Shown here piece by piece: positions 1 through 46,535 of a DNA stretch of 46,535 bases. Below the pieces are notes generated by a model. The model ran no database searches. It was not told where the DNA came from and worked only from the letters and a program-made list of their open reading frames with translations. The stretch is taken from positions 1 through 46,535 of the forward strand of contig VBLC01000062.1 in the NCBI GenBank assembly GCA_005879315.1, read 5' to 3'. This DNA comes from Deltaproteobacteria bacterium (GTDB lineage: Bacteria; Myxococcota; Myxococcia; Myxococcales; 40CM-4-68-19). The translations under genes and the position numbers were made by a program. Position 1 is the first letter of the stretch, and every line of letters starts with the position of its first letter.

Positions 1-1
1 C

Positions 2-100
2 TGCAAGAAAGAGATTTTCGAGAAAAGTTTCCGCGAGACCGTGGTCCGCCGGTATCTCGCGGAGTTCTACGAAGGTGAGCAAGTCAACCAAGCGGCCTGA
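2..100 (+). CDS. C-terminal end of an unidentified protein (5' end outside the window)
   Basis: An open frame enters from the left edge and stops at TGA 98-100, giving a 32-residue tail that is charged and probably helical (it includes FRETVVRRYLAEFYEG). The spacing of Arg, Tyr and Leu vaguely recalls the linker before the HTH of myxobacterial sigma-54 activators, but no HTH follows before the stop, so no family is assigned. It could be the true C-terminus of a regulator or a truncated one. Only the upstream sequence would settle this. Confidence 0.35.
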   Translation, partial: CKKEIFEKSFRETVVRRYLAEFYEGEQVNQAA

Positions 101-114
101 AGAGGGAGTCTCAA

Positions 115-183
115 ATGACGATCAAGCGAAGCACGAGGAAGAGCACGCGCAACGCAATGCCCTGCAGCATGGTCGTTGGGTAG
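115..183 (+). CDS. possible 22-residue peptide ORF with a good ribosome binding site
   Basis: ATG at 115 is preceded at 102-110 by a purine-rich AGAGGGAG tract at suitable spacing. It encodes a 22-residue peptide, rich in Arg, Lys, Thr and Ser at its N-terminal half, ending at TAG 181-183. No family is recognised. It lies between the upstream gene tail and the solute-binding lipoprotein gene, so it may be a leader peptide, the N-terminus of a decayed gene, or chance. Low confidence. Confidence 0.25.
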   Translation: MTIKRSTRKSTRNAMPCSMVVG

Positions 184-226
184 CGGAACTTGACGTAAGA
201 AGCGGACACCGGAAATCTGCCGTGGG

Positions 227-1372
227 GTGCGACGGCTCTTAATCATTAGCAGTGTCCTGCTCGCCTGCCCTTCGCCGCGATCGCGCACGCCTTTTATCGT
301 GCGCGTGGCAGTGACGGGCTCATTGGAGAAAGTCGACCCCGTACCGGGGTCGCCGAGCTTCAGCAGTTGGGCACAAAACTGGGTCTTCGAACCGCTCGCC
401 AGATTCGACGCGCGAGGCGAATTCGTTCCAGCCTTCGCCTCGCGCGTGGAAATGAGGCAGCGCGGCCAGATCTATATCGAACTGCCACGCGAGCGCCGTT
501 TCAATGACGGCTCGCTAATCAGCGTCGAGGACGTAGAGCAATCGCTGCGCGCCAACGGCTTGAGGTTGGCCGCTGCCAACGCCGGATTTGTCGTCAGGGC
601 CCTCGACAGCAAGGTTCCAATCGAGGTCGCTTTCGCGCGCACGCTGGTTTTCGCAATGCGAGAAGGTCGATTCGTCGGGTCGGGCCCGTTCATCGTGGCA
701 GAAGAAGTGCCTTCGCCGGACCCGGAAGGGACTTCGCTCGAATTTTTCGAAAACATGGATCGGCTGAAGGTGGTGCGCGGTCCCGGGCGGCAAACCGATT
801 CAATCATTTTCAATCCTGCGCTGCCGAAAAAGGAACGCGCGATGCTCGCGCGGGCCATCGATTCAGACAGCGTGCGCGAACTGGCCTTTGGTCCGGGATG
901 TCCGGAGGCTCTCAATCGAGCCGCTGCCGACAGTCCGGTGCCGCCGGGGCGACCTCTCGACGTGCTTGGGTGGGGATCGATGGACCGATTTGCCCTCGCC
1001 GTTCGACGGCGGATGGCTGACCGCGGGGGCAACGCCGATATCGAGCCCTCGACCGAAGTCGTGAAACGTCTTCAGCAACGGCAGTTCGATCTGGCCACCA
1101 CCAGAATCCTGGTCTGGCCATCGAGCATGGCCGCGTTGGCGTGGCGCACGGGCTCGCCGGGCAACTTGATCGGCTATTCGAACCCTGCGGTCGACGCGGC
1201 ACTCGATGCCGGCGACTGGGCTGCAGCGCAAGCGGCACTGCATGACGATCCGCCGGCTGCGTTCGTCTGCACGCACGACCGCTACGCCGTGGTCGACGCG
1301 CGCATCAAGAATCCGACGCTCGGCCCCTATGATCTCCTCGAGACCTTGCCCGACTGGGAGGTCGAGCCGTGA
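227..1372 (+). CDS. family-5-like extracellular solute-binding lipoprotein, coupled to a sensor kinase gene
   Basis: The GTG start at 227 gives a lipoprotein signal peptide with lipobox LLAC (Cys 14), so the mature protein should be lipid-anchored outside the inner membrane. The body (381 aa) resembles the OppA/DppA class (SBP_bac_5): an early segment with a Trp-Val-Phe-Glu-Pro-Leu core like the family's 'YEGL' region, then a predicted 'FNDGSLISVEDVEQSL' stretch matching the typical 'F.dG.p.ta.DV..s' motif. It is shorter than transport-type members (usually 500 or more residues). The stop overlaps the GTG start of the following histidine kinase (1369-1372), and no permease or ATPase gene is nearby. 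I infer that it binds a ligand for signalling rather than import. The family call is from motif and layout only. Confidence 0.7.
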   Translation: MRRLLIISSVLLACPSPRSRTPFIVRVAVTGSLEKVDPVPGSPSFSSWAQNWVFEPLARFDARGEFVPAFASRVEMRQRGQIYIELPRERRFNDGSLISVEDVEQSLRANGLRLAAANAGFVVRALDSKVPIEVAFARTLVFAMREGRFVGSGPFIVAEEVPSPDPEGTSLEFFENMDRLKVVRGPGRQTDSIIFNPALPKKERAMLARAIDSDSVRELAFGPGCPEALNRAAADSPVPPGRPLDVLGWGSMDRFALAVRRRMADRGGNADIEPSTEVVKRLQQRQFDLATTRILVWPSSMAALAWRTGSPGNLIGYSNPAVDAALDAGDWAAAQAALHDDPPAAFVCTHDRYAVVDARIKNPTLGPYDLLETLPDWEVEP

Positions 1373-2900
1373 ACCGCCGCGCTCTCGCCATGCGACTCGC
1401 CGCCATCGTCGCGCTCAGCGGCGCGGTGCCCGTCGTCCTGCTCGCGGTCATCGGCCTGCAGATCGTGCGGAGGCGCGGAGTCGCCGCATCGCAGGAAGCG
1501 CTTCAGGCGATCGCCGAGCAAGCGGCGGGGCGGATCTCGAACTACATCTCGCAGCAGCGCGTGACGCTGAGGGCGGTGGCGATGGCCGTCTCCGGCGAGC
1601 CGGACGCGGAGCGCCGCCTGGCCGACGTCACGCTCGACGCGCCGACCCTCAGCCACGTGCGCCTCATCGACGCGCAGACGCCCGCGAACCAGTTGCCCAG
1701 GCTGCGTCCCGAGGAGATCGCGCGCGCCTTGAGCGGCCACGAAGTGCATTCCGACACTTACATGGCGGGCGTCTCGCTCGCACAGGACGCCTGCTGCCCG
1801 GCGCGCAAGCCCGGGACAGCCGTCTGTGCCACCTTCGACCTGCTCGAGCTGCAGCGGCAGGTGCAGCGCATCCGCATCGCAGAGTCGGGATATGCGCTCG
1901 CTTTCGATCGCAACGGCCGGCTGGTCGCTTCCGGATCCGGCTCGCTGCGTGCGGCGGTCTTGAGCGGTGAGCCAATCGCCGAATCCCCCTTTGCCGTCCA
2001 GCTCACCAACGCTGGGGCCGCGCCACAGCGATTGGCGAGCAGCACGGGAGCGGACGTGCTCGCCGGCTGGGCGCACCTCAAGGATCTCGGTTGGAGCATC
2101 GCCGTCGAACAGCCCATCGACGAGGCGCTGCGCGGAGTGCGGACCGCGCTCGGCCTGCTCGGCCTGGGCGCTCTCTTTGCGCTCGGCATCTCGCTGGCAT
2201 TGGGCACGGCGCAGGCTCGCAAGATGCTCGTCACCCTCGAGCTGGAAGAGCGCTGGAAGACCGCCGGCCGGCTCGCTGCCGGAGTCTCGCACGACCTCGG
2301 CCACCGCCTCGCCATCCTTCAGCAGACGGCCGCGCTCGCCGAAACCAACGACCCGGCCTTCCTCCCGCGCATCCGCGAGTCGCTCGCCTCGGAAGTCTCG
2401 ACCCTGCGCAAGTTCGTCGCCGACTTTGCCGACCTGACCCGCGAACCGAAGGCCGCCGACTTCCTTCCCGTCGAGCTCAACGCTCTGATCGAGAGCGTCC
2501 GCCGCAGCGTCCAGCCGCAGGCGGCGGCGGCGCAGGTGGCCATCGAGGCGCAGCGCGCTCCCGCCGACGTCTGGGTGCGCGGCGATCGCTACTTGCTCGA
2601 GCGGGCCGCCCTCAACCTCGTCTACAACGCCATGGAGGCTTCCTCGCCGGGCGCGCGCGTGACGCTCTCGGTGCGACGCGCGGGCGAGCGCGCGCTCCTC
2701 CAGGTCGAGGACCGCGGCCAGGGCATCGCCACCGACCGGCTCCATTCCCTCTTCGACTCCTTCGTCTCCACCAAGCGGACCGGCGCGCACGTCGGGATGG
2801 GCCTGCCCAACGTGCGGCGCATTGCGCTCGCTCACGACGGCAACATCTCCGTGCTCAGCAACCTCGGGCAGGGCAGCCTCTTCACCCTCGATCTGCCCGC

Positions 2901-2928
<28 letters not shown>
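1369..2928 (+). CDS. membrane sensor histidine kinase with a periplasmic Cache-like domain
   Basis: This 519-residue protein has TM1 at about residues 10-32, an extracytoplasmic sensor region to about 255 that looks like a double Cache fold, and TM2 at about 259-280. The kinase core follows without an obvious HAMP. The H-box is GVSHDLGHRLAIL with His308 as the likely phosphorylation site. The N-box is NLVYNAMEA, followed by G boxes EDRGQGI and GMGLPNVRRI. It starts at GTG 1369, overlapping the stop of the solute-binding lipoprotein gene, so the two are translationally coupled and the lipoprotein is a plausible ligand-presenting partner. The 3' end overlaps the convergent NtrC-like regulator gene by 28 bp (2901-2928); that regulator is the obvious phosphotransfer partner, though this is inferred from position. 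Confidence 0.9.
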
Positions 2929-4286
<1,358 letters not shown>

Positions 4287-4289
4287 CTC

Positions 4290-4874
4290 TCAGCGCGACT
4301 GTAACCGCAGGCGCGAGACGATGCGAATTCCCAGGAGGAGGGCGACCACTCCCGACCAGAGAAGCGGCTCGAAGAGCGCGGTCTTGAAGCGCCAGAGGAA
4401 GTGAACGCACGCCAGCACGCCTGCGAGATAGACGAGGCGGTGCAGCCCCTTCCAGCGGCGATATCCGAGGCGCCTCTGCCAGCCCTGCGTCGAGGTGACG
4501 GCGAGCGGCAAGAGCAGAACCCAGGTCGTCACGCCGAGGGTGATGAAGGGGCGCTTGACGATGTCGCGTCCGATCTCGCCGAAGGCGAGACCTTGATCGA
4601 GCCCCGCGTAGGTCAACAGATGGAGGCAGGCGTAGAAGAAGCAGAAGTCGCCGAGCAGCTTGCGGATGCGGATGGGCCAGTTGACCTTGAAGAGGATCTG
4701 CGCCGGCGTACAGGCGAGAGTGAGCACGAGCAGAACGAAGGCATCGAGGCCGAGCCGGTTGAGCACCTCGGCGATGGGATTTGCGCCGAGATCGTCGCGC
4801 AAGAAGCGCACGACGAGCCAGGCGAGGGGCAACAGGCAAGCGGCGAAAGCGGCGGGGACGAGCCAGCGCTTCAA
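4290..4874 (-). CDS. msrQ: MsrQ, haem-binding membrane subunit of the MsrPQ methionine sulfoxide reductase
   Basis: MsrQ (YedZ family) is an inner-membrane cytochrome b that passes electrons to periplasmic MsrP for repair of oxidised methionine. The 194-residue product has five to six hydrophobic helices of the ferric-reductase-like transmembrane fold. Conserved His residues that could ligand haem occur in '[10 protein letters not shown]', '[10 protein letters not shown]' and 'ACVHFLW'. Length matches the family. Its ATG overlaps the stop of msrP by 4 bp (4871-4874), the usual msrPQ gene order, so both are made from one transcript. Confidence 0.93.
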
Positions 4875-5788
4875 AAGAACTTCCTCAGGTCCATCCCGGC
4901 GTAGAGGGGCGCCACTTCCTCGTATCCGTTGAACATGAGGGTCTTGCGCTTGAGGAACTCGCCGATGCGCCGCTCACGCGCCTGGCTCCAGCGCGGGTGG
5001 TCCACCTCGGGATTGACGTTGGCATAGAAGCCGTACTCGCTGCCGCCGGCGTACTGGCTCCAGGTGGTGGGCGGCTGCGTCTCCTGCAAGTGGATGCGCA
5101 CCAGGGACTTCCCGCTCTTGAATCCGTACTTCCACGGCACGACCAGGCGGATGGGCGCGCCGTCCTGGTTGGGCAGCTGCTCGCCGTAGATGCCCACCGC
5201 GAGGAGGGCGAGCGGGTGCGTCGCTTCGTCGATGCGCAATCCTTCGAGATAGGGAAAGGGAATTCCGGCGAAACCGCGCACGCCGGGCATCTGCGGCTGC
5301 ACGGCGCTGGTGAAAGCGACATAGCGGGCGCGGCTCGTCGGCTCGTGCCTGGCGAGGAAGTCGGCGAGAGGAAATCCATTCCAGGGAATGACCATCGACC
5401 AGGCCTCGACGCAGCGGAGGCGATAGACGCGCTCCTCGAGGGGAAAGGAGTGGAGGATTTCCTCGATCTTCCAGGTGCGCGGCTTCTTCACTTCGCCGTC
5501 GACCACCACCTGCCAGGGACGCGTCTGGAGCTTGTCGGCGTTGGCGGAGGGATCGGACTTGTCCGTGCCGAGCTCGTAGAAGTTGTTGTAGCTGGCGATG
5601 TCGTCGAAGGGGGTCTTCTTCTCGTCGGTGCTGTACTTCGGATTCGGCTTCACGCCGGGGAGCTGGGGGCCGTGAGGAATCGCGGCCCGGGCGCGCGCGG
5701 CGGCGGAAGTGAGCAGCGTCACCCCCGCGCCCAACTTGAGGAGCTCGCGGCGGCGGAGGAAGAGCGCCTTCGGCGTGATCCGGTCCAT
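4871..5788 (-). CDS. msrP: MsrP, periplasmic molybdopterin methionine sulfoxide reductase catalytic subunit
   Basis: MsrP (YedY) reduces protein-bound methionine sulfoxide in the periplasm using a molybdopterin cofactor and electrons from MsrQ. The 305-residue product begins with a Tat-type signal ([10 protein letters not shown] followed by a hydrophobic stretch), as expected for export of a folded cofactor enzyme. The sulfite-oxidase-like core contains '[14 protein letters not shown]', in which Cys126 is the expected molybdenum ligand, and '[11 protein letters not shown]', typical of the family. The gene is first in the pair and overlaps msrQ by 4 bp. The Tat motif has Glu-Leu instead of the common Phe-Leu after the twin arginines, a tolerated variation. 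Confidence 0.95.
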
Positions 5789-5825
5789 GACCGTAATCTA
5801 CGCCGGCCAGCGGCGATCGGTTTCT

Positions 5826-6434
5826 TTACGCCTCGGCCGGCTCGGCCTTGCGGACGATCGGCGGCACCGGAGTGGGCAACTTCGGCGCCTGCTGGGGCGG
5901 CGGATCCGATATCTCCTTGCGCCTGGCGTTCCAGCGCTCGCGGGCCAGCCGCTGCTCCTCGGTGGAGAGCTCGGCGCGGTGCTGATCGCAGATGAACCCT
6001 GCGCGCGGGCCCCGCGACCGGTTCGGGCAGCCTTCCACGCGGCAGCTCATGTCCAGCGCGCGGCGCGGCCGCAGCTGCTTGGGTGGCAGCCGGACGATCC
6101 GCTGCGCCGGCACCGCCGTAGGCAGCTTCCCTTCCGCCTCGAGCCGCTTGTTGCGCTCGAGAATGCTCTTCTGCTCCGCCGCCGAAAGCTTGGCGGCGTG
6201 CTCCCTGCAGAACCAGCGGTTGCGGGGCCCGGCGCCGGGCTTGCCGCAGCCGGGAACAGGACAGAGCCGCCCCGACCGGCGCCCGTCGGCGCGGAGCTCT
6301 CCTCCTTCGAGATGAATCCGCGCGAGCGCGGACGACACCTGCTCGTCGACGTAGGTTGCGATGGCCGCCGCCAGATCGCGGGTGAATCGGTCGATGAGCG
6401 CGCGGAACGAAGCGTCCTTGGTTCTTTGGGCCAT
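5826..6434 (-). CDS. protein with two tandem CX4CX12CX2H putative zinc-binding modules
   Basis: This 202-residue protein (ATG at 6434; a TTG at 6440 is also in frame) is not assigned to a named family. It has a helical N-terminus with an FTRDLAAAIATYVDEQ-like stretch. Two copies of a module follow, each with Cys-x4-Cys-x12-Cys-x2-His spacing and then a conserved helix (KLSAAEQ in the first, ELSTEEQ in the second). The two are clearly internal duplicates. The tail is Pro-rich. Four potential ligands per module suggest structural zinc and possibly nucleic acid or protein binding; this is inference. It is a single gene between msrP and the AsmA gene, with a terminator-like hairpin on its 5' side at 6508-6533, so it probably has its own promoter within 6435-6507. 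Confidence 0.7.
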   Translation of the reverse strand: MAQRTKDASFRALIDRFTRDLAAAIATYVDEQVSSALARIHLEGGELRADGRRSGRLCPVPGCGKPGAGPRNRWFCREHAAKLSAAEQKSILERNKRLEAEGKLPTAVPAQRIVRLPPKQLRPRRALDMSCRVEGCPNRSRGPRAGFICDQHRAELSTEEQRLARERWNARRKEISDPPPQQAPKLPTPVPPIVRKAEPAEA

Positions 6435-6507
6435 GTTCAAGAATGGAGCCAGCGATTGTTTGTCTGTTTTGCGCCAATGAAATGTAGCACCGGCGCTGCC
6501 TATTTAA

Positions 6508-6533
6508 TCACCCGCGCCACGAAGCGCGAGTGA
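6508..6533 (-). terminator. probable Rho-independent terminator after the AsmA-family gene
   Basis: A 10-base inverted repeat (nine of ten pairs, one C/A mismatch) encloses a 6-base loop. Read on the minus strand it is TCACTCGCGC, loop, GCGCGGGTGA, followed directly by TTAAAT. It starts 10 bp beyond the stop of the AsmA-family gene. The T-run is short, so efficiency is uncertain. Confidence 0.5.
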
Positions 6534-6542
6534 AAAGCGGAG

Positions 6543-9158
6543 TCACTTCCCGAAGAGTCCCTTGAGGCGATTCTTCGCCTCCTCCTCCATCTTCTTCTTC
6601 TGCGCATCGGCGTCGGCCGCCGCTTTCTCTTCAGCTTGTTGCGCGCGCTGCTGGCCCTGCTTCTGCGCCTCCTGCTGCTTTTGCTCGATGTTGTCCACTC
6701 CCAGCGCCCTGCCGACGAGCGCGCTCCCGGCCTGCCTGACGATGGACTCGACCGCAGGCTTGAGATCGAGATCGGTCAGCGACGGGTTCCAGGCGGGACC
6801 GGTGATCCGCACCTTGATCGGCACCGGGTCCTTGGGCGTCACCTTCCCTTGGGTGATGCTCGCGATCGTCTGTGGCGAGAGAGAGACGATTCCAGGAAGA
6901 TCGAGGTTGCCGTCGACGTGGATCCCCCCGGTGAAGGTCATCTCCGCCTCGGGGCGGGTGATCTTGATCGGCTGCTTCAACTTTGCCACGCCGCTCTCGA
7001 TGGTCACGCCGAAGGGCAGATCCTTGCCCAGGCCAGTGCTGCCGCCCTGCCCTGTCTTTCCTGCCAACCCGAAGGGCAGCGACTTCGCCAAGGGGCCGCT
7101 CACCGAGGCGACGATGTCCTTGCCGAAGAAAGTCCCCTCGAGCAAATGCCCGTCGAGATTTCCCGCCAAGGTCTGCGCGAGCTCCTTCATCCCCTGTCCG
7201 CCGCCTTTGAGATCGATTGCGCCGTTGAACTTGCCGCCGAGGATCTTCTTCTCGCTGCTCATCGCTAGCAGGTTCGCGGTCTCGATTCCTGTGAGCTTCG
7301 TCACCACCCGGAAGGGTTGTTCAGGATGAGCCAACCTGAGCTCGGTGCCGCCGGCGGAGACGTTGCCGCCGAAAGCCTTGAGCTCGGCTTTGTTCACCTT
7401 GATGTCGTCCTCGCTCATTGTCACGTCCGCGACGATGTCGGTCAGATCCTGTTTCCGCATCCGTAGCCGATCGATCTTCACGGCCGCGTGTCCTGACACT
7501 CCGGCGAACGTCTTCGGGTCGAGAGGCTTCTTCTTCTCGGTGGTCTTGTCGGGGAGGAGCATCTTGTCCAGATCGAGATGCGAGCTGGCCAGGGACAGCT
7601 CGAAATTGGTCGTCTTCTTTGCGCCGGCACCCTTCGTCTCCACCCAGCCGCGGCCCTCGAGCTCGTCGTCGAGGACGTGGGCCTTCACCTCCGCCAGCTC
7701 GATCTTCTGCTCGGGGTTGGAGCTCGATCGATTCGTCGTCCGCGCTCCCTCGAGCGACAGATCGAGCCGCTGCCCCGGCGGCTTGTCGATCGACTGGCCC
7801 GGGCGGAGATCGACGCCGAGCAGATCGATCCTCGCATCGAAGCGAAGCGGTCCGCCGCTCGCGGCGACGCCTTTGGCATGGGCGACGAGGGTCATCGTCT
7901 GGCCCGCCGCCTTCGCCAGCGTCTGGGGAATGGCAAGCTTCACCTTGGTGAAATCGATCTTGAGCTCCAGCGCCTGCGCCGCCTCCGTTCCGCTCGCGTG
8001 CAGGTCGAGGCTGATCGGTCCGGCGATCTGCCCCTTGAGCTGCTCGCGCAGAGGCGGGTAGTAGGCGGCCAGCTTCGCGAGATCGAGGTCGCGCCCGACG
8101 ACCTGCAGGCCCTCGATCTTCGGTGAAGGAGTGACGAGCCCGCGCGCGCGGCCCTTGCCGGTGATGCTCGCAGGGCCGATGGCGAGCGCGAGCTTGTCGA
8201 TCTCGACGTCGCCCTGAGCCGCGTCGCCCTTGAGGTCCGCGTCGAGAGTGACGTCGAGCGCCTTGCCGCCCTCGGCGCCTTTGAAGCGCAGGCCGGCCAG
8301 CTTGACGGTCCCCTTCACGGTCGTCGGTCCTTTGCCGCCGGGCACGGCGGCGCCCAGCTCGGCACCGAAGTCGGCGTCGAGCGTTCCCTCGCGCAGTCCG
8401 GACTTGCCCGCGAAAGGCCCGAGCGGGCCGAGGTCGATGGGCGGCTGCACCTTGAGCAACAGCGACGTCGGGGTGGGCATCAACGTCGGCGGAAGCGGGC
8501 CCGCCTTCACGTGCAGCTCGAGATTCTGCTTCTCCGCCAGCACCGCGGCTTTCACCAGCACCTCGAGCGGCTTGCCCGCGCGCAGATCGTTCACCGTCAC
8601 GTCGAGGTGCTGGATGGCCAGTTCCTTCGACGCGCCCCTGCTCTTGTCGAGGAAGGCGATCTTCGCATCGCGCAGCGCCGCGTGATCGATCCGCAGGAAG
8701 GAGAGGTCGCTCGGCTTCTGCGGCTCCTCCTTCTTCGGCGGCGCGCTCTGCCCCATCCTCTTCTCCAGCGCCTCGAGATTGGTGGTGCCGTCGGGGAGAC
8801 GGACGAGGTTGACGGTGAGGCCGTCGATCTCCGCCGACCGGATGTCGATGTCCTTGCCCTTGCTCAGCGCGGCGCGAAGGAGCGACAGCTTCACGTCGAG
8901 CCGCTCGAGCTCGACCAAGGGAAGGTCTTCGCCTTGCGCCGGGCCGATCTGCACGTCGCTCACGCGCACACCCAGCCCGGTGATGAGCTTCGTCGCGACG
9001 CTGCCGACCGTGACCGGCCGGCCCCATTCCTGCGAAAGCTTGGCGGCCTGCGCGTGCGCCTGCGAAGTGATGATCGCGTCGAGGACGAAGAGCAGGATTC
9101 CGACGATCACCACCAGCGCGAGCGCAGCGATGGCGACTACTTTCTGCCAGCGTTTCAT
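6543..9158 (-). CDS. AsmA-family inner-membrane-anchored envelope protein
   Basis: This 871-residue protein has one N-terminal membrane anchor (about residues 7-29) and a long periplasmic region of repeated beta-rich segments, as in the AsmA/YhdP/TamB superfamily. The start of the AsmA domain is visible ('GRPVTVGSVATKLITGLGV' then 'VSDVQIG', with 'LERLDVKLSLL'). Family members are thought to bridge the periplasm and help move phospholipids to the outer membrane. The last 70 residues are rich in Gln, Lys and Glu and probably form a coiled coil, an unusual tail for the family. It lies 33 bp downstream of the RlmN-like gene, same strand. Function is assigned at family level only. Confidence 0.85.
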   Translation of the reverse strand: MKRWQKVVAIAALALVVIVGILLFVLDAIITSQAHAQAAKLSQEWGRPVTVGSVATKLITGLGVRVSDVQIGPAQGEDLPLVELERLDVKLSLLRAALSKGKDIDIRSAEIDGLTVNLVRLPDGTTNLEALEKRMGQSAPPKKEEPQKPSDLSFLRIDHAALRDAKIAFLDKSRGASKELAIQHLDVTVNDLRAGKPLEVLVKAAVLAEKQNLELHVKAGPLPPTLMPTPTSLLLKVQPPIDLGPLGPFAGKSGLREGTLDADFGAELGAAVPGGKGPTTVKGTVKLAGLRFKGAEGGKALDVTLDADLKGDAAQGDVEIDKLALAIGPASITGKGRARGLVTPSPKIEGLQVVGRDLDLAKLAAYYPPLREQLKGQIAGPISLDLHASGTEAAQALELKIDFTKVKLAIPQTLAKAAGQTMTLVAHAKGVAASGGPLRFDARIDLLGVDLRPGQSIDKPPGQRLDLSLEGARTTNRSSSNPEQKIELAEVKAHVLDDELEGRGWVETKGAGAKKTTNFELSLASSHLDLDKMLLPDKTTEKKKPLDPKTFAGVSGHAAVKIDRLRMRKQDLTDIVADVTMSEDDIKVNKAELKAFGGNVSAGGTELRLAHPEQPFRVVTKLTGIETANLLAMSSEKKILGGKFNGAIDLKGGGQGMKELAQTLAGNLDGHLLEGTFFGKDIVASVSGPLAKSLPFGLAGKTGQGGSTGLGKDLPFGVTIESGVAKLKQPIKITRPEAEMTFTGGIHVDGNLDLPGIVSLSPQTIASITQGKVTPKDPVPIKVRITGPAWNPSLTDLDLKPAVESIVRQAGSALVGRALGVDNIEQKQQEAQKQGQQRAQQAEEKAAADADAQKKKMEEEAKNRLKGLFGK

Positions 9159-9191
9159 GGCGCGAAAAGCTAGGACACGGCGCGCGAGCTG

Positions 9192-10268
9192 TCAGCTGCA
9201 GCCGGGGGCGATGCGCACCAGCGCACTCCTGCTCGCCGTGCGGGCGGCGAGCTGACCGCAGGCGCCGCCGATCTCCTGTCCATGAGGAAGGCGGAGGAGC
9301 GCGCGCACGCCGTGGTCGGCGAGCCGCTTCTGGAAGGCGCGGCATTTCTGCAGCGGAGGCGCGCGCCGATCCTTGGCCGGGCCGGGGTTGAGGGGGATCA
9401 AGTTCACCCGCACTTGCAGGCCGCGAGCGAAGTGGACCAACGCGTCTGCGTCGCGCTCCGAGTCGTTGACGTTCTCGATCAGGGTCCACTGCAAGAGCAC
9501 TGGCCGCGGCGCGCGCTCGATGGCCCTGCGCAGCATCTCGAGCGGCCACTTCTTCGCCACCGGCAGGAGCGCCCGGCGCGCCTGCTCGTCGATGGCGTGC
9601 AGCGAGACGGCGATCTGCGCCTTGGTGCGCGCGTAGAGCTCGTCCATCTTCGGGACGATCCCGACCGTGCTGACGGTGATGCGCCGCTCGGGGACGGCAA
9701 ATCCAGCAGGCTCGCGCAGCACCTCGATGGCTTTCACCACCTGTTCGAGATTGTCGAGCGGCTCGCCCATGCCCATGAAGACGACGTTGCGCAGCCGCTG
9801 GCCGAGGTGGCGCGCGGCGATGGCGTACTGGGCGACGATCTCGTGCGCCTGCAGATTTCGCAGAAGGCCCATCCTGCCGGTCTCGCAGAAGACGCAGCCG
9901 CGAGCGCAGCCGACCTGTGAGGAGAGGCAGACGGTCCACCGCTCTTTCGCGCGCGCCTCGTTCTCGCGCTGGTGGATGAGGACCGTCTCGACCATCTTGC
10001 CGTCGTCCAGCTGGACGGCGAAGCGCACGGTGCCATCCGCATCGGCGACGGCGTCCGCTCGCGGCAGCTCGACGGAGAATTCAGCCCGCGCGAGCGCGAG
10101 CAGCGACTGCGCCGGCCGCTCGCCCGCGCCCCGCTGCGCGAATTCTGCCAGCAACGCGCGAGCAAGCGCCCGCGCACCGCCGGATGTAGCGCCGCGAACG
10201 CGAGCCCACTGCTCGAGCGCAGCCTCCGTCTGTCCGGCGAGGTGTTTCACATCCGGTTTGTAACTCAT
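9192..10268 (-). CDS. RlmN/Cfr-family radical SAM RNA methyltransferase (divergent)
   Basis: This 358-residue protein is a member of the RlmN/Cfr family, which methylates adenosine C2 or C8 in 23S rRNA (RlmN also acts on some tRNAs). The radical SAM cluster motif is in GCARGCVFCETG (CX3CX2C), followed by 'RNLQAHEIV', 'FMGMGEPLDN', 'ITVSTVGIVPKM', 'VSLHA' and the family's C-terminal 'ACGQL' containing the second catalytic Cys. The N-terminal part is shorter and less similar to housekeeping RlmN, and 'CETGRMGLLRNL' differs from the usual 'CATG..G..RNL', so it may be a paralogue with another RNA target. ATG at 10268 overlaps the stop of the upstream oxygenase-like gene (10265-10268), so the two are co-translated. 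Confidence 0.82.
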   Translation of the reverse strand: MSYKPDVKHLAGQTEAALEQWARVRGATSGGARALARALLAEFAQRGAGERPAQSLLALARAEFSVELPRADAVADADGTVRFAVQLDDGKMVETVLIHQRENEARAKERWTVCLSSQVGCARGCVFCETGRMGLLRNLQAHEIVAQYAIAARHLGQRLRNVVFMGMGEPLDNLEQVVKAIEVLREPAGFAVPERRITVSTVGIVPKMDELYARTKAQIAVSLHAIDEQARRALLPVAKKWPLEMLRRAIERAPRPVLLQWTLIENVNDSERDADALVHFARGLQVRVNLIPLNPGPAKDRRAPPLQKCRAFQKRLADHGVRALLRLPHGQEIGGACGQLAARTASRSALVRIAPGCS

Positions 10269-10846
10269 TTGAGGGCGCGATAGCGCCCGCTCTCGCTCCA
10301 CGTCGGCACGTCGGTCGGACGGCGGTTCCAGTAATTGATCACCAGCGTGATGCGCATCCTGCCGCGCGGACCAGGCAGCGGGCGACGCGGCGTGCGGCCG
10401 CGGGCGTCGAGGACGCCGTGGAAGAGATCGCCGCCGAAGATCGCGTACCGGTTGCGGCGGGGCTTGACGGTCTCGAGGAGGGTCGCCTCTGCAGAGCCGC
10501 GCCGCTGATCGGTCACGGCAAGGTGCCCGCCTCGGACGGAGTTGAAGAAGAATACGCTCGAGAGCAGCGGATGCCTCGAGCCTTCCTTGACGTCGTGGTC
10601 GAAGTGGAACGCGATGGGCAGGTCGGTCGTGTACGCGCGGCCGATCCACCATTCGACTCCCGCGCAGCGCACTCGCGCGAGACGCCACAGCTGCAGCACC
10701 GCCTCCTCCACGGAGTGCGCGGGCTCCGCCCCGCGAGGCAGCCAGAAGGTGGTGAAATAGCTCTCGCGCAGCCGCTCCGCGCCGAGCCGCACGATGGCTC
10801 GCCCCGCCCGCCGGACCAGCGACTCGGGCAATGCGCCTTCCTTCAC
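10265..10846 (-). CDS. probable 2-oxoglutarate/Fe(II)-oxygenase-fold protein
   Basis: The C-terminal half has the pattern of a double-stranded beta-helix Fe(II) oxygenase: an HxD-type segment 'AFHFDHD', a second region 'AIFGGDLFHGVLD' that would supply the distal His, and 'RMRITLVINYW' with an Arg positioned like the 2-oxoglutarate anchor. I therefore place it tentatively near the prolyl-4-hydroxylase-like superfamily. The substrate is unknown. Start choice: the longest frame begins at TTG 10897 but would run into the divergent arginine decarboxylase; the GTG at 10846 removes that overlap and gives 193 residues. The stop overlaps the start of the RlmN-like gene by 4 bp, linking the two; a role in RNA or ribosome modification is possible but speculative. 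Confidence 0.5.
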   Translation of the reverse strand: MKEGALPESLVRRAGRAIVRLGAERLRESYFTTFWLPRGAEPAHSVEEAVLQLWRLARVRCAGVEWWIGRAYTTDLPIAFHFDHDVKEGSRHPLLSSVFFFNSVRGGHLAVTDQRRGSAEATLLETVKPRRNRYAIFGGDLFHGVLDARGRTPRRPLPGPRGRMRITLVINYWNRRPTDVPTWSESGRYRALK

Positions 10847-10896
10847 CCGTGTCAACCCTTGTGATCGGCGGCCTCTGTGTGGCAGATCGCGACGCA

Positions 10897-12846
10897 ATGT
10901 CCAATTCCGACTGGTCGATCGAGAAGTCGCTCCAGCTCTACAACATCCCGGGCTGGGGCGCGGGGTACTTCTCCATCAACCCGAAGGGGCACCTCGTCGT
11001 GCACCCCTTCGGCCAGCCCGGTCCGATGATCGATCTGATGGACGTGGTCGACGACATCCGCGAGCGGCGGCTCGGCTTTCCCTGCATCGTCCGCTTTCAG
11101 GACGTGCTCCGCAGCCGCGTCAAGCAGATCAACGACGTCTTCCGCAACGCCATCGTCCAGCATGGCTACAAAGGCCAGTACTTCGGCGTCTACCCGACCA
11201 AGGTGAACCAGATGCGCGAGGTGGTCGAGGAGATCCTCGACGCCGGCGCGCCCTATCACTTCGGCCTCGAGGCGGGCAGCAAGGGCGAGCTGCTCATCGT
11301 CCTCGCTCTCAACACCGATCCCGAAGCGCTCACCATCTGCAACGGCTACAAGGACGAGGAGTACCTGCGGCTCGCTCTCCTGGGGCGAAAGCTCGGTCGC
11401 AAGATCCTGGTGGTAATCGAGAAGCTCTCCGAGCTGCCGCACCTGTTGCGTCTCGCCGAGGAGATGAACGTCGTCCCGCTCATCGGGCTGCGCTCGAAGC
11501 TCTCCACCAAGGGGACGGGAAAGTGGGAATCCTCCTCAGGAGACTTCGCCAAGTTCGGCCTGACCACGCCGGAGTTGATCCAGGCGGTGTCGATTCTCAA
11601 GGCCAAAGGCCTCGAGCAGCAGGCCAAGCTCTTCCACTTCCACGTCGGCTCGCAGCTCACCGACATCCGCACCGTCAAGGACGTGGTCAACGAGGGCGCG
11701 CGCTTCTACGCCAAGCTGCGCAAGATGGGCCTCGGGCTCGAGTTCTTCGACGTCGGCGGTGGCCTGGGCGTCGATTACGTCGGCTCGCGCAGCACCGCTT
11801 TCGTCTCTTCGTTGAACTACACGATGGACGAGTACGCGGCCGACGTCGTCTACACCGTCCAGCAGATCTGCAGCAACGAAGGCGTGGCCGAGCCCAACAT
11901 CGTCAGCGAGTCCGGCCGCGCGCTCACCGCCCACCATTCCTGCCTGCTGATGAACGTCTTCGGCCACATCGAGTTCGGCGAGAACGGCGCGGTGCACGAG
12001 GAGGTGCCGCAGGGCGAGCCGGTCACCGCGCCCACGCCGGAGAACGAGGCGCCCATCGTGCGCGAGATGCGCGAGATCATCTCCGGCCTGACCTCCAAGA
12101 ACTCCGGCGAGGCATACAACGACGCGGTCGCCAAGAAAGAGCAGGCGCTGACGATGTTCAAGCTGGGCATCCTCGGCCTGGAGGAGCGCGCGGCCGTCGA
12201 GGGACTCTTCTGGCGGCTCTGCCGGCGGCTGGTGGAGATCAACAAGAAGCGCAAGCGCGTGCCGGGCGCGACGCGGGATCTGGGCGACAAGCTGGCCGAT
12301 CAGTACATGGCCAACTTCTCTCTCTTCCAGAGCGCGCCCGATCACTGGGCCATCAATCAGCTCTTTCCCATCGTGCCGCTGCATCGGCACACCGAAACGC
12401 CCAGCCGCGATTCCACCATCGTCGACATCACCTGCGACTCGGACGGCAAGATCGACAGCTTCATCGAGGGGGAGACGGTGGACGAGACCATCGCGCTCCA
12501 CCCGCTGCGGCCCGCCGAGGCGTACTACCTGGGGATGTTCCTGACGGGCGCCTATCAGGACATCATGGGCGACATGCACAATCTCTTCGGGCGGGTGCAC
12601 GAGGTGCACGTCTTCGTCGATGACGACGACCCGGAGGACTACTACATCGAAGAAGTGATTCCCGGCGACACGATGGAGCGCGTGCTCGCGCGGGTGCAAT
12701 ACGAGCCCAGCGACCTGGCCAAGCGCATCAAGCAGGCGCTCGATGGAAAAGTCCGCGAGGGACAGGTGAAGCCGAAAGAGAGCGTGCAGCTCACCGACTT
12801 CTACGAGCAGGCCATGCGCGGCTACACCTATCTGAACAGCGAATGA
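10897..12846 (+). CDS. speA: biosynthetic arginine decarboxylase
   Basis: SpeA converts L-arginine to agmatine, the first step of polyamine synthesis by the agmatine route. The product (649 aa, near the E. coli length) begins 'MSNSDWSIEKSLQLYNIPGW', the standard SpeA start, which is why ATG 10897 was chosen over GTG 10831. The fold-III PLP barrel contains the expected Lys in 'GVYPTKVNQ', the glycine-rich 'HVGSQLTDI' and 'FFDVGGGLGVDY', and a C-terminal catalytic Cys region. No agmatinase or agmatine deiminase gene is in the window. It is divergent from the oxygenase gene and convergent with the FHA activator gene. Confidence 0.95.
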   Translation: MSNSDWSIEKSLQLYNIPGWGAGYFSINPKGHLVVHPFGQPGPMIDLMDVVDDIRERRLGFPCIVRFQDVLRSRVKQINDVFRNAIVQHGYKGQYFGVYPTKVNQMREVVEEILDAGAPYHFGLEAGSKGELLIVLALNTDPEALTICNGYKDEEYLRLALLGRKLGRKILVVIEKLSELPHLLRLAEEMNVVPLIGLRSKLSTKGTGKWESSSGDFAKFGLTTPELIQAVSILKAKGLEQQAKLFHFHVGSQLTDIRTVKDVVNEGARFYAKLRKMGLGLEFFDVGGGLGVDYVGSRSTAFVSSLNYTMDEYAADVVYTVQQICSNEGVAEPNIVSESGRALTAHHSCLLMNVFGHIEFGENGAVHEEVPQGEPVTAPTPENEAPIVREMREIISGLTSKNSGEAYNDAVAKKEQALTMFKLGILGLEERAAVEGLFWRLCRRLVEINKKRKRVPGATRDLGDKLADQYMANFSLFQSAPDHWAINQLFPIVPLHRHTETPSRDSTIVDITCDSDGKIDSFIEGETVDETIALHPLRPAEAYYLGMFLTGAYQDIMGDMHNLFGRVHEVHVFVDDDDPEDYYIEEVIPGDTMERVLARVQYEPSDLAKRIKQALDGKVREGQVKPKESVQLTDFYEQAMRGYTYLNSE

Positions 12847-12861
12847 CCGCGGTGGGGATCC

Positions 12862-14265
12862 TCACGAGCGCAGCCCGAGCCGGTCGAGCTTCCTGAGCAG
12901 GCTGCTCCGCGCGATGCCGAGCTCGCGCGCGATGGCGCGGCGGTTGCCGCTGTGGCGCGAGTGGGCAGAGCGGATGGCGAGTTCCTCCAGCTCGCCGAGA
13001 GTCCGGCCGCGCAGCTCGAGGGCAGTCTCGGCCGGAGTCGCCAGGCCGATGTCCGCACAGCGCGGTTGCCAGGCCGGCGCGCCGTCGAAGTGGAGCGCCG
13101 AAGCGCGGATCACGTTCGTCTCCGACAGCAGCACAGCGAGTTGCACCACGTGGCGCAACTCGCGGACGTTGCCAGGCCAGCGATGCTGCAGGAGCGCTGC
13201 GCGCGCATCGGCGGCGAGAATCTTCCGCGCGCCCTGGAGGAAATGCTCGGCGAGCGGCAGGATGTCGGCCGGTCTCGCTCGCAGGGGCGGCAGCTCGACC
13301 GTCACGCCGCGCAGTCGATAGAAGAGGTCCTCGCGGAACTCGCCCGCGCGAACCCGGGCGCGCAGATCTTGATGGGTGGCGCAGACGACGCGGACGTCCG
13401 TCGCGCGCGGCCGCGGAGCGCCGACTGGCTTGACCTCGCCCTCCTCCAGCGCCCGCAAGAGCGTTACTTGAAGCCTGAGAGGCAGGTCCCCGATCTCGTC
13501 GAGAAAGAGCGTGCCGCCGTCGGCCGCGCCGAAAGCTCCCGGTGCGCTCGTCACCGCGCCGGTGAAAGCGCCCTTCTCGTGGCCGAACAGCTCCGCTTCG
13601 GCCAGCTCGCGCGGGATGGCGCCGCAGTTGACCGGCACGAAAGGACCTTGCCCGCGCGGGGACAGCTCGTGCACCGCGCGCGCCGCCACTTCCTTTCCGG
13701 TTCCGGTTTCCCCGAGGAGCATCACCGGCACCTGCGAGGGAGCTGCTCGGCGCAACAGCTCCAACACCGGCGCGAGCGCGGGATCGCGCGCCAGCAGTCC
13801 AGGCAGCGACGCCGTCATGCGCTGGTGCTCGCGGTCGACCAGCAACTCCTGTGCGCCGGCGCGCAGCCGCGCCCCTTCACAGAGCTCGGCGTCGGAGACG
13901 CGCAGGCCGTCCACCCAGGTGCCGTTGGTCGAGCCGAGGTCCTTCACCCGCCAGCGGCCTTCGGCCTCGTGCAGGCGGAAATGGAAGGCCGAAACGAAGC
14001 GATCCTCCAGCGCCACGTCGTTCGAAGGATGCGCTCCGACCGACACAGCGCCGTCGCGCAGGCGCAAGCTGCGGGGCGAGCCGTCGAGCGCGCGCCAGAG
14101 CAGCGAGAGAGGTTCGACCACTTCGGTGCGGGGCGAGTCGGCGGTGACGCGATCCACAATCCCCTCCTGGTCGCGATCAACGACGGCCCGGCGAAGGGAA
14201 GCCCGCCGCGCGCTCCGATCAATGTCGCGCTCCGGCTTCGGGAGGATATCCTTCGTCCGTGGCAC
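12862..14265 (-). CDS. FHA-domain sigma-54-dependent transcription activator
   Basis: Instead of a receiver this 467-residue activator carries an N-terminal FHA domain (about 65-135; 'HPSNDV', 'VSAFHFRL', 'GSTNGTWVDG'), which binds phosphothreonine. Its input is therefore probably Ser/Thr-kinase signalling, a common arrangement in myxobacteria. The AAA+ domain has Walker A GETGTGKE, sigma-54 loop GAFTGA and Walker B GGTLFLDEIGDL. A Fis-type HTH is at the end ('NRRAIARELGIARSSLLRKL'). The GTG at 14265 overlaps the start of the divergent ATP-grasp gene; a start further downstream is possible because the first 50 residues look unstructured. No protein kinase gene is in the window. Confidence 0.93.
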   Translation of the reverse strand: MPRTKDILPKPERDIDRSARRASLRRAVVDRDQEGIVDRVTADSPRTEVVEPLSLLWRALDGSPRSLRLRDGAVSVGAHPSNDVALEDRFVSAFHFRLHEAEGRWRVKDLGSTNGTWVDGLRVSDAELCEGARLRAGAQELLVDREHQRMTASLPGLLARDPALAPVLELLRRAAPSQVPVMLLGETGTGKEVAARAVHELSPRGQGPFVPVNCGAIPRELAEAELFGHEKGAFTGAVTSAPGAFGAADGGTLFLDEIGDLPLRLQVTLLRALEEGEVKPVGAPRPRATDVRVVCATHQDLRARVRAGEFREDLFYRLRGVTVELPPLRARPADILPLAEHFLQGARKILAADARAALLQHRWPGNVRELRHVVQLAVLLSETNVIRASALHFDGAPAWQPRCADIGLATPAETALELRGRTLGELEELAIRSAHSRHSGNRRAIARELGIARSSLLRKLDRLGLRS

Positions 14266-15524
14266 CCGCGGTCGTGCTCATCCTTCCCAAGACCGGCTAT
14301 CGCAACGAGGACTTCCTCGCGGCGGCGAAGAAGCTCGGCGCCGAGGTGATCCAGGCTTCCGACGTCTGCCATCGCCTGGCCGAGCAGTGGGAGGAGCATC
14401 CGCTTGCGCTCCGCTTCCGCGAAGCGGAGGCCGCCGCCAGCGAGCTGGCCGCGCAGGTCGCGCAACGGAATCCGGTGGCCGTGATCGGCGTGGACGACCA
14501 GAGCTCGCTGGTGGCGGCCTTGGCGGCCGAGAAGCTGGGCATCGCGCAAAATCCGGTGCGCGCCGTGGCGGCGGCGCGGAGCAAGGAACAGAGCCGCGCC
14601 CGCCTGCATGCTGCGGGGCTGCCGGTGCCACGCTTCGAAGTCGTGGCGCGCGATCTGCCCCCGGCGGAGATCGATGCCCTCGCCGCGCGGTCGCCGTATC
14701 CCTGCGTGGTCAAGCCGCTCGTCCTGTCCGGCAGCCGGGGAGTGATTCGCGCCGACGATCCCGCGCAGCTGCGGGCCGCTCTTTCGCGCGTCGCGGCCTT
14801 GTTGCGATCCCCCGAGGTGGCGCAGCGGCGCGATCCCGACCTGGCCCGGCTTCTCGTCGAGGAATTCATCCCCGGGCCGGAAATCGCGCTGGAGGGACTG
14901 CTCGTGCGCGGGCAACTGCACGTCCTGGCGATCTTCGACAAGCCCGATGCCCTCGACGGGCCCTTCTTCGAGGAGACGCTCTACATCACGCCCTCGCGCC
15001 ATCCCGCGCAGCTGCAAGACGGAGCGGCGCGCGCCGTCGCGGAAGGATGCGCCGCGCTCGGCCTCGTGGAAGGACCGATCCATGCCGAGCTGCGCCTGTC
15101 GCCTGGCGGTCCGCGGCTCCTGGAGATCGCTGCCCGCAGCATCGGCGGCTTGTGCGGCCGCGCCCTCCGCTTCGGAGTGGGAATCTCGCTAGAGGAGTTG
15201 ATCCTGCGCCATGCCCTCGGCCTGCGCGCCGACCCTCCCCCGCGCGAGAGAAGCGCCGCCGGCGTTCTCATGCTGCCCATCAGCAAGCGCGGCACTCTCG
15301 AGGAAGTTCGCGGGGTCGATGAAGCGAAGCGCCTGCCGCTCATCGAGGACATCGTGATCACGGCCCATCTGCGCGAGGAGCTCGTCCCGCTCCCCGAAGG
15401 CGCCTCCTATCTCGGTTTCGCCTTCGCCCGCGCCCGCTCGCCCGCCCAGGTCGAGACCGCCCTGCGCCGGGCCGGCAAACTGATCGAAGCGCGAGTCACC
15501 CCCCGCCTCCCGGTCACCGCCTGA
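14259..15524 (+). CDS. ATP-grasp superfamily carboxylate-amine ligase
   Basis: This 421-residue enzyme has the ATP-grasp layout: an N-terminal pre-grasp domain, the ATP-clasp segment 'VVKPLVLSGSRGV', the adenine-contacting 'LVEEFIPGPEIALEGLL' and the Mg-binding end 'PIHAELRLSPGG' then 'LLEIAAR'. This arrangement is typical of L-amino-acid ligases, carnosine-synthase-like and biotin-carboxylase-like proteins that make an amide bond through an acyl phosphate. The substrate is not predictable here. GTG 14259 is preceded by GGGAGG at about 14240. The start overlaps the divergent FHA activator, which may control it. Confidence 0.8.
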   Translation: MAPAVVLILPKTGYRNEDFLAAAKKLGAEVIQASDVCHRLAEQWEEHPLALRFREAEAAASELAAQVAQRNPVAVIGVDDQSSLVAALAAEKLGIAQNPVRAVAAARSKEQSRARLHAAGLPVPRFEVVARDLPPAEIDALAARSPYPCVVKPLVLSGSRGVIRADDPAQLRAALSRVAALLRSPEVAQRRDPDLARLLVEEFIPGPEIALEGLLVRGQLHVLAIFDKPDALDGPFFEETLYITPSRHPAQLQDGAARAVAEGCAALGLVEGPIHAELRLSPGGPRLLEIAARSIGGLCGRALRFGVGISLEELILRHALGLRADPPPRERSAAGVLMLPISKRGTLEEVRGVDEAKRLPLIEDIVITAHLREELVPLPEGASYLGFAFARARSPAQVETALRRAGKLIEARVTPRLPVTA

Positions 15525-15603
15525 CCCCCGGTGTCCGGTGTACCCGTTCTGTCCGTTCCGTTCGCTCTGCCGGTTGTGCCGGGAGTTCCCAGAGCCGCCA
15601 GAC

Positions 15604-15726
15604 CGTACAGTTTGGACACTTCAGACCGTCATCAACTGAGGCAAATCTCCCCGAACTGTACACTCCGGTCACTCCTCACACTCGCCGCTGGGGAAATTCT
15701 CCCCAAATTGTACAGTCTGGAGGTCA
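15604..15726. repeat. degenerate ~52 bp direct repeat with TGTACA-type cores
   Basis: The core (T/C)GTACA(G/C)T(C/T)(T/C)GG occurs at 15604-15615, 15657-15668 and 15709-15720, that is, at 53 and 52 bp spacing. The second and third copies are each preceded by an AAAT(T)CTCCCC block at 15643-15652 and 15694-15704, so at least these two are full units. The stretch 15525-15759 lies between two convergent gene ends and holds no gene. Confidence 0.7.
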
Positions 15727-15759
15727 GAGCAGGCCCAACTGGCCTGCGGTCGGCTCGGT

Positions 15760-17091
15760 TCAACAGAACCAGCTTTCGGTCAGGCGCGGAATGCAGCGCT
15801 TGGGGGCAGGAACACGTCCCCCGCCTCCCGCCAGCGTCCGGAGGAGAGCGAAGGTCTCGCGAGCGTCACTCTCGGCGCGAGAGTGGACCAGCGCGGCTGA
15901 CTCGCGCTGCAGCGCATCGACCCGCTGGTCCTCGTGCTGCCAGTTCCAGCCAAAGCCATCGGGTTCGAAGGAGCGCAGCCAGGGGCGCGGCTCGTCCCCG
16001 TCCAGGAGTGCAGAGCCGGGCGGCAGGAGCAACCGCAGCGTGTACTGCACGGGATCGATCGCATCGACCAGATCGTGGGCCACCGCGAAGTCGAACAGGT
16101 CGGGCAGATCGCGCAGCCGGGTCCAGGGCGTGTAGGGCAGCAGAGTCGGCCTCAGCTCGATGCCGGCCTCGCGAACGGCGCGCAGCGCGAGGGGCACGTC
16201 GGCTGCCGTATGCCCCTTCCGCAGCGCGCGCAGGACTTCGTCGTTCAGCGACTCCACTGCGGAAGTGACGAAGAGCAGCCCGCAGCGGGCCAGCTCGGGC
16301 AAGAGGTCCTGGTGCTGCAGCAAGTGCTCGATCTTGACGGTCGCGTCGAAAGTCAGCTCCGGCCAGCGCGCACTCGCTTCTCGCGCAATGCGCAGCGCGT
16401 GCGTCGGACCGTTGAGAAAATCCGGGTCCGCGAAGGTGACGTGCTGTGCGCCGGCCGAGATCTGTTGGCCGATGTCCGCCAGCACCTGCTCGCGCGGCAC
16501 GGCGACGAACTTGCCCCGATAGACGGGCACGATGGGGCAATGGCGGCAGAAATGCTTGCAGCCGCGCGAGGCCTCGACGGAAGCGACCAGCCGAGTCTCG
16601 CCGCCGACCTCGAGGCGCGCGTAGCGATCGATGAGCGGAAGCCCCCCGCGCGAGGGAACCGGCTCCTGCCGCGGCCGCGCGACCGAGGTGGCGGAGCGCG
16701 GCGGCGCCTCTCCTCGCTCGAGAGTCCGCGCCAGCTCGACCAGCAGATCGACCGACTCGCCGCCGAGGACCGTGTCGCAATGCTTGGCGAGAAGGTGCTC
16801 GGCATTGAGGATGGCATAGAGGCCGAAGAGCGCCACGTGCGCCGCGGGATCGATCTCCCGGACGCGCGCCGCGACGCGCACCCCGAGTCGAAGCGCAGTG
16901 TGCATGGGGACGGAAATGGCGACGAGCCGCGCGCGGCGCAGCGGTTCCTCCGCGAGCTTTTCCACCGAGACGTCGAGCGCAGCGGGCCGGAAGCCGGCGC
17001 GTTCCAGTCCGGCCAGCGCTGCCGCCGCCGCGAGCGGCTGCCGCCCCAGCTCGTAGCAGGAGATGACGAGGATCTCACCCGGCCCGCGCAG
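15760..17091 (-). CDS. B12-binding-domain radical SAM protein
   Basis: The frame encodes a cobalamin-binding Rossmann domain first ('EILVISCYELGRQPL' then 'VAISVPMHTALRLG' and 'HVALFGLYAILNAEHLL'), then a radical SAM domain with cluster motif 'CKHFCRHC'. The family carries out methylations, ring contractions and other carbon-skeleton chemistry; the substrate is unknown. Start problem: the first ATG/GTG/TTG in frame is GTG 16965, which would remove the first B12-domain strand. A CTG at 17089-17091, with AAGGGA six bases upstream, keeps the full domain, so CTG is preferred. It lies 3 bp after the yggX stop in the same frame. The C-terminal part (from about residue 330) has no recognised domain. 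Confidence 0.8.
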   Translation of the reverse strand: MRGPGEILVISCYELGRQPLAAAAALAGLERAGFRPAALDVSVEKLAEEPLRRARLVAISVPMHTALRLGVRVAARVREIDPAAHVALFGLYAILNAEHLLAKHCDTVLGGESVDLLVELARTLERGEAPPRSATSVARPRQEPVPSRGGLPLIDRYARLEVGGETRLVASVEASRGCKHFCRHCPIVPVYRGKFVAVPREQVLADIGQQISAGAQHVTFADPDFLNGPTHALRIAREASARWPELTFDATVKIEHLLQHQDLLPELARCGLLFVTSAVESLNDEVLRALRKGHTAADVPLALRAVREAGIELRPTLLPYTPWTRLRDLPDLFDFAVAHDLVDAIDPVQYTLRLLLPPGSALLDGDEPRPWLRSFEPDGFGWNWQHEDQRVDALQRESAALVHSRAESDARETFALLRTLAGGGGRVPAPKRCIPRLTESWFC

Positions 17092-17094
17092 TCG

Positions 17095-17373
17095 CTATCC
17101 CTTTGCCGCAGGCGGCTTGTAGTCCGGCGGGAGCTGGCTGCCCTCGCCGAAGAAAAATTTCTCGCACTGATCGAAGAGGACCTGGTTGGCCTGCTCCGAG
17201 CCCCCCGCCAGCCGGTACTCGTTCATGATCATCTTGAAGTGCTCCAGCCACATCTTCCACGCCTCTTGCGAGACGTTGTCGTAGATGCGCTGGCCGAGAT
17301 CGTTGTTGAAGGGCTTGTACTCGAGCCCGGGCAGCTCTCGGCCAAGCTTCACGCACTTCACCATCCGCGCCAT
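17095..17373 (-). CDS. yggX: YggX-family Fe(2+)-trafficking protein
   Basis: This small cytoplasmic protein (92 aa) has the YggX hallmarks: a Cys near the N-terminus ('[13 protein letters not shown]'), '[20 protein letters not shown]', 'MIMNEYRL' and 'FFFGEG'. YggX protects iron-sulfur clusters from oxidative damage and may take part in iron transfer. ATG 17373 is preceded by AAGGAGG. The adjacent downstream radical SAM enzyme needs an iron-sulfur cluster, so the pairing makes sense. A TATACA-like -10 element upstream (about 17403-17408) may be the promoter. Confidence 0.9.
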
Positions 17374-17480
17374 GAAAGAAGCCTCCTTCGATCGGCCGCT
17401 TGTATAACGGCGCGGCCCGCCGCGCATAGGGGAATGCCCGGCGGGCGCTCGACTAGCAGCAGCCAAGCGGCAGGCAGCAG

Positions 17481-18248
17481 CTACTGGAGCGCGTCGATCG
17501 AGCTGACGCCGATGCTCTTCAAAAGCGCCTCCAACCGCGCTTGTAGCTTGTGCGCCGAGGCGGCATTCCCCTCTCGCGCAGCAGCCTTGGCAAGAGCATC
17601 CACCGCGACGGCCTCGTCCTCCGCTGCACATCCACGCATCGGACAGGCCGAAGCGATCGATGCCTCGAAGCGCCCGACTGCTCCCAGGTCGCCTCGCGAT
17701 CGGTAGACATCGGCCGCGAGTTGCAGCGCAGGAGCCCAGAGCATTGGATCGAGCACTACATAGCGGGCGAACTCCTCCACCTCCGCAACGTCCGCCTTCC
17801 CTGCGGCGGCCTGCTCGCGCAGCGTCGCGTATAGATGATGGAGGCGCGCGTGCTCTTCCATCTGAGCTGGCGTCAGTTGCGACAGCTTGCGCTGGAGCGC
17901 GAGGAGATCCGGTGCGTCGGTCCGCGCTGCCACAACGTCCGCCAGGGACGCGGCGGAGCGCAGCGAAGCCAGCGCCGCGCGCCTCGCCGAAGACGTGTCT
18001 GCGCGCTTCTCTGCGCGGCCGCCGTGCACCAGGTACGGCACGGCGCCGCGGAGAAGGTAGAGCATGGCAAGCAGCACGCCGGCGGCCAGAGCGGCCGCAA
18101 TGGGCCAGCGCCGCCGCATGCGCAGGGCGCCTCGGCCCGCCCGCCGCAGCGCCGCAGCCAGGACCCGCTTCGGGTCGCGCGCCAGTGCATCGAGCGCCGC
18201 ACGCTCCTCGGCCGACTCGGGCGCTTCGAGCATTTCGCGCAGCTCCAC
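17481..18248 (-). CDS. hypothetical single-pass membrane protein
   Basis: This 255-residue product has one transmembrane helix at about residues 48-70, after a basic N-terminus. A helix-rich, Ala- and Leu-rich region follows, probably with TPR-like repeats ('[19 protein letters not shown]', '[15 protein letters not shown]'). The protein ends near Ala-Leu-Gln. No family was recognised. GTG 18248 is the longest start. It is divergent from the PAP2 gene and stands alone. The GC-rich stretch 17374-17480 after it contains two small inverted repeats that could terminate transcription. Confidence 0.6.
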
Positions 18249-18297
18249 GCTGTCGAAGACGTACGGAGCGGCAAAATCCCGCCGCTCGCCATGCTAT

Positions 18298-18843
18298 TTG
18301 TTCGCCTTGCTCCCTCCTCCGCCCATCGACGTCGAGCTGCTCGCCTACTTCAACCGGCCGGGTACACCTTGGTTGGACGCCGCCATGGCAGCGATTTCCA
18401 ACCGCGGCGTGCTTCTCGCCATCGGCGCGCTCGCGGCGATCTATCTCTGGATCAAATCGCCCCACCGAGGCCTCGCCGCGCTGCTCTTCGCGGCCGCCAT
18501 CGGCGCCGCCGACCTCGTCTCGGTGCGACTGATCAAACCCGAAGCTGCACGCGTGCGACCCTGTGCGGCGGATCCGGTGCACGTCGCGCATCCGCTGGGT
18601 TGCGGCTCAGGACAATCCTTCCCTTCCACGCACGCCGCCGACACTGCCGCGGCTGCGGCGGTATGCGTGTGGGCCGCGCCTGCTTTCTCGACGATCGCGA
18701 TCCTGTTCTCGCTCGCGGTGGGGATTTCCCGCGTATACCTGGGCGTCCACTGGCCCACCGACGTGATGGCCGGGTGGGCGATCGGCGCCGCTCTGGGAGC
18801 AGCCCTGGTCTTGCTCGCCCGCTTGCGCTACCTCCCGCGCTGA
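18298..18843 (+). CDS. PAP2-family membrane phosphatase (possible undecaprenyl-diphosphatase)
   Basis: All three PAP2 catalytic motifs are visible: C1 'KPEAARVRP' (KX6RP), C2 'FPSTHA' (PSxH with His), C3 '[12 protein letters not shown]' (SRX5HX3D). The 181-residue protein has several membrane helices and resembles BacA-independent undecaprenyl-diphosphatases and lipid phosphatases, which recycle lipid carriers at the outer face of the inner membrane. Start: TTG 18298 (also TTG 18307) is chosen because the conserved '[10 protein letters not shown]' segment begins soon after; the longer frame runs into the divergent gene. GlsB-like gene follows 38 bp later. Confidence 0.85.
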
Positions 18844-18881
18844 GAGGTGCATACGGTTCCTGCAAAGGAGCGGGAGCGAGC

Positions 18882-19160
18882 ATGCACATCATCGGATTCC
18901 TCATCTTCGGGTTGATCGTCGGACTTCTCGCCAGGGCCATCTATCCCGGCCGGCAGCCGATGGGCTTCTTGGCCACAGCGGTGCTGGGGATGATCGGCTC
19001 GCTGGTCGGTGGGCTCATCGGCCACGCCATCTGGGGCACGGGCTCGACAGCGGATGGCTCCTGGGCCTTCACCCCGGGCGGATGGATTTCCTCCATCGTC
19101 GGCGCGGTGCTCGTGCTCTACGTCTACCTTTCCCTGGTGCGCCGGCGGCGCATCCTCTGA
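18882..19160 (+). CDS. GlsB/YeaQ/YmgE-family small stress membrane protein
   Basis: This 92-residue protein has three hydrophobic helices with the family pattern 'FGLIVGLLARAIYPGR', 'GMIGSLVGGLIGH' and a final 'ISSIVGAVLVLYVY'. The family is stress-induced and glycine-rich; its exact role is unknown. ATG 18882 follows AAAGGAG at suitable spacing. It sits just after the PAP2 gene on the same strand and may be co-transcribed. Length is normal. Confidence 0.9.
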   Translation: MHIIGFLIFGLIVGLLARAIYPGRQPMGFLATAVLGMIGSLVGGLIGHAIWGTGSTADGSWAFTPGGWISSIVGAVLVLYVYLSLVRRRRIL

Positions 19161-19166
19161 GCCGGG

Positions 19167-19439
19167 TCAGGCTGACCGCAGCACCGGCACCGCGGCGATC
19201 TCGTAGGCCGCGGCGGAATGGCCGAGCCGGCTGCGCAGCGCCTCCAGCACGTCCTTCTTCACCGAGGCGCCGATCACCAGGTCGCCGTCGCCCCTCCGGT
19301 AGAGGAGGAATACCTCCGCCGCCGCGTCCTGCTCCACCGCGACGCGCACCTTGATGCCGCTGCGCGGGGCCCGCGGCCGCGCCGAGACGGGGCGCCTCGA
19401 TCCGCGGCCTCCCTCGAAAAGCACGTACAGGTTCCTCAT
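19167..19439 (-). CDS. hypothetical 90-residue protein
   Basis: The frame starts at ATG 19439 and ends 6 bp from the GlsB-like gene's stop. It has a basic low-complexity stretch (residues 12-28) followed by a plausible alpha/beta segment ('VFLLYRRGDGDLVIGASV', 'VLEALRSRLGHSAAAYEI'). No family is recognised. There is no clear ribosome binding site. It is kept because it fills the gap neatly and nothing overlaps it. Confidence 0.45.
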   Translation of the reverse strand: MRNLYVLFEGGRGSRRPVSARPRAPRSGIKVRVAVEQDAAAEVFLLYRRGDGDLVIGASVKKDVLEALRSRLGHSAAAYEIAAVPVLRSA

Positions 19440-19533
19440 CCTGGACCGTTGCCTATGACAAGACTCTGCCCCAGCGAAAGGGACAACTGGCGGTCGGTCA
19501 GCCGACCGATTGCGCGTCGCTCCCCGTGGCGAA

Positions 19534-19553
19534 ATAGTTTGACCTCAAACTAT
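19534..19553. promoter_or_regulatory. perfect 20 bp palindrome, operator-like
   Basis: ATAGTTTGA, CC, TCAAACTAT: two 9-base arms pair exactly around a 2-base centre. It is AT-rich in an otherwise GC-rich region. It lies in the divergent gap between the 19439 gene and pal (start 19642). The shape matches operators of dimeric winged-helix repressors such as MarR-family proteins, but no such regulator is in the window. Confidence 0.6.
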
Positions 19554-19641
19554 CTGGCGCCGTACTCTCCGGGCCGCCGCATCCGGAAGCGCGGGCATAG
19601 GGAAGCGGCGTCGGTTGTTCAGAACCCCGGAGGCTCACCAG

Positions 19642-20181
19642 ATGAAGATCATGCACAACGTTTCGGGACATCTCTTCACCATCGCGCTGGCGGCCGGCAT
19701 CGCCGCTTGCAGCCATGCGCAGCCCAAGGCTGACGGCAGCGGCCAGCAAACGCAGCCGCAAGCCCAGGCCACCGAGGCCGGCAAGAACGTCACGCCGGAG
19801 GCGTACCACGCGCAAGGCCAGGCGGATCTCGACAAGGCGCTCGAGGAATTGCGCGCGGTCAGCGTCTTCTTCGAGTTCGACTCGGCGACGCTCACCACCG
19901 ACGCCAAGGAGAAGCTCTCGGCGGTCGGCGACGTGCTCGTCAAGCATCAAGAGCTGAAGGTACGGATCGAGGGCAACTGCGACGAGCGCGGCTCGGAGCA
20001 GTACAACCTCGCCCTCGGCCAGCGGCGCGCGGATGCCGCCAAGAAGTACCTCGACAACCTGGGCGTGAAGAGGCAGCAGATCACCGCCATCAGCTTCGGC
20101 GCGGAGCGGCCCAAGGCCACCGGCCACGACGAAGAGGCCTGGCGGCAGAACCGGCGCGACGACTTCAACGCGCAGAAGTAA
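19642..20181 (+). CDS. pal: peptidoglycan-associated lipoprotein Pal (OmpA-like C-terminal domain)
   Basis: The 179-residue precursor starts at ATG 19642, eight bases after GGAGG. It has a lipoprotein signal with lipobox IAAC (Cys 24), a Gln- and Ala-rich linker and an OmpA-like domain ('VFFEFDSATLTTDAKEKL', 'NCDERGSEQYNLALGQRRA'). The Asp and Arg of that last motif bind meso-diaminopimelate in peptidoglycan, so the protein tethers the outer membrane to the wall. No tol genes are nearby, so a stand-alone Pal/OmpA lipoprotein is equally possible. Its 3' end overlaps the convergent IMPase gene by 17 bp. Confidence 0.88.
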   Translation: MKIMHNVSGHLFTIALAAGIAACSHAQPKADGSGQQTQPQAQATEAGKNVTPEAYHAQGQADLDKALEELRAVSVFFEFDSATLTTDAKEKLSAVGDVLVKHQELKVRIEGNCDERGSEQYNLALGQRRADAAKKYLDNLGVKRQQITAISFGAERPKATGHDEEAWRQNRRDDFNAQK

Positions 20182-20962
20182 GCGCGCGCTTCGTCGCTCC
20201 GAGCACTTCCAGCATCGCCGGATGAATTCCGCGGCCGGCGGCGACGATCTCGCCGCCGGCCAGCGTCATCGGGCCGCCATCGAAGCGCGTCACCGCGCCC
20301 CCCGCTTCTTCCACGAACAGCGCGCCGGCGGCGATGTCCCAGGGCTTGAGGCCCAGCTCCCAGAATCCGTCGAGGCGGCCGGCAGCGACATAGGCGAGAT
20401 CGAGCGCCGCGCTGCCCAGCCGGCGTGTGCCGCGCGCCAGCTCGGTGAAGCGGGCGAAGGCGGCGAGCATCCAGGGCATCTTGTCGCGGTCGCCATAGGG
20501 AAATCCTGTGCAGACGACCGCGTCCTCGAGCCGCGAGGCGGCCGAGACGCGCAGCCGCTTCTCGCCGAGAAAGGCGCCTTCTCCGCGGACCGCGCGGAAG
20601 ACTTCGCCGCGGAGCGGATCGACGGTGCAGCCCGCGACGACTACCCCGCGAGCTTCGGCGCCGACGGTACAGGAGAAGATGGGGATGCCGTGGGCGTAGT
20701 TGGTGGTGCCGTCGAGCGGATCGACGAGAAAGCGCGTGTCGCCCTTGCCGTGCTCGCCGCTCTCTTCGGCCAGCACCTTCACTCCCGGCGCGCGCTCGGA
20801 GAGGACGGCGAGCACCGCTTCTTCCGCGGTGCGGTCGGCATCGGTGACGAGATCGATGCGGCCCTTCAGATGGATGTCACGCGGACGTGCGTAGAGATCG
20901 CGCAGCACCTCCGCGCCTCGCTCCGCCGCGGCGAGGCAGATGCCGGCGAGCTCCCGGCTCAT
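20165..20962 (-). CDS. inositol-monophosphatase-family phosphatase
   Basis: The 265-residue product carries the metal-binding signatures of the family: 'LAEESGE' (Glu ligand), 'LVDPLDGTTNYAHG' and the C-terminal 'LKPWDIAAGALFVEEAGG'. Members dephosphorylate inositol phosphate, fructose-1,6-bisphosphate, PAP or related sugars; the substrate is open. ATG 20962 overlaps the Mpl stop by 4 bp, making it the third gene of the LdcA-Mpl operon, so a role in cell-wall sugar metabolism is possible but unproven. Confidence 0.9.
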   Translation of the reverse strand: MSRELAGICLAAAERGAEVLRDLYARPRDIHLKGRIDLVTDADRTAEEAVLAVLSERAPGVKVLAEESGEHGKGDTRFLVDPLDGTTNYAHGIPIFSCTVGAEARGVVVAGCTVDPLRGEVFRAVRGEGAFLGEKRLRVSAASRLEDAVVCTGFPYGDRDKMPWMLAAFARFTELARGTRRLGSAALDLAYVAAGRLDGFWELGLKPWDIAAGALFVEEAGGAVTRFDGGPMTLAGGEIVAAGRGIHPAMLEVLGATKRALTSAR

Positions 20963-22359
20963 CGGCGCGCTTCCAGCGCCTTGAGCAGCTTGTCGTGGAG
21001 GCCGCCGAAGGATCCGTTGGACATCGCGAGCACGACATCGCCCGTCTTCGCTTCGCGAGCGAGCGCAGCGACGATGGCATCGGGCGACTCCATCCAGCGC
21101 GCAGGAGTGCCAGCGGCGGCGATGTCCTGCACCATCTGGCGCGCATCGACCCGCTCGTTCTCGGGAACCTTCGCGATGGCGGTCGGCTGACTGATGATCG
21201 CCTCGGCTGCTCCCGCAAACGCGTGCGCGTATTCCTCCTGGTGGATCTTGCGCATCGCTGTATTGCTGCGCGGCTCGAAGACGGCGAGAAGGCGCCGACC
21301 GGGATACTGCGCTTTCACCGCCGCGATGGTCTCGCGCACCGCAGTCGGGTGATGGGCGAAGTCGTCGATCACCGCGATGCCGCCCACTTCCCCGCGCAGT
21401 TCCTGCCGCCGCCGGACGCCGCGGAAGCTGCGGAAGCCGTCCGCGATCTCGTCAGGCTTGAGCCCGAGCGCGCGGCAGGCGGCGTAGACCCCGAGCGCGT
21501 TCTCGACATTGTGTCGGCCGGCGGCGGGGAGTGCGACGCGGATCTCGGGCCGGCCGCGGAACTGGATCTCGAAAGAAGCGCCGGCGGGGCCCAGCGTGAT
21601 CCATTCGGCGCGCCAGTCCGCATCAACCGCGGCGCTGTAGCTCTCGATTTTGCATTTCGCAAACCCGGCGAGCCTCTTCCAGTTCTGGAAACTGCTGCAC
21701 GCCGCGAGGTAGCCATCGGCGGGCAAGAGGGCCATGAACTTCTCGAAGGCGCTCTCGTAATGCGCGGTGTCGCGATAGATGTCGGCGTGGTCGAACTCCG
21801 CGCCGGTGAAGACTGCGGTGCGCGGTCGATAATGGAGAAACTTGGGTCCCTTATCGAAATAGGCGGTGTCGTATTCGTCGCCCTCGATGACAAAATGATC
21901 TCCTTTGCCGAGCCGGAAGCCTTCGTTGAAGTTGAGCGGCACGCCGCCGACCAGAAGCGATGGATCGCGCCCCGCGTGATGCAGGACCTGGGCGAGAAGG
22001 CTGGTGGTGGTGGTCTTGCCGTGCGTGCCGGCGACTACAACGGAGTGGCGCGTCTGGAGGAAGAGCTCTTCGAGCGCCTCGGGAAAGCTCATCTGTGGAA
22101 TGCCGCGGCGCCGCACCGCCTTGGCCTCTACGTTTTCGGCGCGGATGACGTTGCCGACGACCGCGAGATCGATGTCCGCCCTTTTCAAGTTGTCGGCCGA
22201 ATACGGCGTATAGACCTGGATTCCCCACTCCTTGAGCTTGTCGCTCATCGGCGGGTAGACGTTCTCGTCGGAGCCGGCGACCTCGTGCCCGGCCGCGCGC
22301 AAGAGGCCGGCGAAGGAACCCATTCCGGTGCCAGCGATGCCGAGCAGGTAGATGCGCAT
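20959..22359 (-). CDS. mpl: Mpl, UDP-MurNAc:L-alanyl-gamma-D-glutamyl-meso-DAP ligase
   Basis: Mpl attaches recycled murein tripeptide directly to UDP-MurNAc, bypassing the stepwise MurC-D-E route. The 466-residue product has the Mur-ligase N-terminal Rossmann fold ('MRIYLLGIAGTGMGSFAGLL'), ATP-binding loop 'GTHGKTTTTS' (111-120), and 'VIDDFAHHPTAV', 'AVFEPRSNT' in the later domains. 'IEGDEYDTAYFDK' and the overall match to Mpl rather than MurC support the specific call. ATG 22359 was chosen; a GTG at 22383 overlapping the LdcA stop is an alternative. The gene lies between ldcA and the IMPase, with overlaps or near-overlaps on both sides. Confidence 0.93.
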   Translation of the reverse strand: MRIYLLGIAGTGMGSFAGLLRAAGHEVAGSDENVYPPMSDKLKEWGIQVYTPYSADNLKRADIDLAVVGNVIRAENVEAKAVRRRGIPQMSFPEALEELFLQTRHSVVVAGTHGKTTTTSLLAQVLHHAGRDPSLLVGGVPLNFNEGFRLGKGDHFVIEGDEYDTAYFDKGPKFLHYRPRTAVFTGAEFDHADIYRDTAHYESAFEKFMALLPADGYLAACSSFQNWKRLAGFAKCKIESYSAAVDADWRAEWITLGPAGASFEIQFRGRPEIRVALPAAGRHNVENALGVYAACRALGLKPDEIADGFRSFRGVRRRQELRGEVGGIAVIDDFAHHPTAVRETIAAVKAQYPGRRLLAVFEPRSNTAMRKIHQEEYAHAFAGAAEAIISQPTAIAKVPENERVDARQMVQDIAAAGTPARWMESPDAIVAALAREAKTGDVVLAMSNGSFGGLHDKLLKALEARR

Positions 22360-22379
22360 CGACTTCGGCAGGGTAGCGC

Positions 22380-23255
22380 TCACGAAGTAGGCGAGTCGAG
22401 CGGCACCAGCCTGCCGGCATCGGCGTCGAACGCGTGCGGCAGGCCGAGCGCGACGGGCTGGTTGCGGCCGGCGTGGCCGAAAGGCGCGCCGAAGGCGATC
22501 GGCACGCCGAGAAGGAGGAGCCGCTCGGCGACCACGGCGTCGCGCCCCGACGGATCCTCGCCTTCGCCGACCAGATCGCCAACGACGAAGCCCTTCGCGC
22601 CCTCGAGCGCGCCGCTCAAGAGAAGCTGCGTGAGCAGGCGATCGAGCCGATAGGGCGGCTCGTTGAGGTCCTCGAGCAGCACGATGCTTCCGGCGAATCG
22701 CGGCTGCAGCGCCGTGCCGCAGAGCGAAGCGAGGCTGGCGAGATTTCCTCCAGCGAGCACCGCCTCGACGCGGCCGCCGCGAGCCGTCCTCGGCCGCCAT
22801 TCGATCGCGCCCGGGTCGCCGCCCATCAAGAGCCGCCGCAACCGTTCGACTTCGGCCGCGTCTTCGCCGAGCTGCGTGCACATCGGTCCGTGGATCGACG
22901 GCACGCCGGCGCGCCGCCAGATCTCGTGCAGGACCGTCGCATCGCTGTAACCGATGACGGTCTTGACCGGCACCTCACGCAGCTCGGTGGCGAAGCGCAA
23001 CAAGCCGTAGCCGCCGCGCGCGAGAATGAGCGCTTTGGCGTCCGACCGCAGCGCCTTCTCCAGCTCCGCTCTACGCTCTGCGTCTCCTCCCGCGAGGTGG
23101 CCCTGCTTCTCGAAGATGCGCTCGCTGTAGCGGGGCACGAGACCGATCTCGCGCAGCGCCCGCACGCCGCGCTCGAACCGCTCGCGATCGAAGGAGCTCG
23201 AAGGTGCGACCACGTCGATCGGGTCGCCCGGAAGCAGCCGCGCCGGCTTGCGCAC
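22380..23255 (-). CDS. ldcA: LD-carboxypeptidase (peptidase family S66, LdcA)
   Basis: LdcA removes the terminal D-Ala from recycled murein tetrapeptide, producing the tripeptide that Mpl ligates. The 291-residue product shows the S66 pattern: 'GDPIDVVAPSS', nucleophile Ser104 in 'IGYSDAT', Glu in 'VLLEDLNEPPYR' and His in 'FGAPFGHAGRNQP'. Start GTG 23255 is the first in frame. It has no signal peptide, so it is cytoplasmic. It is the first gene of a three-gene peptidoglycan-recycling operon (ldcA-mpl-IMPase), an arrangement that directly matches consecutive steps. Confidence 0.92.
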   Translation of the reverse strand: MRKPARLLPGDPIDVVAPSSSFDRERFERGVRALREIGLVPRYSERIFEKQGHLAGGDAERRAELEKALRSDAKALILARGGYGLLRFATELREVPVKTVIGYSDATVLHEIWRRAGVPSIHGPMCTQLGEDAAEVERLRRLLMGGDPGAIEWRPRTARGGRVEAVLAGGNLASLASLCGTALQPRFAGSIVLLEDLNEPPYRLDRLLTQLLLSGALEGAKGFVVGDLVGEGEDPSGRDAVVAERLLLLGVPIAFGAPFGHAGRNQPVALGLPHAFDADAGRLVPLDSPTS

Positions 23256-23322
23256 GCTTGCAGTGTAACCTTGACAAGCCGGTTGGGGCGCGTCTAAAAA
23301 CGCCGCCTTTCGCCGGCCTTGT

Positions 23323-23398
23323 TCCCCGATAGCTCAGCTGGCAGAGCAACGGACTGTTAATCCGTGGGTCGCTGGTTCGAACCCAGCTCGGGGAGCCA
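23323..23398 (+). tRNA. tRNA-Asn (anticodon GTT), CCA encoded
   Basis: A full cloverleaf is visible: acceptor TCCCCGA (23323-23329) pairs with TCGGGGA (23388-23394), D-arm 'GCTCAGCTGGCAGAGC', anticodon stem ACGGA/TCCGT with loop CTGTTAA (anticodon 23356-23358), and T-arm with GTTCGAA. Discriminator G is at 23395 and CCA at 23396-23398. It borders the accessory-looking stretch to its right. Confidence 0.97.
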
Positions 23399-23507
23399 TT
23401 CTTCTGGCGCGCTGGAACATCCGCCCGGATTGCTTGACACAGCCCCATTCGCCGACGAGTCGCTGGGCCTTGCTGTTCCCCGCTGATCCGCTTCCGCGTG
23501 CCCGAAG

Positions 23508-23636
23508 GCGGGGCTCACCATCTGGGCGGAGGTCGATCCGGCGATCGATCTGCACGCGTGGGTGGCGGCGGCGGCGCAGGACCACGGCCTGCGTCGCGCG
23601 CCGCCGCTGAAGTCCTCTTCTGTTTTGCGGAAATGA
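23508..23636 (+). pseudogene. fragment of a MocR/GntR-type aminotransferase-domain protein
   Basis: One frame reads through 'AGLTIWAEVDPAIDLHAWV' and 'AAAAQDHGL' before stop 23634-23636. This matches the C-terminal part of MocR-family regulators (pattern 'GGLALWxxVDPxIDxxAWxxxAxxxGV'). A stop codon (TGA at 23484) lies upstream in the same frame and no N-terminal winged helix or PLP Lys region is present, so only a remnant survives. The rest of 23399-23685 holds no gene. Confidence 0.45.
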
Positions 23637-23685
23637 GATATTTGCATGTGCGGGTTCGGGGCTCGGCTGCGAGGAGTACGCTGCC

Positions 23686-24507
23686 ATGATTTTCTGGCCA
23701 CTGGCCCTCGGCTTGTCCGTCTTCGTCATCGGGATTTGGGTCTATCGGCGCGACCTGCGATTGATCGCGATTGCGCCGGTCTTCATCGCTGCCCCGCTGG
23801 CGGCGTTCGCCGGGGAGCACTTCACGATCGCGGGGAGCATCGCGGAACTGGTTCCGGAATGGATGCCGGCGCGTCTGTTCATCGCGTACTTCGTCGGGGT
23901 CGCCGAGCTGGCGGCCGCGGTGAGCCTCGTCGCCAGACGAAGCATGCGGTGGTCGACACTCTTTCTCGCGATCATGTTCGGGCTCTTCGTGCTGCTGATG
24001 GATCTGCCGGCCGCGATCGGGAATCCGGGGCATCGCATGTTCTGGATCCTGGCAGTCCGCCAGACCACCTTTGCGATGGGAGCTTTGGCGCTCTTCAGCA
24101 TTGAGGTGCGGTCCGATCGCCTGGCTGCGATCTCCCGGTGGTGGATGGGAATAGCGATCATCTATTACGGCTTCGATCACCTTCTCCATCCCGCGCTTTC
24201 GCCCGGCGTGCCCAACACCAAGCTCACCGCGTCGTGGGTCCCGCTGCCGCAGCTCGCTTCCTATCTCGCTGGAATCCTTCTAATCGCATCTGGCGCCGGA
24301 ATGCTCGTCCGAAAATATGCCAGCTCCGCCGCAACGTTCGCCGGCGCGCTGATGCTGCTGCTCACAGTCGTGCTCTACGTCCCCGAATTCTTCCTGGCGA
24401 GCACCGACTCCCAGCGCCTGGCCGCGATCAACTTCACTTTCGACACTCTGCTTTTTTCCGGCACACTCCTTGCCGCCGCCCTCGCGAACCCCACGGCGTC
24501 CCTCTAG
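23686..24507 (+). CDS. multi-pass membrane protein of unknown function
   Basis: The 273-residue product has about seven to eight hydrophobic helices, with short polar loops and a conserved-looking 'GFDHLLHP' segment. It recalls DoxX-like and other small quinone-linked membrane families, but no catalytic motif could be assigned. ATG 23686 follows GAGGAG. It stands between the MocR remnant and the SRPBCC remnant, in the accessory-looking stretch after tRNA-Asn, and has no obvious operon partner. Confidence 0.7.
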   Translation: MIFWPLALGLSVFVIGIWVYRRDLRLIAIAPVFIAAPLAAFAGEHFTIAGSIAELVPEWMPARLFIAYFVGVAELAAAVSLVARRSMRWSTLFLAIMFGLFVLLMDLPAAIGNPGHRMFWILAVRQTTFAMGALALFSIEVRSDRLAAISRWWMGIAIIYYGFDHLLHPALSPGVPNTKLTASWVPLPQLASYLAGILLIASGAGMLVRKYASSAATFAGALMLLLTVVLYVPEFFLASTDSQRLAAINFTFDTLLFSGTLLAAALANPTASL

Positions 24508-24534
24508 GGCGTCGATGGGTTCGAACCTGCCCGA

Positions 24535-24675
24535 CTACGTCGTCTCGACCCGAGTCTTGAGCGCAGCGGCGAAGCTGTCGACTTCCGGCTGGCGGTCGCC
24601 CACCGACTTGAGGATCATCGGCGACAACAATCCACTCATCCGCAGGTGCAGCCGGAATCGGGTGCCCTCCGCGAC
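24535..24675 (-). pseudogene. C-terminal remnant of an SRPBCC-fold protein
   Basis: Read on the minus strand, one frame gives 'GTRFRLHLRMSGLLSPMI', then 'LKSVGDRQPEVDSFAAALK' and a stop at 24535-24537. This is typical of the last strand and long helix of SRPBCC/polyketide-cyclase-like proteins. The reading frame has no start of its own; going upstream it enters the 3' end of the CMD-like gene (24680-25327) in another frame. A deletion joining the two is the simplest explanation. Confidence 0.45.
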
Positions 24676-24679
24676 CGAG

Positions 24680-25327
24680 TCAAGGTTCCCCGGGCTTGAA
24701 CGGTGGCTCCTTGCCGGCAGGGACGCTCTCCTCGGCCATCGCCAGGAGCATGGCCACGGCCACGTAGGTACCGGTCACCGCGGTCAGATCCACCACTTGC
24801 TGCTCGCCGAGGATCTGCCTGGCGCGCGCAAAGGTTTCGTCGGAGACCTGATGCTTGGTGGAGAGCTCCGTCACGAAATCGTATACCGCCGCCTCGTCCG
24901 GCTTCATGCTCGCCGGGCGCTTCTGCGCCTTGAGATCGGCGACGATCTCCGGGGAGAGCCCCGCCTTGATCGCGAGGGGCGCGTGCGCGTACCACTCGAC
25001 CTGGGAACGCCAGAGCCGCCCGGTGAGAAGGATCGCCATCTCGTTCAGGCGCAATGGGAGCGAGGAATTCCAGCGCAGGTAGTAGAGCAGGTCGAACATT
25101 CGCTGCCCCAGCACCGGGCTGCGCAGCAGCGGATTGTACGGCCCACCGAGCCCGACGCTCGAAACCTTGAGGATCTGCTCACCCAGAGGCTTCTGATAGA
25201 CGTTCAGTTGATCGTAGGTCAGCGGTGCGAACCGTGGCGCCCTCGCCGATGGCGACTCATCAGCCGCCCAGGCGCCGAACGCAGCGAACACCAAGCCCAC
25301 CGCCATGCCAGTGCGCACGTTTCTCAT
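24680..25327 (-). CDS. secreted AhpD/carboxymuconolactone-decarboxylase-like protein
   Basis: The 215-residue product begins with a signal peptide (cleavage near Ala-Trp-Ala-Ala), so it is exported. The rest is helical and matches the CMD/AhpD-like fold ('LPLRLNEMAILLTGRLWRSQ', 'VEWYAHAPLAIKAGLS', 'VVDLTAVTGTYVAVAML'). The redox CXXC pair of AhpD is absent, so peroxidase activity is unlikely; a lyase or other role is possible. ATG 25327 is preceded by GGAGG on the minus strand. Its 3' end abuts the SRPBCC remnant. Confidence 0.75.
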   Translation of the reverse strand: MRNVRTGMAVGLVFAAFGAWAADESPSARAPRFAPLTYDQLNVYQKPLGEQILKVSSVGLGGPYNPLLRSPVLGQRMFDLLYYLRWNSSLPLRLNEMAILLTGRLWRSQVEWYAHAPLAIKAGLSPEIVADLKAQKRPASMKPDEAAVYDFVTELSTKHQVSDETFARARQILGEQQVVDLTAVTGTYVAVAMLLAMAEESVPAGKEPPFKPGEP

Positions 25328-25447
25328 CGATCTCCTCCCCGGCAGGACCCCATCTTGTCCAGCGTATCCTTTCTTGCGCCGTACCGGATCGGACGCCGCG
25401 GGCCAGCTGCGATAGGCTCTGCGGCGGCTGTCACTCGAGGAGGTCTC

Positions 25448-25690
25448 ATGATCCGGATCGCGTTGGCCGCGTTTGTTTTCGCCGCAGCCGGTGAAGGTGC
25501 CGGCGTTGCGCTCGCGCACTCCACGGGCCACGAGTCGCGCACCGCGGCGGAATGCGAGAAGCTTCCTGGCACCGCGAAGAAGGGCGAGCGCGCCGGCTGC
25601 CTGCGGTGCGTGGCGCGCAAGGCCAAGCACCACTGGCACCCCGACTATGCGCCGGGCAAGCGCTGCCGACCCGACAACGACAAACCATGA
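25448..25690 (+). CDS. small secreted cysteine-containing protein
   Basis: This 80-residue precursor has a signal peptide (cleavage likely near Ala-Leu-Ala-His) and a basic mature part with four Cys (one single, a CXXC as 'CLRC', one near the end) and several His. These could form disulfides or bind metal. No family is recognised. ATG 25448 follows GAGGAGG. The stop overlaps the ATG of the next gene (25687-25690), so the two are co-translated. Confidence 0.65.
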   Translation: MIRIALAAFVFAAAGEGAGVALAHSTGHESRTAAECEKLPGTAKKGERAGCLRCVARKAKHHWHPDYAPGKRCRPDNDKP

Positions 25691-26004
25691 TCGCGCGTCA
25701 TTGGCGCGGTTGGACGAAAGCCGAAAACGCGGACGCCTATGAGAGCTTGCTCAAGAACAAGGTTCTTCCAGGACTGAAAGCCATAGACGGCTATCGTGGC
25801 GGATACGTCCTCCGCAGCGACGAGGCCGACGAGTCGGAATTCGTCGTCGTGAATCTATTCGAGTCGCTCGATTCGGTTCGTCGATTTGCCGGCGCGGATT
25901 ACGCCGTTCCAGTGTTTGAGCCAGAAGCAAGGCAGCTTTTGTCCAAGGTTGAGCCGATCGCGAGGCACTACGAAGTTCGAGCCAGCACCGTCCAGGTTCC
26001 TTGA
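25687..26004 (+). CDS. antibiotic-biosynthesis-monooxygenase-like (ABM, dimeric alpha-beta barrel) protein
   Basis: The 105-residue cytoplasmic product has the small ferredoxin-like ABM fold pattern: 'MIARHWRGWTKAENADAYE', 'LKAIDGYRGGYVLR', 'FVVVNLFESLDSVRRFAG'. Such proteins act as quinone or polyketide-type monooxygenases or as haem-degrading or stress proteins. ATG 25687 overlaps the preceding stop. It is convergent with the GH114 gene, with one base between. Confidence 0.75.
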   Translation: MIARHWRGWTKAENADAYESLLKNKVLPGLKAIDGYRGGYVLRSDEADESEFVVVNLFESLDSVRRFAGADYAVPVFEPEARQLLSKVEPIARHYEVRASTVQVP

Positions 26005-26005
26005 A

Positions 26006-26899
26006 TTACCTGCAGGGCGTCCAGGGACCGTCATACAGAGCCAGGTCCTTGAGGATCGATCCGAACCCCCACGCGTCCGCCTGTGCGCACTGGAGCGAGC
26101 TGTACTCGACGTTGAAGACCGCCTTGCCGGACGCGGTCCAATCGGACAACCCAGGCGGCGGGTAATCGCATTCGCTGTAGCGGAAGCATTCCTCGTTGAT
26201 CGCGAAGTCGAAGTAGGGCTTCAGCGCGGAGACTTGATCCATGTCGTTCTTGAGCGCGACGGAGAGTCCGTTCTGATGCGCCAGGTTGGCGAGGTAAGCG
26301 TTGAATTGCAGTTGGTCATCCGCGGTGAGCGGAAAGCCGGTGACGTTCTGGTAGCCGTCGACATTGTCCCACTCGATGGCATCGAAGCCCCCCAGCTGGC
26401 ACTTCTGCGCGCGCGCGGAGAGGATCGGCCCCAAGACGTCGAGACGGCGGATGTCCACCCAGAGCTCGCCCGGCCATCCATTCGGGTTTCCCAGAACATC
26501 GCTCGGGTAGTCGCTTGCGTCGGGGCGCCAGTCCTCCCAGGTGCCCGCGTCCAGGTAGCAGATCGCGCGCGCCCCATTGGCGTGAATTGCGGTCACCGCG
26601 CTGCTGTTCACGACGTCGTTGCGACCGTTGACGCCGGCACCGACGTAGAGGTCGATGTCGAAGACGTCGGGTGCGACCGCCGCGCCCCCTTCGGCGGGAA
26701 CAGCGGTGATGTTGACATTGATGCCGCCCGTCGACGCGTAATCGGAGACGCCCTGCAGCTGGTATTGCCAGCGCGCTCCAACCGGCGGCTGCCAGCAGAG
26801 AATGCAGATGGGCGGCAACAACTGCGCGATTGCCGCGCGCGCGGCCGCGAATACGAAGACGGAAGCTGCGCAGATGAGGCCGAGTCGCCGTACGTTCAT
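26006..26899 (-). CDS. GH114-family secreted glycosidase (endo-alpha-1,4-polygalactosaminidase-type)
   Basis: The 297-residue precursor starts at ATG 26899 with GGAGG upstream; the in-frame start at 26917 is less likely. A signal peptide precedes a GH114-type TIM-barrel domain. Visible family features are 'ARAICYLDAGTWEDWRPDA', 'EWDNVDGYQN' (catalytic-type Asp), 'KNDMDQV' and 'INEECFRYSEC' (catalytic-type Glu). Family members hydrolyse alpha-1,4-linked polygalactosamine. The identity of the polymer here is unknown. The minus-strand gene is 254 bp from the PilZ gene and about 826 bp from the second GH114 gene. Confidence 0.85.
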   Translation of the reverse strand: MNVRRLGLICAASVFVFAAARAAIAQLLPPICILCWQPPVGARWQYQLQGVSDYASTGGINVNITAVPAEGGAAVAPDVFDIDLYVGAGVNGRNDVVNSSAVTAIHANGARAICYLDAGTWEDWRPDASDYPSDVLGNPNGWPGELWVDIRRLDVLGPILSARAQKCQLGGFDAIEWDNVDGYQNVTGFPLTADDQLQFNAYLANLAHQNGLSVALKNDMDQVSALKPYFDFAINEECFRYSECDYPPPGLSDWTASGKAVFNVEYSSLQCAQADAWGFGSILKDLALYDGPWTPCR

Positions 26900-26917
26900 G
26901 GATGAGCCTCCAACCAA

Positions 26918-26946
26918 GGTGTGAGCGGGTCACCAGGGTGTGAGCG
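26918..26946. promoter_or_regulatory. direct repeat GGTGTGAGCG x2, possible operator upstream of the GH114 gene
   Basis: Identical 10-base copies at 26918-26927 and 26937-26946, starting 19 bp apart (nearly two helical turns), lie immediately upstream of the ribosome binding site of the minus-strand GH114 gene. They could bind an activator or repressor, or act in the leader RNA. Confidence 0.4.
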
Positions 26947-27153
26947 CTTCATCAGCTTGCAAATCGTCTCTTTTGAGGACTTCACAAAAGGAGCGGCGGG
27001 GCCCTCAACCTCTGCGGGGAGGTATCCAGCCGGACGCCTCGCCGACGATGCGGCGGACGCTTCTCGAAACAGTGCAGCGCGGCGAGCCCAGGGTCAGCGG
27101 CAGGCCTTGCAAGGCGCGTCCAGGAAGAGGATCGGCGCCATCGCGGCGCGCGA

Positions 27154-27465
27154 TCATCGCTTCGGCAGCGACTCCGTGAAGACGGTGGCGAACTCGGGCG
27201 CGACCCGAACGAATCGCACGCCCACGCGCGAGGGCAAGCGCAGGCGCAGATCTCCCGGCTTCACCCAGCGAACGTCGCCGACGTACTCGAAATCGCGGCC
27301 CTCGATGGTGATGGTGCCCTCGACAGTGGTCGCCGGAGAGACCGCCCTCATCAACTCAGCGCAGAATCCGCTCAGGTTCACATTGGTCGTGAAGGCAGGG
27401 CGGCCTTCGAAGAGGACCCGCAGTCTCCGCCGATGTCGGGCTTCCTTCCGCGTGTTCGGTGTCAT
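27154..27465 (-). CDS. PilZ-domain protein (possible c-di-GMP effector)
   Basis: The 103-residue product matches the PilZ fold: an N-terminal basic 'RKEARHRRRLRV' (RxxxR-like motif), 'TTNVNLSGFCAELM' (related to the D/N-x-S-x-x-G motif but with the Gly shifted), a conserved 'VGDVRW' and 'LPSRVGVRFVRV'. PilZ proteins bind cyclic di-GMP. Because the second motif is degenerate, binding is not certain. It lies between the two GH114 genes and overlaps no other gene. The stretch 26947-27153 holds no recognisable gene. Confidence 0.75.
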   Translation of the reverse strand: MTPNTRKEARHRRRLRVLFEGRPAFTTNVNLSGFCAELMRAVSPATTVEGTITIEGRDFEYVGDVRWVKPGDLRLRLPSRVGVRFVRVAPEFATVFTESLPKR

Positions 27466-27476
27466 GGTCGGACGGC

Positions 27477-27623
27477 TTAGTCCCGGCAGTAGAACCTGTC
27501 CGTGCGAAGTGTCACGTCGCGACTGGCTGCGGAGAGTGCGACACCGTCCAAGTCGCGCCGGCGCTGCGGCGCTCGTTCATCCTGACGAACGTCAATCTAG
27601 ACGGGTGGCGCATGCCCTTCCCG
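27477..27623 (+). pseudogene. C-terminal remnant of a third GH114 gene
   Basis: The frame includes 'KCHVATGCGEC' and 'RRSFILTNVNLDGWRMPFP', which align with the end of the intact GH114 lipoprotein just downstream ('VFHVEYTSTC', 'GHSLILKNLNLDAWRAVCP'). Only the last quarter of the domain is left and there is no catalytic Asp. It probably arose by duplication of the neighbouring gene followed by deletion. Confidence 0.6.
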
Positions 27624-27724
27624 AAACAGCTCACGTCAAAAATGCGGAAGTCGGAAATGCCACCGTCGCGTCCTTGAAACCCACTGTCCTGCGTCGTTAG
27701 CACCCCAGGCTAGCGGAGGAAACC

Positions 27725-28645
27725 ATGCTCTTGCCACTTCGCGCAGCTCCCCGGTACCCGACGACTCTCTTGGCAACGTGCGCGCTCGCGCTTCTGGCCT
27801 GTGGTGGCGGCCAAGTCTCGACGCAAGATGGTGGCAGCGCGGGCGCAGGCTCGCCCGATAGCGGCGTAGGGGCGCCCGATGCCGGCGCGGGGAGACCTGA
27901 TGCCGGCGGATTGCCGCCCGATGCCGGCGCGGGGTCGCTCGACGGCGGCGTCCTCGCAGGGATCTGGCATCCGCCGACCGGGACTACCTTTCAGTTGCAA
28001 CTGACCGGCACGATCGACACGACGGTCAGCGCGACGATGTACGACATCGACCTGTTCGACGTCCCGCAGTCGACCCTCGATGGTCTGCATACCAAGGGAC
28101 GCATCGTCATTTGCTACTTCAGCGCCGGGACGTATGAGAACTGGCGCTCCGATGCCTCCAGCTTTCCCAGCAGCGCGATCGGCAACCCCGTCGCCGGCTG
28201 GGCGGGGGAGTGGTGGGTCGACACCCGGAACTCCACGGTCCGCTCGATCATGAAGGCGCGAATGGATCTCGCCGTGCAGAAGAAGTGCGACGGGGTCGAT
28301 CCCGACAACGTGGATGGTTATACCAACGGCCCCGGGTTCCCTCTCACTGCCACCACCCAACTCGATTACAACCGCTTCCTCGCCGCCGAAGCGCACGCTC
28401 GCGGCCTCTCGGTCGGGCTCAAGAATGACGTCGGCCAGGTCACCGATCTCGCGTCCAGCTTCGACTGGGCCCTCAACGAGGAATGCTCGAAATACTCCGA
28501 GTGCGCCACGCTGCAGCCCTTCGTCCAGGCCGCCAAGGCCGTCTTCCACGTCGAGTACACCAGCACCTGCCCCGCGCCGATCTCGGGGCACTCGCTCATC
28601 CTGAAGAACCTCAACCTGGATGCCTGGCGAGCGGTCTGCCCGTAA
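27725..28645 (+). CDS. GH114-family lipoprotein glycosidase
   Basis: The 306-residue precursor starts at ATG 27725 after GGAGG. A lipoprotein signal with lipobox LLAC (Cys 26) predicts anchoring in the outer membrane. A low-complexity linker of repeated Pro-Asp-Ala-Gly units (about 44-76) separates it from the GH114 catalytic domain, which has 'IVICYFSAGTYENWRSDA', 'DPDNVDGYTN' and 'LNEECSKYSEC'. Catalytic-type Asp and Glu are conserved with the minus-strand paralogue at 26006-26899. The enzyme would act on a galactosaminoglycan-like polymer at the cell surface. Confidence 0.87.
   Translation: MLLPLRAAPRYPTTLLATCALALLACGGGQVSTQDGGSAGAGSPDSGVGAPDAGAGRPDAGGLPPDAGAGSLDGGVLAGIWHPPTGTTFQLQLTGTIDTTVSATMYDIDLFDVPQSTLDGLHTKGRIVICYFSAGTYENWRSDASSFPSSAIGNPVAGWAGEWWVDTRNSTVRSIMKARMDLAVQKKCDGVDPDNVDGYTNGPGFPLTATTQLDYNRFLAAEAHARGLSVGLKNDVGQVTDLASSFDWALNEECSKYSECATLQPFVQAAKAVFHVEYTSTCPAPISGHSLILKNLNLDAWRAVCP
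27853..27950. repeat. imperfect tandem repeat coding the PDAG linker
   Basis: CCCGATGCCGGCGCGGGG-like units recur about every 21-27 bases inside the lipoprotein gene and encode the Pro-Asp-Ala-Gly linker. They are low complexity and prone to length change. Confidence 0.65.
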
Positions 28646-28652
28646 CCCAGAG

Positions 28653-29453
28653 TCATCGGTTCGACAATCGCGCACCTTCGCTGGTGGGCCGCCAGCGCAA
28701 GAGATGTCTCTCGGTGACGGTGACGATCCAGTCGAGCAGCAGCGCGAAGGCGGTCAAGACGAGGATGCCGGCGAAGACGGTGTTGATGTCGAAGGCGCCC
28801 TCCGCCTGGAGGATGAGGTAGCCGACGCCGGCGGCGGAGCCGAGATACTCGCCGACCACCGCGCCGACGAAGGCCATGCCCACCGAGGTGTGCAGGCTGG
28901 AGAAGACCCAGCTCGTCGCCGAGGGCAGGTAGATGTGGCGCAGCAGATCGCGGCGCGTGGCGCCGAGCATGCGCGCGTTGGAGAGCACGACCGGGCTCAC
29001 TTCCTTCACGCCCTGGTAGACGTTGAAGAAGACGATGAAGAAGACCAGCGTGATGCCGAGTGCGACCTTGGAGAGGATGCCCAGCCCGAACCAGACGGCG
29101 AAGATCGGCGCGAGGATCACGCGCGGCATCGCGTTTGCGCCTTTGATGTAGGGATCGAGCAGGCTGGAGGCGGCGGGCGCGAGAGCGAGCCAGAGGCCTG
29201 TCGCGAGGCCGAGCAGTGTGCCGCAGCCGAAGGCGAGCACCGTCTCGAGCAGCGTGATGGCCAGGTGCTTGTAGATCTTGCCGCTCGCGAACCAGCGCGC
29301 GGCCTTCTCCAGCACCAGGAGCGGCGAGCCGAAGAAGAAGCGCGGCAAGAGGCCAGACTCGGTGAGCGCGTGCCAGATCGCGAAGAGCGCGAGCAAGAAG
29401 ACCAGCCGGTAGAGGATCATCAGCGGGCCGCTAGGCGTGCTTCTGCCGGACAT
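28653..29453 (-). CDS. ABC transporter permease, NitT/TauT (SsuC-like) type
   Basis: The 266-residue product has six predicted membrane helices and the permease EAA-type loop around 'NARMLGATRRDLLRHIYLP'. It is the inner-membrane channel of the importer with the ATPase and binding protein upstream. ATG 29453 overlaps the ATPase 3' end; ATG 29420 is an alternative. The family transports sulfonates, nitrate, taurine, thiamine precursors or aromatic compounds; the substrate is unknown. Confidence 0.9.
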   Translation of the reverse strand: MSGRSTPSGPLMILYRLVFLLALFAIWHALTESGLLPRFFFGSPLLVLEKAARWFASGKIYKHLAITLLETVLAFGCGTLLGLATGLWLALAPAASSLLDPYIKGANAMPRVILAPIFAVWFGLGILSKVALGITLVFFIVFFNVYQGVKEVSPVVLSNARMLGATRRDLLRHIYLPSATSWVFSSLHTSVGMAFVGAVVGEYLGSAAGVGYLILQAEGAFDINTVFAGILVLTAFALLLDWIVTVTERHLLRWRPTSEGARLSNR

Positions 29454-30273
29454 GGCTCTTCAGGACCTCCGCCTTGAGCAGCTCCCAGATCTTCCTGTGC
29501 AGCTCGAGGAAGCGCTTGGTCATCCTCACTTCGGAGACATCGCGCGGGCGCGCGAGATCGATGGCGAACTCGCCGATCGGGCCGGCGGCCGGCCCGGCCG
29601 AGAGCACCACCACGCGGTCGGAGAGCGAGATGGCCTCTTCCAGATCGTGGGTGATGAAGAGCACCGACTTGCGGTCGCTCGACCAGAGCTCGAGCAGCTC
29701 GTTCTCCATCAGCTCGCGCGTCTGCGCATCGAGGGCGCTGAAGGGCTCGTCCATCAGGATGATCTTGGGATCGAGGATGAGCGTCTGGGCGAGAGCCACG
29801 CGCTTGCGCATTCCGCCCGAGAGCTGGTGAGGATAGCGGTTGCCGAAGCCCGCAAGTCCTACGCGCTCGAGCCAATGTTGCGCCCGCTCCGTCCTCTCCG
29901 CGCGATCGACACCGTGGAACTGCAGTCCGGCGGCGATGTTGTCGAGGGCGCTGCGCCAGGGGATGAGCGCGTCGGCCTGGAAGAGATAGCCGGCGTCCCT
30001 GTTGAGCCCGCGGAGCGGCGCGCCCTCGACCAGCACGGAACCGGAAGTCGGGGCCATCAGGCCGGCCGCTACGTTGAGCAGCGTCGACTTTCCGCAGCCG
30101 GTCGGTCCGATCAGCGAGACGAACTCTCCCTTGCCGACGCGCACCGACGCCTCGCGGACCGCCGTGTAAGGCTGGTCGTCCCGGGCCGCCGCCGGAAAGG
30201 TGCAAGTGATGCTCTCGAGCGCGAGCGCAGGCGGCTCCGACCGGACCATCGGCCGGGCACTCGCCTCGGTCAC
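29431..30273 (-). CDS. ABC transporter ATPase, NitT/TauT (SsuB-like) type
   Basis: The 280-residue product has Walker A 'GPTGCGKST', Q-loop 'LFQADALIPW', the signature 'LSGGMRKRVALA', Walker B 'ILMDEPFSALD' and H-loop 'FITHD'. It couples ATP hydrolysis to import by the adjacent permease. GTG 30273 was chosen because it overlaps the stop of the binding protein gene (30270-30273); a later ATG (30249) is possible. The frame is open far upstream but not coding. Confidence 0.92.
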   Translation of the reverse strand: MTEASARPMVRSEPPALALESITCTFPAAARDDQPYTAVREASVRVGKGEFVSLIGPTGCGKSTLLNVAAGLMAPTSGSVLVEGAPLRGLNRDAGYLFQADALIPWRSALDNIAAGLQFHGVDRAERTERAQHWLERVGLAGFGNRYPHQLSGGMRKRVALAQTLILDPKIILMDEPFSALDAQTRELMENELLELWSSDRKSVLFITHDLEEAISLSDRVVVLSAGPAAGPIGEFAIDLARPRDVSEVRMTKRFLELHRKIWELLKAEVLKSHVRQKHA

Positions 30274-31283
30274 TTCGACTTCCTCTTCGCCGCCTCTTCG
30301 ACGAAACGGTTGTCGAAGGTGTTGCTCACCTCGATATTCGCCGACATCACCGACGGCTCGAAGAGCTTGAGCACCTTGTAGACGTTGCGCGCGCCCTCCA
30401 GGGTGAAGCGGCCGTCGGGCGAGTAGCCCTCGATGGCCTTCTTCAATGCCGCCTTGTAGGTCTGCTTGTCGGCAGCGTAGTAATCGCCGGGGATGGCAGC
30501 GAGCACCTGCTCGAGCGAGGATTCCCTGGCGAAGCGCAGCGCCCGCACCATCGCATTCACGATCGCTTGGGCCGTGCCGGGATATTTCTCGATGAATTCC
30601 TTCTTCGTGTAGACGCAGCTCGCGGCATAATCGCCGCCGTAGTACTTCTTCATTCCCTCCGCGGTGCGGGTATCGGCGACCGCGACCACGTCGCCGTCCA
30701 GCTCGAGCTTGGTGATCACCGGATCGAGATTGGAGATGGCGTCGATCTCGCCTTTCTTCATCGCCGCGACCGCGTTCGAGGAAGCGCCCACGCCGATGAT
30801 GGAGACGTCGTCCGGCTTGAGCCCGTCCTGCACGAGCAGCGCGTTGACGAAGAAGTTGGTGCTCGACCCCGGCGCGGTCACGCCGACCTTGAGGCCCTTC
30901 AGATCCTTGGCCGACTTGTAGGCCGCGGCCTTCGCTTTGGGGAGCGCCAGCGCGATGGCCGCGTAGCGCAGCTGCAGCACGATGCCCACCACCGGAATGC
31001 CGCGGGCCTGCATGTTGATGGTGTGCTCGAAAGAGCCGGAGACCATGTCGGCGCTGCCCCCGATCATCGCCTGCAGAGACTTGGCCCCGCCGGCGAAGTC
31101 GACGATCTCCACCTCGAGACCTTCGTCCTTGAAGTAGCCGAGATGCTCGGCGAGCGTGAGCGGCAGATAGTAGAAGAGCGTCTTGCCGCCGACCGCGATG
31201 GTGACCTGCTTCTTTTCCACGGCGGCACGGGTGCTGCCGGCAGCGAAGAGGAAGAGCGCGGCGATCCAGATTCGCGGAAGCAT
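30270..31283 (-). CDS. ABC transporter periplasmic binding protein, NitT/TauT (SsuA-like) type
   Basis: The 337-residue precursor has a cleavable signal peptide (Ala-Arg-Ala-Ala region) and the SsuA/TauA/NMT1 fold: 'FYYLPLTLAEHLGYFKDEGL', 'GGSADMVSGSFEHTI', 'KDLKGLKVGVTAPGS'. It captures a small organic molecule in the periplasm. First in a three-gene operon with ATPase and permease. Confidence 0.92.
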   Translation of the reverse strand: MLPRIWIAALFLFAAGSTRAAVEKKQVTIAVGGKTLFYYLPLTLAEHLGYFKDEGLEVEIVDFAGGAKSLQAMIGGSADMVSGSFEHTINMQARGIPVVGIVLQLRYAAIALALPKAKAAAYKSAKDLKGLKVGVTAPGSSTNFFVNALLVQDGLKPDDVSIIGVGASSNAVAAMKKGEIDAISNLDPVITKLELDGDVVAVADTRTAEGMKKYYGGDYAASCVYTKKEFIEKYPGTAQAIVNAMVRALRFARESSLEQVLAAIPGDYYAADKQTYKAALKKAIEGYSPDGRFTLEGARNVYKVLKLFEPSVMSANIEVSNTFDNRFVEEAAKRKSK

Positions 31284-31364
31284 GGGTCCTCCCCTTCAGG
31301 GAGCGAGGGAGCTGACGCTGCCATTGTCTGTCCCACGCGCGCAAGACCGAACGAGCGGAGCTGG

Positions 31365-31772
31365 TCAGCAGTCGCGGCTGTCGAGCGCCCACTCGAGGGC
31401 GCGGGGCGACGAGGCGAGGGCGCGCGCCGCCTCGGGCTCGGCGGATGCCCAGTCGAGCAGCGCATAGACGGCAGGATCGCGCCAGGGCCGATAGCCGAGC
31501 CAGGAGGGTCGCGTATAGAGGGAGGGCGGCAACTGGGTGACGCCGGGATGGTTGGCGCCCCACTCGACGAGGTCTCGTGCCTCGATGGGATGGTCGCGCA
31601 GCCATTGGCGCACCCGGGCCGCTGCGATCGGGTAGTCCCGCGCGAACAAGCACAGCTCCTGCGCAGCGTTCGGGTACTTGGCCCGCCATCTGGCCAGCTC
31701 GTCCGGGCGCTGCACTTGGCCGCCCGCGCAGGCAGCAAGCCAAAGCACTGCCGTCGCCCCGAGAATCTTCAT
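31365..31772 (-). CDS. hypothetical lipoprotein
   Basis: The 135-residue product has a short lipoprotein signal with lipobox LAAC (Cys 15). The mature part is helical and Trp-rich, with recurrent 'P-x-x-A' steps ('YPNAAQELCLFARDYPIAA', 'HPIEARDLVEW', 'PEAARALASSP') that suggest a repeat of about 15-20 residues. The family is unknown. ATG 31772 gives a normal signal. It is divergent from the 31825 gene, with about 50 bp between. Confidence 0.65.
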   Translation of the reverse strand: MKILGATAVLWLAACAGGQVQRPDELARWRAKYPNAAQELCLFARDYPIAAARVRQWLRDHPIEARDLVEWGANHPGVTQLPPSLYTRPSWLGYRPWRDPAVYALLDWASAEPEAARALASSPRALEWALDSRDC

Positions 31773-31824
31773 CGCAGGGGAGATATAGATGAATGCTGGC
31801 GCGCGCACCCCCGATGGAGGAACC

Positions 31825-32430
31825 ATGACGAATATCCTCGCTGGACTTTTTCTCGCTGCCCTGCCCGCCGTCGTCCTCGCCCAGGCGCCGGCCAACCCGC
31901 CCGTGAGAATTCGCGGCACCATCGAGAAGCTGGAGGGACAGAACCTCACCATCAAGGATCGCAGCGGTCAGAGCGTGAGCGTCAAGCTCGCAGACAATTT
32001 CATGGTGGTGGGCCTTTTCAAAGGAACCGTCGCCGACATCGGCAGCGGCAAGTTCATCGGCACCACCACGGTCGGTGAGCGCGACGGTGCGCTGGTCGCG
32101 CATGAAGTCCACATCTTTCCCGAGAACATGCGCGGCACCGGCGAGGGGCACTACGACTGGGACCTGAAGCCCAAGAGCAAGATGACCAACGCGAACGTCG
32201 CCAAGATCGTCAAGATGGCCGGCGACCAGGTCATGACCGTGCAGTACAAGGGCGGCGAGAAGCAGATCCTCGTCACCAAGGATACCGTCGTCGTGACCTA
32301 CAAGCCGGTCGACAAGAGCGAGCTCAAGCCCGGCGCGCCGGTCTTCGTCATCGCGCAGAAGCAGCCCGACGGCTCTTTGACGGCGGCGCGCGTGAACGTC
32401 GGGATGAACGGCCAGGTACCGCCGATGTGA
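31825..32430 (+). CDS. secreted beta-rich protein, possibly DUF5666-like
   Basis: The 201-residue precursor begins with a signal peptide (cleavage after Val-Leu-Ala-Gln region). Beta strands with 'VRIRGTIEKLEGQNLTIK' and 'VSVKLADNFMVVGL' suggest an OB-like or small beta-barrel periplasmic protein, with a similar strand pattern near the C-terminus. DUF5666-type proteins have this look; the match is tentative. ATG 31825 follows GGAGG. Confidence 0.65.
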   Translation: MTNILAGLFLAALPAVVLAQAPANPPVRIRGTIEKLEGQNLTIKDRSGQSVSVKLADNFMVVGLFKGTVADIGSGKFIGTTTVGERDGALVAHEVHIFPENMRGTGEGHYDWDLKPKSKMTNANVAKIVKMAGDQVMTVQYKGGEKQILVTKDTVVVTYKPVDKSELKPGAPVFVIAQKQPDGSLTAARVNVGMNGQVPPM

Positions 32431-32439
32431 AGCCCCTCA

Positions 32440-33687
32440 TCAGAGGGAGTTGAGAAAAGCGAGCAACAGCGCGCGCGAGGTGTCATCGAGCAAGCCGAAT
32501 GACGCCGCGGCTCCGTACCCCTGGCCGTCGTGCGCAATGATTGCATCGCTGAGGGTCAAGGCGCGCCCATCGTGAAGAAAGCTCGTCTGCGCCCGCAAGC
32601 CCCAGAGCGGCTGCGTGCGCATCAACTGACCGGTGGCCTGGTTCTGCGTGATGCCGTCGCCCAGCGAGCCCATGTCGTGGAGGAGGAAATCGGAGTAGGG
32701 CTGAAACTGGACGTGATCGAGCGCGCCGATGGGGCTTGCGCCCGTGATGAGCGTCGGCGTGTGACACTGGGCACAGCCGATTCCCGCGAAGATGATTTCG
32801 CCCATCACCTCGTCGAATCCCACCGGCCCGCGCGGAGGCGGCGCGAGAAGCTGCATGAAGTTGGTGAAGTTCTGCACGTCGCTGCCGTCGTCATTGAGAG
32901 CGGGAGCGGGATTGCACGACAGCGGATGTCCGTCGGCGGTGGAGCAATCGCCTTGCGGGCAGCTCTCGTTGGGGAAGGAAGGGTTGGTCACGCCCATCTC
33001 GTTGAGGTAAGCGTCGCCACCGAAAACGTGCAGGGTGGGCACCTGCGCCTTCCAGCCGAACCGGCCGATCGCCGGCTGGCCAGTGTCCACGTTGATGAGA
33101 GTGCTGAGGACGCCCGCAGTATCAGGAAAGAGGGTGTTCTCGAACGTGGAGAGCGCGACCAGCGTGCTGTCGGGGACCGCATCCACCAGCCCCAGCCCGA
33201 AGAGCGGGATCGAGCGGCGCCCCGTCATGACGTTGGCGTCGTCCGGCACGGTCTCGGGAACGAACACCAGGTTCTGGCAATACGGCGTCGGAACGATTCC
33301 GGCGGCAGTGAGATAAGGCGCCGCCGCGCCGATGGCGTGATCCTGCATCAGCGAACCGCCTTCGTTCACGAGCGGGTCGAATTGGTGTCCACCGTGGAAA
33401 GACATGCCGAAGCGCGTCTCTAGCCGTTCGGTGGTGCCGCCGGCCGCGCCGTTCGCCGCACCCCCGGCCGGCCCGAGATGGCAGGCGAGACACGAGTTCT
33501 CGTTGAAGATCGGCCCGAGGCCGTCGGCCGGCGTCTCCATCTTGACGAAGGCCGCCTTGCCGTTCTGGAACGCGGTCTGTTGCGCGGGAGTGAGACCGGG
33601 AAGAGGATCTCCGAAATCCGTGGCCGAAGAACCGGTCGCAACCATCGCCGCTGCGAGCACACCGCTCCGTATCGTCTTCGTGAACAT
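32440..33687 (-). CDS. DUF1111-type di-haem c oxidoreductase (thiol oxidoreductase-like)
   Basis: The 415-residue precursor has a signal peptide and two c-type haem motifs, CLACH (66-70) and CAQCH (305-309). 'GWKAQVPTLHVFGGDAY' and 'PLWGLRAQTSFLHDGRA' are signatures of the DUF1111 di-haem family, relatives of cytochrome c peroxidases, so it is probably periplasmic and redox-active. No haem-export or partner cytochrome is adjacent. The 5' side (33688-33957) is AT-rich, as for a promoter. Confidence 0.88.
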   Translation of the reverse strand: MFTKTIRSGVLAAAMVATGSSATDFGDPLPGLTPAQQTAFQNGKAAFVKMETPADGLGPIFNENSCLACHLGPAGGAANGAAGGTTERLETRFGMSFHGGHQFDPLVNEGGSLMQDHAIGAAAPYLTAAGIVPTPYCQNLVFVPETVPDDANVMTGRRSIPLFGLGLVDAVPDSTLVALSTFENTLFPDTAGVLSTLINVDTGQPAIGRFGWKAQVPTLHVFGGDAYLNEMGVTNPSFPNESCPQGDCSTADGHPLSCNPAPALNDDGSDVQNFTNFMQLLAPPPRGPVGFDEVMGEIIFAGIGCAQCHTPTLITGASPIGALDHVQFQPYSDFLLHDMGSLGDGITQNQATGQLMRTQPLWGLRAQTSFLHDGRALTLSDAIIAHDGQGYGAAASFGLLDDTSRALLLAFLNSL

Positions 33688-33957
33688 GAGGACCCCTTCT
33701 CGATTTGAAATTGCATTTCGCGGAACGGATCGGAGAAGTCGGAGCGCGGCCAGCAGTAAGCAGCCTGCGCATCAGCGTCAATCCGCTCGATACCTTAGGA
33801 AATAAAGCATACCTTCGATATGTAGGTGATTACATCGTCCCGAGCATCAAGAATGAGCCGTCAACAATGATGGTTGAAATCAGCAATCAATGACGTTCTG
33901 CGCAGAGTCATCATTTTTCCCCGTTGCATCGACGGAAAGTCGTGGTCCAATGCAATC
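33688..33957. other. AT-rich intergenic region between divergent genes
   Basis: No gene is seen here. The stretch about 33780-33930 is clearly more AT-rich than its surroundings and probably holds the promoters of the di-haem oxidoreductase (minus) and Nudix (plus) genes. It contains a 10 bp palindrome TCTGCGCAGA at 33897-33906. Confidence 0.5.
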
Positions 33958-34920
33958 ATGACGTACGTCCGGCTGGCGGGCGGAATCCTCTGGCGTGAAG
34001 TCCCCCAAGGGATGCGGCTGGCGCTGATCCACCGGCCGCGGCAGGCGGACTGGAGCCTCCCCAAGGGCCGAGTCGACGAGGGAGAGACGTGGGAAGAGGC
34101 CGCGTTGCGCGAGGTGGAAGAGGAGACGGGTTGCCAGGCGCGGATCTCCTCTTTCGCCGGCGCCGCCATCTATGTCCCGCGCCGCGCTCCGCGGCTCGTC
34201 CTCTACTGGCACATGTTGCTGCAGCGCGAAGATCGCTTCGAGGCGAACAAGGAAGTCGACGAGCTGATCTGGCTCTCGCCCGCCGACGCCCTGGCCCGCC
34301 TCGATTCCGAGAGTGAGCGCCGGCTGGTGCAGCGGTCCACGGCGCCGGCTGCGGCCGGCCCCACGTCGACGACGGGTTCGCTTTTTGCGGGGGTCGCCGC
34401 GGCCCGGGCGGAGATTCTCCGTCGCATCTTCGCCCTTCCCGCAGACGGCAGCACGGCCGGCTTGGGGCCGGCGCTCGATCTGCTCGACCGCGCCGAAGAG
34501 GCCTCGGGGCGGGGCGAATCACAGGAGGCAACAGCTCTCGCCGCCGAGGCGAGGCGGATGGGTCTGCTCTCGCTGACGGAGCCGGAGCTCTCTCTGCGTG
34601 CACGCGAGCTCCGCGAGGAAGCCCGCGCGCTGGTCCCCTGGCGGCGCCGGGCCATCCGCCGGCTCTTGCCAAAGGACGAGAAGCCATCTCCCGAAGCCGT
34701 GCACCTCGCCGCCGAGCTGCGCGACCAGGACGTCGAGCAGGCGAGGAGGCCCGCCAGGCTGGCGCCGGCGCTCTGCACGGCCACGCTGGCCGCGCTCGCA
34801 CTGGTCCTCTGGCTCGTCCCACCGGCAGCTCGCGGCTACACCCTGTGGGCGGCGCTGTGCGGTTCCCTGGCTGGCGCAGCCGTGGCGGCGCTCTACGCCT
34901 GGCGCTCCGGCGCGAGATAG
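33958..34920 (+). CDS. Nudix hydrolase fused to a C-terminal membrane anchor
   Basis: The first 120 residues are a Nudix domain with the complete box G37 to G58 ([20 protein letters not shown] followed by TG), which binds metal and cleaves nucleoside diphosphate-X compounds. Residues 130-265 are helical with no known domain. Two membrane helices follow (about 268-288 and 294-314) and the protein ends in a basic tail. An anchored Nudix enzyme of this kind is unusual. ATG 33958 is chosen as the Nudix domain begins soon after; no strong Shine-Dalgarno is seen, so a leaderless or weak start is possible. Confidence 0.82.
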
Positions 34921-34996
34921 CGGCTCCCACCGTCTCCTACAAAGGTCGCTCCCGGATTTTGCGGAGCCGGATCAGCCATGCGATGGATCGGAGGAG

Positions 34997-36985
34997 ATGA
35001 GGCTCAATCTCGCTACCAAGATTGTCGCTCTCTGCGTCGCGCTTGCCGCTGCGCTGGCTGCGGCCCTGACCGTGCAAGGATACTTCCAGGCGTCGGCCGG
35101 GTTGCGCGAGCAGGCGGAGGCCGCGATCCAATCCGACGGCCTGGTGGTGGTCGACGCGGTCGACGGCTGGAACTCGCAGCGCATCCGCGATCTGGAGATG
35201 CTCGCGCGGTTCCCCGAGATGGGGCGCACCGTCAGCGCACAAGCCAAACCGGCCGAAGTGGCGATCGTGCGCGAGGCGCTCGCGAGCATGGCAGCGTCCG
35301 ACCCGGACGTGGACTCGATCGGCCTGCTCGACAAGAGCGGGGTCTTCATCGCCAGCAGCAATCCCGCCGATCTGGGCCAGAAGGTCGCCCAACGCGACTA
35401 CTTCCGCATCGCCATGGACGGCTCGACGTTCACCAGCGGCGTCTCGATCTCGACCATCACGGACAAGCCGGCCATCTTCCACTCCGCGCCGGTGCGGGAC
35501 GGGAGCGGCACCGTGGTCGGCGTGGTCCGATCGCGGGCGGCGCTCTCGCAGTTGCGCGCGGCCATCGACAAGAGCGGTGATCGAGTCGGCGCCGGGGCGG
35601 GCGGTGTGCTGCTCGATGACCAGGGCCTCATCATCCATGCCAGCTTCTCTCCCGACTGGATGCTCCGGCCCGCCGTCGCGCTCAGCGCGAAAGTGCAAGC
35701 CGGGCTGATCGCGGACAAGCGCTGGGGCAAGCGCGCTCCGCCCGCGCCCATCGGGGAGGCGGATCTCGCGGTGGTGCTGGGATCGAAGGAGCGGCGGTCG
35801 TTCTCCTGGACGACCTCGGGCCGCAAGCTGCACGCCATGGCCTTGCCGCTGCAGCGGACGCGCTGGGTCTACGTCGCCGCCCTTCCCGTCGCGACGTTCG
35901 AGCGGGCCGCGCACCTCTTCTTGCGCTCGGCCGGATGGAGCGCGCTTCTCGGCCTGGTGATCGCCGCGCTCCTGGCCGGAATCTTCGCGGCGCGGGTCGC
36001 GGCGCCCATCCGGCGGCTGACTCGCGCGAGCAGCAAGATCGTGCGCGAGGGCGATCTCACCGGCGGCGTCGGCGTCCACGCGCGCGACGAGGTCGGGCAG
36101 CTCGCCGCCGCCTTCGATGAGATGGTGTTGAAGATGCGCGACATCCTCCGCGGGCTCAAGGGCGCCTCCGAGGTGCTCGACCGCGCCGCGCAGAACCTAG
36201 TGACGACCATCTCCGACCACGACCAGGGCCTCGCCCAGCAGGCCAGCGCGCTGCAGGAAACGCAGGTGACGGCGCAGGAGATCAAGCAGACCTCGCTCCT
36301 CGCCGCGCAGAAAGCGGAGGCGGTGCTCAAGATCGCCGAGCGCGCCGACGAGGTCGGGCGCGAAGGCGAAACGGCGCTCGGCCGCAGCCTCGACGGCATC
36401 GGCGACATCCGCAAGGAGGCTTCGCAGATCAGCACCAACATCTCCGGCCTCACCGAGCGAGCCCGGCAGATCCGCGGGATCACCGAATCGGTGAAGGACC
36501 TCGCCGACCAGTCGAACATGCTCGCGCTCAATGCCGCCATCGAGGCGGTCCGCTCCGGCGAACACGGCAAGGGATTTGCCGTGGTGGCGCGCGAGATCCG
36601 CAGCCTGGCCGATCAATCGATCCAGGCCACCGGACGCGTGCGCGAGATCCTCGAGGAGCTGACCTTCGCCATCGGCGAAGCGGTGAAGATCGCCTCGCAA
36701 GGCGCGCTACGGATGGAGGGCAGCGCGGAGCAGCTGCGCACCTCCGGGGAGAGCCTGCGGCAGCTTTCGGAAATGGTGAAGGAGAACTCGGCGGCGGTGC
36801 GTCAGATCGCTGCGGCCGTCAGCCAGCAGAATGCGGGTATCGTGCAGATCTTCTCGGCCGTCACCGACCAGATGGGATTGATGGAGCACGCGCGGCGGCG
36901 CATCGAGCAGACCACTCGCGCCGCCGACGAGGTGAAGGCCGTGTCGCGCGAGGTTTCCGGGATCGTCGCGCAGTATCGGATCTGA
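34997..36985 (+). CDS. methyl-accepting chemotaxis protein with double-Cache sensor
   Basis: The 662-residue chemoreceptor has TM1 (about 7-30), a periplasmic dCache-like sensor ('[16 protein letters not shown]', '[17 protein letters not shown]'), TM2 (about 305-330), a HAMP region and a long cytoplasmic coiled coil. The conserved signalling tip is '[20 protein letters not shown]' then '[15 protein letters not shown]'. It would report a small ligand to CheA/CheW. No che genes lie nearby. ATG 34997 has GGAGGAG directly upstream; longer frames are not coding. Confidence 0.95.
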
Positions 36986-36994
36986 CGGGCTCGC

Positions 36995-37858
36995 CTACTT
37001 CTTCTCGTCGTCCTCTTCTTCCGGCGGAGCGGCCTGGCTTTTCTGGTCGGAGCCCTCGGACATCATCAACCCGATCGCGCTTCCGACCTTCTTGTACCCA
37101 GGCGGCACGAGAAACTTCTCCGCAGGAATGCTGGCGCGCGCGATGCTCTTGATCTCGTTGCGCACCTGGCGCTTTCCGTCGCTCTGCAGCTCGGCCGTCT
37201 GCGCGGGAAAGCCCGGCGCGGAGCGCAGCGCCTCGAATTGCATGTGCAGCTGTTGCCGCGTCATCCCCATTCCTGAGACCACCTCTCCCCAGAAATCCGC
37301 GAACGACTCCAGCGCTTTCAGGTCGTCCTTCTTCACCACGCCTGCGCTCCAGGGGATGATGCACTGCTCCTCGTCGGAATCGCCGCCCTCGATCACTCGG
37401 TAGACCTCGCAGCGCTGCCCGGCGATGGTCTTTTTCTCTCCGGTCGGACGGTATTTCTTTTCCGCCTGCTTCTCCTCGGGCTGCTGCGAGCCACCGCCCG
37501 TCTTGCGCATCATTTCTTCCATCGCTTTGCGCTGCTCGGGCGGCAACGAGGCCATCTCCTTCTCCATGCTCGCCCTCGCCTGCGCCATCTGCTGCTTGAA
37601 CTTCTCTCCCTGCTGGCGCATGTCGGCAGAATTGCTCTCGCCGTAAGTGCGGCTCTTGCTGTCGAAGATGCGCAGGATCTTCGCGTCGCCGTCGAAGGTG
37701 AGCGCGCGGCCGCGGCCCTCCCAGTCGTCGACGCGCATCTTGTTGCCGTCGATCTGGACCGTCTGGAGCTTGCCATGCTCGAGCATCTGCACGGTGACGC
37801 CAGCGGTCGCGGCGCCGGCGGCGAGAAGTGGGGAACAGGCGAGGACGAATGCCTTCAT
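36995..37858 (-). CDS. DUF4412-type exported protein
   Basis: The 287-residue precursor has a signal peptide and resembles DUF4412 proteins ('VQIDGNKMRVDDWEG', 'KTIAGQRCEVYRVI'). Function unknown. A Gln- and Lys-rich coiled-coil segment (about 80-140) and an acidic tail are notable. ATG 37858 lies behind GGGAGC on the minus strand. It is convergent with the chemoreceptor gene. Confidence 0.65.
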   Translation of the reverse strand: MKAFVLACSPLLAAGAATAGVTVQMLEHGKLQTVQIDGNKMRVDDWEGRGRALTFDGDAKILRIFDSKSRTYGESNSADMRQQGEKFKQQMAQARASMEKEMASLPPEQRKAMEEMMRKTGGGSQQPEEKQAEKKYRPTGEKKTIAGQRCEVYRVIEGGDSDEEQCIIPWSAGVVKKDDLKALESFADFWGEVVSGMGMTRQQLHMQFEALRSAPGFPAQTAELQSDGKRQVRNEIKSIARASIPAEKFLVPPGYKKVGSAIGLMMSEGSDQKSQAAPPEEEDDEKK

Positions 37859-37931
37859 CGGAGGCTCCCGGTCGAGGGAGCCTCCATCTAACTCACGCAG
37901 CTGGAGAAGCGCCAGAGCTCAACACCAAGCG

Positions 37932-37964
37932 TAGCCCCTGAGCCGCCTGCGGCGGCCGGGGCTA
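37932..37964 (-). terminator. strong hairpin at the 3' end of the lysine-rich membrane protein gene
   Basis: Inverted repeat TAGCCCC...GGGGCTA (7 pairs) encloses GCCGCC/GGCGGC (6 pairs) around a 3-base loop. The right arm contains the stop codon of the gene 37962-38477. It has no long T-run downstream, so it may stabilise the message rather than terminate it. Confidence 0.45.
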
Positions 37965-38477
37965 GCCGTGCTTCTGCAGCGCCTTCTGCGCCGCGGTCTT
38001 GCTGCTGCACGAGGAGAAGAGACCGCGCGATTCGTCCTTGTAGTTCCTGCGCGCCAGCTTCTTCAGCGCAGCGGTCGCCTTCTTGCTGTGCAGCGTGCCG
38101 AGTGCATCGGCCGCCTCGGACCGTGCCTCGCAGCTCCGCGCGCGAGTCATCGCCACGAGCTTCTTCAGCCCGCGCTTGTCGCCTTTGCGCGCGGCTTTTG
38201 CGTAGGCCTGCGCGGCCGCCCTGTACTCGCCATGCGATTCTTCCGTCTTGCCCGCGGCATAGCTCTTCTGCGCCACGCGAGGCGGGGGAACATCCGCCTT
38301 GATCGGCGAGTCGCTTGCGTGAACCGAGGGCGGATGACTGCTCGCCGGCGTTTCCTCACGGAGCAGGTGCCAGCCGCCGAAGGCCACGACACCGATCAGT
38401 CCGGCGCCGAGGATCATCTTGGTGGCCGGCGAAAGTCCGCGGACCCTTTCCAGCCCTTCTTGCATGACTTGAGACAT
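37962..38477 (-). CDS. hypothetical membrane-anchored lysine-rich protein
   Basis: The 171-residue product starts at ATG 38477 with AGGGAG upstream. One membrane helix (about 19-36) follows a short cytoplasmic N-terminus. The rest is periplasmic, with a helical basic domain including 'GEYRAAAQAYAKAARKGDK' and a Ser/Cys/Lys-rich end. It resembles a TPR or HEAT-like repeat protein. No family is assigned. It is divergent from the LivK-like gene. Confidence 0.55.
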   Translation of the reverse strand: MSQVMQEGLERVRGLSPATKMILGAGLIGVVAFGGWHLLREETPASSHPPSVHASDSPIKADVPPPRVAQKSYAAGKTEESHGEYRAAAQAYAKAARKGDKRGLKKLVAMTRARSCEARSEAADALGTLHSKKATAALKKLARRNYKDESRGLFSSCSSKTAAQKALQKHG

Positions 38478-38646
38478 GCGAGATCTCCCTTCAGCGAATC
38501 TCTTCGTCGCAACCGCACGTTCGCACTTGCGGCCAGTGCGCGCGCAAGGCACAGGGGTGGGAGAGGAGCGCTGCAGCTGCGCGGGCGTGGTCTCCTTCGT
38601 GTTCGCGGCGACGAAAGCTATGATGCGCTCGATCTTGCTCTCCGCC

Positions 38647-39795
38647 ATGCGCACAAGGGAACGCATCCTCCTCTGTGCCCTCGTCCTCTTTGCTTGCCGG
38701 AAGGAGCCAGCCGGAGCCATTCGCCTGGGCGAGATCGCGAGCATGACCGGCACCGGCGCGTTCTTCGGACTGCAAACCTCTCGCGGCGCCCAGCTCGCGG
38801 TGCAGGAGATCAACGCAGCCGGCGGCATCCACGGGCGGCTGGTGCAGTTCATCCTCCTCGACGATCAGAGCAAGCCCGAAGAGGCGGCGACCGCCGCGAC
38901 GCGGCTTATCTCCAGCGAGCACGTCGTGGCGATTCTCGGCGCGGACGCCTCGACGCGCTCGCTCTTCGTGGCCCCGAAGGCGCAGGCGGCCAGGGTGCCG
39001 ATGATGACGCCAACCTCGACGAATCCGAAGGTGACGCAGGTGGGCGACTACGTCTTTCGCGCCTGCTTCATCGACTCCTTCCAGGGCTACGCGATGGCCC
39101 GTTTCGCCCGCCAGCACCTGAAGCTGAAGAGGGCAGCGATTCTCCGCGACGTCCGCAACGACTACTCGGTCGGGCTGGCCGACAGCTTCATCCAGAGCTT
39201 CACCAGGCTGGGCGGCGAGATCGCCGCCGAGGCGAGCTACTCGGAAGGCGACGTCGACTTCAAAGCACAGCTCACCCGCTTCAAGACAGTGGCGCCGGAA
39301 GGCATCTTCATCCCCGGTTACTACGGCGACGTGGGCCTCATCGCCCGGCAAGTTCGCGAGCTCGGCTTTTCGCAGGTGGCACTCTTCGGCACCGACGGCT
39401 GGGACAGCGAAAGGCTGTACGAGATCGGCGGCGAGGCCCTCGAGGGCAGTACTTTCTCCACCCATTATTCGACCGACGACCCGAGCCCGCGGGTGCAGGA
39501 ATTCGTCGCCAAGTACCAGAAGGCCTACGCCGGACAGCTGCCCGACACGGGGGTGCCGCAAGCCTATGACGCTGCGGGAATGCTCTTCGACGCGATGAAG
39601 CGCGCCAAAGATTTGAGCGGGCCTTCCCTCCGCGACGCTCTCGCCCAGACGAGAAACTATCCCGGCGTCACCGGCGACATCACGCTCGACGAAAAGAGAA
39701 ATCCCATCAAGCCCGCGATCGTGTTGCGCCTCGGCAAGGGCGGCCGGCGTGAGTTCGTCGCCAAGATCCTGCCGGAGAGCGCACCCGGCCGATAG
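38647..39795 (+). CDS. LivK-type branched-chain-amino-acid-like solute-binding lipoprotein
   Basis: The 382-residue product matches the periplasmic-binding-protein fold type I (Leu/Ile/Val-binding; 'RLGEIASMTGTGAFFGLQT', 'RGAQLAVQEINAAGGIHG', 'SEHVVAILGADASTRS', 'LFGTDGWDSERL'). A lipobox LFAC gives a lipid anchor. ATG 38647 fits the signal peptide; an ATG at 38620 would lengthen it. No permease or ATPase is nearby, so it may serve a distant transporter or a sensor. Confidence 0.85.
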   Translation: MRTRERILLCALVLFACRKEPAGAIRLGEIASMTGTGAFFGLQTSRGAQLAVQEINAAGGIHGRLVQFILLDDQSKPEEAATAATRLISSEHVVAILGADASTRSLFVAPKAQAARVPMMTPTSTNPKVTQVGDYVFRACFIDSFQGYAMARFARQHLKLKRAAILRDVRNDYSVGLADSFIQSFTRLGGEIAAEASYSEGDVDFKAQLTRFKTVAPEGIFIPGYYGDVGLIARQVRELGFSQVALFGTDGWDSERLYEIGGEALEGSTFSTHYSTDDPSPRVQEFVAKYQKAYAGQLPDTGVPQAYDAAGMLFDAMKRAKDLSGPSLRDALAQTRNYPGVTGDITLDEKRNPIKPAIVLRLGKGGRREFVAKILPESAPGR

Positions 39796-39886
39796 CGCAG
39801 CCTGCAGCGGGGCCGCTGAAAGCGTGCGCAAGACAAACTACCGCCCGCGTGATAGTCAGCCACGCTTCCCGGAAAAAGGGGGACCA

Positions 39887-41305
39887 ATGATCCGCGTGCG
39901 TTGGACTGAGTGCGCCGTGGTCGGGGCGATGCTCCTCTGGGCACATCTCGCAGAGGCGAAGGGCAGATCGATCCTGGCCACAGGGCGAAGGGACCCTCGG
40001 ATCTACGCCATCGACTTCGATCAGGCGCTCAGGCCTGAAAACAACAACACGCCGAACGCGATCGTCAGCCGCTCGCTGGTCAATCCCCGGCGGCTCGACG
40101 GAGCGCTGCTCGGCGACCCCGCCAATATCGTGTTGAGCGAAGATCAAGAGACGGCGTTCGTGATGAATCACCACGGCGGTGTGGTGAACGCCGAGTTCCT
40201 GCAGCACGGCGGCCGCGCGAACGTCGCGGTCATGAACGTCCGAAAGATGCTCGAGCGCGAGCTCGACGACACCGACGCGGCGCTCGAGCACAATTTCGAC
40301 GCCGGCTGGTTCGGCGGCGTGGGAATCCTTGTCGTCCCGGGCCTGATCGTCGCCGGATACTCGGAAGGCTGGCTGACCGAAGACGGCTCGAATCGCATCG
40401 GCCTTCTCGATCGAAGGACCGGAGGCATTCGCGGCCAGATCGAGATGCCGCTCACCGGCCGGGGCACGCGCCAGTTGAGGAAGGGCTGCGCATTCTTCCC
40501 GGTCCCCTTCTTTTCGCCAACGGAGCCGCCGCAGATCCCGGACGGGGAGGCGTTCCTTTCCGATATCGACCCCCATGACTTCGGTTGCTGGCCGGATCCC
40601 GAAGGTCTCGCCCTCGCGCACGGCAGCGACGGCAAGACCTACCTGGTCTCCGGCAACGCTGGGACCGAAGACGTCTCGATCATGGACTTCGACGCTGCCC
40701 TCGAAGGAAGCCGCGTCGTCGAGCAGCCCAAAGTAGCCCCGCGCATCCCCGTGCAGACCGGGCCGTTCGGCATCCGCGCCAGCCCAAACGGCAAGTTCAT
40801 CGCCGTCACGGCCCGCGAGAGCAACATCACCGGCAAGGCGGGGAATACGATCTCGATCATCGACATCGATCTCGCGCGCCAGGGTTTACCTGGCGCGGAG
40901 GCGGCGAGAGTACAGGTCGGCACCGATTCTCCCACCGGCGAAGCGCGACCGTTCACCGTCTCCTGGACACCGGACGGCAAGCGCATCGTCGTCGCCAACT
41001 TCCTCACCAACAATGTCTCGATCGTGGATCTGAAGACGGCGCTCCATCATCCCACCGGCGCCGAGATCGCCCGCATCCCGCTCACGCGCCCTGACGGAAA
41101 GGACGCGCGCCCGAAGGGAACCTTCGTGACGAGCGATGGGCGCCATGCCGTGGTGACGGGAGGAGGGAACACGCTCTCCAAGGGAAACGCGCCGACGGGA
41201 ACCGTGTTCGTCATCGACCTGCGGACGAATGCGCAGGTCGCGACGGTCACAGGGGTCGGCATCGATCCCTACAACCTCGTCGTCGTCGAGGGGCTCGACG
41301 ACTGA
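39887..41305 (+). CDS. secreted beta-propeller protein (YVTN/YncE-like)
   Basis: The 472-residue precursor has a signal peptide (cleavage near Ala-Glu-Ala-Lys) and repeated blades with patterns 'ISIIDIDLA', 'VSIVDLKTAL', 'FVIDLRTNAQV' and 'SPNGKFIAVTA', as in YVTN-type beta-propellers. Role unknown; probably a surface or periplasmic ligand- or metal-binding protein. ATG 39887 follows AAAAGGGGG. Confidence 0.75.
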   Translation: MIRVRWTECAVVGAMLLWAHLAEAKGRSILATGRRDPRIYAIDFDQALRPENNNTPNAIVSRSLVNPRRLDGALLGDPANIVLSEDQETAFVMNHHGGVVNAEFLQHGGRANVAVMNVRKMLERELDDTDAALEHNFDAGWFGGVGILVVPGLIVAGYSEGWLTEDGSNRIGLLDRRTGGIRGQIEMPLTGRGTRQLRKGCAFFPVPFFSPTEPPQIPDGEAFLSDIDPHDFGCWPDPEGLALAHGSDGKTYLVSGNAGTEDVSIMDFDAALEGSRVVEQPKVAPRIPVQTGPFGIRASPNGKFIAVTARESNITGKAGNTISIIDIDLARQGLPGAEAARVQVGTDSPTGEARPFTVSWTPDGKRIVVANFLTNNVSIVDLKTALHHPTGAEIARIPLTRPDGKDARPKGTFVTSDGRHAVVTGGGNTLSKGNAPTGTVFVIDLRTNAQVATVTGVGIDPYNLVVVEGLDD

Positions 41306-41310
41306 GCGGC

Positions 41311-41787
41311 TCAGCCGAGCTCCCTCGCGTATTCGAAGAGCGGCATCCCGAAGAAGTCGCCGACGTTGCCGGAGGCGCGGAATCCGTTCCGCTCGTAGAA
41401 GCGGGTGGCGCGCCGCAAGGGCTCGGTGGTGTCGAGCGTGACGCGCGAACAGCGGCGGCTGCGCAGCTCGGCCAGCGCCGCATCGAGCAGCAGCTGCGCC
41501 GCGCCCGTCCCTTGCCAAGCCGGATGCACGGCCATGCCGCGGATGTGCCCTTCGCCCGCGCCGACCGCCTGGCATCCGATGGTGCCGACGATCTCTCCGG
41601 TGTCGCTCGCCGCCACCAGCACGGTCATCGCCGCGAGCCGCTGTTGGATCGTCGCCGGCCCGAGCACGGTATCCGCGTATCCGGCGGGCGTATATCGATC
41701 GCGGTAGGGCGCGAATGCCAGCCGAAGGCAGTCGAGGATGCCTTGCGCATCAGCCGCGGTCGCCCTTCGGATGGCCGGCGCGCTCAT
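41311..41787 (-). CDS. GNAT-family N-acetyltransferase
   Basis: The 158-residue product has the GNAT pattern: motif A with 'IRGMAVHPAWQGTGAAQLLL' (acetyl-CoA pyrophosphate loop) and motif B 'ATRFYERNGFRASG'. The substrate is unknown. ATG 41787 gives the full N-terminal strand. It lies 37 bp from the RND-operon regulator on the same strand and could be in that transcript. Confidence 0.88.
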   Translation of the reverse strand: MSAPAIRRATAADAQGILDCLRLAFAPYRDRYTPAGYADTVLGPATIQQRLAAMTVLVAASDTGEIVGTIGCQAVGAGEGHIRGMAVHPAWQGTGAAQLLLDAALAELRSRRCSRVTLDTTEPLRRATRFYERNGFRASGNVGDFFGMPLFEYARELG

Positions 41788-41824
41788 CGCGCCGCTGCTG
41801 TGTCGAATCTCTGTGACACGCGCG

Positions 41825-43210
41825 TCAGTCGGGGAGCTTGATCCCATAGTCGGCGATCTTCTTCGCCACGGTCGGATAGGAGACGTCGAGCAGCCGCGCC
41901 ACCTGCGCGCGGTTGCCGCCGGTGTGCACCAGCAGCCGCTCGATGTAGAGCTTTTCCAGATCGGCCAGGCTCGCCGGCTGGCCATCCGTGAGCCGCAGCG
42001 AGAAGAAGGCATCGCCGGCGGGTTGCCCCGATCTGCCGCTGCCGAGCAGGAGCGAGTCGGGAGTGATGGTGTTGCTCGTCTCGAGGATGACGGCCCGCTC
42101 GAGGATGTTGCGCAGCTCGCGGACGTTGCCCGGATAGTCGTACGCCGTCAGGATGCGCAACGCCTCCGCTGAAAGTCGCGGAACGGGCTTGAGCAGCCGC
42201 TGCGCGATGCGCTCGAGGAGCCAGCTGGCCAAGGCGGCGATGTCCTCGCGCCGCTCACGAAGCGGCGGCAGCGTGAGGTGGAAGACGTCGAGCCGGTGGA
42301 ACAGGTCGAGGCGGAAGCGGCCGGCCCGCACTTCCTCGTCGAGATTGCGGTTGGTGGCGGCGATGATGCGCACGTCCGCGGAGAGATCGCGCGTTCCGCC
42401 CACGCGCCGGAAAGTGGTGGTCTCGAGCGCGCGCAACAGCTTGGCCTGGAGCTGCGGCCCGAGCTCGCCGATCTCGTCGAGAAAGAGCGAGCCGCCCGCC
42501 GCCAGTTCCAGGAGCCCGCGCTTGCTCGCCTTGGCATCGGTGAAGGCGCCGCGCTCGTGGCCGAACAGCTCCGACTCGAGCAGGCCTTCCGAGAGCGCCG
42601 CGCAGTTCAGCTCGACCAGCGCCTCCTCGCCGCGTCCGGGGGTCTGGTCGTGGATGAGGCGGGCGAGGATCTCCTTGCCGGTGCCGCTCTCGCCCTGCAG
42701 CAGGACGGAGGTGGAAGGGCTCTGCGCCACGCGCCGCGCGCGCTCGAGCACCTCGCGCATGGCCGCGCTCTTGCTCTCGAGCAGCGCCCGCATCGGCGCC
42801 TCGCGGCGCAGCGCGCGCACCCGATTGCGCAGCCGCCGCGACTCGAGCGCCTTGCGGATCTTGATGAGCAGGTCGGGAAGCTGCAGCGGCTTGGTGAGGT
42901 AATCCTCCGCGCCCTGCCGCAACGCCTGCACTGCGTTCTCCACGTCGGCGTACGCGGTTGCGACGAGAAAGAGCGTGTCGGCGCCGCGCTCCTGCGCCTC
43001 GCGGGCCAGCCGGCCGAGCAGATCGACGCCGTCGATGTCGGGCAGATTGCGATCGAGCACCACCACATCGGCTGGCTCGTCGGCATAAGCGCGCGCTCCG
43101 GCAGCGCCGCTGTCCGCCGTGCGCACCGCATAGCCCTCGCGCGAGAGGGCCTCTTCGGCGATGACCCGGAAGGACTTCTCGTCGTCGATCACCAGCACCG
43201 AGGCGCTCAT
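41825..43210 (-). CDS. NtrC-family sigma-54 response regulator (GAFTDA variant)
   Basis: The 461-residue product has a receiver (Asp53 as phospho-acceptor), a central AAA+ domain with Walker A GESGTGKE and Walker B 'GGSLFLDEIGEL', and an HTH ('RAQVARLLDVSYPTVAKKI'). The sigma-54 contact loop reads GAFTDA rather than GAFTGA. The ATG overlaps the stop of the kinase gene (43207-43210), so phosphorylation by that kinase is the expected input. Confidence 0.95.
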   Translation of the reverse strand: MSASVLVIDDEKSFRVIAEEALSREGYAVRTADSGAAGARAYADEPADVVVLDRNLPDIDGVDLLGRLAREAQERGADTLFLVATAYADVENAVQALRQGAEDYLTKPLQLPDLLIKIRKALESRRLRNRVRALRREAPMRALLESKSAAMREVLERARRVAQSPSTSVLLQGESGTGKEILARLIHDQTPGRGEEALVELNCAALSEGLLESELFGHERGAFTDAKASKRGLLELAAGGSLFLDEIGELGPQLQAKLLRALETTTFRRVGGTRDLSADVRIIAATNRNLDEEVRAGRFRLDLFHRLDVFHLTLPPLRERREDIAALASWLLERIAQRLLKPVPRLSAEALRILTAYDYPGNVRELRNILERAVILETSNTITPDSLLLGSGRSGQPAGDAFFSLRLTDGQPASLADLEKLYIERLLVHTGGNRAQVARLLDVSYPTVAKKIADYGIKLPD

Positions 43211-45093
43211 GCCGCCCCCACCGACCGCTTCTCGCGCAGCGGCAACTCGATGACGAACCGCGCTCCGCCCAGCTCGGAGCGCTGGAAAGAAATCCTCCCC
43301 CCGTGCGCGGCGACGAAGCGCTGCGCGGTGGCGAGCCCCAGCCCGGTGCCGTTGCGCTTGGTGGTGAAGAACGGCTCGAAGAGGTGCGCGCGCGCCTCGT
43401 CGTTCAGCCCGGGACCGCTGTCCTCGACGCGGATGGCGACGGCGCCGTTGTCGCGCGCCGTGCCGATGCGAACCTCGCGCCGCGGGCGGGCCTCCGCGCT
43501 CCAGGTGATGGCCTCGATGGCGTTCTGCACCAGGTTGACGAGCACGCTCTGGATGCGCGCCTCGTCGCAGGGGACCACCAGCGAGGTCCCGCCGTCTGCC
43601 AGGTCGAGAGTCAGCGCCACCTGCGCGCCCGCGGCCTGCTCCGAGCAGAGAGAGATCGCCCTCCGCACCGTCTGCTGCACGTCCACCGGCTGGGCATCCA
43701 GCCGCGGGCTGCGGGCGAAGACGAGCAGCTCATCGGTCATGGTGCGCAGCCGGGCGATCTCGGCGCGGACCTGCGCGTGGGCGCGCTGCAGCCCGGAAGC
43801 GGCGGCCTGCGACGAGATCAGATCGACACCCATCCCCAGCGCGCCGAGCGAGTTCTTCAGCTCGTGCGAGATGACGGCCGCTGCCTGCCCCATGGCCGCG
43901 AGCCGCTCCTGGGCCAAGAGCGATCGCTGCGCGGCCTCCAGCTCGGCGGTGCGCGCCCGCACGCGCTCTTCCAGCGAGGAGGCGAGGTCGCGGATGGCCT
44001 CGACATCTTTGTGGTGAAGCGCGTCGCCCTCGGCCAGCTTGCCGCGCAGCTCGTCGAAGGCGTGGGCCAGCTCGCCCAGCTCGTCGGAGCGCTGCGCCAC
44101 TTCGCCCGCGTGCGCGGGCATCGCTTCGCCCCGCGCGCGCGAGGCGGAAAGCTCGCGCACCGCGCGCACCAGCGATTCCAGCGGCCGCGTCAAGAAGCGC
44201 GAGGAGACGAACCCGAGCAGGACTGCCAGCGCGCCGCCCGCGGCGAGGATCTCGAGGAGCAACCGGAGCTGCTGCTCGAGGCTCCGGTCGAGCGAGGAAT
44301 AGCGCCAGCGGAAGGCGAGCCCCCAGGGCGCGTGCGAGACGGGCGCGTAGGCGTAGAGCCAGTCCTCGTCCTGCTCGCGGGCGATGAACGCGCCCGCCGA
44401 TTTCGCGGCGGCGGCGGCGATGGCCCGCTGCCAGCCGTCGGTCCGCACGAAATGCGCGGGAAAGACGATCGAACCATCTTCAGTCACCAGCGCCCGCTCG
44501 GTCCCGGCGGGAAGGCCTTCGGTGATGGCGGGCGAGATGATCTTGTCGGTGCGCAGATCGATGATGCCGCGCAGGACGCCGTCGGCGGCGCCCCGCCTGC
44601 CGCCGATGGGCACCACCAGATTCACCAGCGTGCCGCGATCGGGCCGCTCGCCCATCACCACCGGCTCCGTCGCCCGCCGGCCCGCAATGAGCCACGGTTC
44701 GCCGCCGTAGTTGCGCCCGGCGCATTCGGCCGAAGCGGGTTCCGACCAGAGGCAGCGGCCGCCCGCGTCGAGGATCTGCAGGCCGATGTTGAAGAGCGTC
44801 GAGTTGCGGTGCGCGTGCGCGAGGAGCGTGGCCTCGGGGCGAAGATCGTTGTCCGTCAGATCGACTTCCGCCATCTGCGAAAGGCGGACCAGCTCGCGGG
44901 TGGCGAGCTGCACGCTGTCGCCCAGCGCGAAGGCGCGGTTCTGCACCAGCAGCACCTGCCTCTGCGAGAGCTGCTCGGCCGAGTAGGCGCGCGACTGCCG
45001 GATGAGCAGCGCCCCCGTGACGGCGACGGAGAAGAGCGCCACCACGCAGGAGACCAAGGCGATGCGAGGCCGCAGCTTCATCGAGGCGATCAT
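43207..45093 (-). CDS. membrane sensor histidine kinase of the RND pump operon
   Basis: The 628-residue product has TM1 (about 12-30), a Cache-like periplasmic sensor, TM2 (about 290-315), a HAMP domain, a coiled coil, HisKA with 'VISHELKNSLGALG' (His410) and an ATPase domain ('NLVQNAIEA', 'EDSGPG', 'GTGLGLATA'). It begins at ATG 45093 overlapping the RND stop by 4 bp. Operon context suggests that it senses a metal or toxic compound handled by the pump, though this is inferred. Confidence 0.92.
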   Translation of the reverse strand: MIASMKLRPRIALVSCVVALFSVAVTGALLIRQSRAYSAEQLSQRQVLLVQNRAFALGDSVQLATRELVRLSQMAEVDLTDNDLRPEATLLAHAHRNSTLFNIGLQILDAGGRCLWSEPASAECAGRNYGGEPWLIAGRRATEPVVMGERPDRGTLVNLVVPIGGRRGAADGVLRGIIDLRTDKIISPAITEGLPAGTERALVTEDGSIVFPAHFVRTDGWQRAIAAAAAKSAGAFIAREQDEDWLYAYAPVSHAPWGLAFRWRYSSLDRSLEQQLRLLLEILAAGGALAVLLGFVSSRFLTRPLESLVRAVRELSASRARGEAMPAHAGEVAQRSDELGELAHAFDELRGKLAEGDALHHKDVEAIRDLASSLEERVRARTAELEAAQRSLLAQERLAAMGQAAAVISHELKNSLGALGMGVDLISSQAAASGLQRAHAQVRAEIARLRTMTDELLVFARSPRLDAQPVDVQQTVRRAISLCSEQAAGAQVALTLDLADGGTSLVVPCDEARIQSVLVNLVQNAIEAITWSAEARPRREVRIGTARDNGAVAIRVEDSGPGLNDEARAHLFEPFFTTKRNGTGLGLATAQRFVAAHGGRISFQRSELGGARFVIELPLREKRSVGAA

Positions 45094-46535
45094 ACAACCG
45101 GGACCGCCTGCGAAGTTCTCCTTTCCCTCCGAGCGGCCCGCGCCTCGCGCCAGCGGTCCGCCATCACCAGCAAAGGCGGCTGCAGTAGCCGCGTCAGGAG
45201 CGTCAGCGCCAGCGCTCCGCCGATCACCACGATGGCGAGCGGCCTTTGCGTCTGCGCGCCGATGCCGTGCGAGAGCGCCGCCGGCAAGAGGCCGAGCATC
45301 GCCACCAGCGTGGTCATCAGCCCGGCCCGCAGGCGCTTCTTCGCCGCCTCCCGGGCAGCCTCGTCGATCGGTTTGTTCCCAGCGCGCAGCTGGAGGAAAA
45401 ACGTGACGATGAGCAGCGCGTCCTGCACGGCGACGCCGAAGATGGAGATGAATCCCATCGCGGCGGAGACGGACAGTTCCTCGCGCGTGATGAGCAGCGC
45501 GAGAATCCCCCCTGTGCAAGCGACCGGAATGGAGATGAGGACGATCGCAGTCGTCGCCCAGTTGCGCACGGCGCTGTAGACGAGGAAGCCGATGAGGAGC
45601 AGCGTCAGCGGAACGATGAGCAGCAAGCGATTCTCGGCTTCCTTGAGCTCGTTGATCTCGCCCGACCAGATGAGGTTGGTCTCGGGCGGGAGTCGCACCG
45701 CCTCTTCGATGCGCTGCCGCGCTTCCTCGATGGTCGAGGCGAGATCGCGTCCGCGCACGGAAAACTTCACTGGCGTGTAGCGCCGGCCGTCCTCGCGATA
45801 GATGACGTTGGGGCTGTCCTCGGTGGTGATGCTGGCGAGCTGGCTGAGCGGGATCTGGCTGCCGTCGGGCGAGGAGACGGTGATCCGCCGGAGCGCGGAA
45901 AGGTCGCTCCGGTACTGCGGCAGCCAGCGCACGGTGAGCGCGAAGCTCTTCTCTCCCTCGAAGACCTGGGTGACCGCCTGCCCGCCGATCGCCGCCTGCA
46001 CCACCATCTGGATGTCGCCGGTGTTGAGCCCGTAACGCGCGCACTGGGTCCGGTCGGGAACGATCTTGATGCTCGGCTGCCCCATCGAGCGGAAGAGCCC
46101 GAGGTCGTCGACGCCGCGCACTTTTCTCATCACGCCGACGATCGCGTCGGCGGTCGCCTCGTTGCTCTTCACTTCCGGGCCATTGATCTTGACGCTGTTC
46201 TCGCCTTTGACGCCCGAAAGGGCTTCCTCGACGTTGTCGGAGATGTACTGGGAGAAATTGAAGATCACGCCGGGGAACTCGTCCTGCAGCTCCTTCTGGA
46301 GGATCTTCGTCAGCTTCTCCTTGTCGAGACCGCGCGGCCATTCGTCGAAGGGTTTGAGCGGCGCGAAGAACTCCATGTTGTGGAAGCCCGTCACGTCGGT
46401 CCCATCGTCCGGCCGGCCCAGCTGCGAGGTGACGGTGATGATCTCAGGATGGCTGCGGATGATCTGCCGCATGCTGCCCACGTGCTTGGCCGATTCCTCG
46501 AGCGAGATGGACTGCGGCAGGGTGGCCCGGATCCA
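45090..46535 (-). CDS. RND efflux pump permease of the heavy-metal (CusA/CzcA) type, 5' end outside the window
   Basis: The last 481 residues of an RND permease are present. They begin near the second periplasmic domain ('SQLGRPDDGTDVTGF', 'PDRTQCARYGLNTGDIQ') and finish with membrane helices ('LLLIVPLTLLLIGFLVYSAV', 'GFISIFGVAVQDALLIVTFF'). The 'TSQLGRPDDGTD' segment is common in HME-type (metal) pumps; the ion is not predictable. No fusion protein or outer-membrane channel gene is in the window and both could lie upstream. It is ATGA-coupled to the kinase. Confidence 0.92.
   Translation of the reverse strand, partial: WIRATLPQSISLEESAKHVGSMRQIIRSHPEIITVTSQLGRPDDGTDVTGFHNMEFFAPLKPFDEWPRGLDKEKLTKILQKELQDEFPGVIFNFSQYISDNVEEALSGVKGENSVKINGPEVKSNEATADAIVGVMRKVRGVDDLGLFRSMGQPSIKIVPDRTQCARYGLNTGDIQMVVQAAIGGQAVTQVFEGEKSFALTVRWLPQYRSDLSALRRITVSSPDGSQIPLSQLASITTEDSPNVIYREDGRRYTPVKFSVRGRDLASTIEEARQRIEEAVRLPPETNLIWSGEINELKEAENRLLLIVPLTLLLIGFLVYSAVRNWATTAIVLISIPVACTGGILALLITREELSVSAAMGFISIFGVAVQDALLIVTFFLQLRAGNKPIDEAAREAAKKRLRAGLMTTLVAMLGLLPAALSHGIGAQTQRPLAIVVIGGALALTLLTRLLQPPLLVMADRWREARAARRERRTSQAVPVV

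Follow-up and report, generated by a model that had tools for sequence, protein, structure and literature searches.

RlmN is usually described as a single housekeeping enzyme of dual specificity. The roles of C118, C355 and E105 in the E. coli enzyme are set out in passages of PMC9692996 and PMC10838301, and passages of the latter also describe a precedent in plants, where several RlmN-like enzymes (RLMNL1-3, which lie outside the trees presented here) divide rRNA and tRNA sites among themselves. For the related Cfr, the passages available from a preprint on the Cfr-rRNA complex (PMC13001441) place K250 and Y252 in contact with the U-turn and the backbone of F330 and A336 in contact with the target adenine, and they assign no role to the positions that correspond to E278 and Y279 of E. 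coli RlmN. An oxygenase of Pseudomonas putida, PPHD, hydroxylates EF-Tu according to the portions of PMC4682802 and PMC5701443 that deal with it.

The locus described here combines a relative of the first two enzymes with a putative relative of the third. It lies in a window, the whole stretch of DNA that was analyzed, of 46,535 nucleotides from a 4.43 Mb assembly (125 contigs, 97.55% complete), and the gene of interest is termed RlmNx. The genes of the neighborhood are arranged as follows:

6543 to 9158, minus strand: AsmA/DUF748 protein, the downstream neighbor, within the syntenic block (synteny comparison)
9192 to 10268, minus strand: RlmNx, an RlmN-family radical SAM methylase of 358 aa (NCBIfam match, tree and Foldseek on the predicted model)
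10265 to 10268, minus strand: ATGA, a 4-bp overlap between the stop of the oxygenase gene and the start of RlmNx (the frame ends at 10265)
10265 to 10897, minus strand: putative 2OG-Fe(II) oxygenase, PHD/P4H-like (sub-threshold Pfam match, alignment and fold)
10831 to 12846, plus strand: arginine decarboxylase, the divergent neighbor, next to the pair in every one of the 11 family genomes where both genes are seen

The RlmNx frame opens with an ATG at 10268 and runs on the minus strand to 9192. A chance open frame was ruled out, as 12 other genomes carry intact homologues and a further two carry fragments. The protein matches the models of its superfamily but falls below every RlmN or Cfr cut-off tried: the RlmN model TIGR00048 gives 262.4 bits (E = 5.4e-78) against a cut-off of 290, the PRK14464 model (NF011034) 208.8 bits against 422 and the PRK14470 model (NF011040) 188.7 bits against 441. 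The same eight NCBIfam models are matched by all 13 members of the RlmNx clade. The predicted model (pLDDT 88.9) finds its top Foldseek match in an RlmN-type structure, 6fz6 from Sphaerobacter (TM 0.82/0.86), and compares with E. coli RlmN chains (3rfa and 5hr7 being the E. coli reference structures) at query-normalized TM values of 0.77–0.83 (0.82 for 3rfa), against 0.66/0.77 for Cfr. The fold is predicted to be RlmN-like with an intact N-terminal domain, as the model contains an N-terminal region with three helices and beta strands of the usual kind and a C-terminal helix. The short N-terminal part reported in the first-pass annotation is short only to a slight degree, with 93 residues preceding E94, where E. 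coli has 104 and the median of the 84 comparison rows is 97, and the usual N-terminal elements are present in the model.

The same annotation had described a radical SAM enzyme with the expected catalytic cysteine motifs and altered motif neighbors. Both observations were confirmed, the second of them for the entire clade (13/13), and concern the following segments:

9885 to 9908, minus strand: CxxxCxxC cluster motif (C121, C125 and C128), with C114 ahead of it (alignment)
9882 to 9884, minus strand: E129, directly after the third cluster cysteine, E in all 13 RlmNx rows, against 2 of the 150 remaining rows
9483 to 9506, minus strand: R-P-V-L-L-Q-W-T segment, residues 255–262, aligned with Cfr K250/Y252 (alignment; passages of PMC13001441)
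9258 to 9293, minus strand: C-terminal catalytic loop R326-x-P-H-G-x3-G-G-A-C337 (alignment)

C114, C121-x3-C125-x2-C128 and C337 align with C118, C125, C129, C132 and C355 of E. coli RlmN, E94 aligns with E105, and all of these residues are kept in 13 of the 13 clade members. C337 is the counterpart of the methyl-carrying C355. At the positions around them, the whole clade departs from E. coli RlmN: R274 is replaced by T, P or S (position 256), T276 by L, E278 by Q, Y279 by W, R347 by H (H329 standing for R/K347) and A353 by G. E129, L258, Q260, W261, P328, H329, G334 and G335 are invariant in all 13 members. Among the 150 non-RlmNx rows of the same alignment, a comparison that excluded the PRK14464 rows, E129 occurs in 2, L258 in 7, W261 in 22, G334 in 12 and G335 in 20, and Q260 and H329 occur in none; the position of Q260 is occupied by E in 135 of the 150 (E. 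coli E278) and by A in all three Cfr-clade rows. Q260 is not unique to RlmNx, because 7 of 7 PRK14464 rows carry Q-W-T at E278-Y279-V280, and the shared motif either predates the RlmNx clade or is convergent. R274, T276, R347 and A353 align with Cfr K250, Y252, F330 and A336, and the alignment returns K250, Y252, F330, R327, W101, S103 and N288 of Cfr with the letters and numbers published for the Cfr-rRNA complex in the passages of PMC13001441. By the alignment, RlmNx has kept the catalytic set and changed the reader, to a form like neither RlmN nor Cfr. The changed recognition residues may also reflect drift or loss of activity, and the function of RlmNx is not readable from single residues, because in Cfr/RlmN chimeras the exchange of small active-site regions mostly abolishes activity (in the part of PMC4689488 that covers them).

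The phylogenetic placement is based on three trees, in which the names of the paralogue groups (I, II, III, IV and RlmNx) are those of this analysis. The main tree of 70 rows (IQ-TREE, LG+C20) contains 13 of 13 RlmNx rows, 10 of 10 from group III, 9 of 17 from group II, 9 of 25 from group I, 3 of 10 from group IV, the 3 Cfr-clade rows (3/3) and 23 of 84 comparison rows. The second tree (66 rows) is the same set minus 11 rows and plus 7 of the 9 PRK14464 rows, and row L141 is found only in the third, a FastTree of 163 rows. Rows left out before tree building were L056 and L236 (the broken copy of genome G002), L093 and L094 (pieces) and seven with a stop inside the extracted frame (L060, L063, L106, L134, L152, L183 and L241); L235, a distinct row that is group-III-like by eye, was lost to an over-wide duplicate filter and is absent from the trees. 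In the main tree the 13 RlmNx rows form a clade with support of 100/100, with group III (10 rows) as its sister (98/91) and group II (9 rows) joining next (98/90). The order is the same in the 66-row tree (100/100, 97/93 and 93/93) and in the FastTree (100, 86 and 98), making groups II and III the nearest clades throughout. Long branches of 0.8 and 0.89 lead to group II and RlmNx, respectively, in the main tree, which also places Cfr and the housekeeping RlmN of the phylum away from RlmNx. Row L176, whose record stands under Myxococcota, nests with these housekeeping copies, which makes Myxococcota the probable phylum of the window's genome. Grouping RlmNx with the housekeeping RlmN was disfavored by the AU test (p = 0.031), and the separation of the two is moderately supported. 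An identity as ordinary RlmN is not supported, given the sub-threshold score, the separate clade and this AU result. The first-pass annotation had called for phylogeny against RlmN, Cfr and orphan clades, and RlmNx emerges from it as a divergent orphan clade outside ordinary RlmN: an enzyme of a known kind in a distinct, so far unnamed clade.

Several orphan groups offer points of comparison. Group II corresponds to the PRK14470 type, with two rows at 575 and 698 bits and a third, from the window's family, at 388, below the cut-off of 441. Two group III rows that were scanned reach 277–279 bits against TIGR00048, below cut-off, and passed no curated model. Group III shares with RlmNx an R123 within the cluster motif (10 of 10 rows) and P328 (8 of 10), but keeps E278 and R347, whereas RlmNx has E129, Q260, W261, H329 and the GG pair. 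PRK14464 (NF011034, named 'RNA methyltransferase') is likewise an orphan RlmN-like family, for which 9 genomes score above the cut-off in a sample of 150 from the phylum of L179 (a Sideroxyarcus, itself included). Its rows form a separate clade (100/100) apart from RlmNx in the 66-row tree, though a union of the two was not rejected by the AU test (p = 0.096).

The window's genome keeps RlmNx beside its own housekeeping RlmN, which falls in a separate clade (G000:C58, 392.7 bits against the cut-off of 290), and contigs C32 and C38 each carry RlmN-type sequence at a contig end, two pieces that probably belong to a single third paralogue. At least one RlmN-type match to query P0001 was present in 59 of 60 relatives and two to four in 54 of the 60, some of which are pieces of one gene. 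When 195 genomes of the phylum were searched with an RlmNx profile, 13 matched at 553–626 bits and the next match scored 286; fragments, frame-broken or at a contig end, occur in G002 and G006, both from the window's family. The carriers belong to that family (f1) and to families f5 (G015), f7 (G017 and G023) and f8 (G018), all of one order. RlmNx was not found in searches, run with no positive control, of 299 genomes from the phylum of L168, a Gammaproteobacterium (E ≤ 1e-95), of 395 genomes from the phylum of L197, a Geomonas (E ≤ 1e-90), or of 50 scattered genomes (best match 291 bits). A contig scan returned, among the matches listed, only RlmN genes of at most 45% identity and is uninformative on the range of RlmNx.

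The reading that we consider reasonably likely is that RlmNx is an RlmN-type adenine-C2 methylase that is specific to its lineage and acts on a changed RNA target, and it is probably a translation-tuning paralogue of this lineage, not an antibiotic-resistance (Cfr) gene. Such an enzyme would follow the ping-pong radical route of RlmN, in which a methyl group would pass from SAM to C337, the 5'-deoxyadenosyl radical would abstract a hydrogen, the resulting methylene radical would add to C2 of the adenine and C114 would release the product. The substrate would be an RNA, or a subset of RNAs, other than that of the housekeeping RlmN. The likeliest target may be another U-turn adenine, for example A37 of particular tRNAs, and is proposed on the grounds that the contacts to both the U-turn and the adenine have been altered in concert. 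RlmNx could instead be a redundant or divided RlmN copy acting at the same sites, A2503 and/or A37, for example with rRNA-only and tRNA-only paralogues. Group I RlmN is also present in the nine RlmNx genomes whose other copies were extracted and placed (G000, G001, G005, G009, G010, G015, G017, G018 and G023), six of which also yielded a group II copy, and the plant enzymes described in the passages of PMC10838301 divide their sites in just this manner. The joint change of the U-turn-facing positions in 13 of 13 members would, however, be needless for redundancy, and this reading is unlikely, if the most serious of the alternatives. The suggestion of the first-pass annotation that RlmNx is a resistance-like Cfr relative, which would be a self-protection or resistance enzyme acting on C8 of A2503, did not survive and deserves next to no credence. 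The two enzymes share a superfamily and the same catalytic residues, passages of PMC11047308 give a cfr phylogeny in which methyltransferases of various Deltaproteobacteria and Actinomycetia are the sister group, and a gene of the Cfr clade (L115; 367 bits to TIGR04432) occurs in G014, a member of the same order. Yet a union of RlmNx and the Cfr clade was rejected by the AU test (p = 0.00086), and the three NCBIfam Cfr models score 156–164 bits against cut-offs of 468–550 (164 against 530 for one of them). The residues argue in the same direction as the AU test: K250, Y252, F330 and W101 of Cfr are absent from RlmNx, which has an RlmN-type R110 at W101, and so is the extension of the alpha5/beta6 loop (9–10 residues, compared to 13–14 in the three Cfr-clade rows). 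The C-terminal helix of the model is a further feature of RlmN type. The Deltaproteobacterial sister of cfr would fit L115 and not RlmNx.

The partner gene has an uncertain start. A TTG at 10897 gives the longest frame, but a TTG at 10855 or a GTG at 10846 fits most relatives better, and the start is likely at one of the latter two. Numbered from 10855, the predicted active-site residues are:

10606 to 10604, minus strand: H84, predicted iron ligand
10600 to 10598, minus strand: D86, predicted iron ligand
10420 to 10418, minus strand: H146, predicted iron ligand
10354 to 10352, minus strand: R168, predicted 2OG-binding residue

This HxD...H...R set is invariant in 21 of 21 aligned oxygenases, the window's own included; the iron-ligand and 2-oxoglutarate roles of its members are assumed here from knowledge of the family. 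The Fe(II) oxygenase predicted in the first-pass annotation is upheld by these residues, though the Pfam 2OG-FeII_Oxy_3 score of 26.0–26.2 bits is just under the gathering score of 27. The predicted model (pLDDT 93.3) is nearest to PHD2 (VIA Z 15.1, rmsd 3.0, 154 aligned) and also resembles the P. putida P4H (Z 14.4, rmsd 2.7, 153 aligned) and chain 4iw3 of the EF-Tu complex (Z 14.1); the Foldseek and VIA lists were filled with PHD2 entries, which leaves room for families not listed. The likeness to Pseudomonas PPHD and PHD2 is one of modeled fold and HxD...H...R site, against an identity of only about 14–20%. The label of PHD rests on fold and ligands, because sequence searches gave only the sub-threshold Pfam match: used alone as the query, the oxygenase matched no PDB chain, a profile search of PDB chains returned only chance-level matches (best E = 0.47 for an enoyl-CoA hydratase, 0.6 for a PiuC hydroxylase), and NCBIfam gave only weak matches, to unrelated names, in three members (best E = 0.016). 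The oxygenase is present in 100 of 193 genomes of the phylum, mostly in family f4. A PF13640 search of the window's own genome was empty, though the oxygenase protein scores 26 bits, and is uninformative on further copies. The enzyme probably hydroxylates a protein, and its target may perhaps be a translation factor.

The first-pass annotation had reported a 4-bp overlap of the two genes and inferred from the pair a possible new modification unit. The overlap is present, the ATGA at 10265-10268 being shared. Of the 12 genomes examined in the window's family, 11 show both RlmNx and the oxygenase, always as neighbors in the same orientation and separated by -4 to 274 bp (in the order G000-G003 and then G005-G011: -4, 8, 8, 65, 18, 10, 274, -4, 44, 12 and -4 bp, measured with the start codon nearest the alignment). 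Neither gene was seen in the remaining genome, G004, which is 74% complete. The flanks are themselves largely syntenic in this family, with arginine decarboxylase on one side throughout and the opposite side occupied by AsmA and further genes in most of the genomes examined. Because the adjacency occurs inside this syntenic block, it counts as weak evidence that the two genes are functionally tied. The SpeA-oxygenase-RlmNx arrangement stays in G008, G009 and G011 while the outer or downstream flank differs, which slightly favors a real operon, and the two genes are probably co-transcribed in the window's family. Conserved pairing was not found outside this family among the 60 relatives, where G015 has both genes unlinked, RlmNx stands without an oxygenase match in G017, G018 and G023, and 18 genomes carry only the oxygenase. 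The pairing therefore stands for the 11 genomes that show both genes and not beyond the family, and a new modification unit within one family is possible, though conserved pairing does not demonstrate it.

Should the pair form a unit, it could be an oxygen- or iron-sensitive one for the modification of translation, with an elongation factor or a ribosomal protein as the substrate of the oxygenase and decoding RNA as that of RlmNx. The adjacency on one strand, the arrangement kept across differing flanks and an oxygenase fold nearest to PHD2 and to the P. putida P4H, an EF-Tu hydroxylase, are consistent with this reading. In G151 a group III RlmN gene also lies 1.2 kb from an oxygenase gene, but the two are convergent with a third gene between them, and the proximity is likely due to chance. 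The relatives with only one of the genes, or with both unlinked, speak against such a unit; fold similarity gives no substrate, and in the relevant passages of PMC4682802 the global translation rate of Pseudomonas EF-Tu hydroxylase mutants was unchanged. On this evidence the two-enzyme reading is improbable. Slimmer still is the prospect of an operon, restricted to one family of the phylum, in which an adenine-C2 RNA methylase of new specificity, directed at a U-turn other than A2503 or at a private tRNA set, and a translation-factor prolyl hydroxylase of PHD type bring about a change in decoding that responds to oxygen, iron or 2-oxoglutarate.

With RlmNx it becomes testable whether the m2A targets of bacteria are shared out among, or extended by, paralogues as in plants, and genes of this kind, being neither RlmN nor Cfr, should be annotated as neither. 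The PHD-type neighbor suggests a link to oxygen-dependent control of translation that is concrete, though unproven. No description of the RlmNx clade or of an RlmN-oxygenase pair was found in the titles and abstract openings searched, a search that most subscription literature lies outside. It should also be noted that, among the matches listed, no genome contributes both an RlmNx and a group III row to the 70-row tree, as if the two filled one slot.

The RlmN paralogues nearest to RlmNx, the divergent RlmN-family protein of the window, have features of their own. Group II comprises paralogues of the PRK14470 type (L098, L114 and L121 among others) supplied by families f1–f7 and f9 of the order, and all 17 of its rows carry RYSGG within the C-terminal loop, while the position of N307 is occupied by D in 14 of the 17. 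For group III, one locus was noted:

L259, 3451–6449 (genome G151): group III RlmN gene and its neighbors

Here the RlmN gene overlaps an exonuclease-like gene, labeled by reading its sequence, by 4 bp, and a PHD-type oxygenase gene lies close by. The Q-W-T residues of RlmNx recur in seven PRK14464 rows (L258, L267–L269 and L272–L274); the Q position is E in 135 of the 150 other rows. This shared motif may reflect either common ancestry or convergence.

The order also holds a gene of the Cfr clade:

G014:C30:127000–128300: L115, Cfr-clade gene

Its carrier has a genome of 9 Mb and shares its order with the window's genome. L115 grouped with cfr and cfr(D) with support of 100/100, and scored 367 bits against TIGR04432, below the cut-off of 550. 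PMC11047308 describes a Deltaproteobacterial sister group of cfr, of which L115 may be a member.

Outside the window's family, the neighbors of RlmNx differ genome by genome (L078–L081), and an arginine decarboxylase gene again lies near RlmNx in G015, at a distance of 2.7 kb. Within the family, the RlmNx copy in G002 (L023/L056), an assembly that is 61% complete, is split over two frames, reflecting either an assembly error or a pseudogene.

Other genes of the window include:

4290–5788, minus strand: adjoining Ferric_reduct and Oxidored_molyb proteins (Pfam)
15760–16965, minus strand: second radical SAM protein, ~5 kb from the RlmNx–oxygenase pair
17095–18591, minus strand: frame of 498 aa that includes a Bacterial Fe(2+) trafficking domain

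The adjoining proteins are presumably an MsrPQ methionine sulfoxide reductase pair. The trafficking domain is confined to the C-terminal end of the 498-aa frame, which is possibly a fusion or an over-long frame.
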